A stretch of 64,000 nt of DNA, from contig WGBC01000026.1 in assembly GCA_015494535.1 (NCBI GenBank), positions 1-64,000 of the forward strand. Reading direction: 5' to 3'. Within the stretch, counting starts at the first letter, position 1; each line of letters begins with the position of its first letter. The notes beneath the pieces were generated by a model, which did not search any database, was not told where the DNA came from, and worked only from the letters and a program-made list of their open reading frames with translations. Below, one piece after another: positions 1 to 64,000 of the stretch. This DNA comes from Nitratiruptor sp. Lineage in GTDB: Bacteria > Campylobacterota > Campylobacteria > Campylobacterales > Nitratiruptoraceae. The translations under genes were made by a program, and so were the position numbers.

Positions 1-773
1 TAGATGGCATAAAATTTGCCGCTTACAATTCCTTTCTGGCTCAAAGCCCTTTGCCACGCACCAATGATGTCTTCAAGGTTATCCTCTTTGGCACAGGTGT
101 CAATCTGATTGAGGATATAGAGCACTTTATCCGCATCAGTATGGGTGATGGCGCTTTGGACAAGGTGATTGAGGGTATCGCGCATTGCGCCAGGTTCTGG
201 ATGTCTTGCATCAAAAAAGATAAGCACAAGATCCGATAGGTTAATGATATGATCGCTCATGCGTAAAATCGCATCTCTTTGTACATCTGCATCAAATCCT
301 GGGGAGTCTATGAGGATTTGTCCTTTGATACGCTCGCTATTGACGGCTTTGAGCTGGAGGTATTTATTGATATTTTTCTCTTTAGGATCCAGTTTTTCGA
401 TCTCCTTTGAGATGTTATAAAATGGAAATCTGGGATCCGCATCCAGTGCAACGCCAGGCAATGAGACAACTTCATCTTTTTTGGTGTAGCAAATTACGGT
501 GAATTTGTCGTCTATCGCCTGATTGCCAGTCTCTTGCACTTTTTTGCCCAAAAACTCGTTGATAAAACTCGATTTGCCTGCACTAAATGTCCCAAGAATT
601 GAAATGAGCGGCCACCACGATATAGTCTCGGTATATGTCTGGGAGGGAAGCAAAAAGCCGATTTTTTTGGCTATTTTATCGAGCTCCTTATACTCGTCTA
701 TCACCTCCACCAAAAGAGGATTCTCATTAGTGAGGTGCTCTTTGAGTTTTTTGTAGCGCTCTTGAGGTGTCAT
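1..773 (-). CDS. Dynamin-like/GTP-binding protein, C-terminus truncated by window edge
   Basis: Open frame from ATG at 773 running off the left edge; own translation MTPQERYKKLKEHLTNENPLLVEVIDEYKELDKIAKKIGFLLPSQ...ISILGTFSAGKSSFINEFLG (P-loop GxxxxGKSS), ...ILIDSPGFDAD (DxPG), ...ILNQID. Not in the ORF track because it has no stop in the window. Confidence 0.8.
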   Translation of the reverse strand, partial: MTPQERYKKLKEHLTNENPLLVEVIDEYKELDKIAKKIGFLLPSQTYTETISWWPLISILGTFSAGKSSFINEFLGKKVQETGNQAIDDKFTVICYTKKDEVVSLPGVALDADPRFPFYNISKEIEKLDPKEKNINKYLQLKAVNSERIKGQILIDSPGFDADVQRDAILRMSDHIINLSDLVLIFFDARHPEPGAMRDTLNHLVQSAITHTDADKVLYILNQIDTCAKEDNLEDIIGAWQRALSQKGIVSGKFYAI

Positions 774-904
774 TCACTACCTTTTTTTAGTTTTTAGTAT
801 AGCATAAGCCAACTGCCCGATCAATTGAGTAAAATATGGAAGATTATTTGATAACAAAAGACTAAATATGATACAATTGCAAAAAAATTTGGCAGGAGGA
901 AGAG

Positions 905-2704
905 ATGGCGAAACACCACTTCGAAGCAGAAGTGAGCAAGCTTTTGCATCTAGTCATCCACTCGCTCTATACAAACAAAGAGATCTTTTTACGCGAGCTC
1001 ATTTCCAACGCATCAGATGCATTAGATAAGCTGCACCTTCTCACTCTCACAGAGGAAAAATTCAAAAACTTGGAGTATGATCCCAAAATCACCATCACCC
1101 TCGATCCTATAGAAAAGCGCTTGATCGTGAGCGACAACGGGATCGGTATGGATGATGTAGATTTGGTGGAGAATCTAGGAACGATAGCCAAGAGCGGCAC
1201 AAAGAAGTTTTTGGAAGAGCTTGATAAAAATCTAAAAAACAAAGAGAATCTCATAGGGCAGTTCGGGGTAGGGTTCTACAGTGCTTTCATGGTGGCCGAC
1301 AAAGTGGAGGTGGTAAGCCGCAAAGCCGGGGATGAAAAGGCGTGGATTTGGAGAAGCGAGGCCAAGGGTGAGTTTGAGATTGATGAGGCGAGCAGAGACT
1401 CTTTCGGGACGGATGTGATCTTGTATCTAAGAGACGAGGAGTTTTTGGAGGAGTGGAGAATAAAGGAAATCGTCAAAAAGTATAGCGATCACATCCCATA
1501 TAGGATCTTTTTGAAAAAAGATGACAAAGAGGAGCAGATAAACAGCGCAAAAGCTTTGTGGAAAATGAGCAAAAGCGAAATAAAAGATGAAGAGTACAAG
1601 GAGTTTTATAAAACCCTCTCGCATGACAACAATGAACCGCTTTATTGGATGCATACAAAAGCGGAAGGGACACTGGAGTACACGACACTCTTTTATATCC
1701 CATCCGTTAGACCATTCGATCTCTTTCGATCAGATTACGAGCCCGGCGTGAAACTCTATGTCAAAAATGTATTCATTATGCAAGATAGGGATCTCTTGCC
1801 AGCTTATCTTCGCTTTATTAGAGGTATCATCGATTCCGAAGATCTGCCACTCAACATCTCTAGGGAGACGCTCCAATACAATGCCGTACTCGCAAAGATC
1901 AAGAAAACTTCTATAAGAAAAATTCTTACAGAACTCAAGAAGCTTAAAGATCAAGACAAAGAGAAGTATCGCAAATTCTGGGATCTTTTTGGGCGCGTGC
2001 TCAAAGAGGGATTACTTAGCGATTTCGAACACAAAGAACTCATAAAGTCGCTTTTGCTCTTTAGGACAAACAAAAGCGACGAATATATCGATTTTGATAC
2101 CTACATACAACGCATGCCAAAAAACCAGAAATCTATCTACTATTACGTAGGCAAAAGAGTAGAAGAATCACCACTATTGGATAGATTCAAAAAAGAGGGA
2201 TTTGAAGTGATATTTTTCGAGGACGATATCGACTCTTTGGTGGCCGAAACGATAGAAGAGTATGCCCAAAAACCTCTCAAATCTATTGCAAGTACCGAGG
2301 CGGACGAAGATTTTGGCACTTTAGAGTTGGATGAAGGGACGTATCGAGATATTGTGCATGCCCTCAAGGATGCGCTACAAGAGAAAGTAAAAGATGTAAA
2401 AATATCCGCAAGGCTTACGGACTATCCAGTCTGCTTGGTGTTTGACAAGAATGATCCCGAGTATCAGACATACAAGATTTTGCAACAGATGGGAGAATAT
2501 GCGATCGAGCCAAAGCCAATCCTAGAGATTAATCCACAGCATGAGATTTTTGCAAAGGCCATGCTCAAAAACGACCCACAAAGCCTCAAAGAGATAGCGC
2601 CGATACTATACAACGAAGCGAGAATTTTGGAAGGTATGGAGATTGAAGATCCTATGATGTTAGCAAAGAAGATAAACGAACTCTTGGCAAAAGCGCTCTC
2701 TTAG
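905..2704 (+). CDS. htpG: Molecular chaperone HtpG (Hsp90)
   Basis: HFEAEVSKLLHLVIHSLYTNKEIFLRELISNASDALDKL, SDNGIGM, GTIAKSGTKKF, GQFGVGFYSAFMVADKV; RBS aggagga upstream. Confidence 0.98.
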   Translation: MAKHHFEAEVSKLLHLVIHSLYTNKEIFLRELISNASDALDKLHLLTLTEEKFKNLEYDPKITITLDPIEKRLIVSDNGIGMDDVDLVENLGTIAKSGTKKFLEELDKNLKNKENLIGQFGVGFYSAFMVADKVEVVSRKAGDEKAWIWRSEAKGEFEIDEASRDSFGTDVILYLRDEEFLEEWRIKEIVKKYSDHIPYRIFLKKDDKEEQINSAKALWKMSKSEIKDEEYKEFYKTLSHDNNEPLYWMHTKAEGTLEYTTLFYIPSVRPFDLFRSDYEPGVKLYVKNVFIMQDRDLLPAYLRFIRGIIDSEDLPLNISRETLQYNAVLAKIKKTSIRKILTELKKLKDQDKEKYRKFWDLFGRVLKEGLLSDFEHKELIKSLLLFRTNKSDEYIDFDTYIQRMPKNQKSIYYYVGKRVEESPLLDRFKKEGFEVIFFEDDIDSLVAETIEEYAQKPLKSIASTEADEDFGTLELDEGTYRDIVHALKDALQEKVKDVKISARLTDYPVCLVFDKNDPEYQTYKILQQMGEYAIEPKPILEINPQHEIFAKAMLKNDPQSLKEIAPILYNEARILEGMEIEDPMMLAKKINELLAKALS

Positions 2705-2769
2705 GCGCTATTGCTTCTTATTGTTTCTTATGGTAAGATAAAAGATATTTCTTGCCATAAGGAATCGCT

Positions 2770-3099
2770 ATGCAGTATGGGGAAAAGATTAGAGAACTTC
2801 GTGAAAAACTTGGACTCTCCCAAAGCGAGTTTGCCCAAAAACTTGGCGTACACAAGCAGATGATAAGCGATGTGGAGCGTGGCAAACAAAAGCGCTTCAA
2901 CCCTCAAATCGAAAAGAGACTCGTAGAGCTTTTCGATTTGCCGCAAGAGTGGTTTGTCCAAGAGCAGAGCCTAAAAGATGAGTGTAAAAGTCCCGAAGAG
3001 GAGATTTTGCTCAAATATTTTCGCCAAATTCCCGCTCAAAATCGCCTCCAAGCCTTGGCATGCATCTTGCAATGCCTAGCAGAACATAGCAAAACTTAA
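2770..3099 (+). CDS. XRE-family helix-turn-helix transcriptional regulator
   Basis: IRELREKLGLSQSEFAQKLGVHKQMISDVERGK HTH_XRE signature. Confidence 0.85.
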   Translation: MQYGEKIRELREKLGLSQSEFAQKLGVHKQMISDVERGKQKRFNPQIEKRLVELFDLPQEWFVQEQSLKDECKSPEEEILLKYFRQIPAQNRLQALACILQCLAEHSKT

Positions 3100-3132
3100 T
3101 AAATTTTATTCGTGCTGTTTCATTAAATTTGA

Positions 3133-3162
3133 TTGACTTAGACTAAAGTTTTATGTTATAAT
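3133..3162 (+). promoter_or_regulatory. Putative sigma70-type promoter for cbpA-hspR (TTGACT-N18-TATAAT)
   Basis: TTGACT at 3133-3138 and TATAAT at 3157-3162, 33 bp before the TTG start. Confidence 0.5.
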
Positions 3163-3194
3163 CTTAATAAAAAATTGAATTGGGGAGGAGAGCC

Positions 3195-4079
3195 TTGAGT
3201 AAAAGCCTCTACGATACTTTGGGTATAAGTCCCAACGCATCAGCGGACGAAATAAAAAAAGCCTATCGAAAATTGGCAAGAAAATACCATCCAGATATCT
3301 GTAAAGAGCCGGAGTGCGAAGAAAAATTCAAAGAGATCAACGCCGCTTATGAGATTTTGAGCGACCCTGAAAAGCGAAAACAGTACGATCAGTATGGCGA
3401 TGCGATGTTTGGTGGCCAAAATTTTCACGATTTTGCGCAGCAAAACTTCCAAGGCGGCGTAGATTTGGATGAAATCCTTCGCTCCATTTTTGGGGGAGGG
3501 GGATTTGGCGGATTTAGCTCTGGATTCAGAAGCGGCGGTTTTGGTGGATTTGAGGAGTTTGCGCAGCCAGACTTGGATATGCATGCCAAAATCACCATAC
3601 CGTTTCGCACGGCAGTACTTGGTGGAACCCATTCCATATCCATCAATGGAGAGACCTTTGACGTGCGTATTCCGGCAGGCGTGAAAAATGGCGATACGCT
3701 TCGCATTCGTGGCAAAGGAAAAGCCTATAAAAATATGCGAGGCGATCTGCTTTTGAAAGTGGAAGTGGCGCCAGATCCAGAGTATAGAAGAGAAGGAAAC
3801 GATCTGTACAAAAAGATAGATATTCCTCTCAAAATCGCCATGTTTGGCGGCAAAGTGAAAGTCCCGACGCTGGAAAAGGAGATTACGCTCAAAGTGCCAA
3901 AAAATACCAAATGCGGTCAGAAATTTCGTGTCAAGGGAATGGGTGTGATGGATAGAAAAACCAAGCAAAAAGGGGATCTCTATCTAGAAGCTAACGTAGT
4001 ATTGCCAAAAGTGGAGGAGCTTGATAGCGATCTTGCCAAAATGATGGAAGAAAAACTTCCAGGAGGTGAAAATGCATAA
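3195..4079 (+). CDS. cbpA: DnaJ-family co-chaperone (CbpA-like)
   Basis: J domain [33 protein letters not shown] region, C-terminal DnaJ domain; no zinc-finger CxxCxGxG repeats. Start refined to TTG 3195 after ggggagga. Confidence 0.9.
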
Positions 4080-4452
4080 GTATGATGAGCCGGTATATCT
4101 CATTAGCGTTGTAGCAAAAGTTCTCAACATCCATCCCCAAACCCTTCGCCAATATGAGAGGGAAGGGCTTATTACCCCATCTAGGACAGAAGGAAAAACG
4201 AGACTCTATTCGCAAAAAGATATAGATCGAATCAAGACGATTTTGCGCCTAACAAGAGAGCTTGGGGTCAATCTTGCGGGAGTGGACATCATCTTGCGCC
4301 TTAAAGAGCAGATGCAAGAGATGGAAAAAGAGATAGAGATGCTCAGAAATGAACTGCAAAAGTATGAAGAAACCATCACCGTGCCCAGAAGTAGGGCAGT
4401 GGTGAAAAAAGATTTCAACACCGAGATAATAATTTTCGAAGAAGAGAAATAG
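4072..4452 (+). CDS. hspR: Heat shock repressor HspR (MerR family)
   Basis: [47 protein letters not shown]; directly overlaps the end of cbpA. Confidence 0.92.
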
Positions 4453-4460
4453 AGCTAGAA

Positions 4461-5729
4461 TCAGTGCTCTTGCAGCCTCGTTACTTGAGCGCCAAGAGCG
4501 TTGAGTTTGCTCTCTAAGTTTTCGTAGCCGCGATCGAGATGGTAGATGCGGTGAACGTTGCTCGTACCTTGTGCCGCTAAAGCCGCTAAAACCAGTGCAC
4601 TGCTTGCCCTGAGATCCGTAGCCATCACATCTGCACCGTAAAGCTCAGTAGGGCCAATAACTGTTGCAATATTGCCTTTAAGCTGGATATTTGCTCCAAA
4701 TCGCCTAAGTTCCGCCACATGCATAAAACGATTTTCAAAAAGGCGCTCCTCGATGATGGAGGTGCCGTTGGCTAGGAGAGCCAAGGCCATAAACTGCGCT
4801 TGCATATCTGTAGGAAAGCCTGGATATTCACTGGTCACTATTTCGATGGGCTCGATTCTTCTAGCTGGTGAAATTGTAATATTGCTATCTCCTATCTCCA
4901 GACCAAATCCCATCTGCTGTAATTTGACCAAAATACTCTCTATATGAGCTGGAATGACTTTGTCGATGGTGATAGTGGAATTGGTAATCGCCCCAGCGCA
5001 AAGGTAGGTACCGGCTTCGATACGATCGGGAATCACCGAAATAGTTTCCATCGGCAATAACTCTCCCTCGCTTCCAAAAATGGTTATCTCGTCGCTGCCA
5101 ATTCCCTCGATATCGACCCCGCTATTTTGAAGGATTTGGCATAATTGCACAACTTCTGGCTCTTTGGCGGCATTTATGATGGTGGTTTTGCCTTTTGCCA
5201 AAGCCGCAGCCATGAGAATGTTTTCCGTACCAGTCACGGTGATTTTATCGAATATGATGGTGGCTCCTCGCAGCCCTTGAGGAGCTTTTGCATGCACATA
5301 GCCGCCTTTGATGCTGATATCTGCACCCATTTGTTCTAATGCACGCAGATGCAAATCGATAGGCCGCTGCCCTATGGCGCATCCTCCGGGCAAACTCACC
5401 TCACAGTGACCAAATCGAGCCAATAGCGGCCCCAAAACGAGAATGGAAGCGCGCATCGTGCGTACGATATCGTAAGTGGCTTTGGTGGATGTGATGGTGG
5501 AAGTATCTATGGTGGCAGCGCTCTTTGCATGTTCATACCTAGCACCCAGATTGTCAAGAAGTTTCAGGAGCGTCTTTATGTCTCGTACATTTGGGAGATT
5601 GGTGATTTGCACAGAATCTTTTGCAATAATTGTAGCGGCAATGAGGGGCAGGGCGGCATTTTTGGCTCCAGAAATCGTTACCTTACCACGCAACTTGTTG
5701 CCACCTACAATTTGCAAATAGTCCATCAT
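4461..5729 (-). CDS. murA: UDP-N-acetylglucosamine 1-carboxyvinyltransferase
   Basis: [54 protein letters not shown], full length. Confidence 0.97.
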
Positions 5730-5790
5730 TGTCCTTTTTTTGCAAAATTATACTACAATAGTTTTGATATTAAATAATATAGGTATAGCT

Positions 5791-6213
5791 ATGGAGAACA
5801 TAAAGAAGGTCGAAGAGCTGCTTAACTCGATACAAACCACCGATACCCTGCGTAAAAGAAACCGCAAGAGGCTGCATGAACTCTATGAAGAGCTACAGAT
5901 TAGAGAAAAAGTAGGGGAGTTTAAAGAGATTTTTACATTTTTAGCTATCAATCTTACGGGAATTTCATTGCAAAAAGAGCATCTTGGCACGATCCAGCCA
6001 AAGCGCTACATCCAGATAATCGGTATCAAAAAGGAAGAGAACCGATCCAAAAATATCAATCTGGGATATTTCGGCAAAGCAGAGAGCATAAATGAAGAAA
6101 AAAAGCAAAAGATCGTGGAGTTCGTTTTGCGATGGAGGCTGGAGAAGAGTTTCATGAGCGTAGATCATTATAAGGATCTTTTAGGGGTTTTGCATGCGGG
6201 AAAAGTGGAATAA
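5791..6213 (+). CDS. Conserved hypothetical protein
   Basis: Complete ORF MENIKKVEELLNSIQTTDTLRKRNRKRLHELYEELQIREKVGEF; overlaps next start. Confidence 0.6.
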   Translation: MENIKKVEELLNSIQTTDTLRKRNRKRLHELYEELQIREKVGEFKEIFTFLAINLTGISLQKEHLGTIQPKRYIQIIGIKKEENRSKNINLGYFGKAESINEEKKQKIVEFVLRWRLEKSFMSVDHYKDLLGVLHAGKVE

Positions 6214-6694
6214 AAGATACAGCGAAATCCAGCACATTCCAACTCCCAACGCGTTGTTAAAGAGATTTTTGAATCTGGTGCAAGGAAAGAGGGCGCTCGA
6301 TATCGCTTGCGGGCTGGGGCACAACGCCTACTATTTGGCGCAAAAGGGTTTGTTGGTGGATGCCGTAGATATTTCTGAAGTTGCGCTGCAAAAAGCGCCA
6401 AAACATCCAAATATACGCTATATCAATGCCGATCTTATGCACTTTTCAATTAAGCCCAACAGCTACGATCTCATCATAAACTTCAACTACTTGCAAAGAG
6501 ATCTTTTCCCAGCGATTGAAGAGGGTTTGAAAAGCGGGGGAGTGGTGCTTTTTGAAGCATTTACCTACCATTCCAACATGAATCCAAGCTATTGTCTTCA
6601 TAAAAACGAGCTATTGGAAGCTTTTATCATGCTTGAAATCTGCTATTATCAACTAAAAGAGGGCAAAGCGAGGATCGCTGCCATCAAGAACTAA
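6194..6694 (+). CDS. Class I SAM-dependent methyltransferase
   Basis: RALDIACGLGHNAYYLAQKGLLVDAVDISEVAL motif I. Confidence 0.85.
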   Translation: MREKWNKRYSEIQHIPTPNALLKRFLNLVQGKRALDIACGLGHNAYYLAQKGLLVDAVDISEVALQKAPKHPNIRYINADLMHFSIKPNSYDLIINFNYLQRDLFPAIEEGLKSGGVVLFEAFTYHSNMNPSYCLHKNELLEAFIMLEICYYQLKEGKARIAAIKN

Positions 6695-7307
6695 TAGCCA
6701 CCCCTTCCCAAAAAAACTCCACATGCTTCTCAAAAATGGTGGAGAGGGATGTGGTGCTCTTATCATCCATCCTCAGCAATAAGGTATGCAAACGGAAATA
6801 GAAAAGCGGGGCGAAGAACTCCTGTGCCATTAGCAAAGGATCACCACTTCTTATCAGCCCCTCTTGCATCATCACGAAAAAAGCGTTGGAGAGATGCTTG
6901 ATATATTCGTCAAAGAATTTTTGTAAAAAGATCTGGCGAATCTTTTCGTTTTGCATAAGTTCGACTAATATGATGCGAAAAAGCTTTTCATGCCTGCTGT
7001 CGAAGGAGAGGATTTTGATGTTCATCGCAAATTCAAGCAGGTATATTTTACCTCTTTTAGCATAGATTTGTGGCGGTTTTTTCGTAAAAAACTCATCAAG
7101 AGGCGAGACGAAAAGATTTTGCATGATGGAGGCAAAAATCTCCTCTTTGTTTTTGAAATGGTTGTAAATTGCACTCTCTCTAATACCAACAGCCTTGGCG
7201 ATTTTTCTAACGGATGCACCTTTGTAGCCAAAGGAGGCTATAAGATCCAAAGCGGCATCCAAAATCTTTTGTTTGGTCGAACTAGTTGTCTGTTTATCCC
7301 TATCCAT
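6684..7307 (-). CDS. TetR-family transcriptional regulator
   Basis: TKQKILDAALDLIASFGYKGASVRKIAKAVGIRESAIYNHFKNKEEIF; start refined to ATG 7307 after TAGGAG. Confidence 0.9.
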   Translation of the reverse strand: MDRDKQTTSSTKQKILDAALDLIASFGYKGASVRKIAKAVGIRESAIYNHFKNKEEIFASIMQNLFVSPLDEFFTKKPPQIYAKRGKIYLLEFAMNIKILSFDSRHEKLFRIILVELMQNEKIRQIFLQKFFDEYIKHLSNAFFVMMQEGLIRSGDPLLMAQEFFAPLFYFRLHTLLLRMDDKSTTSLSTIFEKHVEFFWEGVAISS

Positions 7308-7350
7308 GGGGATTCTCCTAAGGTGATGAACGAATGTTGTTTTATATATT

Positions 7351-7408
7351 AACATATGTTCAGTTAATGTTCAATTTATTGTGAACTATTGTTCATATAT
7401 TTATGAAC
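7351..7408. promoter_or_regulatory. Putative TetR operator array (GTTCA/TGAAC half-sites)
   Basis: GTTCA at 7358, 7369, 7391 and TGAAC at 7382, 7404; perfect palindromes AACATATGTT (7351-7360) and GTTCATA-TATT-TATGAAC (7391-7408). Confidence 0.5.
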
Positions 7409-7468
7409 AGATGTTAACTTCTAGCTAATAGTGGTTGCTGCTATAATATAAATAGTGAAAATAGAAAA

Positions 7469-7496
7469 TAGTTTGAAAATTATAGTTTTCAATACT
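7469..7496. other. Candidate dif (XerH-type) recombination site
   Basis: TAGTTTGAAAA-TTATAG-TTTTCAATACT: 11+6+11 architecture with perfect 7-bp inner inverted repeat TTGAAAA/TTTTCAA, 20 bp upstream of the xer gene. Confidence 0.5.
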
Positions 7497-7515
7497 TTTG
7501 ATAAGGATCCACTGG

Positions 7516-8568
7516 ATGAAATATCCTCTCGATTTCAAAGATCATTTTTGCGAAACTTTGCGTTTTTGGATTGAGCGCTATATCCGCTTCAAGCTCAACT
7601 CTTTATCCAACAGGCAGGTAAAGGATCAAAAAACGATAGCAGACGCGATAAAGGCTTTGAGTATTGGTACCAAATCGATCGAAGAGCTCGCCAATATTGC
7701 CAAAAAATCGAGAAATGCCGGCCTCATTGGCATCAATACCTATTATAAGCCTCTTGAAAAACTCTATCTGCATCTTTGCGATTTGGGTCTGGCCTCAATG
7801 AAGGAGATAGACGAGGAGCTTATCATCGATTTTCTCACCTCTTCCACAGGAGGCCTTAGCGATGCGACGAAGAAAAACTATCGCATCGCTATGATAAATT
7901 TTTTTGGCTATATCGACAAAAACAACGAAGATAACCATATATACAATATCGAGCTCAAAAACTGGCTGGGTCTGAGGGGAAAAAGCGGCGTGAAGCTGCC
8001 CGCCTTTTTGAGTGAGGATGAGATAGCCAAATTTTTGCAAGCCATCGATACCTACGAATTTCGCCAAGATGTAGCGGCACGCAACAGGCTCATCATCAAA
8101 ATCATCATATACACGGGAATGCGGGTATCTGAGGCCATAAATCTCAAAATAAAAGATATAATCCCAGAAGAAGATGTATACCTTATCAAAATCACCGGCA
8201 AAGGCAACAAAGTAAGAGTAGTTATGATAAAATCTGATAAAATCCAAAGAGATCTTGAGGAGTGGATGCAAAGAAGAAAGTGCGAAGAGAATCTACTCTT
8301 TTGTAACAACCGCGGCAAAGCGCTCACGCAAGCTTATATCAGCAGGATTGTGGAGAAGATTTTGCTCAGTTGTGGCATCAAAAAAGAGAAAAATGGCGCG
8401 CACATGCTGCGCCATACCTTTGCCACCCTGCTCTACAACAAAAGCAAGGATCTCGTGCTAGTACAGGAGGCTTTGGGGCATGCGAGTCTCGATACTTCGA
8501 GGATCTATACCCATTTCGACAAACAGAAGCTCTACAAAGCTGCAAGCATAATGGATGATATTAAATAG
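7516..8568 (+). CDS. xerH: Tyrosine recombinase, XerH-like
   Basis: C-terminal catalytic motifs IIIYTGMRVSEAINLKIKDI, HMLRHTFATLLYNKSKDLVLVQEALGHASLDTSRIYTH (R..K..HxxR..H..Y). Confidence 0.85.
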   Translation: MKYPLDFKDHFCETLRFWIERYIRFKLNSLSNRQVKDQKTIADAIKALSIGTKSIEELANIAKKSRNAGLIGINTYYKPLEKLYLHLCDLGLASMKEIDEELIIDFLTSSTGGLSDATKKNYRIAMINFFGYIDKNNEDNHIYNIELKNWLGLRGKSGVKLPAFLSEDEIAKFLQAIDTYEFRQDVAARNRLIIKIIIYTGMRVSEAINLKIKDIIPEEDVYLIKITGKGNKVRVVMIKSDKIQRDLEEWMQRRKCEENLLFCNNRGKALTQAYISRIVEKILLSCGIKKEKNGAHMLRHTFATLLYNKSKDLVLVQEALGHASLDTSRIYTHFDKQKLYKAASIMDDIK

Positions 8569-8583
8569 TATGAAGGAGCGAAT

Positions 8584-8883
8584 ATGGATGTAAAAAAGTG
8601 TGAAAGCTTGGAGGAAGTAAGAAGAGAAATCGACAAAATCGACGAAGAGATCGTCAAACTCATAGCCAAACGCAGCAAATATGTAAAACAAGCCGCAAGA
8701 TTTAAAGAGAGCGTAGAGGAGATCAAAAGCGACGAGAGAATCTCTGACGTGCTCAATCACGTCAGGCATCTAGCCGCTACTTTAGGAATCTCGCCAAATC
8801 TCGTAGCCGATATTTTCAAGATACTTATCGACAAGATGGTGGAGATGGAGATAGAGGAGTTCAAAAACGGAGGGGCTTACTAA
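8584..8883 (+). CDS. Chorismate mutase (AroQ-type domain)
   Basis: LEEVRREIDKIDEEIVKLIAKRSKYVKQAARFK...ISPNLVADIFKILIDKMVEMEIEEF. Confidence 0.85.
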   Translation: MDVKKCESLEEVRREIDKIDEEIVKLIAKRSKYVKQAARFKESVEEIKSDERISDVLNHVRHLAATLGISPNLVADIFKILIDKMVEMEIEEFKNGGAY

Positions 8884-9563
8884 TTTAGCTTCTTGTGCAC
8901 CTCTATAAGAATCTCCACCCTATTGTTGCGCCTTTTGAGCAGTGGATTGTTCCAAGTATATAGCGGCTTCGTATCCCCGTAGCCGCTAATAAAAAAGAGC
9001 GAGCCATCGATCCCTTTTTGCATGAGATAAAAGGCCACAGCTTCTGCGCGCTTGACCGATAGTTCCCATGCATCCTGCACACCTTTTGGCAGCGGGAAAT
9101 CCTCATCAATGAATGCATGACCTTGGATTTTTATTTTGAAGCTGGCCTTTTTTTGGAGTTTTTTTAACACTTGTGCTATTTCATCCAGCGCCTTTTTCGC
9201 TTTTGGCGTAAGGGCATAGCCGTTGCCATCGAAAACTACATCGTTAAAAAGCCGGATCATAGCATATTTCGTGGTGGTGCTCATCTGGTATGCGTGTACA
9301 GGCAAGATCTTCTTTATTCTTTTTTTGATCTTTTGCACCACATCGGTGGTAAATGGCACTATGGGCGGCACTACATTTATCTGCATTGGCTTATATTTTG
9401 GTTCACCTTGGAAATAGGATATGAATTTGAGCGCTTTTGTCACATCCACCGTACTCATGGCATAAAGAAGGATAAAGAAGGTTAGCAATAGCGACATCAA
9501 ATCCCCAAAGCTAACCAACCATCCGGGGATACTTGGACACTCCTCTTTTTTCTCTCGTGCCAT
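8880..9563 (-). CDS. MotB/PomB-like flagellar stator protein (paralogue 2)
   Basis: SIPGWLVSFGDLMSLLLTFFILLYAMSTVD plug/TM plus OmpA-like C-term (IKIQGHAFIDED...LSVKRAEAVAFYL). Confidence 0.88.
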   Translation of the reverse strand: MAREKKEECPSIPGWLVSFGDLMSLLLTFFILLYAMSTVDVTKALKFISYFQGEPKYKPMQINVVPPIVPFTTDVVQKIKKRIKKILPVHAYQMSTTTKYAMIRLFNDVVFDGNGYALTPKAKKALDEIAQVLKKLQKKASFKIKIQGHAFIDEDFPLPKGVQDAWELSVKRAEAVAFYLMQKGIDGSLFFISGYGDTKPLYTWNNPLLKRRNNRVEILIEVHKKLN

Positions 9564-10270
9564 TACCCTACTCCTGGAATATCTACAACAAACTCGATAC
9601 GCCTATTTTTTGCCCTGTTGGCTGGCGTATCGTTGGGAGCAATCGGATCATACTCCCCTCTTCCCTCGGCTGCCAACAGCCTCTTATCGTACCCGCAAGC
9701 TATAAAAAGCCTCAATATAGTAATAGCCCTATAGACAGAAAGTTCCCAATTGTTTTTGAATTTTTTGGATCTGATTGGAGAGTTATCTGTATAGCCTATG
9801 ATGGTGATACGAAATCCGCTATCTTTGAATCTTTTGCATAGCGTTACGAAATGCGCAACTGCCTCTTTGGTGGGAATCGCGCTGGCTGGTGGGAAAATAT
9901 TGTCACTGAAAATCCTAAGGGCGATCCTGCTACCATGCTCCACCACCTCCGCTGCGATGCCGGTGCGCTGCAGGCTCTCTTTGATTTGGTTGAGCTCTTT
10001 TAAGATCTGCTTTTTCTTTTTGAGCCTTGGATGCATGTTTTTAAATTGTAAATCGAGATTGTTTTTGATAAGGCTTCTAGCATCTTGGGTCATCTGCCTG
10101 CCGCCAAAGGCTTCTGTAAGACCTCTGATGGATTGGTAGAACTTCTCTAACGATACGGTACTCATAGAGTAAAGCAGGATGAAAAAAGTAAGCAGCAACG
10201 ACATCAAATCCCCGAAACTCACAAGCCATCCGGGGATACTGGCGCACTCCTGCTTCTTTTTTCTTGCCAT
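9563..10270 (-). CDS. motB: MotB/PomB-like flagellar stator protein (paralogue 1)
   Basis: SIPGWLVSFGDLMSLLLTFFILLYSMSTVS plus OmpA domain (ITIIGYTDNSPI...LSVYRAITILRLFI...NRRIEFVVD). Confidence 0.9.
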   Translation of the reverse strand: MARKKKQECASIPGWLVSFGDLMSLLLTFFILLYSMSTVSLEKFYQSIRGLTEAFGGRQMTQDARSLIKNNLDLQFKNMHPRLKKKKQILKELNQIKESLQRTGIAAEVVEHGSRIALRIFSDNIFPPASAIPTKEAVAHFVTLCKRFKDSGFRITIIGYTDNSPIRSKKFKNNWELSVYRAITILRLFIACGYDKRLLAAEGRGEYDPIAPNDTPANRAKNRRIEFVVDIPGVG

Positions 10271-10273
10271 TTT

Positions 10274-11032
10274 TTATCCTGATACCTCTACTCCAAAAAG
10301 TGCCGAAAGTTGCTGCTGCAAAGAGTTAGGATTGACGCCCTTTTCGATGCTTTTGATGGTGATGATGTAGGACTCTTTATACAAAAGCAAGAGATCTTTA
10401 TAGTATTTGAGTTTTTTTGCTATTGGAACACACACGATATTTGCCAAAATTGCACCGTAGAGCGTAGTGATCATCGCCACGGCCATACCTGGTCCCAAGG
10501 CTGCAGGATCTGAAAGGTTTTGGAGCATCTGGATAAGCCCGATAAGTGTTCCAATCATACCAAGGGCTGGGAAAAGCTCCCCCAAAGAATCCCATACTTT
10601 CACTTCGGTTTCTAGCTGCTGATCCTCTTGGGCTATGGCGTTTTCGAAGTTGCTCTCTATCTCTTCGATACTCTGGCCATCGATGAGCATACGCATGATA
10701 TTACCTAGTATTTTATCCCTTTCATAGAAGCTATCAATATCCGCTTCAAGGGCCAAGATGCCCTCTTTTCGAGCCTTTTTGGTAGCCTCCACCAAAAAAT
10801 CTATCAGTTCTATAGGGTCTGGAAGCGTGGGTTTGAAGGCTTTGCCGGCCGCTTTGACGCCTTGGATAAAATCTTTAAGGGGAAATGCGGCGAGTGAGGC
10901 CGCAAAACCGCCACCGATAACGATCAGAATCGATGGCCCGTTGATAAATGCCCCAGGACTCCCACCCAGTACGATGGAGATGATAATCAAAAGCCATGCG
11001 CCGCCAAGACCAATTAAAGTTCCTAAATCCAT
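10274..11032 (-). CDS. motA: Flagellar motor stator protein MotA/PomA
   Basis: DLGTLIGLGGAWLLIIISIVLGGSPGAFINGPSILIVIGG, ALGMIGTLIGLIQMLQNL. Confidence 0.93.
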   Translation of the reverse strand: MDLGTLIGLGGAWLLIIISIVLGGSPGAFINGPSILIVIGGGFAASLAAFPLKDFIQGVKAAGKAFKPTLPDPIELIDFLVEATKKARKEGILALEADIDSFYERDKILGNIMRMLIDGQSIEEIESNFENAIAQEDQQLETEVKVWDSLGELFPALGMIGTLIGLIQMLQNLSDPAALGPGMAVAMITTLYGAILANIVCVPIAKKLKYYKDLLLLYKESYIITIKSIEKGVNPNSLQQQLSALFGVEVSG

Positions 11033-11078
11033 GGCAATCCTATCCTTGTTGTCTTGATAGGATTATCGGAAATCGGGA

Positions 11079-11309
11079 CTATTTTTTAAGTGCGGTGTAA
11101 AGTTTTTCCATGGCGGCTACCATGGCGCTATGATCGTCGAAATGCAGCTGCTTTTTGGAGCCATCTTTATAAAGAAGAATAAGCGTGTAAGCAACGAACT
11201 GCAAGGATTTTTTATTTTGCTCATACCACTCGATAGAGACTGTAGTCTCGTCCCCATCATAGCGCACGAGCACCGATGGATAGACGTTCGCTATATTTGC
11301 GAGTTCCAT
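11079..11309 (-). CDS. Hypothetical protein
   Basis: Complete 76-aa ORF abutting the next gene in the same operon. Confidence 0.5.
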   Translation of the reverse strand: MELANIANVYPSVLVRYDGDETTVSIEWYEQNKKSLQFVAYTLILLYKDGSKKQLHFDDHSAMVAAMEKLYTALKK

Positions 11310-11657
11310 CTATCTGCTAGGCTCTTTTTCGATAATTTCGCGACATACGATGCAGTATTTCGCGTAAGGCTTGATTTTGAGCCTAAGTGTCTTGATGCGC
11401 TCGCCACACATCTCGCAAATACCATATTCGCCATTTTGGATCTTTTTCAATGCATACTCGATCTCTTCAAGCTCTTTTCTTTGTTGATCGTGAATAGCGT
11501 GCTCGATGAGATTGTCAGCGCACACAGAAGCGTAATCCCCATCGTCATTGATCTCTACATTTTGTAGATCCTCTATCTCCGAAGCCGAGGTATTGAGGTT
11601 TTTCAATATCTGCTCTTTTCGCTCAAGTAAAAGCTTTTCGAAAAATTCCAGTTCCAT
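11310..11657 (-). CDS. DksA/TraR-type zinc-finger protein
   Basis: CEMCGERIKTLRLKIKPYAKYCIVC C4 finger, ALKKIQNGEYGIC; start refined to 11657. Confidence 0.88.
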   Translation of the reverse strand: MELEFFEKLLLERKEQILKNLNTSASEIEDLQNVEINDDGDYASVCADNLIEHAIHDQQRKELEEIEYALKKIQNGEYGICEMCGERIKTLRLKIKPYAKYCIVCREIIEKEPSR

Positions 11658-11746
11658 ATATCTACCTCGCTCTAAAAGTTTGAGGAATTTTATCATAAAA
11701 AGCTTTTTTAATTATTAATAGTTCTATAATTTTTTCTTCATTTTGC

Positions 11747-11752
11747 TATAAT
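11747..11752 (+). promoter_or_regulatory. -10 element (TATAAT) before yqeY-like gene
   Basis: tttgcTATAATcac 27 bp upstream of ATG. Confidence 0.4.
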
Positions 11753-11778
11753 CACAAAAAATATGAAGGAGCTTTGAT

Positions 11779-12222
11779 ATGAGTCTGAAAGAGCAACTAC
11801 AAAACGATCTCAAAGAGGCAATGAAAGCAAAAGATAGTTTCAAAAGAGACACTATACGATTTTTGATGAGTGCTATCAAGCAGGTGGAGGTGGATACCAG
11901 AAAAGAGCTTAGTGACGCCGACATCGTCAAAATCATCCAAAAAAGCATCAAACAAAGAGAAGAGGCAGCCCAACAATACAAAGAGGGAGGCAGAGATGAT
12001 CTTTACGAAAAAGAGACAAAAGAGGCCGAGATTCTAAGATCCTACTTGCCAAAACAGCTAAGCGACGAGGAGCTAGCACAAGAGGTGCAAGCCACCATCC
12101 AAGAGGTGGGAGCCACTTCCATGAAAGATATGGGCAAAGTGATGCAAGCAGCCACCAAGAAACTTGCTGGTCAAGCAGATGGCAAACGTATAAGCGAGAT
12201 GGTCAAAAAGCTCTTAGGCTAA
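11779..12222 (+). CDS. GatB/YqeY domain protein
   Basis: [66 protein letters not shown]. Confidence 0.92.
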
Positions 12223-13002
12223 GCCTTTTAGCCTTTTGACTTCCGAGGCGATATCGCTTTGGCGCATGAAGTGTTCCCCTATTAAAAATGCATCCACACC
12301 AATCTCATGGAGATGTTTTACTTGCTCGAAAGAATTGATACCGCTTTCAGCCACGATGATCTTACCCTTTGGAATGAGAGGTACCAGCTCTTCACTGAGC
12401 CTCACGTCCACCTCGAACGTCTCTAGGTTCCTATGATTGATACCGATAATATTTGCTCCCGCAAAGATGGCCTTGACGAGATCCTTTTTGTCGTGAATCT
12501 CCACGAGTGCTTCCATGCCCAAATGCCATGTGTATTCGAGCAGCTCTTTGAGCTCTTTTCTGCTAAGAGCCTTGGCAATGAGCAGCACAAAGTCAGCCCC
12601 ATATACCAACGCTTCAACAAGTTGGTACTTGTCGATGATGAAATCTTTTCTAAGAAGTGGCATTGGTACATAGCGGCGAATTTGGGTGAGATATTCTATG
12701 TTGCCTTGAAAGAAAAACGGCTCTGTTAGGACTGAAAGCGCATTTGCCCCACCCTCTTCATAGGCTTTGGCTATGGCTATGGGATCGAAATCTTCGCGGA
12801 TTACTCCTTTGCTAGGACTCGCCTTTTTCACTTCCGCAATTATTTTGTAGGGGTCTTCCGGGCTGCTTCGCAGTGCATCCTCCACAGGTCTTGGAACGAA
12901 TGGATTGTAAGCAAGGCTTCTGCCAAGCCACTCTAATGGATACTCCTTCTTGCGACGCTCAACTTCCTCTTTCGTTTTCTTGATAATCTCATCTAAAATC
13001 AA
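12214..13002 (-). CDS. trpC: Indole-3-glycerol phosphate synthase
   Basis: [43 protein letters not shown] start preferred (AAAGGA RBS). Confidence 0.96.
12216..12234. terminator. Short hairpin between convergent genes, possible bidirectional terminator
   Basis: AGGCTAA-GCCTT-TTAGCCT followed by TTT on + strand. Confidence 0.4.
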
Positions 13003-14252
13003 TCTATTTCCTTTGCACACTTGCTTATTTCTCGTAGGTGTAATTGTATCTCATCATCTTGAAAATGCAAATCGTAATAGACTTTTTTTATCAGTTTCAA
13101 AGCCTCTTTGCACTTGCCAAGCTTATAGTATCCCCAAGCAAGCGAGTCTAGATAGTAGGGAGAGTCTGGTTCTTTTTGCAACGCCTCCTCGACAAGTTTG
13201 ACGCCTCTTGTTATATCGATATCGTAATCTATGTAGAGATAGCCCAGGTAATTGAGGTATATCGGATCTCTATCTTTTTTGATAGCTTTTTCGAGCTTGG
13301 AGGCCACGCTTCGCAAAAGTTTTCGATCCTTGACTTTTGCCCCTTCAAATTCGAAAATGGCAGCTTGAGCCAAGAATTTGGGATCTTTTTTCTCTTTGTA
13401 GAGTTGCATCGCCACTTCATAAGCTTTGTCGAAATCTTTTTGGAGTTTGTAGATAGAGAGCAGTAGTTCTTTGTCATCTACCTTTTTTGCCCATCTTTTT
13501 GCTTTTTCGTACTCCTTTTGGTAGATATATAGCTGTGCCACTTTCTGGGCGTAGGGAACTTCGTGATAATTCTCGTAAAGCCTCTTGTAGACCGATATTA
13601 GCCCATCGATATCGTTCAACAGGCTATAAAATGATGCAAGCGTATGGCATACAGATTTTTGGCAGCCATAGATTCTGGTATGCGTCTCGAGGTAGGCGAT
13701 AGCCTCTTTTTGCTTTTCAAGATAGAAAAACATTATATAAGCGATGGTATTGACGCTCTTTTGCGAAGGCTGCAGCGCATAGGCGCTTTTGTAGTATTTG
13801 AGTGCTAACTGATAGCGTTTTTGGGCTAGATAGATGGAGCCCAAAAATTCGTAATCCTTGGCTTCTGGAGCCAGTTGAATCGCTTTTTGGATATATTGCG
13901 CCGCCTTATCGTACTCTTTTTTCGCGAAATATATGGAAGAGAGCTGTTCGTAGAACTTTTTGTTTTTGGGATACTTTTTTATACCCTCTTGTGCCAAGGA
14001 TATGGCTTCATCAAGCCTATTGGCAAGATAGCTGTTGTTTATCATCTTTTGCAAAATGATAGGCTCATTTGTAAGATCATAGACCTGTTTGTAGTATTGG
14101 TTGGCCAAATCGTAAAGCTTTTGCGATTCCAAAAAGGTGGCTTCAAGCAAGAGGCTGTCCAACCTCGCTTCGTCGAAGCTCTTCGAAGGCTGTTTCAAAG
14201 CACATCCGCTTACAAACAGGAGCACTAAGATAAGAGCGATATACCTATGCAT
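12999..14252 (-). CDS. TPR-repeat lipoprotein
   Basis: Lipobox signal [21 protein letters not shown]; multiple TPR-like repeats. Confidence 0.82.
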
Positions 14253-14611
14253 TCTTTACATACCTCGTCGATGTTGTTTTTATCTTTGTAGCGTGGCCAG
14301 AAGGGATACTCTCTGCACTGCTGGGGCCTTACGGGATAGATTTGGCAGCCTTTGTTCTCTTCGAAAAAAATACAAAAGTGCTCGCCTTTGCGTTTGATCT
14401 CTTTGATGCTATATCTATATCCTTCTTTCTTGCAATACTCTTGTAAGAAAATTTCTGACTTCAATCCCAAAAAGTTGGCGATCTCTTCGATCTCTTTTTT
14501 GTTGAGCCAGATATAACCGCTCTCTCCCCTGCAGCACGCCCCATTGCACTGGGTGCAGGCAGCGGGATCGAAAGCGAAGGAAAAACCCTCTTTTTTTATT
14601 AGATTTCGCAT
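14225..14611 (-). CDS. YkgJ-family cysteine cluster protein
   Basis: DPAACTQCNGACCRGESGYIWL...CQIYPVRPQQCREYPFWP. Confidence 0.88.
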   Translation of the reverse strand: MRNLIKKEGFSFAFDPAACTQCNGACCRGESGYIWLNKKEIEEIANFLGLKSEIFLQEYCKKEGYRYSIKEIKRKGEHFCIFFEENKGCQIYPVRPQQCREYPFWPRYKDKNNIDEVCKECIGISLLS

Positions 14612-15294
14612 TTTATACTGTGTACCCCTACTCTTTTGAATATCTCTTCTGTCTCTTTTTTGTATTTGCCATCTTCAAACACCACAAGGGGTGCTTGGAT
14701 CTGTGTTAGCGACTTCGAACTCTTTTTGGCGTATATCATCACAAGCGTCGCCGCTTTTTGCTTATGTGGATGCACGAAACGCATCTTTTCTATCGTAAAT
14801 TTATAAATAGTAAGCTTATGTATTATATCTTGAATCTGCTTAGCATCATAGCAAAATATCAAAGCCCCTTTTGGCTTTAGGATTCTATTGGCCTTTTGCA
14901 AAAACTGCTCCAAAGGCAAATGGGCGCAATACCTTGCGGTATCTACCATCTTATCTTTGCTGCGCAATACATCTTTGTGGTAAAAGGGGGGATTGGAGAT
15001 GATGAAATCGAACTTCTTCCCAAACACCATATGCAAAAAGTCGCCAAAATAGATGGTGATATCCTTGTTGTTCGCTTGTGCGTTGATTCTAGCATACTGG
15101 ACGAAGCGTTCTTGCATCTCTATGGCGTTGACGTTTGCCTCTTTGAAATCTCTTGCTACCAGCAGCGCGAGAATCCCCGAACCAGTCCCCACATCCAGCA
15201 CCTCCCCGCGGATGGGAAACTGAGAGATGAAGTCGTACAAAAAGATGGTGTCGCTATTGTAGCAGTAGCCAAAAAGCGGTTGGTAGATAATCAT
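14599..15294 (-). CDS. N6-adenine methyltransferase, TrmN6/tRNA1(Val)-like
   Basis: EVLDVGTGSGILALLVARDF, FIISNPPFY motif IV. Confidence 0.85.
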   Translation of the reverse strand: MIIYQPLFGYCYNSDTIFLYDFISQFPIRGEVLDVGTGSGILALLVARDFKEANVNAIEMQERFVQYARINAQANNKDITIYFGDFLHMVFGKKFDFIISNPPFYHKDVLRSKDKMVDTARYCAHLPLEQFLQKANRILKPKGALIFCYDAKQIQDIIHKLTIYKFTIEKMRFVHPHKQKAATLVMIYAKKSSKSLTQIQAPLVVFEDGKYKKETEEIFKRVGVHSIKCEI

Positions 15295-15338
15295 ACCCCT
15301 CCTTTATTTGCTATAATTTTACCTAAAAAAGGGCTTGC

Positions 15339-16052
15339 ATGATCATCATACCCGCTAGGCTCCAATCCACGCGCTTCGCAAAGAAGGTGCTCCATCCAAT
15401 CGACGGCGTGCCGATGGTGATAAAGACCGCGATGCAAGCGGCGAAAGTGGACGATGTAGTCATCGCCACGGATGCCCGGGAAGTAGTGGAAGTGGCTAAA
15501 AGATATGGCTTTGAGGCGGTGCTTACAAGCGTTGAACACAAAAGCGGGACAGATAGAATCAACGAAGCCGCAGCTATTTTGGGCTTGGATGAGGATGAAA
15601 TCCTACTCAACGTCCAAGCGGACGAGCCATTTATTGAGCCTGAAGTGATACAAAGCGTCTATACCCTTACCCAAAAGCATATCCACCAAGCCGATATAAT
15701 GATGTGCAGTGCCTACAAGAGTGCTCCTTTACCTCCAAAAAACGATCCCAATAGCGTCAAAGTGGTGGTAGATGGGGCTGGGCATGCGCTCTATTTCTCC
15801 AGATCTCTCATTCCCTATCCAAGAGAGTCGATGGATGTAATCAAGATCCATCTTGGGATTTATGGCTATAGCAAGAAGATGCTACAAAGATTTTGCTCTT
15901 TAAAAACTGCACCTTTAGAGGATATCGAAAAGCTCGAGCAGCTGCGAGCACTCTATCATGGTTACAGAATCGCTATGCAAGAAGTGCAATCAAGCAGCGT
16001 CGGAATCGATACGATCGAAGATCTTCACAGAGCCCTCGGCAAGCGTGGCTGA
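15339..16052 (+). CDS. kdsB: 3-deoxy-manno-octulosonate cytidylyltransferase
   Basis: IIIPARLQSTRFAKKVLHPIDGVPMVIKTAMQA, LNVQADEPFIEPE. Confidence 0.96.
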   Translation: MIIIPARLQSTRFAKKVLHPIDGVPMVIKTAMQAAKVDDVVIATDAREVVEVAKRYGFEAVLTSVEHKSGTDRINEAAAILGLDEDEILLNVQADEPFIEPEVIQSVYTLTQKHIHQADIMMCSAYKSAPLPPKNDPNSVKVVVDGAGHALYFSRSLIPYPRESMDVIKIHLGIYGYSKKMLQRFCSLKTAPLEDIEKLEQLRALYHGYRIAMQEVQSSSVGIDTIEDLHRALGKRG

Positions 16053-17531
16053 GGGTTTGCCGATAAAAAAGCCCTGCACATTTTCTATACCATAGGACGC
16101 CAAAATTTCTAATGTCTTTTTATCCTCTACAAATTCGGCGATCGTTTCAATCTGCATATATTTCGCAAAAACGGCGATACTTTTAAGCACGCGTCTCGCT
16201 CTTTCGTTATTTTGGAGCTGTTTGACGATGCTGCCATCGATTTTGATGATGTCGGGCTCTAGTGTGAGAAAATAACTGATGTTGGAGTAGCCGCTGCCAA
16301 AATCGTCTAGCGCTACTTTGCATCCAAGTTCGCGTAGATAATGGATTCGGTTGATGATTTTCTCGTCGTCCGTTTTCATCTCTTCGTTTTCCAAAAGCTC
16401 GAAAATGATATATTTTGTGAGATCTCTGTTTGCCAAGACAAGCTCTTTGATGCTTTCGAACAACTCGTCGTCGAAAAAGTCCGATTTATTGAAATTAACG
16501 CTAATGTTTACATGCTCTTTTTTGATGGTCTCGAAGGCTTTGACCACGATCTTCTTCGTAAACTCCCTATAGACATTGGTTTGGAAAATGGAGTATAGAA
16601 ATTGGTATGGATAGTAGATCCTCTCACCATCTTGCAGCCTCGCCAACGCCTCATATTTATCGATTTTGCCTGTTTTGATGTTGTAGATTGGCTGATAGTG
16701 CAATAGGATTTTGTCATCCTTAATAAGTTCTGTGATTTTTTGAAAAGGCAGATACCCTTTTGAGGCTTCTTCCTCGTCGAAATACCTGATGCAGTCCCTT
16801 CCGCTATGCTTGGCATGATACAAAGCGTTGTCGGCTTTTTTGAGCGCCTCGTTGAGGCTGCTATCTTTGTAGGCTACGAGATTCACGCCGATGGAGAGCG
16901 AGATTTGGATGGTGTTGCCGCTGCTTAGGGTAATTGGCTCAGCTTTTGCCCGCTTGTAGATACGCTCGAAAAGTTTTTTATAGTCTTTGTCCTTCTCCTT
17001 TTGCAAAATCAATAACAGCTCGTCTCCGCCATAGCGGATCAGAATATCGTCGTTTCTGATGTATTTGGCAATACGCTTGGATATCTCTATCAATACCTCG
17101 TCACCTGCCGCATGCCCGTATGTGTCGTTGATAACTTTGAAGTAGTCTATATCTATCATGGCTATGACGATCTTATCCAGTGCGACTTTGCCATGCAGCT
17201 TCTCCAGATAGGCTCTGTTATATATCTTTGTCAAAGGATCGATGAAATTGCGCCTATGCTCTCTATGCAAAAACATATATAAAGCCACTATCAACACGAA
17301 AATAGTGATAAAAAAGAGCAAAAGATACTGCAAAAAGGTTTTGAGCTCCATTAAGATCTCTTTGATGCGCAGATATGCGTGGGTGGAGAGATCCGCTACC
17401 AAAAACGTCTGGTAATCTTTGAAGATCTTGAGTGGATAGAGCATGGTTATCCATAGATTGTCTATCTTTTCTTGCAAAAATATTTTTGCGGTGTTGGATG
17501 CGAATGCCCTATCCCACTGATGCTCTTGCAA
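15990..17531 (-). pseudogene. GGDEF-EAL protein, C-terminal part downstream of an in-frame TAG
   Basis: IRYGGDELLLIL (GGDEL), ILLHYQPIYNIKTGKIDKYEALARLQ (EAL), LDDFGSGYSNISYF. Same frame as 17577..17924, separated only by TAG at 17577-17579. Confidence 0.75.
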
Positions 17532-17576
17532 AGGGAAAAACTTCTGCCCGAAAATCCCCTTCTCGTCTTCGTTCAG

Positions 17577-17924
17577 CTACCCATCTGCAAGGTAGCGGTA
17601 GCCGCTATTGTCTTTGTAGATGATATAGACGTAGCGGTTTTCCTTGTTGATGAAGCTGCTCAAAAGCTTGTCAATCTCTACTTGTCTTTGCGGGTTTTCC
17701 CGCAGATAGGTGACGATGTTAGATGGAAGATGCAAAATCTTTTGGAAAAGCTTTTCTATGGTGTGCACGTCGTTGGCTATCTCTTGGACTTTTATCGATT
17801 GAAACTCTTTCGTAGTAGCTTCGATGACGCTATCGAAACGAATGTAGAGAAAAACGGTGAGGATAAAAAGCAGAAGGAGAAGATAGAGAAAATAAATATA
17901 CTTTTTAAGTGCTTTGTATCCCAT
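17577..17924 (-). pseudogene. N-terminal sensor/TM portion of the same GGDEF-EAL gene, ends at in-frame amber
   Basis: TM helix KYIYFLYLLLLLFILTVFLYIRF then periplasmic sensor; ends ...SGYRYLADG*; reading through gives LNEDEKGIFGQKFFPLQEHQWDRAF. Confidence 0.7.
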
Positions 17925-17926
17925 TT

Positions 17927-18355
17927 TCACTCAATATACTTGCTATATTTCTGTGGCAACTCTATGCCAAAATCTTCAAGCCTGTTTTTGTTGAAGATGA
18001 TAGTGGGTCTTCCTTTTTGCCAAAAAAAGGCACCTATGATTTTGTCTTTGTTACTGATGAAATCACGGTATTTGGTGACGAAAATCTTGTGATCTTCTAT
18101 GCACTCTTTTGGTAGATGCTTCAATGTATCCACAAATAGTATATCGGCTTCCAAACAGTTATCAGTATAGCGATACTTTTTCACAAATTTTGGGATATCT
18201 CTATACTCTTTGGAGTCGATGTAGACTGCGGTATTGGAGAGGTTGTGATCGAGTAGATCCACGATGAGCGAAAAGAGGCTCGCTTTGAGTAAAACGGCGT
18301 TTGACACTGCAAAAATATAGGTAGATACGAGCAATATGGCTGCTAAAACTCTCAA
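17927..18355 (-). CDS. Exported hypothetical protein (periplasmic, between receptor and GGDEF-EAL)
   Basis: Signal peptide MRVLAAILLVSTYIFAVS; 4-nt overlaps with both neighbours. Confidence 0.65.
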   Translation of the reverse strand: MRVLAAILLVSTYIFAVSNAVLLKASLFSLIVDLLDHNLSNTAVYIDSKEYRDIPKFVKKYRYTDNCLEADILFVDTLKHLPKECIEDHKIFVTKYRDFISNKDKIIGAFFWQKGRPTIIFNKNRLEDFGIELPQKYSKYIE

Positions 18356-20247
18356 AACTGATACTCCAATCCTACCAAAAATGTCCTATCAATCACGGAT
18401 ATATCATTAAGATGCAAAATTTGCGAGTGAATGATATCATAACCATAGTAATCGCTTTTGATCGCAGTGTCGAAAATATTGATACCCTTACAATAAAATG
18501 AAAGTTTATCGCTGTAGTCGTAGTTGATTGTGAAACTCACATCAATACCTGGTTTGGTATCTTTCGTCCACTTTCTATAGACGATAGCATTGTAGAAATC
18601 GAAATCTCCAAAACGTTTGTAGAGCACCGCATGGGCTCCATAGAGCTTCCTACTCTTACCGTTGCCATAATCTGGCTGTACCACAAAGGCATCTAATTCA
18701 ATTTTGTCGATAGGGTTGAAACGGTAGCGATATCTTAGATCCACGCTATCAAACACAATTGTATTGTCTATGTTGTATAGACGCATATTCTCAAGATCTC
18801 TGGCTATGAGATCCTTGGCTTTCATATGCGTATAAAGAAAAGAAAGATTTGCATTTTTGCCTTTTTTCTGCAACTCAAGAGCATAAATCCTGTAGTGCTG
18901 CGCTTGAAGCGTATTTTGCGATTGCGTCTCTATAAGCTCTATGGTGGATGGTTTGAAATCGCCATCTACCATGAAAAGCTTAGCTAAATACCCATAATCA
19001 TTATAGATATAGCCTAGACGAAACATATCTATATCATAATCCCGCACACCGCCATTGCAACTGTAGTTATCGTATTTATACGAAACAAAGGCTATATTTC
19101 TTTGATTGAAAAGATACTTGCTTTCCCCATAGCCGCTTAAAAGAAACTCTTTTGAGAACGGAAAATGGGATCTATCCACTCCATCGTAGCTGTTTTGCTT
19201 GAAAATAAAGCGCTTGAATCTACTTTTAAAGCCTAGGAGTAGATCCCATTTGGGCGTCAGGGAGCTCTGTTTCGCAATTTGTGCGTCAATAGTGGAGTTC
19301 TTTGCTTTGATGTGATGCTGTTTGAAAGGAAGGATATAAGGAAAGCTATCAATTGGCAGTACACCCAAGATATCCTTTGATTTTGCAAAAGAGTCGATGT
19401 CTGCATAAGTAACGTATAAATAGCAGTTCCATCCAGTTTGTACGTTTTTATAGCGTAGCCCTCCATAGATGGTCTGTACGTCCACATTGCCTTTTTGCGG
19501 ACTAAGATCGATAGCGTTGGCGGTGAAGGGCTTGAGGGAGACATCGCTTGCATAAAGCTCTGCTCTTAGATGGTTTTTGATGAGTTGAGCATAGAGGGTA
19601 GTAAAACGCTTATCTCTAGAAAGCGTTGTTTTTTGGTAATGGTATTTTTTCCTTTTGAGATCGCGGTGATTGGCATAGAAAAGGTATGAGAAATCCTCCA
19701 ACTCTTTGGCGCTAAAGAGCGTGATATCTTTTTGGCCATGGCTTCCGCCACTCATATCTATAGTAGTGATGTTTTCTCTTGAAGGCTCTTTTGTGTAAAG
19801 CTTGATGATGGCAATCGATGGCTCTGTTCCAAGGGTAAAAGATACCGCTCCTAGATATATCTCGATATGATCGATAAAGGAGAGATCCATCTCGGAAAAG
19901 ACTTGCAAACTATTGCCAAAGATGGCATCACTCGTCTCTTTGTCGTCTATATAGATCTTGATTTGATGCTCTTGCGTTGGCTGAAAAGGTGCATAGAGTA
20001 AATCGGTAAGCCCCTGGGCATCTTCGTTGTAGCGCATGAACGGGATACGCTCCAATATCTCTTTGAGCGATTTGATGCGCATACGATCGAGATCTTCTCT
20101 GGTATAAGTTATCACATACCCTGCGCTCTCTTGCTTCGTTTTGTTGCTGAGATCTTCAGCTTGTTGCAATTTACTAAGCAGTAGCGTCAAATCGCTTTGC
20201 TCGGCATATAGCGCAGCACCTAGAAGCAATATAGCCAAACGTTTCAT
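18352..20247 (-). CDS. TonB-dependent receptor-like outer membrane protein
   Basis: Signal peptide, plug-like region (VITYTREDLDRMRIKSLKEILERIPFMRYNEDAQG...DDKETSDAIFG...IDHIEIYLGAVSFTLGTEPSIAIIKLYTK), C-terminal aromatic residue ...FLVGLEYQF. Confidence 0.75.
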   Translation of the reverse strand: MKRLAILLLGAALYAEQSDLTLLLSKLQQAEDLSNKTKQESAGYVITYTREDLDRMRIKSLKEILERIPFMRYNEDAQGLTDLLYAPFQPTQEHQIKIYIDDKETSDAIFGNSLQVFSEMDLSFIDHIEIYLGAVSFTLGTEPSIAIIKLYTKEPSRENITTIDMSGGSHGQKDITLFSAKELEDFSYLFYANHRDLKRKKYHYQKTTLSRDKRFTTLYAQLIKNHLRAELYASDVSLKPFTANAIDLSPQKGNVDVQTIYGGLRYKNVQTGWNCYLYVTYADIDSFAKSKDILGVLPIDSFPYILPFKQHHIKAKNSTIDAQIAKQSSLTPKWDLLLGFKSRFKRFIFKQNSYDGVDRSHFPFSKEFLLSGYGESKYLFNQRNIAFVSYKYDNYSCNGGVRDYDIDMFRLGYIYNDYGYLAKLFMVDGDFKPSTIELIETQSQNTLQAQHYRIYALELQKKGKNANLSFLYTHMKAKDLIARDLENMRLYNIDNTIVFDSVDLRYRYRFNPIDKIELDAFVVQPDYGNGKSRKLYGAHAVLYKRFGDFDFYNAIVYRKWTKDTKPGIDVSFTINYDYSDKLSFYCKGINIFDTAIKSDYYGYDIIHSQILHLNDISVIDRTFLVGLEYQF

Positions 20248-20606
20248 TTTCTCTTTTTTCCAATCTTTTGTCGTATGATTTGCTCTGCCGTGAGAGCCAC
20301 CTCTTTTTTTGACATTTTTTTATCATTTTTTTTCTCGATCTTGTCCTTATTATCGAGCTTTTTGCCAAATGTTTTATAAACGCTAAAAAGAATAAAAAAT
20401 ACAATGAGCAAATAGAACGCCCATTTGGCAATCAATACATAAGGCAAAAGGGCTACATTGTGCGATAGGCGCAGATACTCCACGATGTCGCGGTAGATAA
20501 ATTCTATGATGATAAAAAGCAGCAGTGCTATGAAGATTTTCAACAAAAGCTTGCGAAAGCGATAGATATAGGTCCAAATAAGTGCGGATTTGATTTGGCG
20601 AAACAT
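20244..20606 (-). CDS. Small membrane protein, unknown function
   Basis: Two hydrophobic segments and lysine-rich tail; 4-nt overlap with receptor gene. Confidence 0.6.
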   Translation of the reverse strand: MFRQIKSALIWTYIYRFRKLLLKIFIALLLFIIIEFIYRDIVEYLRLSHNVALLPYVLIAKWAFYLLIVFFILFSVYKTFGKKLDNKDKIEKKNDKKMSKKEVALTAEQIIRQKIGKKRK

Positions 20607-20615
20607 AATCTATCC

Positions 20616-20858
20616 TTAAAAAAGAGAGATCCCAAGTGCTGCAAGCAGGGCGATGAGCCCTTTGGTTTTGAGATCGTCGTAGAGCTTTTGGCGCTCATCT
20701 TCGTAGATGATAGCTAGCTCTTCTTGAGTGAAGTCATCAGGAGTTAGATGGTGCTGTGCCAATCTTGCTGCCACCCTCTTTTGCACCCTCTCTTCGATCG
20801 CGGAGAGTATCTTTTCTTTGAGGGATTTTGTGAGGTTAAATTTTTCCAAAAAACTCAT
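20616..20858 (-). CDS. Hypothetical protein
   Basis: 80-aa complete ORF with 4-nt overlap to permease gene. Confidence 0.55.
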   Translation of the reverse strand: MSFLEKFNLTKSLKEKILSAIEERVQKRVAARLAQHHLTPDDFTQEELAIIYEDERQKLYDDLKTKGLIALLAALGISLF

Positions 20859-21655
20859 AGTAGTTTCTCTTTCTTGTTGGTTATATTTTGTAGATAGTCG
20901 CTAATATTGATGAGTGAGTACGTTACCAAGAAGATCATGAGTCCTGGAAAAAAACTCACCCACCAAGCAATATCTATCACCTCTTTACCCTCACTCAAAA
21001 TCGATCCCCAACTCATCTGTGGTGGCAATACACCAAGCCCTAAGAAACTCAGTCCAGATTCAGCCAAAATCGCCCCACCCACTCCAAAGGTGAAACTGAT
21101 AAAAAAGATTGGCGCAATAAGGGGCGAAAAATATTTTAATATTATTTTATATGAAGGGTATCCCGCTATCTGCAATATCTTAATAAAGGGCTTTTTCGCA
21201 ATGGCGAAACTCTCGCTTCTAATCATCCTCGCACTCCCCATCCAGCCGGTGATGGAGATGACGATGATGAGCACCAAAGATGAAGCTTGCATATAGCTTA
21301 CAAGGGCCAAGAGCAAGAAAAACGTAGGAAAGGTGAGGAAGAGATCAACGATTATAACGAACCCCTTGTCCACCATCCCTCTAAAAAATCCGGCACTTAC
21401 CCCTGCAATGAGTCCAATCAAAGAAGCGATAATGGCACTACCTACTCCAATTATGAGGGAATTTTTGCCACCCTCTATGACTCTAGCCAAAAGATCGCGC
21501 CCTAACCTATCTGTCCCAAAGGGATGATCCAGTGATGGTGGCAACAGTATTGCATCGGGGTTAAGAGCGTAAGGAGAAACATGGTAGAAGATACTTCCAA
21601 AGAAGCTAAGAAAAACAATCAAAAGCAAAATCGTTATACTGCCTATTGGTTTCAT
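20855..21655 (-). CDS. ABC transporter permease, DppC/OppC family
   Basis: HPFGTDRLGRDLLARVIEGGKNSLIIGVGSA, EAA-like loop; AESGLSFLGLGVLPPQMSWG. Confidence 0.92.
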   Translation of the reverse strand: MKPIGSITILLLIVFLSFFGSIFYHVSPYALNPDAILLPPSLDHPFGTDRLGRDLLARVIEGGKNSLIIGVGSAIIASLIGLIAGVSAGFFRGMVDKGFVIIVDLFLTFPTFFLLLALVSYMQASSLVLIIVISITGWMGSARMIRSESFAIAKKPFIKILQIAGYPSYKIILKYFSPLIAPIFFISFTFGVGGAILAESGLSFLGLGVLPPQMSWGSILSEGKEVIDIAWWVSFFPGLMIFLVTYSLINISDYLQNITNKKEKLL

Positions 21656-22233
21656 CGATAAAAACTCAGCGTACTTTTGCCAAATTTTCTTTTTTTATAG
21701 CGTTTGAAACCTCCAATCTCTTCGCCAAAATCGTATTTACTCATATGCTCGATTATAACTGCCTCCACCACCTCTTTGGGAAGCTTTTTGATAAGTTCCT
21801 TGACAGCTTCGTAAATGTCCTCGAACCCCTCTCTGATAATAAATGGTGGATCGAAATAGAAGTAGGCCTTCTCTTTTTTGGATTTGAGATCTTCTACAAT
21901 ATCCCAAATCATTTCAAAAGCATCGCCAAAATAGAGCTTGCAGCGAGATTTATCAAGACAATTGATATTGCTCTGCAACACCTTGTATGAACTTGGATGC
22001 TTTTCGATAAAATATACTCTCTTTGCCCCTCTACTAAGGGCTTCAAGACCCACGCTACCGCTACCTCCAAAAACCTCCACGAAATTTTTATCCACTATAT
22101 CGAACTGCAGAATGTTAAAAAGCGCTTCTCTTAGCATATTTTTAGAGCTTCTTGTGATCTCTTTATCCGGCAGCGCTATCTTTTTACCTTTAAATTTTCC
22201 AGCAATTATCCTGGTACTAAGCCCTTTTTTCAT
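21652..22233 (-). CDS. rsmD: 16S rRNA (guanine966-N2)-methyltransferase
   Basis: LSTRIIAGKFKGKKIALP, FGGSGSVGLEALSRGAKRVYFIEK, FDPPF. Confidence 0.92.
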   Translation of the reverse strand: MKKGLSTRIIAGKFKGKKIALPDKEITRSSKNMLREALFNILQFDIVDKNFVEVFGGSGSVGLEALSRGAKRVYFIEKHPSSYKVLQSNINCLDKSRCKLYFGDAFEMIWDIVEDLKSKKEKAYFYFDPPFIIREGFEDIYEAVKELIKKLPKEVVEAVIIEHMSKYDFGEEIGGFKRYKKRKFGKSTLSFYR

Positions 22234-22307
22234 CTCTTTCCTTTGACCAAATTTTATCATAAACAAATTTTGGTTAGAATTATAAAAAATTTTCTTAAAG
22301 GATATGG

Positions 22308-23525
22308 ATGGCTAAAAAGGTCAACAAAGTCGTACTTGCCTATAGCGGTGGACTTGATACCTCTGTAATTCTTAAATGGCTTCAAACCACCTACAATGCT
22401 GAAGTGGTCACTTTCACTGCAGATATCGGTCAGGGCGAAGAGCTAGAGCCTGCAAGAAAGAAGGCTTTGCAGCTTGGCATAAAAGAGGAGAATATTTTCA
22501 TTGAGGATCTAAAAGAGGAGTTTGTCAAAGATTATGTCTTTCCTATGTTTAGGGCAAACACCATCTATGAGGGAGAGTATCTACTTGGCACCTCCATCGC
22601 TCGCCCACTTATTGCCAAGCGCCAAATCGAGATTGCCAACAAAGTTGGCGCAGATGCGGTTGCGCATGGAGCCACTGGCAAAGGAAACGATCAGGTACGC
22701 TTCGAGATAGCTTATCTTGCGCTCAATCCCGATATCACCGTTATCGCTCCATGGAGGGAGTGGGATCTTAACTCTCGCGAAAAGCTACTGAGATTTGCCG
22801 AAGAGCATGGTATTCCAATAGAAAAGCATGGCAAAAAGAGCCCTTACTCCATGGATGCGAACCTCTTGCATATCTCTTATGAAGGCGGTATCTTAGAAGA
22901 TCCTTGGAACGAGCCAGAAGAGGATATGTGGCGCTGGACAAACTCTATCGAAGAGGCACCAAACAAGCCAGAATATATCACCATCGATTTTGAAAAAGGA
23001 GACGCCGTCGCCATCAATGGAGAGCCTTTGAGCCCCGCCAAGCTTTTAGAAAAACTCAATGAATATGGCAATCGCCATGGCATTGGAAGAGTGGACATAG
23101 TCGAAAATCGCTTCGTAGGCATGAAGAGCAGAGGCTGCTACGAGACGCCTGGCGGTACTATTTTGCTCAAAGCCCATAGAGCGATAGAATCGATAACGCT
23201 TGATCGAGAAGAGGCGCATGAGAAAGACAAACTTATGCCAAAGTATGCAGAGCTCATCTACAACGGCTTTTGGTTTAGCCCTGAGAGAGAGATGATGCAA
23301 GCAGCCATCGACAAAACGCAAGAAAATGTGAGCGGTACGGTACGCCTCAAACTCTTCAAAGGCAACGTATTTGTGGTAGGTCGCAAATCGCCAAATAGCC
23401 TCTTTGCACCAGAGTTTAGCACATTCGAAGAGGATAGCGTCTACAACCAAAAAGATGCGGAGGGCTTCATCAAGCTCAATGCTCTTAGATTTATCATAGA
23501 AGGACATGTAAGGAGAAAAAAATGA
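22308..23525 (+). CDS. argG: Argininosuccinate synthase
   Basis: [35 protein letters not shown], full length. Confidence 0.98.
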
Positions 23526-23965
23526 AAGTATTGCTTATTAAAGATGTAGCAAATTTAGGAAAAGCCGGAGAAGTTAAAGAGGTCAAAGATGGCTATGGCA
23601 AAAATTTCTTGATTGCCAGAGGTCTAGCAAAGCTTGCCACTCCTGAAGTGATTGAAGCGTGGGAGAAAGAGCAAGCGCAAAAGGCTGAGCAGGAAGCAAA
23701 AGAGATTGAGAGACTTAACAAGCTCAAAGAAAAGATAGAATCCATAAAGCTTGTCATCAGGCATAAAGCTGGAGCCAATGGAGCACTCTTTGGAGCCATT
23801 ACCAATAAAGAGGTGGCAGAAGCATTGAAAGAGAAAGGAATTGAAATCGATAAAAAACATATCGATATTCATCCTCCTATCAAACAAGCCGGAGAATACG
23901 ATATCGATATCAAGCTAGGGCATGGTATCCATGCCAAACTGGATCTTGTAGTAGAGGCCGAGTAA
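23522..23965 (+). CDS. rplI: 50S ribosomal protein L9
   Basis: [40 protein letters not shown]. Confidence 0.97.
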
Positions 23966-24504
23966 TGTTCGAAGCCACTACCATACTTGGCTACAAAGCC
24001 GATGGCGTTGCAGTTATTGGTGGCGATGGGCAGGTAACTTTCGGCAATACCGTGCTCAAAGGCAACGCTACGAAAATCAGAACACTCTACAATGGCAAAA
24101 TTCTTGCGGGCTTTGCCGGTAGCACTGCCGATGCGTTCAATCTTTTTGATATGTTTGAAAAAATTTTGGAGAATAAAAAGGGCAATCTGCTCAAAAGCGT
24201 CATAGAGTTTTCAAAAGAGTGGCGAAAAGATAGATATCTGCGTCGCTTGGAAGCCATGATGATAGTGCTCAATACCAAGCATATTTTTATCCTGAGTGGT
24301 ACAGGCGATGTGGTGGAACCAGAGGATGGCAAAATTGCGGCAATTGGCAGTGGCGGCAACTTCGCCCTATCGGCTGCCAGAGCGCTTGAGCGCCACGCAA
24401 AGCTCGATCCAAAATCTTTAGTTGAAGAGTCCTTGAAGATCGCTGCCGAGCTTTGCATCTACACCAACGAAAATATAAAAATCTTGACCCTGGAGGATAA
24501 ATGA
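23965..24504 (+). CDS. hslV: ATP-dependent protease subunit HslV
   Basis: [54 protein letters not shown]. Confidence 0.97.
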
Positions 24505-25826
24505 ATCTCACGCCAAAAGAGATAGTCAAGTATCTCGATGAGTATATTATCGGTCAAAAAGAGGCCAAAAAAATAATAGCCATCGCTCTTCGCAACCGCT
24601 ACAGAAGAATGCAGCTGCCAAAAGAGATCCAAGATGAAATAACGCCCAAAAATATCTTGATGATAGGAAGTACTGGGGTTGGTAAAACAGAAATTGCAAG
24701 AAGACTGGCTAAAAGCTTAGATCTGCCATTTGTAAAAGTGGAGGCTAGCAAATATACCGAAGTTGGCTTTGTTGGGCGCGATGTGGAGTCTATGGTGCGA
24801 GACTTGGTGGCAAACGCGTTGGTGCTTGTCAAAGAGATTCACAAAGAGAAAAACAAAGACGCAATCGAAGAGTACGTGACAAAAAAGATTCTTGAAAAGC
24901 TACTGCCACCATTGCCAAAAATGGCGAGCGAAGAGAAAAAAGTAGAGTATCAAAAAAGCTATGAGAAAATGAGAGAGCGCCTGTTGGCTGGAGAGCTCGA
25001 CAACCTCAAAATAGAGATCGAGATCCCAAAAAGCACGCTCTCTTTCGAAGATACCAATCTTCCACCTGAATTAGCCAGAGCGCAAGAGTCCATAGCCAAG
25101 ATTTTCACACTTGGCGTCAACAAAGAGCAGATCAAAAAAGAGGTGAATGTCAAAGAGGCCAGAGAGCTTTTGAAAAACGAAGCGAGTGAAAAGCTTTTGG
25201 ATATGGAGCAGATCAAGCAAGAAGCTCTCAAAAAAGCGCAAGAAGAAGGTATAATCTTTATTGATGAGATCGATAAGATTGCAGTAAGTGGTAATAACAG
25301 ACAAGACCCATCCAAAGAGGGTGTGCAAAGAGATCTTTTGCCAATTGTAGAAGGAAGTACCGTCAACACCAAATGGGGGCCAATCAAGACTGATCATATC
25401 CTCTTTATCGCGGCTGGCGCGTTTCATCTCAGCAAACCCAGCGACTTGATACCAGAGCTTCAAGGAAGATTTCCTCTTCGCGTAGAGCTTGACTCTTTGG
25501 ATGAAGAGGCTCTCTATAAGATTTTGGCGCATACAAAAAACTCTCTTATCAAGCAATATCAAGCACTTTTGAGCGTAGAAGGGGTGGAGTTGGAATTTAG
25601 CGACGACGCTTTGCAAGCCATTGCCAAATATGCCCACAACGCAAACCAAAAACTCGAAGACATAGGTGCTAGGAGGCTTCATACTGTGATAGAGAATCTC
25701 TTGGAGGATCTAAGCTTCGAAGCGGACGAGCACAAAGGCGAAAAGATTGTAATCGATCGCAATTTTGTGGATGAAAAACTGCAAGAGATTATAGAAAACG
25801 AAGATCTTGCAAAATATATTTTATAA
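24501..25826 (+). CDS. hslU: HslUV protease ATPase subunit HslU
   Basis: [62 protein letters not shown]. Confidence 0.98.
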
Positions 25827-25835
25827 GGAAACAAC

Positions 25836-26708
25836 ATGAAAGCTGGCTTTGTAGCGCTCATTGGTCGTCCCAATGCTGGCAAAAGCACTCTGCTCAACTG
25901 GCTATTGGGCGAAAAGATAGCAATGGTGAGCCACAAAGCCCAAGCTACAAGAAAGAGGCTCAACGCCATCGTGATGCATGGGGATGCGCAAATTGTCTTT
26001 GTGGATACCCCCGGACTGCACGAAAAAGAGAGGCTTTTGAATAAATTCATGCTCCAAGAAGCTATCAAAGCTTTGTCAGATGCGGATCTCACCCTCTTTC
26101 TAGCCCCAGTTACAGATGATATTAAATACTATGAAAAGTTTTTAGAACTTGCCAAAAATCGCCCCCATATCGTAGTGCTAACCAAAATAGATCTCGTAAA
26201 CAACGCCAAGCTTTTAGCCAAAATAAAAGAGTACCAAAAATATCAAGATAGATTTTTAGAGCTCGTTCCCGTATCTGTGAAGAAAAACATTGGCAAAAAG
26301 GAGCTATTGGACACCATCGCCAAATATCTGCCAGAACATCCCTACTACTATGATCCAGAACTGCTCACCACAGAAAATATCCGAGATATTTACAAAGAGC
26401 TGATTCGCGAAGCTATTTTCGACAATGTAAGTGACGAAATACCCTATGAGAGCGATGTGATCATAGAAAAGATTGAAGAGTCCTCTACTCTCGATAAAGT
26501 CTATGCCATGATAATCGTAGAAAAACCTTCCCAAAAAGGGATAATCATTGGCAAAAAAGGCCAAACACTCAAGCGTATCGGCAAAGAGGCAAGAAGATTG
26601 ATGGAGGAGTTTAGCCAAAAGAAAATCTACTTAGAACTCTTCGTCGTTGTAAAAAAGGGCTGGACGAAAAACAAAAAAGAGTTGGAAAATATAGGCTATC
26701 TCTTTTAA
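25836..26708 (+). CDS. era: GTPase Era
   Basis: GFVALIGRPNAGKSTLLNWLLGEKIAMVSHKAQATRKRLNAIVMHGDAQIVFVDTPGLH plus KH-domain IIGKKGQTLKRIGKEAR. Confidence 0.97.
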   Translation: MKAGFVALIGRPNAGKSTLLNWLLGEKIAMVSHKAQATRKRLNAIVMHGDAQIVFVDTPGLHEKERLLNKFMLQEAIKALSDADLTLFLAPVTDDIKYYEKFLELAKNRPHIVVLTKIDLVNNAKLLAKIKEYQKYQDRFLELVPVSVKKNIGKKELLDTIAKYLPEHPYYYDPELLTTENIRDIYKELIREAIFDNVSDEIPYESDVIIEKIEESSTLDKVYAMIIVEKPSQKGIIIGKKGQTLKRIGKEARRLMEEFSQKKIYLELFVVVKKGWTKNKKELENIGYLF

Positions 26709-26775
26709 AACCCCCAAATTAAGCGACTTTTAAACAAACATTCACATTTCTTATGTTAAAATTAATTGAAATTAC

Positions 26776-26781
26776 TATAAT
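26776..26781 (+). promoter_or_regulatory. -10 element (TATAAT) before MSHA-like cluster
   Basis: attacTATAATggg just upstream of ATG 26790. Confidence 0.35.
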
Positions 26782-26789
26782 GGGATAGT

Positions 26790-28310
26790 ATGAAGCAGGA
26801 TGCATATAAAAGATATGTCACAATAGATCCTTATAATAGAGATTTCTTCCTATATGAAAATGGCATAATCAAAAGTTTCAAAAATCCCAAATTCAATCCC
26901 AAAAATTTCTATATCTCCTATCTACAAACCAAAGATACGATTATCACCACTATCGAAGTAAGCAAAAATATCCCTCGTGATGACTTAAAAGATGTAGTAG
27001 AGATCAAAGCCTACGAAGAGCTCGATCTCGACCCTGCTCTTGAGTACAAAATAGATTTTCACGAAATACCCACTCCAATACATGAAAAAAACATCAAACT
27101 CCAGCTCTTCGTCACAGAACCCCAAATCATAGACGAGGTGTTCGCAGAGACGGTCAAAAAGATTCACTATATCGATTACATCATTCCTTTGCCACTACTT
27201 TTCAAACCTCTCTACTCCCAGGAGATACTGGATAGGACCGAAACACACCTCTTCATCTATTTTCAAAAGGATGATACACTCTTTGCCCTCTATAGCCAAG
27301 GAAGCTTGCTCTATGCAAAATCCCTCAAATACTCCTTCGAAGAGATTGCCCAAAGGCTCAGTGAGCTTAAAGGTGAGAATATCGATGTGAATAGCGTCAT
27401 CAAAACATTGGCAAAAGATGGACTCAAAATTGAAGATCTTGACGAGATGCAGTATTACATGCAGATCTTTAGCGAAATCTTCATGCATATCAACGATGTA
27501 CTGATCTATGCGAAAAGAGCCAACGAAATAGAGATTGTCGACAAGATTTTCATAAGCTCCGACGTAGGCTACATAAAGGGCATAGAGGAGTATTCTCACA
27601 CCTATTTGGCTCAAGAGGCGCACGATTTTCATTTCGATTACCCTCTGCATACCAATGAACCCTACATTGAAGATCTCCATTTTCTTATGGCTCTATGCGC
27701 AGAAGATATCTTGCATAGATATGAAAACTATCCCAATCTCACTATATATAAGCGCCTTCCTCCCCTCCTCAAACGCCCAAGCGGTGAATTGGTTCTTGTT
27801 ACAGTAGCTACTCTTTTGCTCTCTCTTGCATATCCTTTATATAATGTCTTCATGACCTATAAATTGGAGCACGATAAAGTAGTATTGCAAAAAGAGTATC
27901 CGCTCATACATACCAAGAGACTTGCATTGGAGCAAAGAATCAATACTCTCAAAAACGAGATGGCAAAGATTAGAAAGAAGATCGCCTTCAAACAGCAAGA
28001 ATTGGAACGAAGAAAGAAGATTCTCAATCAAATATACGACAAGAAAGTCAACTATATCCTCAAAGCCAAAACATTGGCGGATCTCACGCAAGATCTCGTA
28101 AAATATAAAATCAAAACGATCAATATTGAAAACAACGAATCGATTTTCGATTTCAATGTCACGTCGGTGGACAACAAAAACATAACCAAATTTATCAAAT
28201 ATATCGCGGAGAACAAAAGCGATATCTATGAGATCGCTACACGAGAGATCAATAAAACCGATCCAAACAGCACGGTATATTTCAGTAAAATCGAGGTACG
28301 GGTCAAATGA
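26790..28310 (+). CDS. PilM/PilN- or GspL-like pilus/secretion assembly protein
   Basis: Large N-terminal cytoplasmic domain, then TM LVLVTVATLLLSLAYPLYNVF and coiled-coil; first gene of the locus, followed by PilO-like gene. Confidence 0.6.
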   Translation: MKQDAYKRYVTIDPYNRDFFLYENGIIKSFKNPKFNPKNFYISYLQTKDTIITTIEVSKNIPRDDLKDVVEIKAYEELDLDPALEYKIDFHEIPTPIHEKNIKLQLFVTEPQIIDEVFAETVKKIHYIDYIIPLPLLFKPLYSQEILDRTETHLFIYFQKDDTLFALYSQGSLLYAKSLKYSFEEIAQRLSELKGENIDVNSVIKTLAKDGLKIEDLDEMQYYMQIFSEIFMHINDVLIYAKRANEIEIVDKIFISSDVGYIKGIEEYSHTYLAQEAHDFHFDYPLHTNEPYIEDLHFLMALCAEDILHRYENYPNLTIYKRLPPLLKRPSGELVLVTVATLLLSLAYPLYNVFMTYKLEHDKVVLQKEYPLIHTKRLALEQRINTLKNEMAKIRKKIAFKQQELERRKKILNQIYDKKVNYILKAKTLADLTQDLVKYKIKTINIENNESIFDFNVTSVDNKNITKFIKYIAENKSDIYEIATREINKTDPNSTVYFSKIEVRVK

Positions 28311-28939
28311 GTATGCTCAGACAGATAGACGAGTTCTTCGCACAGAGAAAAAAAAGTGAAAAATATCTCATCTACGCATCCATTTTCTTAGGTATTTTTT
28401 TGGCTTCCTACCAGTATCTTTTGCCATATACGGAAAAGCTGCTCAAAAAAGCCAAAAACGAAAAGCGTGCAATCCAAGCCAAAATCGACGTGGACAAAGC
28501 CTATCTGCGAGGCATTACCGTCAAGGGAGATGAACTCTACTACATAAAAAAATATACCCAACAGATTGAAGATCTTAAAAAGAGTTTCCTTGCCATCAAC
28601 GACAAAAAAGAGTATCTCGACAACAAAATCAAAGAACTCTCTTATCTACTCTACAATAAGAAAAAGTGGGCACAATTTCTCAACTCTTTGACGCAGCTAG
28701 CAAACAAGCACAATATCGAAATCAATTACATTCTCAACAATTTCCTGGATGTTACCAAAACATTTGGCCATGTTTTGGAAGTGGAGATATCCTGCTTAGG
28801 AGACTTTAAAAACACTATCGCCTACGTCAACGACATCGAGCAAAGCGATTTGGTAGTCGACGTGTATGAAATGAAAATGAGTAGCAATATGCCCATAGAA
28901 ACACTCATAAAGGTATCGGTATGGGGAATAAACTATTAA
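28307..28939 (+). CDS. PilO/MshJ-like membrane protein
   Basis: N-terminal TM YLIYASIFLGIFLASYQYLLPYTE, coiled coil, small alpha/beta C-term; position. Confidence 0.6.
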   Translation: MSMLRQIDEFFAQRKKSEKYLIYASIFLGIFLASYQYLLPYTEKLLKKAKNEKRAIQAKIDVDKAYLRGITVKGDELYYIKKYTQQIEDLKKSFLAINDKKEYLDNKIKELSYLLYNKKKWAQFLNSLTQLANKHNIEINYILNNFLDVTKTFGHVLEVEISCLGDFKNTIAYVNDIEQSDLVVDVYEMKMSSNMPIETLIKVSVWGINY

Positions 28940-29346
28940 TAGCCTGTCTGCCATTGTTGCTAGTGGCTTCGCAAAAATATCCCGATATCGATAAACTTAT
29001 CGAGAAAGTGAAAGTTCAAAGAAAGGGACTCTCGCCAGAAGTTATAAAAAAACTCAAAGATCCCTTTATTGACGAAGTTAAACTCAAAAAGATCGTTATC
29101 AAGCAAAAGATCTTAAAAAAGATCAAAAAACAAAAATTGCATCTACGACTAGAATCTATCTTCAACGATCGTGTCAAAATAAATACAAGATGGTATAAGG
29201 TTGGATCGAAAGTTGCTGGCTATCGTATAGTGAAGATAGATTACGATAAAAAAAGCGTCCTCTTAAAAAGAGGAAAAAAACAATTACGCCTTTATCTAGT
29301 AAAGAGAAAAAAGAGATTTAGATTAGTAAGCGGGGGAAAAGTATGA
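28921..29346 (+). CDS. PilP/MshK-like exported protein
   Basis: Signal peptide; LRLESIFNDRVKINTRWYKVGSKVAGYRIVKIDYDKKSVLLKRGKKQLRLYL resembles the 'DRAIINGKLYREGD' beta domain of MshK/PilP; position. Confidence 0.6.
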   Translation: MGNKLLIACLPLLLVASQKYPDIDKLIEKVKVQRKGLSPEVIKKLKDPFIDEVKLKKIVIKQKILKKIKKQKLHLRLESIFNDRVKINTRWYKVGSKVAGYRIVKIDYDKKSVLLKRGKKQLRLYLVKRKKRFRLVSGGKV

Positions 29347-30836
29347 TGAAGAAGATTTTGCCACTACTGCTTTTTATTGCGATGATGTTGCAAGGCTCCG
29401 AAGAGTGCTCATCGAGGCTTTTTACTTTGCAGACCGCACCCAATGTCAAAATTGGCGAAATCGTAGCAAACATAGCAGATGAGTGCTCATTGAGCGTACT
29501 TGTCAAAGACTCCTCCGCAAGAAAGAAGCTTCGACAAAGCGTAGGCAAACTCTATCTCAAAAACGTCTCCTTGCAACGATTGCTCGATATCATCCTGAAA
29601 GAGCATGAGCTTACATACGATCTTGAAGAGAATATCCTCAAAATCCGATACCTTGTCACCAAAACCTTCAAACTCGACTACGTCACCTCCAAAAGAGAGG
29701 GCAAGACGGTCACTGACGCTTCAGTGGACGTAGGCGGCGTGGTGCAAAACTCAGGTTCCACTACCAAAAAAACGCGGGATGTAAACATCATCTCTTCGCA
29801 AGATAGCTTCGATTTTTGGAAGAATATAGAAGAAGAGATCTTCAACATCCTCAACCGCCCAGGCGACGAGTACAATGCCTCCAAACCCATAGTCAATCCT
29901 AGTGCAGGGCTCGTGACCGTAACCGCTACGCAAAGGCAGATCGATCGTGTACAACACTATATCGATGAGATAGAAAAGCGCCTACACAAAGAGGTGCTTA
30001 TCGATGTCTCCATTTTGGCAGTTTTTTACAACAAAAATCTCACAACCGGCATCGATTGGAGCCGCTTCAACCTCACCTTCAACGGGCAGCAAGATGCCAG
30101 CGGCACTTTTTCTCCTACCAATCCGTTAGCAACATACCAAAGCGTCGGTGTGGGAACGAACTTCAAAAATATCGATTTTGCCAGCACTGCCACGGCGGTC
30201 ATAAACGCATCTCTCAATCTTAGCGGCATCATCGACTTTTTGCAAAAAAATGGCAAAGTCGTCACCCTCTCCAACCCAAAAATCCTCACCCTCAACAACC
30301 AGCCGGCCATTATTACTATCGGAGACAATATCAATTACAACGTGCCAACCTCCATAACTATTAGTGCACAAGGCTATTTAGGTCAAAAAGCCTATACTCC
30401 TTCTTCCATTTTCGTAGGGATTTTACTCAATATCACACCAGAAATCACAGAAAACAATGAGATTATTTTGCGTATTAATCCATCAATATCTGAGTTGAGA
30501 AATCCAGAAGACCTCTACAAAAGTGATTTAAATGGTTTTAGAGAAATAGCTCCAGATACGAAAGAGAAAAAGATCTCCTCAGTTGTCAAAGTAAAAGATG
30601 GCTCTACGCTCATCCTTGGAGGGCTCATCTCCAATACCAAAAATTTCATGATCAATGGCGTGCCGGTCTTAAAAGATATACCTTTTTTTGGTAATCTATT
30701 CAAAAGCAAAAAAAGAGACAACCAGCGCTTCGAACTTGTTTTTGTGTTGAAGCCTAAAATCATCGATGAAGAGGAAGATTTCGATATCTCATTAAAAGAT
30801 CTGGGGTATGAAAAACTAAAAAATGCACAACAATGA
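29343..30836 (+). CDS. mshL: Secretin, MshL/PilQ family
   Basis: STN domain; VLIDVSILAVFYNKNLTTGIDWSRF; VVTLSNPKILTLNNQPAIITIGDNINY; SSVVKVKDGSTLILGGLISNTK...GVPVLKDIPFFGNLFKSKKR. Confidence 0.92.
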   Translation: MMKKILPLLLFIAMMLQGSEECSSRLFTLQTAPNVKIGEIVANIADECSLSVLVKDSSARKKLRQSVGKLYLKNVSLQRLLDIILKEHELTYDLEENILKIRYLVTKTFKLDYVTSKREGKTVTDASVDVGGVVQNSGSTTKKTRDVNIISSQDSFDFWKNIEEEIFNILNRPGDEYNASKPIVNPSAGLVTVTATQRQIDRVQHYIDEIEKRLHKEVLIDVSILAVFYNKNLTTGIDWSRFNLTFNGQQDASGTFSPTNPLATYQSVGVGTNFKNIDFASTATAVINASLNLSGIIDFLQKNGKVVTLSNPKILTLNNQPAIITIGDNINYNVPTSITISAQGYLGQKAYTPSSIFVGILLNITPEITENNEIILRINPSISELRNPEDLYKSDLNGFREIAPDTKEKKISSVVKVKDGSTLILGGLISNTKNFMINGVPVLKDIPFFGNLFKSKKRDNQRFELVFVLKPKIIDEEEDFDISLKDLGYEKLKNAQQ

Positions 30837-31608
30837 AAATATTTACAAAGCGGCTAAAGAGATATTTTATGAAAGCAGCGATCCGAAAGATTTCGTAGCG
30901 ATAGACTCCAATATAGTCCAGCTGGAATCCCTCAAATCTTCTATAGCAGATAGATTCAAATTCATTCTCCTCACTGGCGAGCCGGGTGTGGGCAAAAGCA
31001 TGCTGCTAAGAAGAGCCCACTATGAGCTGGGAAACGATGAGATAATGCTAATTGATCATCCATTTTTTTCTTTGCAAGAATTGCAAAAAGAACTCTCCCA
31101 AAGGCTTTTTGGTAAAGAGGTGGATCTCTTACAAACAGCAAAAGAGTCCCAAAAGGTTTTTACCATCTTTTTGGATGAAGTGCAGCTATACGGGGATGAG
31201 CTTTTGGAATATCTCAGGCTTCTTAGCGACACCCAAAGGTTTCGCTTCGTCTTGGCTCTACATACCGATAAACAGAGCGAGAAACTGCAACAAAAACATT
31301 TCTCCACAAGGACATACAAAACACTCCACCTCACCCCTCCAAACTGGCAGGAGCTGCAAATCTATATCCAAAAGAAGCTTTTACATGCCTCCCTCAACGA
31401 TATCGCTAGAGGTATTGACGCAAAAAGAACCAAAAAGATTCATCACTTCACCAAAGGCAATCTGCGTCAAACGGACAAATTTTTGGCCACACTTTTCGAT
31501 ATACTAGATTTTTTCTATACTAACTATCCATCCAAAATCGATACGCAAAAGATTCCAGTAAAATATATCGAAATGAGCGCTATACATTTAGGATTGCTCC
31601 GTGCATGA
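30823..31608 (+). CDS. mshM: AAA ATPase, MshM/ExeA-like
   Basis: LLTGEPGVGKSMLLRRAHYEL Walker A; FTIFLDEVQLYGDELLEYLRLLSD Walker B. Confidence 0.82.
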   Translation: MHNNENIYKAAKEIFYESSDPKDFVAIDSNIVQLESLKSSIADRFKFILLTGEPGVGKSMLLRRAHYELGNDEIMLIDHPFFSLQELQKELSQRLFGKEVDLLQTAKESQKVFTIFLDEVQLYGDELLEYLRLLSDTQRFRFVLALHTDKQSEKLQQKHFSTRTYKTLHLTPPNWQELQIYIQKKLLHASLNDIARGIDAKRTKKIHHFTKGNLRQTDKFLATLFDILDFFYTNYPSKIDTQKIPVKYIEMSAIHLGLLRA

Positions 31609-32203
31609 GTATGAACTATTAGAAAAGAGATGGCAAAAGTATCGCTACAAAAAGCTTCTTGTCAAAGGGCTTTTCACCACAGCTTTGATAGCGCTTGCAA
31701 GCTTACTTTTGACATGGAAAAGCGTGAGCAAATTTGAGCCAACTTCGCCAAAAGCCAAGGTCACCAACTATCTTGCGCCTTCGCTGGATTTCGAAAAACA
31801 TCTCCTTGCAAAAAAAACGGCTCAAAGCAGACCTTCCAAACCGTCCCAACCTATAAAAAAAGCGAAAAAACCAAACACCTCCCACCTTGCAATCAGCGCC
31901 ACAAAGCTTACGTTACCCCAAATGCTGCAAAATTACAAAAAGCATCCATCCATCGATCTTGCCAACATGATAGCAAACGAGTATTATCAGCAAAAAGAGT
32001 ACCAAAAAGCGATGAAATGGGCCATCAAAGCCAATGAATTCGACAAAGAAAACGAGCAAAGCTGGATACTCTATGCCAAAAGCGCATACAAATTAGGCCA
32101 GAAGCAAAAAGCTATAAACGCCCTCAAAATCTACCTTCGCAAACACCCATCCAAAAGAGTCAAAAAGCTTCTTTCCCAAATGATGCAGAAGGATTCGCTA
32201 TGA
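31601..32203 (+). CDS. TPR protein, MshN-like
   Basis: N-terminal TM, Pro/Lys linker, two TPR-like repeats; position. Confidence 0.65.
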   Translation: MHEYELLEKRWQKYRYKKLLVKGLFTTALIALASLLLTWKSVSKFEPTSPKAKVTNYLAPSLDFEKHLLAKKTAQSRPSKPSQPIKKAKKPNTSHLAISATKLTLPQMLQNYKKHPSIDLANMIANEYYQQKEYQKAMKWAIKANEFDKENEQSWILYAKSAYKLGQKQKAINALKIYLRKHPSKRVKKLLSQMMQKDSL

Positions 32204-32742
32204 AAAAAATCCTTTTATCACTCTTTTTGGCCACCTTGCTGCTTGCCGACGTGCAGACCCTCATCCAAAAATATAAACAAGGCGATTACAAATATGTCTG
32301 CCTCAATGGATACAAACTCTTTTCCAAACTTAAAAAGGATGAAGACCTTGTGAGTATGTATGCTTTTTCTTGCCTCAAAGCAGACTACATCAATAGGCTG
32401 GCCGTGCCTATTCTCATCCTTGGCAAAACACCAGCATCACGTAAAAACAGGGCGTACTTCTCTTTGATACTAGCGCAAAAAAACCTACTCATATCGGCTT
32501 TGAGCGATCATGAAGAATTCACCGGTCTCAATGTCCCAAACACCGATCACATCATCTCAAAAGTCTTCAATCTCTATTTTCAAAAAAAATATAAAAAATC
32601 CGATAATGCATACATCATACGCGATCCTAAAATTGCCGGAGTTGAATATAGAGTCTTTATCGTCAAAAAATCTTCGATTCCCTATTTGCGAATCGATGTA
32701 TATAAAAACGGCAAAAAAATAGATACCCATCTCTACAGGTGA
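32200..32742 (+). CDS. Exported hypothetical protein within pilus locus
   Basis: Signal peptide MKKILLSLFLATLLLADVQT; 4-nt overlap with preceding gene. Confidence 0.55.
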   Translation: MKKILLSLFLATLLLADVQTLIQKYKQGDYKYVCLNGYKLFSKLKKDEDLVSMYAFSCLKADYINRLAVPILILGKTPASRKNRAYFSLILAQKNLLISALSDHEEFTGLNVPNTDHIISKVFNLYFQKKYKKSDNAYIIRDPKIAGVEYRVFIVKKSSIPYLRIDVYKNGKKIDTHLYR

Positions 32743-32746
32743 AACG

Positions 32747-34489
32747 ATGAACAATAGATTACTCGATACCCTTATAGCGAACCTGCATCTAGACGATCAT
32801 GATGTGGCAAACATCAAAAGCAACCTCTCAAGTATCAAAAATAGCATCTATTTTCTCATCAATCGAGAATTTGTTACCGAAAAAGAGCTCATCAAGCTCA
32901 TAGCGAAAAATCTGCGAGAGGGAAAACTCTCCATAGAGGATCTGGATGAGTTACCAAATGATTTGATAGAGAAAATCCTCAAAGAGTACGCCAATATTTT
33001 AAACATCGAGTATGTAGATCTCGATACCTACGACATCGATCTCAAAATAGCCACGAAAGCGCCTTTGAACCAGCTCAAAAAGTATCGAGTCTTGCCACTC
33101 AAAGAGAGCGAAATAAACATTCTAGCGGCTATCAGCGATCCAATAGATATCGCCGCGCAAGAAGCAGCCCAGAGGCTATTTCCAAAAAAGCCAATCAAGT
33201 TCGTGCTATCGAGCAAGCTACAGATCGAAAACTTTCTCAACAAACTCGAACTCAACGAAAATATCAAAGAGTTCATCAATGAAATCCGCCAAGATCTCCA
33301 GCAAGGTGGTGCAAACAGAAACGAATTGGAAGAATCGAGCGCGGTGTTGCGCTTAATAGAAGCCATCTTAAAGACTGCGATACTCTCGCGCGCCAGCGAT
33401 ATCCATATCGAGCCAACAGAAAACAACTGCGTCGTGCGCACGAGGATAGATGGCATTTTGAACGAAAAATTCATATTCGACAAAGATATCTACCCTCCCC
33501 TCTCTTCCCGCCTCAAACTCATGGCGAATCTCGATATCGCCGAAAAGAGAAAACCGCAAGATGGAAGATTTAGCGAAACGATACTTGGCAAAGAGTACGA
33601 TTTTAGGATTTCGACCCTGCCGATAGTATCTGGCGAGTCCATCGTAATGAGGATTTTGGACAAGTCAAAAGCGATGATCCCTCTTGAAGAAGCGGGTATG
33701 AGCGCCTATAACTTCGAGATTTTCACCAAAGCCCTCAAGACGCCTTATGGCATCATTCTTGTCACGGGACCTACTGGAAGCGGTAAATCTACCACCCTTT
33801 ATGGCGCGCTCAATATGCTGCGCAGCGTTGAAAAGAAGATAATCACCGTAGAAGATCCTGTGGAATACCAAATAAATCTCGTTCAACAAGCTCAAGTCAA
33901 CCCAAAAATAGGATTTACCTTCGCTTCTGCCCTTCGATCCATTCTTCGCCAAGACCCGGACATCATTATGATTGGTGAGATTCGCGATGAAGAGACGATA
34001 CGCATAGCAGTCCAAGCGGCACTTACTGGCCACTTGGTGCTCTCCACGCTCCATACCAACGATGCGATAAGTGCCATCAACAGGATGATCGACATGGGCA
34101 TAGAGCCATATCTCGTCAGCGGCGCACTCATCGCCATCGAGGCCCAAAGGCTCGTGAGAAAAATTTGTCCATACTGCAAGATAGAGACGGAGTTGCAACC
34201 ATCCATCTACAACGAAATCAAACCCTATCTGCCACAAAGTTATAAATTTTTCAAAGGCAAAGGGTGTAAACATTGCGACTTTACCGGCTATAGCGGCAGG
34301 GAGATGATCAGCGAGGTATTCAAGGTAGACGAAGAGATTGCAAGAATGATCGCTAAAGAGGAGAGTAAAGAGAAAATCTACCAAAAAGCTTTGGAAAAAG
34401 GTTTCAAATCGATGCTAGTCGATGGTATCAACAAAGCGATCGAGGGTTCAACCAGCGTAGAAGAAGTCTTGAGGGTAACGAGGCTGTAA
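32747..34489 (+). CDS. mshE: Type II/IV secretion ATPase, GspE/PilB/MshE family
   Basis: GIILVTGPTGSGKSTTLYGALNMLRSVEKKIITVEDPVEYQI, QVNPKIGFTFASALRSILRQDPDIIMIGEIRDEET, CPYC...CKHCDFTGYSGR. Confidence 0.95.
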   Translation: MNNRLLDTLIANLHLDDHDVANIKSNLSSIKNSIYFLINREFVTEKELIKLIAKNLREGKLSIEDLDELPNDLIEKILKEYANILNIEYVDLDTYDIDLKIATKAPLNQLKKYRVLPLKESEINILAAISDPIDIAAQEAAQRLFPKKPIKFVLSSKLQIENFLNKLELNENIKEFINEIRQDLQQGGANRNELEESSAVLRLIEAILKTAILSRASDIHIEPTENNCVVRTRIDGILNEKFIFDKDIYPPLSSRLKLMANLDIAEKRKPQDGRFSETILGKEYDFRISTLPIVSGESIVMRILDKSKAMIPLEEAGMSAYNFEIFTKALKTPYGIILVTGPTGSGKSTTLYGALNMLRSVEKKIITVEDPVEYQINLVQQAQVNPKIGFTFASALRSILRQDPDIIMIGEIRDEETIRIAVQAALTGHLVLSTLHTNDAISAINRMIDMGIEPYLVSGALIAIEAQRLVRKICPYCKIETELQPSIYNEIKPYLPQSYKFFKGKGCKHCDFTGYSGREMISEVFKVDEEIARMIAKEESKEKIYQKALEKGFKSMLVDGINKAIEGSTSVEEVLRVTRL

Positions 34490-35733
34490 TGAGATATTTC
34501 AATGTTCAAGTCCTGGCAAAAGGCAAAAAGAGCACCCTGCTTATCAAATCGGAAGATAAGAAAGAGGCAATTGAGAAAGCCAAGCTCAAAGCCAATGGCA
34601 TCGTCCTAAAAATCGAAGAGACCTCCCAGCCTGCGGAAGAGAGGATCAAGGAGTTCAAAAAGGCACTCGCCTCATTCAAAAAAAGCAAGATCAAACGAAG
34701 CGATCTCATCGCCACCATCAGGCAACTTGCCGTCATGGCAAATGCAGGTATTCCTTTGCACGATGCATTGACTGAAATCGCACACTCCACCACCAATATG
34801 CACTTGCAAGCTATTTTGCTCGATGTTGCCGAAAGCATCAACGCAGGTATCAGCCTCTCCCAAGCTATGGAAAAATATAAAAATCAGCTTGGCAATCTCA
34901 CTATTACCCTTGTCAGGCTTGGAGAGCAGACAGGCGATATGGCGTATGCCCTCTTTACGCTCGCCGATATTTTGGAAAAAATAGACGAGAACGTAAGAAA
35001 ATTCAAAAAAGCCATCCGCTATCCCCTCATTACCCTAGGTGCCATGGCAATCGCCTTTACGATTCTCATCAGCTACGTAGTGCCAAAATTTAAGTCTATT
35101 TTCGAGAAATTTCATGCAGAACTGCCTCTGCCAACAAAAATCCTCCTTTGGCTCGAGCATGCATTCAACACCTATGGGCCCTACATACTGCTAATCCTAA
35201 TCCTTGGGATATTCATTATTATGTTTTTGTACAAAACCAACAAAGATTTCAAAAAGCAGCTCGATACACTCTTTATGCGTATATACCTGCTCAAAAACAT
35301 CATTTACTACTCCCAACTCAACCGCTTCATGCTCATTTTCTCCGAGCTCATCAAAGCTGGCATCCCCGTGGTAGAAGCTTTGGAAAACTCCGTAGCTATG
35401 GTGGACAATGCCTACATGCGCGAAAAGCTGGAAATCGTCAAAACCATGGTGGAGAAGGGATCGTCCATCGAGGAGGCGTTTGCGCAGACCAATCTTTTCG
35501 AGAATATGATTTTGCAAATGATTGCGGCAGGTGAGACAAGCGGGCAGCTTGATAGCATGCTGCAAAAGATCACGGAGTATTATGGTATGAAGTTCGACTA
35601 TATTCTAGACAACCTCTCAAGCTATATCGAGCCAATCATGCTGGCCATCATTGCGGCAATGGTATTGCTGCTTGCACTTGGTATATTCTTGCCGATGTGG
35701 GATATGGCAAAAGTGGTGCAAGGTGGGGCTTAA
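34489..35733 (+). CDS. mshG: Type II secretion F / PilC / MshG family platform protein
   Basis: LIATIRQLAVMANAGIPLHDALTEIA, LVRLGEQTGDMAYALFTLADILEK, MIAAGETSGQLDSMLQKIT. Confidence 0.94.
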   Translation: MRYFNVQVLAKGKKSTLLIKSEDKKEAIEKAKLKANGIVLKIEETSQPAEERIKEFKKALASFKKSKIKRSDLIATIRQLAVMANAGIPLHDALTEIAHSTTNMHLQAILLDVAESINAGISLSQAMEKYKNQLGNLTITLVRLGEQTGDMAYALFTLADILEKIDENVRKFKKAIRYPLITLGAMAIAFTILISYVVPKFKSIFEKFHAELPLPTKILLWLEHAFNTYGPYILLILILGIFIIMFLYKTNKDFKKQLDTLFMRIYLLKNIIYYSQLNRFMLIFSELIKAGIPVVEALENSVAMVDNAYMREKLEIVKTMVEKGSSIEEAFAQTNLFENMILQMIAAGETSGQLDSMLQKITEYYGMKFDYILDNLSSYIEPIMLAIIAAMVLLLALGIFLPMWDMAKVVQGGA

Positions 35734-37709
35734 AGAAGCCCTGCTTCTTTGAGAAAACGAGAAGGCAGAAACTCCACTCTTTTAATGCGATCGTATTTCG
35801 CGTAGCTTAGATACAAAATCTCCTTAGCTCTTGTTACGGCCACGTAAAAGAGCCTTCTCTCCTCTTCAATGGAACCGCTTTTGGCAGCGAGCTTGAGGTT
35901 TGGAAAGCGCCCTTCCATGAGATCGACTACATACACCTCCCTAAACTCCAAACCTTTGCTTGCATGAATACTGAGTAGATTCACTCCACTACCCTGCTCC
36001 ATCTCGCTGCTGCCAAGCACCATGGCGTTGTAGAAGCGATAGACATCTTCGTAGTTTCTTGCAAGATGTTCCATCAAAGCCACTCGCCTTGCAATTTTTT
36101 GCTTTGCCTCCTCAAATAGCGCTTCATCGATACTTCCATCTTTTCTCTTGGCCCTATTTGCAGCCAAAGAGTGGATGATAGCCTCAAAAATGGCGGAATC
36201 TCTTATATGCTGGATGAAACTCTCAGGTCTTTTCAAACGCAAACGAAAAAGCTTAGCCAATTCATCTAAAAATTTAGCTCCCTCTTGGGAGAGTTTTGGA
36301 TGTTTGAGGATAGGATTGTCCAAAATAGTTAAATCCTTGAACCTGCTTTTACTGCCAAGCTGCACGAAATCGTCAAAGAGTGCTAGCTGATAATTGCGCT
36401 CAGGCTTGCTAAAAGGATTGGCTATATCTATTGGACTCAGCAACCCCTTTTTTATATCCCCTTCCCCACAGCGCTGCAGTGCCTCGTAGAGATCTTTTGC
36501 GATATTGGAGCCTACCCCTTTTGCATACTGCAAAATATGAATAAATGCCAAGAGATCCTTTGGATTGATGAGAATCGCCAAGAGATCGAAAAGCGCTTGG
36601 ATCTCTTTCATATCAAATAGACTTCTACTCCCTTTTCTTTTGCATGTAATTCCTCTTTGACGAAGCGCCGCTTCAATTCCATCGGCACTGGCGTTGTTGC
36701 GAAAAATGACGGCAATCTCCTCTTTAGAAGTAAGGCTCACGCTAATCCTTGCGGCAATCGCCTCGTATTGGGCATAGAGATCCTCAAAGGCTAGAAGCTT
36801 TGGGGGATGGGCTTTTTTAAGATTCATCACTTCCAAACGCTTAGGATAAATCCTTTCATTGTTTGCTATGACTCTGTTTGCAAGATCGAGTATATACTTG
36901 GTGGATCGGTAGTTTTTGCTGAGATTGAAGACTTTGGCTTTGGGATAGCGCTTGGTAAATGAGGCGATGATATCGATATTTGCGCCATTGAAGGCATAAA
37001 TGCTTTGATCGTAATCCCCTACGCAAAAGAGCGAATCGAATCTGATGGCATCCAAAAAAGAGGCTTGCAAATTGTTGGTATCTTGATACTCATCCACTAG
37101 AACTTCCACAAAACTCTTAATATCTTCTTTTCGTCTAATCACCTCCAAAAGCAAATCATTGAAACTCAAAAAACCATACGATGCTTTAAGATCTTCATAT
37201 TCTTGCACAATATCTTCATAAATTGGAGCCAAAGGGGCATGTTCTGGGTTTTTACGCTCTATCCACTCCCCAAAGCTCATATCTAGACTGCTGTTTTGAT
37301 AGTAGGAGTAGTATTCATAAAGTGAGCTTGCGGCATATGGCTTGAGTTCAAGCCTTTGAAAATCCCTTTTCTCATATATGCTTTTGAAAAGGGTTTTAAG
37401 CTCCTTTGGAGGCTTTAACACCAGATTGCTATCGATATTTTTAAGCCAGCGATAACTTACGGCATGAAACGTTCCGGCTTCTATCTTTTTGGCCTCTTTG
37501 GGAAATTTTCGCTCAACCCTTTTTATCATCTCGGCAGCCGCTTTATTGGTAAACGTCAAAAGCAATATATCCTCTGGCTGTACCCCTTGCATAAGGAGTT
37601 TTTCTATCCTGGCTACAATCGTGCTGGTTTTGCCCGTACCCGCACTTGCAATCACAAGATTGTATCCCAAAGGTGCATCGACGGCGGCTTGCTGTTCGGC
37701 GTTGAGCAT
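35730..37709 (-). CDS. UvrD/Rep-family ATP-dependent DNA helicase
   Basis: LNAEQQAAVDAPLGYNLVIASAGTGKTSTIVARIEKLL, LLLTFTNKAAAEMIKRV, VDEYQDTN, YDQSIYAFNGAN, LLSIHASKGLEF, YVAVTRAKEILYLSY. Confidence 0.95.
   Translation of the reverse strand: MLNAEQQAAVDAPLGYNLVIASAGTGKTSTIVARIEKLLMQGVQPEDILLLTFTNKAAAEMIKRVERKFPKEAKKIEAGTFHAVSYRWLKNIDSNLVLKPPKELKTLFKSIYEKRDFQRLELKPYAASSLYEYYSYYQNSSLDMSFGEWIERKNPEHAPLAPIYEDIVQEYEDLKASYGFLSFNDLLLEVIRRKEDIKSFVEVLVDEYQDTNNLQASFLDAIRFDSLFCVGDYDQSIYAFNGANIDIIASFTKRYPKAKVFNLSKNYRSTKYILDLANRVIANNERIYPKRLEVMNLKKAHPPKLLAFEDLYAQYEAIAARISVSLTSKEEIAVIFRNNASADGIEAALRQRGITCKRKGSRSLFDMKEIQALFDLLAILINPKDLLAFIHILQYAKGVGSNIAKDLYEALQRCGEGDIKKGLLSPIDIANPFSKPERNYQLALFDDFVQLGSKSRFKDLTILDNPILKHPKLSQEGAKFLDELAKLFRLRLKRPESFIQHIRDSAIFEAIIHSLAANRAKRKDGSIDEALFEEAKQKIARRVALMEHLARNYEDVYRFYNAMVLGSSEMEQGSGVNLLSIHASKGLEFREVYVVDLMEGRFPNLKLAAKSGSIEEERRLFYVAVTRAKEILYLSYAKYDRIKRVEFLPSRFLKEAGLL
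35732..35750. terminator. Hairpin between convergent genes, possible bidirectional terminator
   Basis: AAAGAAGC-CCT-GCTTCTTT perfect 8-bp arms. Confidence 0.45.
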
Positions 37710-37770
37710 TCACTATCCTTAAGTAATTTTTTGGTAAAATCGGGCAAAATTTTTAGCGTAAAGGTTATTG

Positions 37771-40374
37771 ATGAGCGCATACGATCCCAAAAAAATCGAA
37801 AAGCAATTCTATCACATTTGGGAAGAGCGAGGCTATTTTGAAATAGATGGCAACATAGAGATCCAAAATGGCAAGACTTTTTGCATTATGATGCCTCCAC
37901 CCAATGTCACAGGAAGGCTTCATATCGGCCACGCCCTCACCTTCACCCTCCAAGACATTATGGTTCGCTACAAAAGAATGGATGGCTACAAGACCTTATG
38001 GCAGCCGGGGACCGATCACGCAGGGATTGCCACGCAAAACGTCGTAGAAAAGCAGCTTCTATCCCAAGGCATCAAAAAAGAGGAAATTGGCAGAGAGAAG
38101 TTTTTAGAGTATGTGTGGCAGTGGAAAGAGAAGTATGGCAGTGCTATCGTGGAGCAGCTGCGCCTTTTGGGGGTAAGCCCAGCATGGAGCAGAGAGCGCT
38201 TCACGATGGACGAAGGGCTCAAAAATGCAGTCAGAGAAGCTTTTGTGAGACTTTATGAAGAGGGACTTATTGTCAAAGGCAACTATCTTGTCAACTGGTG
38301 TACCCACGACGGGGCACTCAGCGACATAGAGGTGGAATACGAGGAGAAAGAGGGAGCGCTCTACTATATCCGCTACCCAATCGTGGGAGAGGATGGCTAT
38401 GTAGTGGTGGCTACTACTAGGCCAGAGACATACTTTGGCGATACGGCAGTGATGGTCAATCCAAACGACGAGCGCTACAAAGAACTCATTGGCAAGAAGG
38501 TGCGACTCCCACTCATAAATAGAGAGATCCCAATCATCGCGGATGAGCATGTGGATATGGAGTTTGGAACGGGCGTGGTGAAGGTCACGCCAGCACACGA
38601 TCCAAACGACTACGAGGTGGGCAAGCGTCACAATCTCGAATTCATCACTATTTTTGACGAAAAGGGTATCCTCAACGAGCATGCAGGGGAGTTCGCGGGG
38701 CTTGAGCGATTGGAAGCGAGAGAAAAGATCGTCAAAAAGCTTCAAGATGAAGGATTTATAGAAAAGATCGAGCCTCACACCCATCAAGTTGGCCACTGCT
38801 ATCGATGTGGCAACGTAGTTGAGCCCTACATCTCACCACAATGGTTTGTCAAAGCAGAAATTGCCAAAGAGGCGATACGAAAAGCCAACGAGGGAGAGAC
38901 CAAGTTCTACCCTCCCCAATGGCTCAACAACTTCAACGCCTGGATGAGAGAACTTCGAGATTGGTGTATTTCTCGCCAGCTTTGGTGGGGGCATAGGATT
39001 CCCGTATGGTACTGCAAGGCGTGCGGGCATGAGTGGGCCAGCAAAAATGAGTATGAAGAGCAATGCCCAAAATGTGGCAGCCACGACATCTATCAAGATC
39101 CAGACGTGCTCGATACCTGGTTCAGCTCCGCCCTTTGGCCATTCTCAACCCTTGGCTGGGGCAATGGCGAGTGGGGCAAAGGCGTGAAGTGGAACGAAAA
39201 CGATCTCGAAGAATTCTATCCAAACGACCTGCTCATTACCGGCTTTGATATTTTGTTTTTCTGGGTTGCCAGGATGATGATGATGGGAGAGCACTTCTTG
39301 CATAAGCTCCCATTCAAAGACGTTTACTTGCATGCTCTCGTGCGTGATGAGCATGGCCAGAAGATGAGCAAATCAAGAGGAAATGTTATTGATCCAATCG
39401 ATACCATCAACGAATTTAGCACAGATGCTCTGCGCTTCACTCTGGCAATCCTTGCCGTACAAGGGCGCGATATTAGGCTCTCGCGCGATAGGCTGGAGCT
39501 TTATCGCAACTTCACAAACAAACTCTACAATGCTGCTAGATTTTTGCTCATGCATCAAGAGCGATTTGAAGATCTAGACAATACCCAGATCAAAACAGAT
39601 CTTGGGCGCTACATGCTTAGCCGCTTCAATAGAGCAATCCAAGAGGTAAGAGAAAATCTCGATAGCTACCGCTTCAACGACGCTGCCACTACGCTTTATC
39701 GCTTCTTGTGGGGAGAGTTTTGCGACTGGGGGATTGAGCTTGCAAAGGCAAATAAAGAAGCAATACCAGAGCTTGGGACTATCTACAAAGAGGCGATGAA
39801 GCTTTTGCATCCTTTTATGCCTTTTATCACCGAATACCTCTATCAAGAGCTAAGCGGCACCACTTTGCAAGAGTCAAAATCGATCATGATTATGCCTTAT
39901 CCGCAAAGCGGCGAACAGGAAAAGGAGCTTGAAAAGAGTTTCTCTACCATTATCGACGCAATCGTAACGCTTCGCCGCGCAAAAGCGCTCATTGATATGG
40001 CGAACAAATCGATCCCAAAAGCCTATGTAAAAGCCGACTTGCCAGAAAGCGCAAAAGCCTACATCCAAAAACTGGCAAAAACCCAAGAGGTAACTTTTAG
40101 CAAAGAAGCGATAGAAAACGCGGTAGCTGATATTGGCGAAAAGGTGGAGGTCTTCATCCCGCTTGAGGGCATAGATCTTACCCCTATCGTAAACCGCCTC
40201 AACAAGCAAAAAGCAAAAGTAGAAAAAGAGATCGAAAAACTCTCCAAAATGCTTGGCAACGAAAACTTCGTCAAAAACGCTCCAAAAGAGGTAGTGGAGC
40301 AGAACCAAAAGGCTCTCGAAGAGGCAAAAGCCAAACTCACAAAAATCGAAGAGGAGCTTGGCAGACTCTCCTAG
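37771..40374 (+). CDS. valS: Valyl-tRNA synthetase
   Basis: MPPPNVTGRLHIGHALTFTLQDIMVRYKRMDGY, KMSKSRGN, full length. Confidence 0.98.
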   Translation: MSAYDPKKIEKQFYHIWEERGYFEIDGNIEIQNGKTFCIMMPPPNVTGRLHIGHALTFTLQDIMVRYKRMDGYKTLWQPGTDHAGIATQNVVEKQLLSQGIKKEEIGREKFLEYVWQWKEKYGSAIVEQLRLLGVSPAWSRERFTMDEGLKNAVREAFVRLYEEGLIVKGNYLVNWCTHDGALSDIEVEYEEKEGALYYIRYPIVGEDGYVVVATTRPETYFGDTAVMVNPNDERYKELIGKKVRLPLINREIPIIADEHVDMEFGTGVVKVTPAHDPNDYEVGKRHNLEFITIFDEKGILNEHAGEFAGLERLEAREKIVKKLQDEGFIEKIEPHTHQVGHCYRCGNVVEPYISPQWFVKAEIAKEAIRKANEGETKFYPPQWLNNFNAWMRELRDWCISRQLWWGHRIPVWYCKACGHEWASKNEYEEQCPKCGSHDIYQDPDVLDTWFSSALWPFSTLGWGNGEWGKGVKWNENDLEEFYPNDLLITGFDILFFWVARMMMMGEHFLHKLPFKDVYLHALVRDEHGQKMSKSRGNVIDPIDTINEFSTDALRFTLAILAVQGRDIRLSRDRLELYRNFTNKLYNAARFLLMHQERFEDLDNTQIKTDLGRYMLSRFNRAIQEVRENLDSYRFNDAATTLYRFLWGEFCDWGIELAKANKEAIPELGTIYKEAMKLLHPFMPFITEYLYQELSGTTLQESKSIMIMPYPQSGEQEKELEKSFSTIIDAIVTLRRAKALIDMANKSIPKAYVKADLPESAKAYIQKLAKTQEVTFSKEAIENAVADIGEKVEVFIPLEGIDLTPIVNRLNKQKAKVEKEIEKLSKMLGNENFVKNAPKEVVEQNQKALEEAKAKLTKIEEELGRLS

Positions 40375-40382
40375 TCTGCCAA
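40358..40382. terminator. Perfect 10-bp hairpin spanning the valS stop codon
   Basis: TTGGCAGACT-CTCCT-AGTCTGCCAA; no long U-tract. Confidence 0.4.
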
Positions 40383-40389
40383 AACCGCT

Positions 40390-41865
40390 ATGCTAAAAAA
40401 GAGTTACAACTTTACTCAAAATCCGAAAAACGACATCTTAAGCGGCACCGTGGTGGCTATCGCCCTCATACCGGAGGCTATTGCTTTTTCCATCATCGCC
40501 GGCGTTAATCCGCAAGTAGGTCTCTATACCGCTTTTATCTTGGGACTTATCACCGCGCTCATAGGCGGAAAGCCCGGCATGATTAGCGGTGCCACGGGTG
40601 CCGTGGCTGTGGTGCTGGTGGATCTCGTGATGCGCCACGGGATAGAGTATATGTTCTGGGCTGCCATACTAGCTGGCATCATCCAGATTGCCATCGGGAT
40701 TTTACGTCTTGGCAAATTCATCCGCCTCGTCCCCCAGCCAGCCATCTATGGTTTCGTCAACGGCTTAGCCATAGTCATAGCCCTAAGCCAGATACCCCTC
40801 ATCAAAGACGCCAATTTTATGACGCTCTTTTTGGTGGCGCTTACGATGATCATTATCTACTTATTGCCTCGCTTCACGAAAGTGATCCCAGCATCCCTTG
40901 GGGCGATCATAGCCATTACTGCACTGGTACTCATTTTCAATATCGATACCAAAAAAATAGGCGATCTTGCAGATATCAGCGGTTCGTTTCCCACATTCCA
41001 CATTCCAGCCGCACCGCTCAATCTTGAGACCATCAAAATCATCCTGCCATACTCCATCATCATCGCCCTTGTAGGGCTCATAGAGTCGCTTTTGACACTC
41101 TCTGTTCTGGATGAGATGAGCGGGAGTCGTGGCAGCGGTAATCAGGAGTGCGTAGCCCAAGGGGTGGGCAATATGACCTGCGGATTTTTCGGGGCAATGC
41201 CAGGGTGTGCGATGATTGGGCAATCGATGATCAACTACACCAGCGGGGGCACCGGCAGGCTCTCCTCTTTGGTGGCGGCACTGCTGCTTATCACTTTCGT
41301 GGTAGCCATCAGCGGCTACATCGCACAGATCCCTCTAGCGGTGCTGGTGGGCATCATGTTTGTGGTAGCTATCGCCACTTTTAGCTGGAGCAGCCTTGGG
41401 CATTTCAGACGCATGCCAAAAGAGGATATCTTCGTGATGGTCACCGTCACCATAATCACCATCTTTGCCGATTTGGCGATTGCCGTGATTGCGGGAGTGA
41501 TTATCTCCGCATTGGTGTTTGCTTGGAAACATGCAAAGATTTACGCTAGAACATACAAAGAAGATCACAAAAAGATATATGAGCTAGAAGGACCGCTCTT
41601 TTTTGGCTCTGTACAGTCTTTCTTGGAAAAATTTGATCCCATTAACGATCCATTCGAGGTGGTGATAGATTTCAAAAACGCGAGAGTCATGGATCAAAGC
41701 GGCGTGGAGGCGATAGACAAAATCACCAAAAAATACAAAGAGGCTGGCAAAAGCATAGTTCTTCGCCATTTAAGTGCTGAGTGCAAGCAGCTTTTGCAAG
41801 AGGCGGGGCCATATTGTACATGGGAAGAGGACGATCCAAATTACCGCGTAGCGATAGATTACTAA
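40390..41865 (+). CDS. SulP-family anion permease with STAS domain
   Basis: [46 protein letters not shown]-term [24 protein letters not shown]. Confidence 0.93.
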
Positions 41866-41874
41866 GGAGCTCAT

Positions 41875-42549
41875 ATGCAAAAAATTTACGAGATGCTACA
41901 ACTACAAAACCGACTCAACAACGACACAAACGGCGTACAATGGAGAGAAGATAGAACCAAAAACGGTAAACTCATCAACTGGAAGCGCTGCATCTATATG
42001 GAGACGGCGGAGCTTATCGATTCTTTTCCTTGGAAGCATTGGAAAAGCATCGACGCCCAGCCCGATATGCAAAACGTCAAGATCGAGCTCGTGGACATAT
42101 GGCACTTTCTGATGAGCTACCTGCTCAAGCACAACCCCCTCGATGAAGCTGCTAGGCTCATTGACAATCTCAAATCAACAAAGAGCGACATAAAAATTGA
42201 AAAATGGGATAATGAGAGAATAGAAGAGTATCTGGACATTTTCGAAGAGCTCATGGCTTTGGCGCTCGTGAAGAATGACGGCGAAATGATGCAAGAAGCC
42301 CTTTTGGAGCAGTTTTTCAAAGCTTGCGATAGCGTGGAGCTAGGCTTTGATGAGCTCTATAGCCTCTATATCGGCAAGAACGCTCTCAATCAGTTTCGCC
42401 AAGAGCATGGCTACAAAGAGGGAACATACCAAAAGGATTGGGGAGGCAAAGAGGATAATGTGGTGATGCAAGAGATTTTGGCTCAAAATCCAGATATAAG
42501 TTTTGAAGATCTCAAAGCCAAACTCTTAGCCATCTATAAAGAGCTCTGA
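41875..42549 (+). CDS. dut: Dimeric dUTPase (MazG-like all-alpha superfamily)
   Basis: NGVQWREDRTKNGKLINWKRCIYMETAELIDSFPWKHWKSIDAQPDMQNVKIELVDIWHFLMS. Confidence 0.9.
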   Translation: MQKIYEMLQLQNRLNNDTNGVQWREDRTKNGKLINWKRCIYMETAELIDSFPWKHWKSIDAQPDMQNVKIELVDIWHFLMSYLLKHNPLDEAARLIDNLKSTKSDIKIEKWDNERIEEYLDIFEELMALALVKNDGEMMQEALLEQFFKACDSVELGFDELYSLYIGKNALNQFRQEHGYKEGTYQKDWGGKEDNVVMQEILAQNPDISFEDLKAKLLAIYKEL

Positions 42550-44363
42550 TGTGGCTCTTTGTCTATCAAGAGGATACAAAAGAGTATAAAGATACACTTC
42601 AAAAAAGCTTTACTATCGAATCCGTCCCTTTTGACAAGAGGCTCTCCATACAGCCAAATAGCAAAGTTTTTTTGATGCTGGATGATGAGAACTTTTTGGC
42701 ATTTGTTCAAAAATTTAGCGATCTGTCTTGCCAAATCTATATCCTTCCATTTGCGAAAAACCCTCTCCAGCAAAAGGCTTTCAACATCCCAAGTAATTTC
42801 GACGAGGCTCTGCAGCGCTACCAAGAGGAGAAAATCGCATACACAAACACCCTTTTGCGGTGCAACGAGATGACCAGTATCGGCTGTGTCACTATAGGCA
42901 AAAGTGACGTGATCCAAAAAGATCTCCTCTCTTTTTTGAAAGCCCTACTCTCGTTGCACCTTTTACCTCTAAAAATTACTACGAAAGAGGATCAAGAGTT
43001 CAAAAGCGCCGCTCTGTTCATCGAGGCTGGCAACGAAGCGCTTATGACAAAAAAGCGCCTAAGCTTCTTCAAAACGAGTGACAATCAGTGTAAGAGGATC
43101 GCTGCCATCATCTATGCACCAAAAAGCCTGCTGCAAGCGTTGCGTCTTAAATTTTTGCCAAAAAACCAAGAGAATCAGCCACTCCCAGAGGGAATTGGCG
43201 TTATCAAATCCGCAAAGCTTCTCATTACCTCTCTTGATGGACAAGCTTTAGATCTGCATATTAATGGCAAGCTTGTCAGCACAAAAAACGTGGAGCTCGA
43301 GAGCAAAGAGATGGCAATGCAAATTGCTACCACCTTTAGCTGTGTAAGCGCAGAGGAAACAAAAGAGAGTATTCGCATTCAAAAACTCCCAACCAATGAA
43401 GAGCTTATCAATTTTTATACCAAAAAGCACCTCCCCCTCCTACCCATCGCTGCTGAAGAGGATTTTGCCGAACTCTTTACGAAACTTCGCCAAAACGCCA
43501 AAATGAGCGTTGCATATACGGTTTTACTTATCATCAGCGTGCTCATGGCTACCACAGGGCTCTTTCAAAACTCCGCCCCTACCATCATAGGTGCGATGAT
43601 CTTAGCACCTCTTATGGGGCCAATCATCTCTCTTGCCATGGCAGCTGTACGCTTTGATGCTACCCTCTTGCGTCAAAGCCTAAAAAGCGTCGTGCTCTCA
43701 ACTCTCTTAGCCCTCTTGCTGTCGGCTTCTTTCGCAGCTCTTCTTTCTCTTCGTCATATCACAGAGCAAATGGCAATGCGAACACACCCCACTCTGCTCG
43801 ATTTGGCTGTAGCCATCCTCGCTGGCATCGCAGCAGCTTACGGGCATGCAAATTCAAAAGTGGGCGAATCGTTGGCAGGCGTGGCGATCGCCGTAGCTTT
43901 GGTGCCTCCTCTTTGCGTAGCGGGCATCGGCATTGGCTGGATGCAGCCCAATCTCTTCTTTGGCTCAATCCTGCTCTTTTTGGCCAACGTCATTGGCATT
44001 ATTTTTGCCGCTGGCATGGTTTTCTATCTTTTGGGTTTTGCATCGCAAAAGTACGTCGCTGCAGCCTTTTTCATCAAGACCATAATGGTTGCTTTCATCA
44101 TCATCCCCCTTTGGCTCTCTACACGTACATTTTTGACTGAAGAGAATCTTTATAGTAAAATCGCACTACTTAACAAAAATATAGATTCTACCACTATACA
44201 AATTGAAAAAATTACTCTCCAAGGTAATCATATGGAGGTTTATGTAGATATCTTTGCATCAAAAAGACTCTCTCCTACAACTAAGCAAGCATTAATCAAA
44301 AAAATCAAAAAATTTGTGCCTCCACATACAACTATAATTGTTTCAAATAAGGAGAGGTATTAA
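42549..44363 (+). CDS. DUF389/TIGR00341 membrane protein with large soluble N-terminal domain
   Basis: VAYTVLLIISVLMATTGLFQNSAPTIIGAMILAPLMGPIISLAMA is the DUF389 hallmark; N-terminal ~310 aa soluble. Confidence 0.85.
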   Translation: MWLFVYQEDTKEYKDTLQKSFTIESVPFDKRLSIQPNSKVFLMLDDENFLAFVQKFSDLSCQIYILPFAKNPLQQKAFNIPSNFDEALQRYQEEKIAYTNTLLRCNEMTSIGCVTIGKSDVIQKDLLSFLKALLSLHLLPLKITTKEDQEFKSAALFIEAGNEALMTKKRLSFFKTSDNQCKRIAAIIYAPKSLLQALRLKFLPKNQENQPLPEGIGVIKSAKLLITSLDGQALDLHINGKLVSTKNVELESKEMAMQIATTFSCVSAEETKESIRIQKLPTNEELINFYTKKHLPLLPIAAEEDFAELFTKLRQNAKMSVAYTVLLIISVLMATTGLFQNSAPTIIGAMILAPLMGPIISLAMAAVRFDATLLRQSLKSVVLSTLLALLLSASFAALLSLRHITEQMAMRTHPTLLDLAVAILAGIAAAYGHANSKVGESLAGVAIAVALVPPLCVAGIGIGWMQPNLFFGSILLFLANVIGIIFAAGMVFYLLGFASQKYVAAAFFIKTIMVAFIIIPLWLSTRTFLTEENLYSKIALLNKNIDSTTIQIEKITLQGNHMEVYVDIFASKRLSPTTKQALIKKIKKFVPPHTTIIVSNKERY

Positions 44364-44746
44364 TGCAAAAAATAGATCCAAAAAACCTCATGGCTCTTGA
44401 GCGTGCAGTAGCATCGCTGCTTGGTATTGCCATTTCGTTTATTGTTTTAGGGTTTGTAGTGCAAAAATTTGAACTTTTTTTGCGCTTGATAGCTTATGAA
44501 ATCAATGCAAATACAAAAAATCTTCATCTCCCATCTATGATACAGCATTATTATCTTTATCAATATTTGGGGATAATGATAGTAGTGGCAGGTATCATTG
44601 TAGCTGTATATAGCTATTTTTACTATCTTAAATGGATTGAACTTTTACAAAAAGGTAAAATTGATAGTGATAAAAAAGTTTATTTCTATATTTCTCTCTT
44701 TATCGCGTTCATTGGTATTATTCTTGTAATCTTAATGAGCATATGA
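44363..44746 (+). CDS. DUF202-like small membrane protein
   Basis: LMALERAVASLLGIAISFIVLGFVVQKFELFL resembles DUF202 (LALERTxLAxxRTxLALIxLGFVV). Confidence 0.6.
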   Translation: MQKIDPKNLMALERAVASLLGIAISFIVLGFVVQKFELFLRLIAYEINANTKNLHLPSMIQHYYLYQYLGIMIVVAGIIVAVYSYFYYLKWIELLQKGKIDSDKKVYFYISLFIAFIGIILVILMSI

Positions 44747-44747
44747 G

Positions 44748-45077
44748 CGGCGCAGCTGTAAGCCGAGTTCTGTCTTGGATAGCAATTTATCTAAACTCTA
44801 TGTCGCCATAGAGCTCTAGCGTCGCACTCAAAAGTGTGAGGCTTTAACCTGGTGCGACTTGCTGCGGGTTGGGTTTACACTGCCCTCTTTGTTGCCAAAG
44901 AGGCGGTGAGCTCTTACCTCGCCTTTTCACCCTTGCCTGTGCCAAAAGGCCATCGGCGGTTTCTTTTCTGTTGCACTTTCCCTCGGCTTTCGCCGGCCAC
45001 CCGTTAGGTGGAACCCTGCCTCACTGCAGCTCGGACTTTCCTCTTGGCCTGAGCCAAGCTGCTATCCGCTGCGCCAA
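44748..45077 (-). ncRNA. rnpB: RNase P RNA (class A)
   Basis: Minus strand carries GAGGAAAGTCCGAGC near the 5' end and ACAGAACTCGGCTTACAG at the 3' end; P1 pairing GGCGCAGC (45075-45068)/GCTGCGCC (44756-44749); TATAAT -10 at ~45083-45088. Confidence 0.93.
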
Positions 45078-45106
45078 AGCTATTATACCTTAAATTTAAC
45101 TTAATT

Positions 45107-45895
45107 TCAACCAGCCCTTACTATATACCATAGTCCCACGCCCAAGATGAGTGTTATAAAATTTAAAGCCATAAAGCGAAGTAGAAAAAGTGGCTCTTTA
45201 TATTTGGCAATATAAAACTTGTAGGCAATAATATTTGCAAGCGAACCCCACAAAATTCCATATCCTCCTACACTTACACCCCACAAAAGTGGTTGCCACT
45301 GCTGGGTAAAGTTGGCTACTACCACGCTAGCTGGCACATTGCTTATTAGCTGCGAAAGAATAAGAGAGAGCCAGAAAATATCGTGAATATGGGTAATATC
45401 TTTTTGGAAAAAAAAGCCAATATTATCGGCAATGCCAAAAAAAAGAAAAAAAGTGGCTAGTAAATAGTAGTCAATCTGCAAACTTTTTGGATCGCGAAAA
45501 AGTGCGTAGAAAAATACTACAAACGCCAAAAAGAGAGGTACCACTTTTACTACTGCAGAAACTACTAATAGAAAAAGAAATAGAAACTCTTTTGCTTTTC
45601 GTGTAGGAGGCTTTACAACAACTTCATTATCATTTACCACCTCAATGTGCAACATTGCAACTAAAAGAAGAGAAAACAGAAAAATAAAAAGCACAAAAGG
45701 AAAAATAGAAGCTACAAACTCTTGGAAAGTCAGATTGTATTGCCAAAAGATGTAGAGATTTTGCGGAGTGCTACTTGGCAAAAGGGCTGCACCGTTTGCT
45801 GCAATCGCTTCGATAATAATGAGATATGCTTTTTTGGGACTATTAAGCAAAAGAGTAATCGGCACTATTACAATGAGCGCCACATCATTTGTCAC
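45107..45895 (-). CDS. SLC13/ArsB-type anion transporter, C-terminal frame
   Basis: Begins GTG in frame (V)TNDVALIVIVPITLLL, conserved 'FVTNDVAL' motif; multiple TM helices; -1 relative to the upstream frame. Confidence 0.7.
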   Translation of the reverse strand: MTNDVALIVIVPITLLLNSPKKAYLIIIEAIAANGAALLPSSTPQNLYIFWQYNLTFQEFVASIFPFVLFIFLFSLLLVAMLHIEVVNDNEVVVKPPTRKAKEFLFLFLLVVSAVVKVVPLFLAFVVFFYALFRDPKSLQIDYYLLATFFLFFGIADNIGFFFQKDITHIHDIFWLSLILSQLISNVPASVVVANFTQQWQPLLWGVSVGGYGILWGSLANIIAYKFYIAKYKEPLFLLRFMALNFITLILGVGLWYIVRAG

Positions 45896-46161
45896 AAAAA
45901 AGAGATCAAAAATGTAACTATCACCAAAGCGTATGCTGGATAAATTCCTTGCTCGATTTTGATAGCAATGAAATGTAGCAAGCCTGAGTTCTCAAGCCCC
46001 TTAATTGCGATAAAAAGCGTAAAGAGAATAAAGAGCACCTCATACTCATCAGATGAATAGTGAGGAAAACGGTGCAAAAGCAACGATGAGGCTATCCACA
46101 ATACCAAAGAGAGCCAAAAGAGCCACTCTTTGGTAATGAAGCTTCTTATCTTATGGTTCAT
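45892..46161 (-). CDS. SLC13/ArsB-type anion transporter, N-terminal frame
   Basis: Three TM segments ending ...VIVTFLISFL* exactly where FFVTNDVA should follow. Confidence 0.65.
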   Translation of the reverse strand: MNHKIRSFITKEWLFWLSLVLWIASSLLLHRFPHYSSDEYEVLFILFTLFIAIKGLENSGLLHFIAIKIEQGIYPAYALVIVTFLISFL

Positions 46162-48721
46162 AATGTAAAATTACAGGCTCCGAGTAGTTTGGCACATCAT
46201 CATAGCTAAAGACGGCGTAGAATTTGGCTATTTTGGTATTGCCAAAGTTATCATAAGTATACTCATCTTTTCCGGCATAGAGTTTCACGCCATCGTACGG
46301 ATTGCGTGGCGGATGAAATCTGTTGCGCACCACATAGGCACCTACGAAATCTTTATCTTTTGGATTCTTCCAAGTTAACTTCACCATACCCTTTTCAACC
46401 GTAGCTTTTATATCGCTTACAGGTGCTACTGGCTTTTTTCGTCTTTTTATATATTTGACTACTAGTTTCACCTCATGCTCGCTCATCCTGTCGTACCAGT
46501 CTATGATATGATCCTTCGTGGCGGATGCCAAAGTTGGATGGATGATGAACGAAACTGGGCGATTTTGGGCGTGAAACTCTTCTAATGCGATCTTGCTAGC
46601 GGTATCGAACAAAAAGTAGTGCACGCTGCTTTTTTGCAGATCCTCCTCGCTCACCTCGTAGTCGATAAAGCCAAGAGATTTTCTTTTGTGGATATGATCG
46701 TAATCTATTTTTTCAAGATCCACAAACTCAATCAAGTAGCGGATATCCTCGCTGCTTTTTACGATCTTTTTGCTCTGAATCTTGATATAAGCTTCTGTGA
46801 TGACAGTTTTTTCAGGATCAGGTAAAAGGCCAAGATCAAACTCCATATACCCATACACTACTCTGCCCTCTTTGTCAAATCCGCAGCGAAGCCTATCTAC
46901 GACTATTCCCTCTTGCGAGATGGTTTTGAGCTGCAGTGGGGCGATTTCTGCTTCTACTGGAGGGATGGTATATTTGATGTCAAGATGTGGGCGATAGTGG
47001 ATCCCGCCACCAAATGGTCCATAGCCAAGATCAAACATCATCATCTGGCTGTCTGCTCCAAGAGGCAGCTTGGTTGGCCCTTGCATACGAAAAAGAACTT
47101 CTTGTTTTTTGAGGCACTCTTGCAAAAGCTTCCTCTCATACTCATTGAGCTCCCAAGTCTTCCAGATCCCTTGTGTGAGCTTTTCGGAAGGGATGGTCTG
47201 ACCAAGGGTCTGGATAACTTTTGCGTTGTGAATCTCCTCAAAACTACTAAGATTTTTTACATCCTCTATGAAGCTAATACTCCACTCTCCATACTTCTCA
47301 ATCTTGACGTTGACGCGATTGAGTGGATAGAGGCTGATGCGAGCCTCTTTGATGATAGCGTTAGGTGGGATGGAATTGAGTTTAAATTTCATCACCCCAT
47401 AGCTGATGCCTAGCGTCTTGTTCACTCCTACAAAAAGAGAATTCTTGCCAAAATGCTCCGCATTTTTTTGGGATTTTTGCGCCACGTAGCCAATCTCTTG
47501 TGGATTGGGGAAGATACTTCGAAAAAACTCATCTCTCTCTAGCTGCGTCATTACCTTTACTTGCGGTGCAAAAGGGCCTTTGAGTTTTGTTATGGAGTCT
47601 ACTGCACGAATATAGTAAAAATAGAGCTTGCCGCTCTTTCTATCTTTGTCGATATAGCTCAAATTGGCGGTTGTCGCTATGAGAGATGGCTCTTTGCAAG
47701 CCTCTTTGTGCTTTTCGTTGCGATAGATCTCAAAGTAGATATGTGGGCTTGGCTCATACTCCCAGGTAAGCTTGACGCAGTTACTGCCAACCTCTTCAAG
47801 AGTAAAATTCTCCACTCTTGCAGGTGTATTGGAGGAGTAGTTGCAGGCTTGATTAAGCGCATACAAAAGGGCTGGAATATTCTCATCGATCGATTCGCTC
47901 ATATTTTGCAAATAATCTGGTATGTTTCTCGTACCAACCTCCACTACGGTAGCTAAAATCCCTCTAGAGTAGTAATACTCCCTCCCACTGCCACTAATGA
48001 GCTTTGCAGGGGGTTTGCCCCTGTGAATCCCATAGCGCCTTCCTGTTACCTTTTCAATCTCAAAGTTCATATTGGCGCACAGCACATTGAGATCCGTTCC
48101 TTCAATCTCGGCTTCATGGTTGAATTTGTGTGCCGGGAAAAAAACATTACCTTGAGAATGATAATCAAGAGCTATGGTAATGTTTGGATGATTGTCTACA
48201 AACTCTTTGATAGCTCTAGTTTCTGGCTCACTAAATGGCTCAGGACCTCCATAGATGTTTGAGGTGTAGTTTTTGCTTTTTGTCCAGCCCACGCTAAAGT
48301 TTCTATTGAGATCCACTCCGTAGCTGCCATCTGGATTCTTGCGCCTATTTTTTCGCCAAAAGGAGTAGTGTGTCCTGCTATATTCAAATCCATCGGGGTT
48401 GAGCACTGGCACGATGTAGAGCGTATTCTTGGCCAAAGCGCTGATTACTCTCGGATCGCTTTTGTGGTGGGTCAAGAGATAGTCGATAAAAGCAACTGCC
48501 AATTCGTTGCCTATCCACTCTCTTGCGTGAATGGTGCCGGTATATAAAAGGGCAGGTTTGAGATCGGCAAACTCCACATCCAATGAAATCGTAGCCAAAA
48601 TGATATCCCTGTCTTCCCATGTCTTACCAATAGATTGGATCTTAATGAGATGGGGATACTCTTTGACCTTTTGTTTCAAAAATGCAACTGTCTCATCATA
48701 GGATTTATACTGATGTTTCAA
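46151..48721 (-). CDS. M14-family zinc carboxypeptidase with FN3/DNRLRE-like C-terminal modules
   Basis: LLYTGTIHAREWIGNELA (HxxE), YIVPVLNPDGFEYSR, RKNRRKNPDGSYGVDLNRNF, ITIALDYHSQGN, ATVVEVG; no obvious signal peptide (MKHQYKSYDETV). Confidence 0.92.
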   Translation of the reverse strand: MKHQYKSYDETVAFLKQKVKEYPHLIKIQSIGKTWEDRDIILATISLDVEFADLKPALLYTGTIHAREWIGNELAVAFIDYLLTHHKSDPRVISALAKNTLYIVPVLNPDGFEYSRTHYSFWRKNRRKNPDGSYGVDLNRNFSVGWTKSKNYTSNIYGGPEPFSEPETRAIKEFVDNHPNITIALDYHSQGNVFFPAHKFNHEAEIEGTDLNVLCANMNFEIEKVTGRRYGIHRGKPPAKLISGSGREYYYSRGILATVVEVGTRNIPDYLQNMSESIDENIPALLYALNQACNYSSNTPARVENFTLEEVGSNCVKLTWEYEPSPHIYFEIYRNEKHKEACKEPSLIATTANLSYIDKDRKSGKLYFYYIRAVDSITKLKGPFAPQVKVMTQLERDEFFRSIFPNPQEIGYVAQKSQKNAEHFGKNSLFVGVNKTLGISYGVMKFKLNSIPPNAIIKEARISLYPLNRVNVKIEKYGEWSISFIEDVKNLSSFEEIHNAKVIQTLGQTIPSEKLTQGIWKTWELNEYERKLLQECLKKQEVLFRMQGPTKLPLGADSQMMMFDLGYGPFGGGIHYRPHLDIKYTIPPVEAEIAPLQLKTISQEGIVVDRLRCGFDKEGRVVYGYMEFDLGLLPDPEKTVITEAYIKIQSKKIVKSSEDIRYLIEFVDLEKIDYDHIHKRKSLGFIDYEVSEEDLQKSSVHYFLFDTASKIALEEFHAQNRPVSFIIHPTLASATKDHIIDWYDRMSEHEVKLVVKYIKRRKKPVAPVSDIKATVEKGMVKLTWKNPKDKDFVGAYVVRNRFHPPRNPYDGVKLYAGKDEYTYDNFGNTKIAKFYAVFSYDDVPNYSEPVILHYEP

Positions 48722-50126
48722 ACTGCTCCTTTTTAAAGTTTTTCCAAGAATCTAGTAGTTTTTGTAATGTTTTTTCTTTAATGCCTTTGAGCTCAAGCAG
48801 GGCATCTGGATTGTTATCGAGTTCATAAGCAATATTAAACGCATCCATCTGATCCAAAATTTTAGTGGCTTTTTTCTTGCCAAGTCTTTTATGCAAGAAA
48901 GCGATCACATCTTCTTCCTTGACGCTCACTGGTTGCTCATCGCTTGGCTCTTCGAAAATATGCTCCTCATTGGAAACTTTCTCCTCCTTGGTTGGCTTTT
49001 CACTCCAAAAATTTTTGCACTTACTCGTAAAATCCCACTGCTCGCTTGGCCACTCTTCATACTCTCTATCCTCGGTATTGAGCATAGGATACTCTTCATC
49101 AAGCTGCCAAATTTTGTGCTGGGTGCCTTGCTCGTCGAATTTTACCCTATTTAAGAAATATTCTCCATCAAAACTTGGCGTATAGCGCCCAAATGTTATG
49201 TAGCGCATAGTACGCAGCAAACTGCTGTCGATCTTGCCAAGCTCCTCCCAGTTATACACTGGAATATTTGGCTTAGGAAATCTACCACCACTTAATTTCC
49301 ACATCAAATACTGCCCTATCCAATCCCTGATATAAGGAAAGGCAGCAAAAGCAGTAGCGCATTCTAAAATCCTATACTTGCCATCTTCCTTGCCTACAGC
49401 AATATCACACGCCCAATACTCGGCATTAGCGGCTTTACTCACTTTTACGGCCAAATCCAGCACCCCTTTTGGCACGTTCATATAGTCTATACTGCCACCC
49501 TGACTGGTGTTGGTTAGCCAGTGTCCTTCAGGAGGCCTTCGCCAAAAGGCGCATACTGGTTTGTGACCAATGAGCATCACACGAATATCGGCGCTCATCG
49601 GTACGAAATCTTGCACGTAGATTGGGCAGTACTTCTTCTCTTCCAAAAGCTTCTTGGCCTCCTCATAGCTATCCACCTTATGCACGTAGTAGCCTCCATA
49701 GTTGCTTGGCCCATAGCTTCTTTTGATAATTTTTGGATATGTGGTGGTGCGCAAAAACTCCATTCCCTCCTCTTTGTCATAAAAGATATAAGTTTTTGGC
49801 ACGGGAATATCATATTTCCAGCAAAATCTAGTCACATTCTCTTTGGATTTGTTGGCAAACTGCGCATCGAGCGAGGGTATGAAGCGTACGTTTGGCAGCT
49901 TCTTTGCAATCTTTCTAAACGTCTCGTAGGCGGTAGCTGGAATGTTGCCGATGAGTACATCGATCTTTTTCTTTTTTACCTCTTTGATAAATCTCTCCTC
50001 ATCACCCTTCCAGTGATAGACAACCGTCTCGATTTTGTCAGGCCAACCGCGAAAGTTGCTCCTATCGAAAAATCTCAATACATAATCTAAATACAAAAGT
50101 CCTATTTTTGGTAATTTTTTAGCCAT
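48705..50126 (-). CDS. RimK-like ATP-grasp ligase with C-terminal HhH-like tail
   Basis: YPKIIKRSYGPSNYGGYYVHKVDS...CPIYVQDFVPMSADIRVMLIG...EYWACDIAVGKEDGKYRILECATAFAAFPYI; tail LELKGIKEKTLQKLLDSW. Confidence 0.82.
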   Translation of the reverse strand: MAKKLPKIGLLYLDYVLRFFDRSNFRGWPDKIETVVYHWKGDEERFIKEVKKKKIDVLIGNIPATAYETFRKIAKKLPNVRFIPSLDAQFANKSKENVTRFCWKYDIPVPKTYIFYDKEEGMEFLRTTTYPKIIKRSYGPSNYGGYYVHKVDSYEEAKKLLEEKKYCPIYVQDFVPMSADIRVMLIGHKPVCAFWRRPPEGHWLTNTSQGGSIDYMNVPKGVLDLAVKVSKAANAEYWACDIAVGKEDGKYRILECATAFAAFPYIRDWIGQYLMWKLSGGRFPKPNIPVYNWEELGKIDSSLLRTMRYITFGRYTPSFDGEYFLNRVKFDEQGTQHKIWQLDEEYPMLNTEDREYEEWPSEQWDFTSKCKNFWSEKPTKEEKVSNEEHIFEEPSDEQPVSVKEEDVIAFLHKRLGKKKATKILDQMDAFNIAYELDNNPDALLELKGIKEKTLQKLLDSWKNFKKEQFETSV

Positions 50127-51018
50127 TTTTGATCCTTTTTTGTATAAGTTCTACAATTTTTTCTATTTTTTTGTCATTGAAATTAAGTCCCATCTTCTCT
50201 TGCTCAGGCGTTGCAAACGCTGGAATACCATTGACTTCCAAGACAATATACTCTTCATGCTCCCTATCATAAATGATATCCACTCCTGCAATCTCTATAT
50301 CAATTGCCTTAGCAGCCCTTTTAGCAAGTTCAATCACTTCATCCTCACACTCTCGTAAAATCACGCTGCCACCACTAGTCACATTGGTTCTCCAATCACC
50401 ATCCTTTGCTTTTCTGCCATAACATGCAATAAATTCGCCATCCACGATGTCCACTCTATAATCGCTCCCATCGTAATCTATGAACTTTTCGATATAGAAA
50501 AAGCGCAGATCCGTTTGGTTGAGAAACGGCAAGATCATATCGAGCTTATCCTTGCTATCCACCAGCGCCATACCCATGCCACCCCAACCATCGACCGTCT
50601 TAAATACCGCTTTGCCCCACTCCAAGACTTTATTGCGAATCGTCTCCACATCCTCTCTGTGGCACAAAAAATAGTCAGCTGTCTTGATGCCGGCATTTCT
50701 TAGTACGTCGTTGGTTTTGAATTTGTCTTCGCTGATGTTGAAGGCTCTAAAATTGTTGATGCATGGCACATGCCTATCAAGTGCTTCATAAAGATAGACT
50801 TGATATTTGGTTTGCTCGCCCGCATTGTAACTAAAAAAGCAATCAAGCTCATACATGTTTATGCCATTTAAGAGCAGCTTCCCGCTCTCAGCCACCGCAT
50901 GGCGAAGATTGAGGCCAGTCGAGACAATATGACCATACTCTTGCAGCCTATCGACTATCTTTTTTTGGATGATATCCCCACCCCCATTTTGATACATCCA
51001 GATGCCTATATGCGCCAT
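50119..51018 (-). CDS. RimK-like ATP-grasp ligase
   Basis: VLEWGKAVFKTVDGWGGMGMALV...FFYIEKFIDYDGSDYRVDIVDGEFIACYGRKAKDGDWRTNVTSGGSV...AGVDIIYDREHEEYIVLEVNGIPAF. Confidence 0.88.
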   Translation of the reverse strand: MAHIGIWMYQNGGGDIIQKKIVDRLQEYGHIVSTGLNLRHAVAESGKLLLNGINMYELDCFFSYNAGEQTKYQVYLYEALDRHVPCINNFRAFNISEDKFKTNDVLRNAGIKTADYFLCHREDVETIRNKVLEWGKAVFKTVDGWGGMGMALVDSKDKLDMILPFLNQTDLRFFYIEKFIDYDGSDYRVDIVDGEFIACYGRKAKDGDWRTNVTSGGSVILRECEDEVIELAKRAAKAIDIEIAGVDIIYDREHEEYIVLEVNGIPAFATPEQEKMGLNFNDKKIEKIVELIQKRIKNG

Positions 51019-51069
51019 TAGGAGTCCTTTAAGATGTTTTAATCTATAATACAAAAAAGTTGATTAAGG

Positions 51070-52164
51070 ATGAGTAAAATGGGATACGATTTTAGTGAGT
51101 TGGCAGAAATTATCAATATCAATTCCTACACCAAAAATAAAGCTGGCGTGGACGAAAATGGAAAGATATTTCGAGAAAAATTTGAAGCGCTGGGGTTTAC
51201 AACCACCATTTTTGAAAGAGAAGAGTTTGGCAATCATTTATGGTTCAAATCCAAACATAAAGATGGCAAGAAGATGCTGCTTCTTGGGCATATTGATACC
51301 GTTTTCCCTCCCGGCAGCTTCGAAGATTTCAGTGAAGATGAGGAGTGGATATACGGGCCCGGAGTGTGCGATATGAAAGGCGGGATATTTGTAATGTTGG
51401 AGGCTCTTAGAGCTCAAGAAAAAATATATAACATCGATGTCTTTTTAGTAACTGATGAAGAGATTGGCAGCGACGACTCAAGAGAGCTTACCTACTCATT
51501 GGCTAGAGAGTATGAGTATTGTCTAGTATTCGAAGCGGCAGGTAGAAATGACGAGATAGTGACGGCGAGAAAAGGTATCGGCACCTTTACAATCGAAATC
51601 AAGGGCAAAGCCGCTCATGCAGGCAACTGCTACACACAAGGCGTAGATGCCAATAAAGAGGCGGCCCATAAGCTTTTGGCACTCTCGCACCTTACAGACT
51701 TGGCTGCTGGGACGACTCTGAATGTTGGCAAAATAGAGGGCGGTATTGGTGCAAATACCATTAGCCCAGAGGCAAAACTCCTCTTTGAAGCCCGTTTCAC
51801 CACCACAAAAGAGCGCGATAGGGTCTTGCAAGAGATTACAGAGATCACCAATACATCCTTCGTGGATGGCAGCAGTGCGACGCTTGGAGGAGGTCTGCAA
51901 AGAGACGTGATGGAAGAAAACCAAAAGCAGCTGCAATTTATCAAAGAATTAGAAAAGTGGAGCGGTAGCAAACTTCTTACAGAGAGACGTGGAGGTGGGA
52001 GCGACGCGAATATTGCGGCAAGTGCCGGCGCAATTACGCTCGATGGCTTTGGACCCTTTGGGGATGGGGATCATACCATACATGAGAGGGCTAGCAAAAA
52101 GAGCTATCTTAATAGAATTGAGCTGGTAAGCAAAATTTTTAGAGGATTTATGGCAAATATTTAG
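51070..52164 (+). CDS. M20-family metallopeptidase (carboxypeptidase G2/ArgE-like)
   Basis: MLLLGHIDTVFPPG, GPGVCDMKGGIFVMLEAL, VTDEEIGSDDSR, KGKAAHAGNCYTQGVDANKEAAHKL. Confidence 0.92.
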   Translation: MSKMGYDFSELAEIININSYTKNKAGVDENGKIFREKFEALGFTTTIFEREEFGNHLWFKSKHKDGKKMLLLGHIDTVFPPGSFEDFSEDEEWIYGPGVCDMKGGIFVMLEALRAQEKIYNIDVFLVTDEEIGSDDSRELTYSLAREYEYCLVFEAAGRNDEIVTARKGIGTFTIEIKGKAAHAGNCYTQGVDANKEAAHKLLALSHLTDLAAGTTLNVGKIEGGIGANTISPEAKLLFEARFTTTKERDRVLQEITEITNTSFVDGSSATLGGGLQRDVMEENQKQLQFIKELEKWSGSKLLTERRGGGSDANIAASAGAITLDGFGPFGDGDHTIHERASKKSYLNRIELVSKIFRGFMANI

Positions 52165-52559
52165 CCTCTATTCCACTTTTTGCGCAGCTCCTGCTGACGC
52201 TTTATGAAGTTTTTAATTAAGGATGAAGTATCAAAGCCCAGCTTTTCTCGCATCTCATCCACATCCAGCCCGCACGCCTCTACCGCCCTTTGCATTAAAT
52301 GCTCGTTTTCTAGTAGCAGATGTGGCTCGATTTTATGGCTTTTGAGATACTTGAAGAGTCTTTTTACATCCTTTTCATCAATCTCTCTATCTTTTAGAAG
52401 ATATTGGAAGTGTTTAAACTCCACTTTTCTTTTTCGCCAGCTATAATAGAGTGCGGCTATGGCAAAAAGAAGCATAAAAACAGCCAAGATAGCAAGAGCT
52501 TTGATAATACTCTCGCTATCTTGCGAATACCGAAAATGGCGTGCAATCTCTTCAAACAT
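52161..52559 (-). CDS. Membrane-anchored hypothetical protein
   Basis: TM IIKALAILAVFMLLFAIAALYYSW then soluble domain; directly downstream of htpX. Confidence 0.55.
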   Translation of the reverse strand: MFEEIARHFRYSQDSESIIKALAILAVFMLLFAIAALYYSWRKRKVEFKHFQYLLKDREIDEKDVKRLFKYLKSHKIEPHLLLENEHLMQRAVEACGLDVDEMREKLGFDTSSLIKNFIKRQQELRKKWNRG

Positions 52560-52561
52560 AT

Positions 52562-53440
52562 TTATACTTCATAGCCCATTTTCTGCGCAACCTCTTTGAT
52601 GTGCGCAAGTCTCTTCTCAATTGGTGGGTGCGATGCGAAAAGATCCATAAATCCCACAATACCAAAAGCCTTCATATCGCTAGGAAGTGCAATCTGCTCT
52701 TTTGGAATCTGGCCTAGCTTTGCCAAAGCGTAGTAGATGCCTCTTGGACCATCTAAGCGAACCGCTCCTTCATCCGCTTTATACTCTCTATATCTGCTAA
52801 ACCACATGGCAAGCATGGTTGCGAATATGGTAAGAGCGATTTCAAGAGCAAAACTGATAGCCATATAAGCCATAGGAGACGGATTGCCCTCTTCATCCTT
52901 TGGCGCTAGGATATTTGCTAGGAGGCGAGAGAAGAAAAAAACGAAGGTATTGAGCACGCCTTGCAAAAGCGTCATGGTTACCATATCGCCATGCTTGATA
53001 TGGCTAATCTCATGCGCCAATACGCCCTCCACCTCTTCCGGACTCATGAGTTCCAATAGACTTGTGGATACCGCCACAAGTGCATCGTTTCTATTCCACC
53101 CTGTAGCAAAGGCGTTTGGCGGCCCATCGAAGATCCCCACTTCCGGCCTACCAATACCTGCCTCGTCGGCAAGCTTGTAAACCGTACTAACTAACCACTC
53201 TTCAGTAGCGTTGCTTGGCTGCTCAATCACCCGCACACCCATATGCATCTTTGCCATCCATTTGGAGAGAAAAAGGCTAATAAGCGCACCGCTAAATCCC
53301 ACGATAAACGAAAGTATTAATAGTCCGCTTGTAGTAGAGTGATCTAGCCTAATACCAAAAAAGGCTTCAAGAACAAAAATCGTCAAATATATGGAAGCCA
53401 TCACGGCCAAGTTCATCAATATAAAGAGAACTATTCCCAT
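52562..53440 (-). CDS. htpX: Protease HtpX
   Basis: VEGVLAHEISHIKHGDMVTMTLLQGVLN (HExxH), FATGWNRNDALVAVSTSLLELMS, REYKADEGAV. Confidence 0.96.
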   Translation of the reverse strand: MGIVLFILMNLAVMASIYLTIFVLEAFFGIRLDHSTTSGLLILSFIVGFSGALISLFLSKWMAKMHMGVRVIEQPSNATEEWLVSTVYKLADEAGIGRPEVGIFDGPPNAFATGWNRNDALVAVSTSLLELMSPEEVEGVLAHEISHIKHGDMVTMTLLQGVLNTFVFFFSRLLANILAPKDEEGNPSPMAYMAISFALEIALTIFATMLAMWFSRYREYKADEGAVRLDGPRGIYYALAKLGQIPKEQIALPSDMKAFGIVGFMDLFASHPPIEKRLAHIKEVAQKMGYEV

Positions 53441-53500
53441 TTACCCTCCTCTTTTTTGTTTTTAGTGATTGTAGCGAAAAAAGTTAAAACTTTCTGCAAC

Positions 53501-54319
53501 CTATATACCACTTTTTTTGCTTAAGCAAAAGGCGATTCCTTTTTCGTAATAGGCAGCCTCATTGATAAATACCCCATAACATGCATCCCTATCAAAAAAA
53601 TACTCCTTCTCATCAAATCCCAAAAATATCGGATCGCCTTTATGCAATAGTTGATAATCCCTACCAGCAAACTCTGGATGGATCATGGCTGCAATCTCGC
53701 CATCTTTTCTTGGAAAATCGATTGTATCAAATATATCATAGCACTCTACCTCTTCATCCATACTCTCCTCTTTTTGCAAAATATCAAGAGCTCTGTGCAC
53801 CACTTTTAAAGTTTTAAAAAAAAGTTCACTATCCAAAACCCCTTGGCATATTGGGCCAACTTCAATAGTGATGGAGGCTGGCACAATGGAGTTGATAAAT
53901 GCCCCCTCATCGGTGGAAAACCAGCGCAAAATCCTCACTTCCTCAAATTCGCTAGCTAAAATCTTGGCCACGTTTTCACTGAGCTTCTCTTGAGAGCTGA
54001 GCACGATGGTGATGCCCATATTTGCGGTCGTGGTATGCAAATCTATCAAAAAGTCGCAATCTCTCAAACGATCCTTTATCACTTTTGCCCTCTCAAACTC
54101 ATAAATATGGCTGTCTTGCATAAGCTTGGCTTTATCAAATGATCTGTTAAGATCGTAGTCTATATATCTTCTGCACTCCTTGATAGCTTTTGGATTTGCC
54201 AAAAGGAGATCTAGTTGCAATTCTTTGGGGCTCAATCCATCACTTTGCAGCTTTTTGACTAGATACACTCCCAAAAGCTCATTGCCATGCACGCCGCCAC
54301 TAATTGTTACACGCATCAT
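53501..54319 (-). CDS. Aspartoacylase/succinylglutamate desuccinylase-family (AstE/AspA-like) zinc hydrolase
   Basis: VTISGGVHGNELLGVYLVKKL (HGNE), LANPKAIKECRRYIDYDLNRSF, DFLIDLHTTTANMG. Confidence 0.88.
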   Translation of the reverse strand: MMRVTISGGVHGNELLGVYLVKKLQSDGLSPKELQLDLLLANPKAIKECRRYIDYDLNRSFDKAKLMQDSHIYEFERAKVIKDRLRDCDFLIDLHTTTANMGITIVLSSQEKLSENVAKILASEFEEVRILRWFSTDEGAFINSIVPASITIEVGPICQGVLDSELFFKTLKVVHRALDILQKEESMDEEVECYDIFDTIDFPRKDGEIAAMIHPEFAGRDYQLLHKGDPIFLGFDEKEYFFDRDACYGVFINEAAYYEKGIAFCLSKKSGI

Positions 54320-54363
54320 ATTCCTTTTGCTTTTTTTGTATAATAGCAAGAAAAAGAGGTTTG

Positions 54364-55551
54364 ATGAATAGTTACAGGCTGCTTTTTGAATCCGAATACG
54401 AAGACGTGATAGAAAAACTAAAAAGCGAGAGGGATCGAAACATCACCGGCTACTACGATCTGCCTTTTGATTCCATCAAGCTTCCAAAAAAAGATTTTCA
54501 AGAAATCGTACTTATTGGCATAGGGGGCTCATCTCTTGGAACAAGAGCAATTGATAGCTTCTTGCGCTTAAAACGCAAAGCCAAAAAGATCCACTACCTG
54601 GACAATCCCGATCCCGTCGCATTCAAAAATAAATTAAGCAGAATAGATCCCACAAATTCCCTTTTCATTCTCATCTCGAAATCCGGTACCACATTAGAGA
54701 CCATTACGCAGTTTAAAGCCCTCTTACATTACTTCAATCTTGATTTATCCCAAGATGCCAAGAGATTCATCTTCATTACAGACAGAGACTCCGCCCTTGA
54801 CAAACTAGCCAAAAAGTACCAAATCGAATACTTTTCTATTCCCAAAAACGTTGGCGGCAGGTTTTCTGTTCTTAGCAATGTAGGTATGATTCCCTTGGGG
54901 CTTGCGGGCTATGAAATAGAAAAGATCCTCTATGGAGCCAAGTTTTTCATGCAGCGCTTCTTCGCTAAAAAAGAGACAACTATTCTCAAAAAGGCCTCGT
55001 TTCTAGCCAAAAATTGGCAACAGTATCCAATGAACGTGCTCTTTTCCTATGCTAATGAGCTGGAAAACTTCAATAAGTGGTATATGCAGCTATGGGGTGA
55101 GTCTTTGGGCAAAATCGATGCGCACGGCCAATCGGTAGGGCTTACGCCAATTACGCTGATAGGTCCCAGAGATCAGCACTCCTTCTTGCAGCTTCTAGCC
55201 CAAGGGCCAATCGATAAGAGCGTAACGTTTCTAAGGATCGCAAATTTCGAAGAGGATCTGCTCATCCCAAACTGCAGCTTGCCATATCTTGAGAGCACCG
55301 ATTTTATCAATGGACTCACCTTCGGCCAGATGGTAAATGAGCAAGCCAAAGCCACCATGAAGAGCCTCAAAAAGCGCAATATGCCAATCGATGAGATAAT
55401 CCTGCCTTGCATCAACGAAGAGAGTATCGGGGAGCTTATCGTCTATTTCGAGCTGCTCACTTCCAGCGTGGGAGCGCTCTTAGAAATTAATACCTACGAT
55501 CAGCCAGGGGTTGAAGAGGGCAAAAGGATTTTGCGCGAAACTATCGGCTAA
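54364..55551 (+). CDS. pgi: Glucose-6-phosphate isomerase
   Basis: IVLIGIGGSSLGTRAID, FILISKSGTTLETITQFKAL, GGRFSVLSNVGMIPLGLAG, QHSFLQLLAQGP. Confidence 0.94.
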   Translation: MNSYRLLFESEYEDVIEKLKSERDRNITGYYDLPFDSIKLPKKDFQEIVLIGIGGSSLGTRAIDSFLRLKRKAKKIHYLDNPDPVAFKNKLSRIDPTNSLFILISKSGTTLETITQFKALLHYFNLDLSQDAKRFIFITDRDSALDKLAKKYQIEYFSIPKNVGGRFSVLSNVGMIPLGLAGYEIEKILYGAKFFMQRFFAKKETTILKKASFLAKNWQQYPMNVLFSYANELENFNKWYMQLWGESLGKIDAHGQSVGLTPITLIGPRDQHSFLQLLAQGPIDKSVTFLRIANFEEDLLIPNCSLPYLESTDFINGLTFGQMVNEQAKATMKSLKKRNMPIDEIILPCINEESIGELIVYFELLTSSVGALLEINTYDQPGVEEGKRILRETIG

Positions 55552-55570
55552 AGCCAGCAGAAGCTGGCTT
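55551..55570. terminator. Hairpin between convergent pgi and metE
   Basis: AAGCCAGC-AGAA-GCTGGCTT, perfect 8-bp arms. Confidence 0.55.
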
Positions 55571-57824
55571 ATAGCTTGATGATGCGGCTTCGCACATCTT
55601 TAGTGGCTTCTACCATGTTTTTTAGAGATGGAATCACCTCTTCCCATTTTCGTGTTTTCAAACCACAATCCGGATTTATCCATAGCTGCTTTGCTGGCAA
55701 TACCTGCAGACGGTTTTCGATCTCTTTAATAAGCTCCTCTTTGCTTGGCACGCGAGGGCTATGAATATCATACACCCCTGCTCCCACCTCTTTTTGGTAG
55801 TCGTAGTTTTTGAAGGCTTCCAAGAGCCTATTGCCATTTCTAGCAGTTTCGATAGAGATAACTTCCGCATCCATCGCATCTATGGTTGGCATAATGTCGT
55901 TGAAGTCGCTATAACACATGTGGGTATGGATTTGGGTTTGGGGCTTTGCGGGAGCTGTGGCGATTTTGAAGCTCTCCACCGCTACTCTTTCATATTCGGC
56001 TCTATTTTCTTGTCGCAATGGGTAACCCTCTTTGAAAGCAGCTTCGTCCACTTGAATGATCTTGATGCCAGCTTCTTGCAAGTCCGCCACTTCATCGGCG
56101 ATTGCCAAAGCCATCTGTTTGTAGACCTTTTCACGCTCAAGATCATCCCTTACAAATGACCAATTGAGCATCGTTACTGGACCTGTAAGCATCCCTTTGA
56201 CAATTTTGTCAGTACGACTTTGAGCATAGGTAATCCACTCTACCGTCATAGGAGCTGGCCTGCTCACGTCCCCAAAAATAATTGGAGGCTTGACGCACCT
56301 ACTTCCATAGCTTTGTACCCAGCCATTTTCGCTAAATGCCACGCCTTCAAGCATTTGGCCAAAGTATTCCACCATGTCATTGCGCTCAAACTCCCCATGC
56401 ACCAAAATATCCAAGCCCACATCCTCTTGGACTTTGATGCAGTAATCGATAAATTCGCGCATCTTTGCTTTATACTCTGCTTCGCTAATTACTCCATCTT
56501 TGAAATCTTTGCGAACTTTCCTTACCTCTGGCGTTTGAGGGAAACTACCTATTGTAGTGGTTGGTAAGATTGGATAGCTAAGGAGTTCATGCTGAATCCG
56601 TAAGCGCTTGGTAGCCGGCATGGAGCGCTCTTTTTGCTCTTGGGTTAAGTTTTGTAAGCGCTCTTGGACTGCTTCATTGTGGATTTGCAACGATGTTTTT
56701 CTGGTTGCATTTGCCGCTTTGTTGGCTTCATAAAGCCTACTATCTTTGCCTAACTCTTTGCCGCGATAGAGTTTATCAATAATACGAAGCTCATCAAGCT
56801 TCTCATTGGCAAAAGCAAGCCAGCTTTTTATGTTGCTATCAAGCTTTTCTTCATAGCGCAGGGTATAAGGCACATGCAAAAGAGAGCAGCTTGTAGAGAC
56901 TATTACTTGCTCTTTATCGATTGGCAAACTTCGCAGGAATTTTACTTTCTCATCGATATCGCTAATCCAGATATTTCTGCCATCCACAATCCCTGCAATT
57001 AACTTTTTATCGCTTTTTGCAAATCTTTCAATAGCCTCAATATTGTTCTTACCATAGACTAAATCTAGTCCAATGCCGCTAATTGGCATATCAAGAAGAA
57101 TTTCTACAGCCTCTAAAGCGTGTTCAAAATATGTAACCACACATAGCTCCAACCCTGCCACTGCTAACTGATCATAAACTTTAAGAGCCTCTAGCTGCTT
57201 TTGAGTTGGATCTTTGACAAGGGCTGGCTCATCAAACTGCACAACTTTGACGCCATTTTGAGCTAGCTCTTCTAAAATCTGTCGATAGATTGGCAGGATT
57301 TTTTCTATAAGATCTAACGGATCGATACCATCAATCGTTCTAGAAAAACTCAAAAATGTCACAGGGCCGATGAGATTAACTTTTGGTTCAATCCCCAAAG
57401 CTTTAGCCTCTTTATACTCTTGCACTATTTTAGAGGTATTTGGGCTAAATGAACTCTTTTTGTGAAGTTGCGGCACGAAGTAATGGTAGTTGGTATTGAG
57501 CCACTTTGTCATAGGTAAAGCTTTATGCCTCGCATCGCCACGCGCCATAGCGAAATAGCGATCAATTCCACTGAGATCTTTGTATTCATCAGGTTCACAC
57601 CCAAGCAAAACAATCATATCAATCATTTGATCATAGTAGCTAAAATCATTACAGCTAATATATTCGATCCCAGCCTCTTTTTGGTACTGCCAGTGGCGAG
57701 CTCTTAGCTCTTTAGCCACACTCTCTAGCTCTTCAAATCCAATTTCACCTCTCCAATACTTTTCCAAAGCAAATTTAAGCTCTCTTTTTTCACCAATTCG
57801 AGGATATCCTATAACGTAAGGCAT
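55569..57824 (-). CDS. metE: Cobalamin-independent methionine synthase
   Basis: IGYPRIGEKRELKFALEKYWRGEI, TTTIGSFPQTPEVRK, QTQIHTHMCYSDFND, LWINPDCGLKTRKW. Confidence 0.98.
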   Translation of the reverse strand: MPYVIGYPRIGEKRELKFALEKYWRGEIGFEELESVAKELRARHWQYQKEAGIEYISCNDFSYYDQMIDMIVLLGCEPDEYKDLSGIDRYFAMARGDARHKALPMTKWLNTNYHYFVPQLHKKSSFSPNTSKIVQEYKEAKALGIEPKVNLIGPVTFLSFSRTIDGIDPLDLIEKILPIYRQILEELAQNGVKVVQFDEPALVKDPTQKQLEALKVYDQLAVAGLELCVVTYFEHALEAVEILLDMPISGIGLDLVYGKNNIEAIERFAKSDKKLIAGIVDGRNIWISDIDEKVKFLRSLPIDKEQVIVSTSCSLLHVPYTLRYEEKLDSNIKSWLAFANEKLDELRIIDKLYRGKELGKDSRLYEANKAANATRKTSLQIHNEAVQERLQNLTQEQKERSMPATKRLRIQHELLSYPILPTTTIGSFPQTPEVRKVRKDFKDGVISEAEYKAKMREFIDYCIKVQEDVGLDILVHGEFERNDMVEYFGQMLEGVAFSENGWVQSYGSRCVKPPIIFGDVSRPAPMTVEWITYAQSRTDKIVKGMLTGPVTMLNWSFVRDDLEREKVYKQMALAIADEVADLQEAGIKIIQVDEAAFKEGYPLRQENRAEYERVAVESFKIATAPAKPQTQIHTHMCYSDFNDIMPTIDAMDAEVISIETARNGNRLLEAFKNYDYQKEVGAGVYDIHSPRVPSKEELIKEIENRLQVLPAKQLWINPDCGLKTRKWEEVIPSLKNMVEATKDVRSRIIKL

Positions 57825-58178
57825 TGTATCTCCTTGTAAAAATTTTTAATATTTAAAAGCGATCAATAGAAGATGCAAAATGGAGGAGCAATACCAGTTT
57901 TTGTATAGCGACACTTACAAACAGGGGGTTTTTTGATGCGTGAAAGTCGCAGGACTTTATGAGCTAAACAAGCAAAAAACATATTGCAATAGCAAGGTTT
58001 AACCTGAAAAAGAGTTGAGGTCTTGTTTTCTAAAAGCTCATCGGGTGGATCGTCGCTGCTTTCATATTGTATAATATTATATCGATAAAAGCGTACAGAG
58101 GTGATAATTTTTTGCAAAATTACGCCTGCATTTGTAGCAGTCATCGCACGAAGGCTAAAGTAGTTTTTCTTAAAGCCT

Positions 58179-58559
58179 TTAGCCACCAAGAAGCCACCTC
58201 TCCAAAATCTTTTGTGCAGCAATGGAGTCTAGGCGACCATCCTTTTTATGTTTCATAACGCCTTTGGTAGCCTCTTTGGCTTCATGGCTCGTAAAACCTT
58301 CATCCACATAGAAAACCTCTCCATCAAAGTCCAATAGACTCACAAAATGGCGTATTCTTCTACTCATCTCCTCTTTGCTGCTGCCATCTGGGATGCCTAC
58401 AATGAGCTTTTCTATCTGCCATTGGTGCAAAAACTCGCTCACCTCTCGCGCTGCTTGCTCGCGATTTTTCCTAAAAATTGGAGTTTGCGGCAATGCTATC
58501 TTGCCATCCAAGCTTATGGCCACGCCTATGCGCTTTAGCCCCACGTCCAAAGCCGCCAC
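58179..58559 (-). CDS. ruvX: Pre-16S rRNA nuclease YqgF/RuvX
   Basis: [27 protein letters not shown]; start refined to GTG 58559. Confidence 0.9.
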
Positions 58560-58560
58560 C

Positions 58561-59904
58561 CTACTTGCCAAGGCAAAACTCCCCAAACATCTTATCAAGC
58601 AGCTCGCTGCTTTCCATCGGCCTAGTAATCGATCCAATATAACGCAAAGCTTCGTTTATATGAAAAGCAAAGATCTCCAACTCTCCCATCTGCAGCGGAG
58701 AGAATGCGGCTTCTATCTCTTGCAGAGTATTTTGTACCGCATCAATTTGCCTTTTGGAGATAAGCAAAATCTCCTCTGTATTAGCGTAATTAGCAAGTAT
58801 CTCTTGTAGTCTCTCAATCAAAGCTGAAATGTCTTCTTTGACGCTTAACCTCAAAGCAGGCCACCCTTCTAGCTGCGCCACTGCGCCTCTATCTACTTTA
58901 TTGAGCACGACGATGATATCCTTTTTCTCTCTGTACTCCTCTATCAGCTTCAAAATCTTCTCATCCTCATCATCCAAAGGCTTGCTCGCATCGAACATCG
59001 CGATGACTATATCGCTCTCCTCGATTGCCGCAATGCTGCGTTCAATTCCTATCTTTTCTATCTCATCCTTGGCCTCGCGTATGCCTGCGGTATCTACAAA
59101 GCGTACAAGATGTGAGCCAATTCTAACACTCTCTTCGATGGTGTCTCTAGTGGTTCCTGCAATATCGCTCACAATGGCCCTCTCGTATGAGAGGAGTGCA
59201 TTGAGGAGGCTGCTTTTACCTGTATTTGGCTTGCCGACAATCGCCACTTTGAAGCCATCAATCAATCCTTCTCTTCGCTTACTGGAAGCTACGGTATTAG
59301 CGAGCAATTTTTGAATCTCATGCAGCTGCTCAACCATCTGCTCTTGCAAATCCTGGGGCAGATCCTCTTCTGCATAGTCGATGTTCACTTCCACATAGGC
59401 TAAAATACGAATGAGCTTCTGGCGGATATCTTCGACAAACTCTTTGAGCTCACCTTTGAGCTGGCGTGCCAAAATCTTGGCTGCATCTTCGCTCTTGGCT
59501 TCGATTATTTTGGCTATCGCTTCAGCTTCACTCAAGTCTATTTTGCCATTGATAAATGCTCGTTTGCTAAACTCCCCAGGCTCTGCCAGTCTCGCTCCTG
59601 CTTCGAACACGGCATCAAGCACCATTTTGGCTACCACCACACCACCATGACACTGAAACTCTACGATATCCTCGCCTGTGAAACTATACGGAGCTTGAAA
59701 GTAGATAAGGATGCCTTGATCGATAAGAGTGTTATCAAGAGTATATATAGATCGAAGATGTGCTTTTCTTGGAAAGAGATCTTTTTTGGTAAGCTTTTTG
59801 GCAATGGTAAGTGCCTCTGGACCGCTCACTCTTACAATCGCGATGGAACCAACCCCCAAAGGGGTGGCTATCGCGGCGATGGTATCAGTTTTTTCTAAAC
59901 TCAT
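58561..59904 (-). CDS. mnmE: tRNA modification GTPase MnmE
   Basis: [58 protein letters not shown]-terminal FGEFCLGK (CIGK-type). Confidence 0.98.
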
Positions 59905-60613
59905 TAACGATAATATACTTCTCTTGGTTTCTCTCTCTGATAGCTACATATTTATCTGGAAAAGCTTCTCTTAATTGTCTAAGTGCAATCTGAATAAGTA
60001 CGCCATCAAGAGGTTTAGTTTGGCCTCTACCCTCTTTTTTGATACGCTCAATCAAAGGAGCAAGATAGGCTCTAATCATCTCCTCTTGCGTTTTGAGAAA
60101 CTCAGCGATCTCCAGGCGAATTTGCAAGTTGTATTTTGGGTTGATCCAGTTAAAGAGCATGTATGAGAGAGCTTTATATCGATACCCCTCTTTACCGATG
60201 AGTAGCGCCGCATCCTCGCCACTAAACTCTATTAAAAGCGTATCTTCATTGTATGGCTTCACCTCGACTCTATCGAGTTTGAAGCAGATTTTGTCAAAGA
60301 GGTTTTGTAGAGCAAACTCTACCTCTTGAGCAATTTGTTCTAGATCTTTTTTCTCTTTGTAGAAGTTATCAAAGATTTCATTCTCTTCTCGAGCTATTGT
60401 AGGAAGCGGTTCAGGGATCTCTGGTTTACTCTCTTCTTCTTTTTTGCAATAGACCAAGATGATTGCATTCTTTTTCCCAATGCCAAGAATCCCCTTGGAT
60501 GGGTGCTGCAAAATTTTTGTCTCAAGATCGGCAATGGAACAGTTGAGTTCTTGCGAGGCCTTTTTATAGGCCTCTTCTAAAGTTGGTGCTTCGATTTTAA
60601 TAGGATCTTTCAT
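59885..60613 (-). CDS. Jag/KhpB-family KH-R3H RNA-binding protein
   Basis: IKIEAPTLEEAYKKASQELNCS N-term Jag domain, ALLIGKEGYRYKALSYMLFNWIN KH; upstream of mnmE and downstream of yidC. Confidence 0.85.
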   Translation of the reverse strand: MKDPIKIEAPTLEEAYKKASQELNCSIADLETKILQHPSKGILGIGKKNAIILVYCKKEEESKPEIPEPLPTIAREENEIFDNFYKEKKDLEQIAQEVEFALQNLFDKICFKLDRVEVKPYNEDTLLIEFSGEDAALLIGKEGYRYKALSYMLFNWINPKYNLQIRLEIAEFLKTQEEMIRAYLAPLIERIKKEGRGQTKPLDGVLIQIALRQLREAFPDKYVAIRERNQEKYIIVNEFRKN

Positions 60614-62202
60614 TATTTATCCTTATTTACTGACTTTCGCGCCTCGAAAATTTTGTTGACAATGAGTTGCTGGATGATAGAGAGAATATTGTTCACGAAC
60701 CAATAGAGCGTCAAACCTGCCGGGAATGTGAGGAAGAAAAATGTAAAAACAATCGGCAAATAGGTAAAGATCTTCTTTTGCATCGGATCGGTTATGGTAG
60801 TCGGGGTAATCTTTTGGTGGATGAACATCGTCAATCCCATCAATACCGGCAATACAAAATAGGGATCTTTTTGACTCAAATCGGTTATCCACAAAATCCA
60901 AGGCGCCCCTTTGAGTTCAATTGCATTGAGCAATACTCTATATATAGCAAAAAATATAGGGATTTGCAAAAGCATCGGCAAACACCCACCCATTGGGTTT
61001 GCGCCATGTTTTTTGTAAAGCTGCATCATATGGGCGTTCATCTTTTGCGGATCGCCTTTGTATTTTTGCTGGATCTCTTTGATTTTTGGCGCGAGATCTT
61101 TTAGCTTTTGCATAGAGAGCATGCCTTTAAGCGTCAGAGGGAAGAGGATGATACGAATGATTATAGTCAAAATCACAATCGCCCATCCCCAGTTGCCAAC
61201 AAAGTGGTAGAGCGCCAAAAGCGCTTTGAACATAGGTTTAGCGATGAATGTAAAAAAGCCATACTCAATCACATCGGTCAGTTCTGGATTGATACTTTTC
61301 AAAAGCTCATACTCTTTTGGCCCTGCATACCCTTTTACTTGGAATTCTGGGCTTCCTTCTACAAAGAGTATAGGATTGTTTTCGCTATCTTTTGAAACAA
61401 CGACATTGAGTCCACGCTGTAAATCATAAAAGAAGGTCGTATAATACCTATCAAAAGCTGCAGCTATACGCGCTTTTTGAAAAACTTCACTCCCTAAAGC
61501 ATCCCCATCTTCGATGATAGTGAGCGTACCGTCTTGCTCTTTGATGAGCGCGCCATGCACGGTGTAGCCATCAACTCTAACGCTTGGGCGATATCCAGGA
61601 GAAATAAAATACTTATGGCCATTTTGCAGCTTCACATGCACTTCATAGGCGCCAGTAGGATAGACAGTGATCTCTTTAGTTACCGTCTCATTGGAGAGTT
61701 TTTGCGTCAATGTTATCGTTTGCTTGCTTGATAGTTCTATCTCTTTTGCGCCACTGTAGCTATATGGCACCTTAAAGGACTCCTCGTTCAATGCTACGTC
61801 GCTGAATCGAAGTTCCAGTGGTTTTGGAAGTTTTGACTCATCAAAAAGCGCTATCTGTTTACCCTCTTCGTTTTTATACTTTTTCTCTTCCAAAATAATC
61901 TGCTTGATTCTTCCCAATTTGTCGATATAAAGTTCGAATCTTTTGGATTTGATTTTCACCAATACATCGTTATTTGCGCTGTTCTGTACGCTAGCTGGCG
62001 TCTGGGTCGATGGAGCTTTAGTGCTTTGTGTAGCTTGCTGTGGTTGGGGAGCTTGTAGTTGTTGGGAAGTTTTGACAGAGCTGTTTTGCTCGGCAACTGG
62101 CGGGGTTTTTGGCATAAAAAAATAGTCATATACCATCAAAACTATGAGAGAAATAATTGTAGCTAGAAGAACTCGCTGGTTTGTATTCATCTTCTCAAAC
62201 AT
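60613..62202 (-). CDS. yidC: Membrane protein insertase YidC
   Basis: VLLATIISLIVLMVYDYFFMPK, IIIRIILFPLTLKGMLSMQKLKDLAPKIKEIQQKYKGDPQKMNAHMMQLYKKHGANPMGGCLPMLLQIPIFFAIYRVL. Confidence 0.98.
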   Translation of the reverse strand: MFEKMNTNQRVLLATIISLIVLMVYDYFFMPKTPPVAEQNSSVKTSQQLQAPQPQQATQSTKAPSTQTPASVQNSANNDVLVKIKSKRFELYIDKLGRIKQIILEEKKYKNEEGKQIALFDESKLPKPLELRFSDVALNEESFKVPYSYSGAKEIELSSKQTITLTQKLSNETVTKEITVYPTGAYEVHVKLQNGHKYFISPGYRPSVRVDGYTVHGALIKEQDGTLTIIEDGDALGSEVFQKARIAAAFDRYYTTFFYDLQRGLNVVVSKDSENNPILFVEGSPEFQVKGYAGPKEYELLKSINPELTDVIEYGFFTFIAKPMFKALLALYHFVGNWGWAIVILTIIIRIILFPLTLKGMLSMQKLKDLAPKIKEIQQKYKGDPQKMNAHMMQLYKKHGANPMGGCLPMLLQIPIFFAIYRVLLNAIELKGAPWILWITDLSQKDPYFVLPVLMGLTMFIHQKITPTTITDPMQKKIFTYLPIVFTFFFLTFPAGLTLYWFVNNILSIIQQLIVNKIFEARKSVNKDK

Positions 62203-62205
62203 TGA

Positions 62206-62523
62206 TTAGCCTTTAAAACTTTTTATAAGATAGAAACTGTTTTTATCTTTTGGCACAAGCCAGTAGTGGACATCGATCCTCTTAAAGGATACGTTATGGA
62301 TACGCTTTCTTATCACGGGATAGTCGATCCCTCCAGCAAAAAGCTGATTGCATCGAAGCACCCTTGCAATCGAAAAAATAAAAGCCATGAAAAGATTGTC
62401 TTTTTCAAAGCGCCATTTGGCGTATTCAGAACAGGTTGGATAGTACCTGCAACTGCCATACGATAATAGAGTGAAGACCTTTTGATAAAGCTGCAAAAGG
62501 CCTAATATCGCTTTTCTTACCAT
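62206..62523 (-). CDS. yidD: Membrane protein insertion efficiency factor YidD
   Basis: SCRYYPTCSEYAKWRFE...ARVLRCNQLFAGGIDYP. Confidence 0.95.
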   Translation of the reverse strand: MVRKAILGLLQLYQKVFTLLSYGSCRYYPTCSEYAKWRFEKDNLFMAFIFSIARVLRCNQLFAGGIDYPVIRKRIHNVSFKRIDVHYWLVPKDKNSFYLIKSFKG

Positions 62524-62834
62524 AATTTTGAAACTACCGTTTTAAACCGCTTTTGCAGTATTGCATATGGCGCTTCCAAAATCTTTGGCTTAGCGACGAA
62601 AACGTACCATCCAGCCTGTAATCTCTCTATTACAGGAATAACCAAAGATCTCAAAATTCTCTTTGCCCTATTTCTTTTGACAGCTTTGCCAACTTTTTTG
62701 CTGGCTACGAAGCCAAATCTTTTGTCACTCGATTTGAGATAAAAAAGCACAAAAAACGGCGTATGAATGCTTTTGCCGTTTTTGTAGACTCTATCAAACT
62801 CTTTTTTGGTTTTAAGAGTTTGAAAACCTTTTAT
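62517..62834 (-). CDS. rnpA: RNase P protein component
   Basis: Own translation (I/M)[63 protein letters not shown]; no canonical start, candidate AUA at 62834-62832. Confidence 0.88.
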
Positions 62835-62965
62835 ACTGCCAATCTTTTTCTGCCTTTTGCACGTCTTGCGTTGATCACTTTTCTTCCGTTTTTGCTCTTC
62901 ATTCTTGCACGAAAGCCGTGTGTTCTTTTTCTACGGGTATTGTGTGGTTGATAAGTTCTTTTCAT
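62831..62965 (-). CDS. rpmH: 50S ribosomal protein L34
   Basis: Own translation [44 protein letters not shown]; missing from the ORF track (below its length cutoff). Confidence 0.98.
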
Positions 62966-63076
62966 CTTTAGCTATCCTTTTATTAAAATTTTGGAGCCTT
63001 AGTTTACTAAAATGAAGCTTAAAAGGTGATTAGTTTATGGGGATTGATAAGGAGTATAGGGGGATGGCCAAAGAGA

Positions 63077-64000
63077 TTAGACTCTTTGACCGTTGACAAA
63101 GACAATCACCTGATCGCCCTCGGCATCGAATTTGACACTGTCGCCCTCTTGAACTTTGTCTTCAAGGATAAGTTCTGCCAACCTATCCTCCACTATTTCA
63201 TACAAAGCTCTCTTTAGCGGCCTTGCGCCATAAACAGGATCGAAACCGGCTCTTGCTATGAGTTTTTTGGCGCTTTCGGTCAATTCAAGCTTGATATCGC
63301 GCTCTTTGAGCTTCTCTTGAATTTTTGCAAACATGATATCCACGATTTTTACAATCTCTTGTTCGCCAAGAGGATTGAATATCACAATATCGTCCAAGCG
63401 GTTTAAGAATTCAGGCTTAAAGTATCTCTTAAGCTCATCTTTAACCGCTTTTTCTCTATCTTCTGGATCTCTAAACTCCATAATCTTATCGCTTGCGATG
63501 TTGCTTGTCATGATGATGATGGTGTTGCGAAAATCGACCGTCACGCCCTTGTTGTCTGTAAGGCGTCCATCATCAAGCACTTGCAACAAGATATTAAAGA
63601 CATCTGGATGCGCTTTTTCGATCTCATCAAATAGCACTACGCTATATGGTTTTCTGCGCACCGCTTCAGTGAGCTGTCCACCCTCTTCATATCCCACGTA
63701 TCCTGGAGGCGCTCCCACGAGGCGGCTGACCGCATGTTTTTCCATATATTCGCTCATATCAATTCTTATAAGCGCTTTTTCTGTATCGAACAAGAATCTT
63801 GCCAATGTCTTAGCTGTCTCAGTCTTACCAACCCCAGTAGGACCTAAGAACATAAAGCTACCAATTGGCCTGTTGGTATCTGAAAGGCCTGCTTTATTTC
63901 TCTTAATGGCACGCGCCACTGCTCTAATGGCTTGATCTTGTCCAACTACATACTTTCTTAACTCATCTTCAACGTGCAAGATCTTCTCTTTTTCGCTTTG
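63077..64000 (-). CDS. clpB: ATP-dependent chaperone ClpB, C-terminal part (truncated by window edge)
   Basis: [71 protein letters not shown]; frame is open to 64000. Confidence 0.95.

Follow-up and report, generated by a model that had tools for sequence, protein, structure and literature searches.

A cluster of four genes occupies positions 46151-52164 of the window, the whole 64,000-nucleotide stretch of Nitratiruptor DNA that was analyzed. Two of the products are RimK-fold ATP-grasp proteins, which are named AG1 and AG2 here, and the other two are peptidases, named M14 and M20. The features of the locus are as follows:

51070-52164, plus strand: M20, a 364-aa metallopeptidase (Pfam M20 and M20_dimer).
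51019-51069, no strand: the 51-bp intergenic region between the divergent AG1 and M20 genes.
50119-51018, minus strand: AG1, a 299-aa RimK-fold ATP-grasp ligase with an ATG start (Pfam RimK, 5.9e-24).
48705-50126, minus strand: AG2, a 473-aa LysX-like ATP-grasp protein with a predicted helix-hairpin-helix (HhH) tail (Pfam RimK, 2.1e-13).
46151-48721, minus strand: M14, an 856-aa carboxypeptidase with fn3 and DNRLRE-like beta domains after the peptidase part (Pfam M14, 7.4e-56).
46161-45107: a frameshifted CitMHS-type transporter gene, directly downstream of the module.

The ORF list bears out the coordinates given in the initial annotation, as well as the gene overlaps of 8-17 nt (8 nt between AG1 and AG2 at 50119-50126 and 17 nt between AG2 and M14 at 48705-48721) and the divergent M20 gene 51 bp away; the families it named, two RimK-like ATP-grasp proteins, an M14 peptidase and an M20 peptidase, agree with Pfam for all four proteins. 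Three features had been missed: the HhH tail on AG2, a DNRLRE/fn3 region in M14 and the frameshifted CitMHS-type transporter. The ORF list also contains an alternative TTG start for AG1 upstream at 51054, and the M14 start codon is TTG with an AAGGAG site ahead of it. AG1 and AG2 are distinct proteins, with 27% identity across part of the ATP-grasp core. The window belongs to a 1.4-Mb genome that is 79% complete, and the closest named relative of this genome is a Nitratiruptor MAG with an AG2 that is 93% identical.

GTDB contigs were scanned with AG2, which produced 80 loci, and gene order was placed by tblastn. M20, AG1, AG2 and M14 follow one another in identical order in most loci of sufficient length, with M20 oriented divergently or, in some lineages, in the same direction as the other genes. 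When all genes in these loci were clustered, AG1 and AG2 were present in 80, M14 in 68 and M20 in 63; no other family around AG2 occurred in more than 12 of the 80, which indicates that the module has a sharp boundary and that its surroundings change. Among 397 Campylobacterota genomes, AG2 was detected in 52 and M14 in 54, and all 52 AG2 genomes carry M14 (hypergeometric p ~3e-63, uncorrected for phylogeny). AG1 and M20 were each found in 51 of the 53 M14-positive Campylobacterota genomes that were retested, compared with 0 of 27 negatives, and the co-occurrence pattern was seen again in 25 of 68 genera. The exceptions were few: one genome has M14 only (G286), one is without AG2 (G407) and one is without AG1 and M20 (G249). 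Physical linkage is not universal. In one genome (G037), AG2 is located ~840 kb away from AG1, M14 and M20, and its congeners look similar; for the eight AG2 loci without an adjacent M14, an M14 gene is present elsewhere in every one of those genomes. Adjacency alone is insufficient as an explanation because the set is kept in genomes where the genes are unlinked. M20, AG1, AG2 and M14 are one functional module that is nearly all-or-none, and its conserved order and presence go well past what chance would give. The initial annotation had proposed a single module from the arrangement at this one locus, and the four genes are indeed co-conserved across Campylobacterota, also when they are scattered in the chromosome.

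Outside Campylobacterota, the four-gene module is present with its order unchanged in Pseudoalteromonas and Veronia. Within the family of Veronia, 28 of 198 genomes carry it, and M20-AG1-AG2-M14 was visible in all 14 regions read (with broken frames in three), and the pattern recurs in Vibrionaceae. A wider gammaproteobacterial sample yielded 1 of 369, namely the center genome itself. A tree built on the AG2 core sets the gammaproteobacterial rows together and apart from Campylobacterota, and a Photobacterium megaplasmid is the single case of plasmid carriage. Overall, the carriers are scattered marine and sulfidic-water bacteria. A phage or virus origin was rejected, with no relative among phage records or IMG/VR viral contigs, as was a known anti-phage defense system, with 0 families matched by the PADLOC-DB models for all four proteins.

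None of the four proteins reached the curated NCBIfam cut-offs for ligases or peptidases. AG1 scored 129 bits against MptN (cut-off 350), 127 against rimK_fam (cut-off 143), 61 against the RimK equivalog (cut-off 331) and 60 against CofF (cut-off 300); an identity as RimK, the S6 glutamate ligase, was rejected on the third of these scores. RimK and ArgX are the solved relatives of AG1, and the protein is closest to the glutamate ligases RimK, ArgX and MptN. K140, D247, E261 and N263 are invariant in 34/34 homologues and align with RimK and ArgX; judged from this alignment, the RimK-type metal site, made up of D247 and the ExN residues E261 and N263, is intact in AG1.

Of the four proteins, AG2 shows the strongest conservation, with ~190 of its 473 positions nearly invariant. 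The nearest solved folds to its AlphaFold model (mean pLDDT 72.9) are LysX and ArgX, and some of the solved LysX/ArgX matches contain bound LysW or its product. AG2 was nevertheless rejected as LysX: it scored 76 bits against the curated model (cut-off 275.6), and E255-C256-A257 replaces the usual E-x-N at that position in 48/48 homologues. The usual metal-binding Asn is therefore missing, and AG2 may not be an ordinary ligase. The ATP-binding and substrate-loop residues K135, D180, R182, R196, R197, N206, D241 and E255 are invariant. Synapsin, which is also an ATP-grasp protein, was among the sequence matches of AG2; it binds ATP and is not known to act as a ligase. Neither of the two outcomes that the initial annotation had named as refuting its proposal was seen: the genes are co-conserved, and AG1 and AG2 both fall below the curated NCBIfam cut-offs of known enzymes.

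Beyond a variable linker, AG2 ends in a tail of approximately residues 403-470 that is helical and modeled with high confidence. The tail of the window protein matches HHH_5 at 415-462 (4e-4, below gathering), and the tail is HHH_5-like in most relatives; in four members of a Campylobacterota sister clade, it is a tandem HHH_3 above gathering (1e-18 to 1e-27). On the strength of these Pfam HHH matches, the tail is assigned as an HhH domain. It is absent in one Vibrionaceae carrier (L167).

In M14, residues H65, E68, H188, R123, N139, R140, R247 and E261 are invariant in 39/39 homologues. R247 aligns with CPA position 255 in a sequence alignment to CPA4, and in carboxypeptidase O it is Arg255 that confers acidic C-terminal specificity (PMC9925722). 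There is no equivalent of Tyr248 in M14; the aligned residue, K240, is variable. The zinc ligands, the catalytic Glu and the Arg at 255 that would mark an acidic-specific carboxypeptidase are all invariant among the homologues; M14 carries the acidic-type specificity residue and is a putative carboxypeptidase for acidic residues. A/B-type carboxypeptidases are the matches to the M14 model (mean pLDDT 82.3), which is weak near the active site, with pLDDT ~50-60 in several blocks. M14 was rejected as a cytosolic carboxypeptidase (CCP), given that the matches listed for sequence and fold are of the CPA, CPB, CPT, CPO and CPN/M/D kinds. DNRLRE is present in 39/39 homologues and fn3 in 27/39. Both domains are usually extracellular, but no member of the family has a hydrophobic N terminus or a signal peptide.

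The nearest solved relative of M20 is carboxypeptidase G2 (CPG2; 1.3e-29). H74, D101, E130, E131, E155 and H335 are invariant in 33/33 homologues, with all zinc ligands kept. M20 scored 194 bits against the glutamate carboxypeptidase model NF004788 (cut-off 349, not reached), and its score with the model for LysW-lysine hydrolase was 51 bits (cut-off 363). Arg324, a substrate-contacting residue of CPG2, has no conserved counterpart in M20. The Arg255-type residue of M14, the proximity of M20 to CPG2 and the proximity of AG1 to glutamate ligases together suggest that acidic residues are the likely currency of the module, and family resemblance points to glutamate as the most likely of them.

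No signal peptide-like stretch was found in the four families, barring 1 of 34 AG1 rows above threshold, and all four proteins are predicted from their sequences to be cytoplasmic. Families of small ORFs near the module each reached 7 of 109 loci at most, and the recurring ones were restricted to related genomes. The initial annotation had seen no biosynthetic partner at the locus and had suggested a small-ORF search for a precursor; no partner is conserved around the module, and no conserved precursor peptide lies beside the ligases in the 109 loci, which speaks against a graspetide/RiPP cluster. LysW homologues were found in 0 of 60 relatives plus the window genome, with controls positive in 4. 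The C-terminal sequences of ribosomal S6 show no consistent difference between 16 carriers and 14 non-carriers, and the S6 tail is identical in one carrier and one non-carrier (G011 and G001, respectively). No papers on the four-gene cluster were found in the open subset of the literature that was searched; an earlier mention would most likely stand in the survey of amidoligases that Iyer and colleagues published in 2009. The module is a new combination of known enzyme folds and, within the literature covered, is undescribed.

We propose, with a probability of roughly 0.4, that the module runs a cytoplasmic, reversible cycle of acidic-residue ligation, most likely of glutamate, with a writer/eraser (or build/trim) logic. 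AG1, as a RimK/ArgX-type enzyme, would spend ATP on coupling glutamate or aspartate to a carboxylate of the target by an amide bond. AG2, which is ATP binding and LysX-like with an HhH tail, would select or prime the target as an initiator or targeting subunit and may itself be a poor or non-catalytic ligase. M14 would strip C-terminal acidic residues off the chain, and the CPG2-like M20 would hydrolyze the last amide or the released dipeptide. The target could be a protein or a small molecule; a protein target would perhaps be nucleic acid bound, in light of the HhH tail on AG2. In tubulin glutamylation, chain start and chain extension are performed by different ligases, which offers a possible reason for the presence of two ligases here. 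Glutamate as the added residue, the polarity of writing and erasing and the roles given to the four proteins are inferred. The earlier description of a writer/eraser or biosynthesis module is thereby retained as to the one module and extended with a likely acidic-residue chemistry.

Two known systems are close in logic. RimK attaches glutamates to RpsF and RimB takes them off again (PMC11957791), and tubulin is modified by ATP-grasp TTLL writers and cytosolic carboxypeptidase erasers (PMC13137484). As in the RimABK system of Pseudomonas and E. coli, the module would pair a RimK-fold ligase with a protease that reverses the glutamate addition in the cytoplasm; unlike RimABK, it has two ligases rather than one, its peptidases are M14 and M20 rather than the retropepsin RimB and no further gene family is conserved, while AG1 lies below the RimK equivalog cut-off and the S6 tails show no link to carriage. 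With TTLL/CCP it would share ATP-grasp writers, an M14 carboxypeptidase eraser and the use of several writers and erasers as one set, but the module is bacterial and without tubulin, AG1 and AG2 are RimK/LysX-like and its M14 is A/B-type in sequence and fold, with DNRLRE/fn3 domains. The LysX/ArgX-LysW pathway offers the nearest folds of AG2 and likewise combines ligases with an M20 hydrolase, whereas the module has no LysW and no biosynthetic enzymes, has lost the AG2 ExN and has an extra M14. The curated models that score best with AG1 include MptN and CofF (129 and 60 bits), but AG1 is far below their cut-offs (350 and 300), and the module lacks methanopterin or F420 genes. CPG2 is matched by M20 in the zinc ligands, but not in the Arg324 position or in score (194/349 bits). 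The best reading of these comparisons is that the module would be analogous to RimK/RimB and TTLL/CCP and a member of neither.

A small-molecule pathway, in which the ligases either build a short acidic peptide of two or three residues or glutamylate the tail of a cofactor and the peptidases trim or recycle the product, is a possibility to be held tentatively. Such a pathway would yield an osmolyte, a storage compound, a carrier or a cofactor, and a small acidic peptide or glutamylated cofactor of this kind accounts for the data nearly as well as the writer/eraser cycle. The best curated neighbor of AG1, MptN, is a cofactor glutamate ligase, M20 resembles an enzyme whose substrate is a small glutamylated molecule (CPG2), all four proteins look cytoplasmic and neither a protein target nor a precursor is encoded in the module. 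So strong a conservation as that of AG2, and an HhH tail like its own, are, however, atypical of small-molecule ligases, and no biosynthetic partner or transporter is conserved nearby.

It is unlikely that AG2 is a non-catalytic, synapsin-like ATP sensor and scaffold, with AG1 as the sole ligase and the HhH tail anchoring the complex on either nucleic acid or a protein partner. The invariance of the remaining ATP-binding and substrate-loop residues argues against such a role, HhH domains may have other roles and the L167 carrier has lost the tail, although the invariant E-C-A in place of E-x-N, the synapsin match and the retention of an HhH tail despite a change of tail type would all be in keeping with it. 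A carrier of the LysW/ArgW type, loaded by AG1 and AG2 on its C-terminal Glu and relieved of its product by M20 and M14, is highly unlikely. LysW-bound products are released by M20-family enzymes in the LysW pathway, and the solved folds nearest to AG2 (LysX and ArgX) include some with LysW or its product bound, but LysW itself is missing from the 60 relatives and the window genome with positive controls, no small ORF is conserved near the module, M20 reaches only 51/363 bits against the LysW-lysine hydrolase model and the module has no modifying enzymes. That unrelated metabolic genes merely travel together is extremely improbable, since the patchy distribution in Campylobacterota (52/397 genomes) is set against near-perfect co-occurrence even where the genes are dispersed, a phyletic pattern that contradicts this explanation.

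A bolder form of the reversible acidic-residue ligation cycle, which we regard as distinctly unlikely, is a horizontally spread, four-enzyme "glutamyl code" that would reversibly tag nucleic acid-associated proteins with acidic residues. The HhH-tethered ATP-grasp protein would find the target and the two peptidases would erase the mark, as an independently evolved parallel to TTLL/CCP; these details are equally doubtful.

Reversible amino acid tagging by ATP-grasp ligases is known only for a handful of targets. The module described here is a strictly co-inherited set of two ATP-grasp proteins and two opposing peptidases, carried by environmental Campylobacterota, Vibrionaceae and Pseudoalteromonas, and its members have no curated name. 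Some carriers are culturable and have close non-carriers in their own genus, so that comparing strains with and without the module could bring to light a new protein modification or a new peptide metabolite.

The C-terminus of AG2, one of the two RimK-fold ATP-grasp proteins of the module, differs between type I and type II (L123–L136) loci, with the HHH_5-like helix-hairpin-helix (HhH) tail replaced by a ComEA-like tandem HHH_3 in one clade; the catalytic core is alike across this change of tail. At locus L167 (genome G803), AG2 is without the HhH tail and the remaining three module genes are present; this AG2 forms a long branch in the tree. In L013 (G020), the AG2 match contains in-frame stops close to the tail, which suggests a frameshifted copy.

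Two genes of the window lie near the module:

45107–46161, minus strand, CitMHS-type transporter gene, directly behind the M14 peptidase gene with an 11-nt overlap

53501–54313, minus strand, aspartoacylase gene, scoring above the PRK02259 cut-off

The transporter gene is split in the window by a frameshift near 45893, which may reflect real decay or an assembly error; at L034 and L037, the CitMHS-type gene that follows the module is a single open frame. The aspartoacylase gene sits approximately 1.3 kb past the M20 peptidase gene, behind HtpX. Among the loci compared, an aspartoacylase gene adjoins the module in L038 only, and it was therefore rejected as a module member.

Incomplete gene sets were rare: L206 (G286) has M14 alone of the four module genes, L205 (G407) has AG1, M14 and M20 without AG2, and L204 (G249) has AG2 and M14 without AG1 and M20. 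Module copies with M14 and/or AG2 in several frames were observed in Vibrionaceae (L169, L170 and L173; genomes G423 and G808). The genomes with these broken copies hold two module copies, and L169, L170 and L173 are duplicated modules that appear to be decaying.
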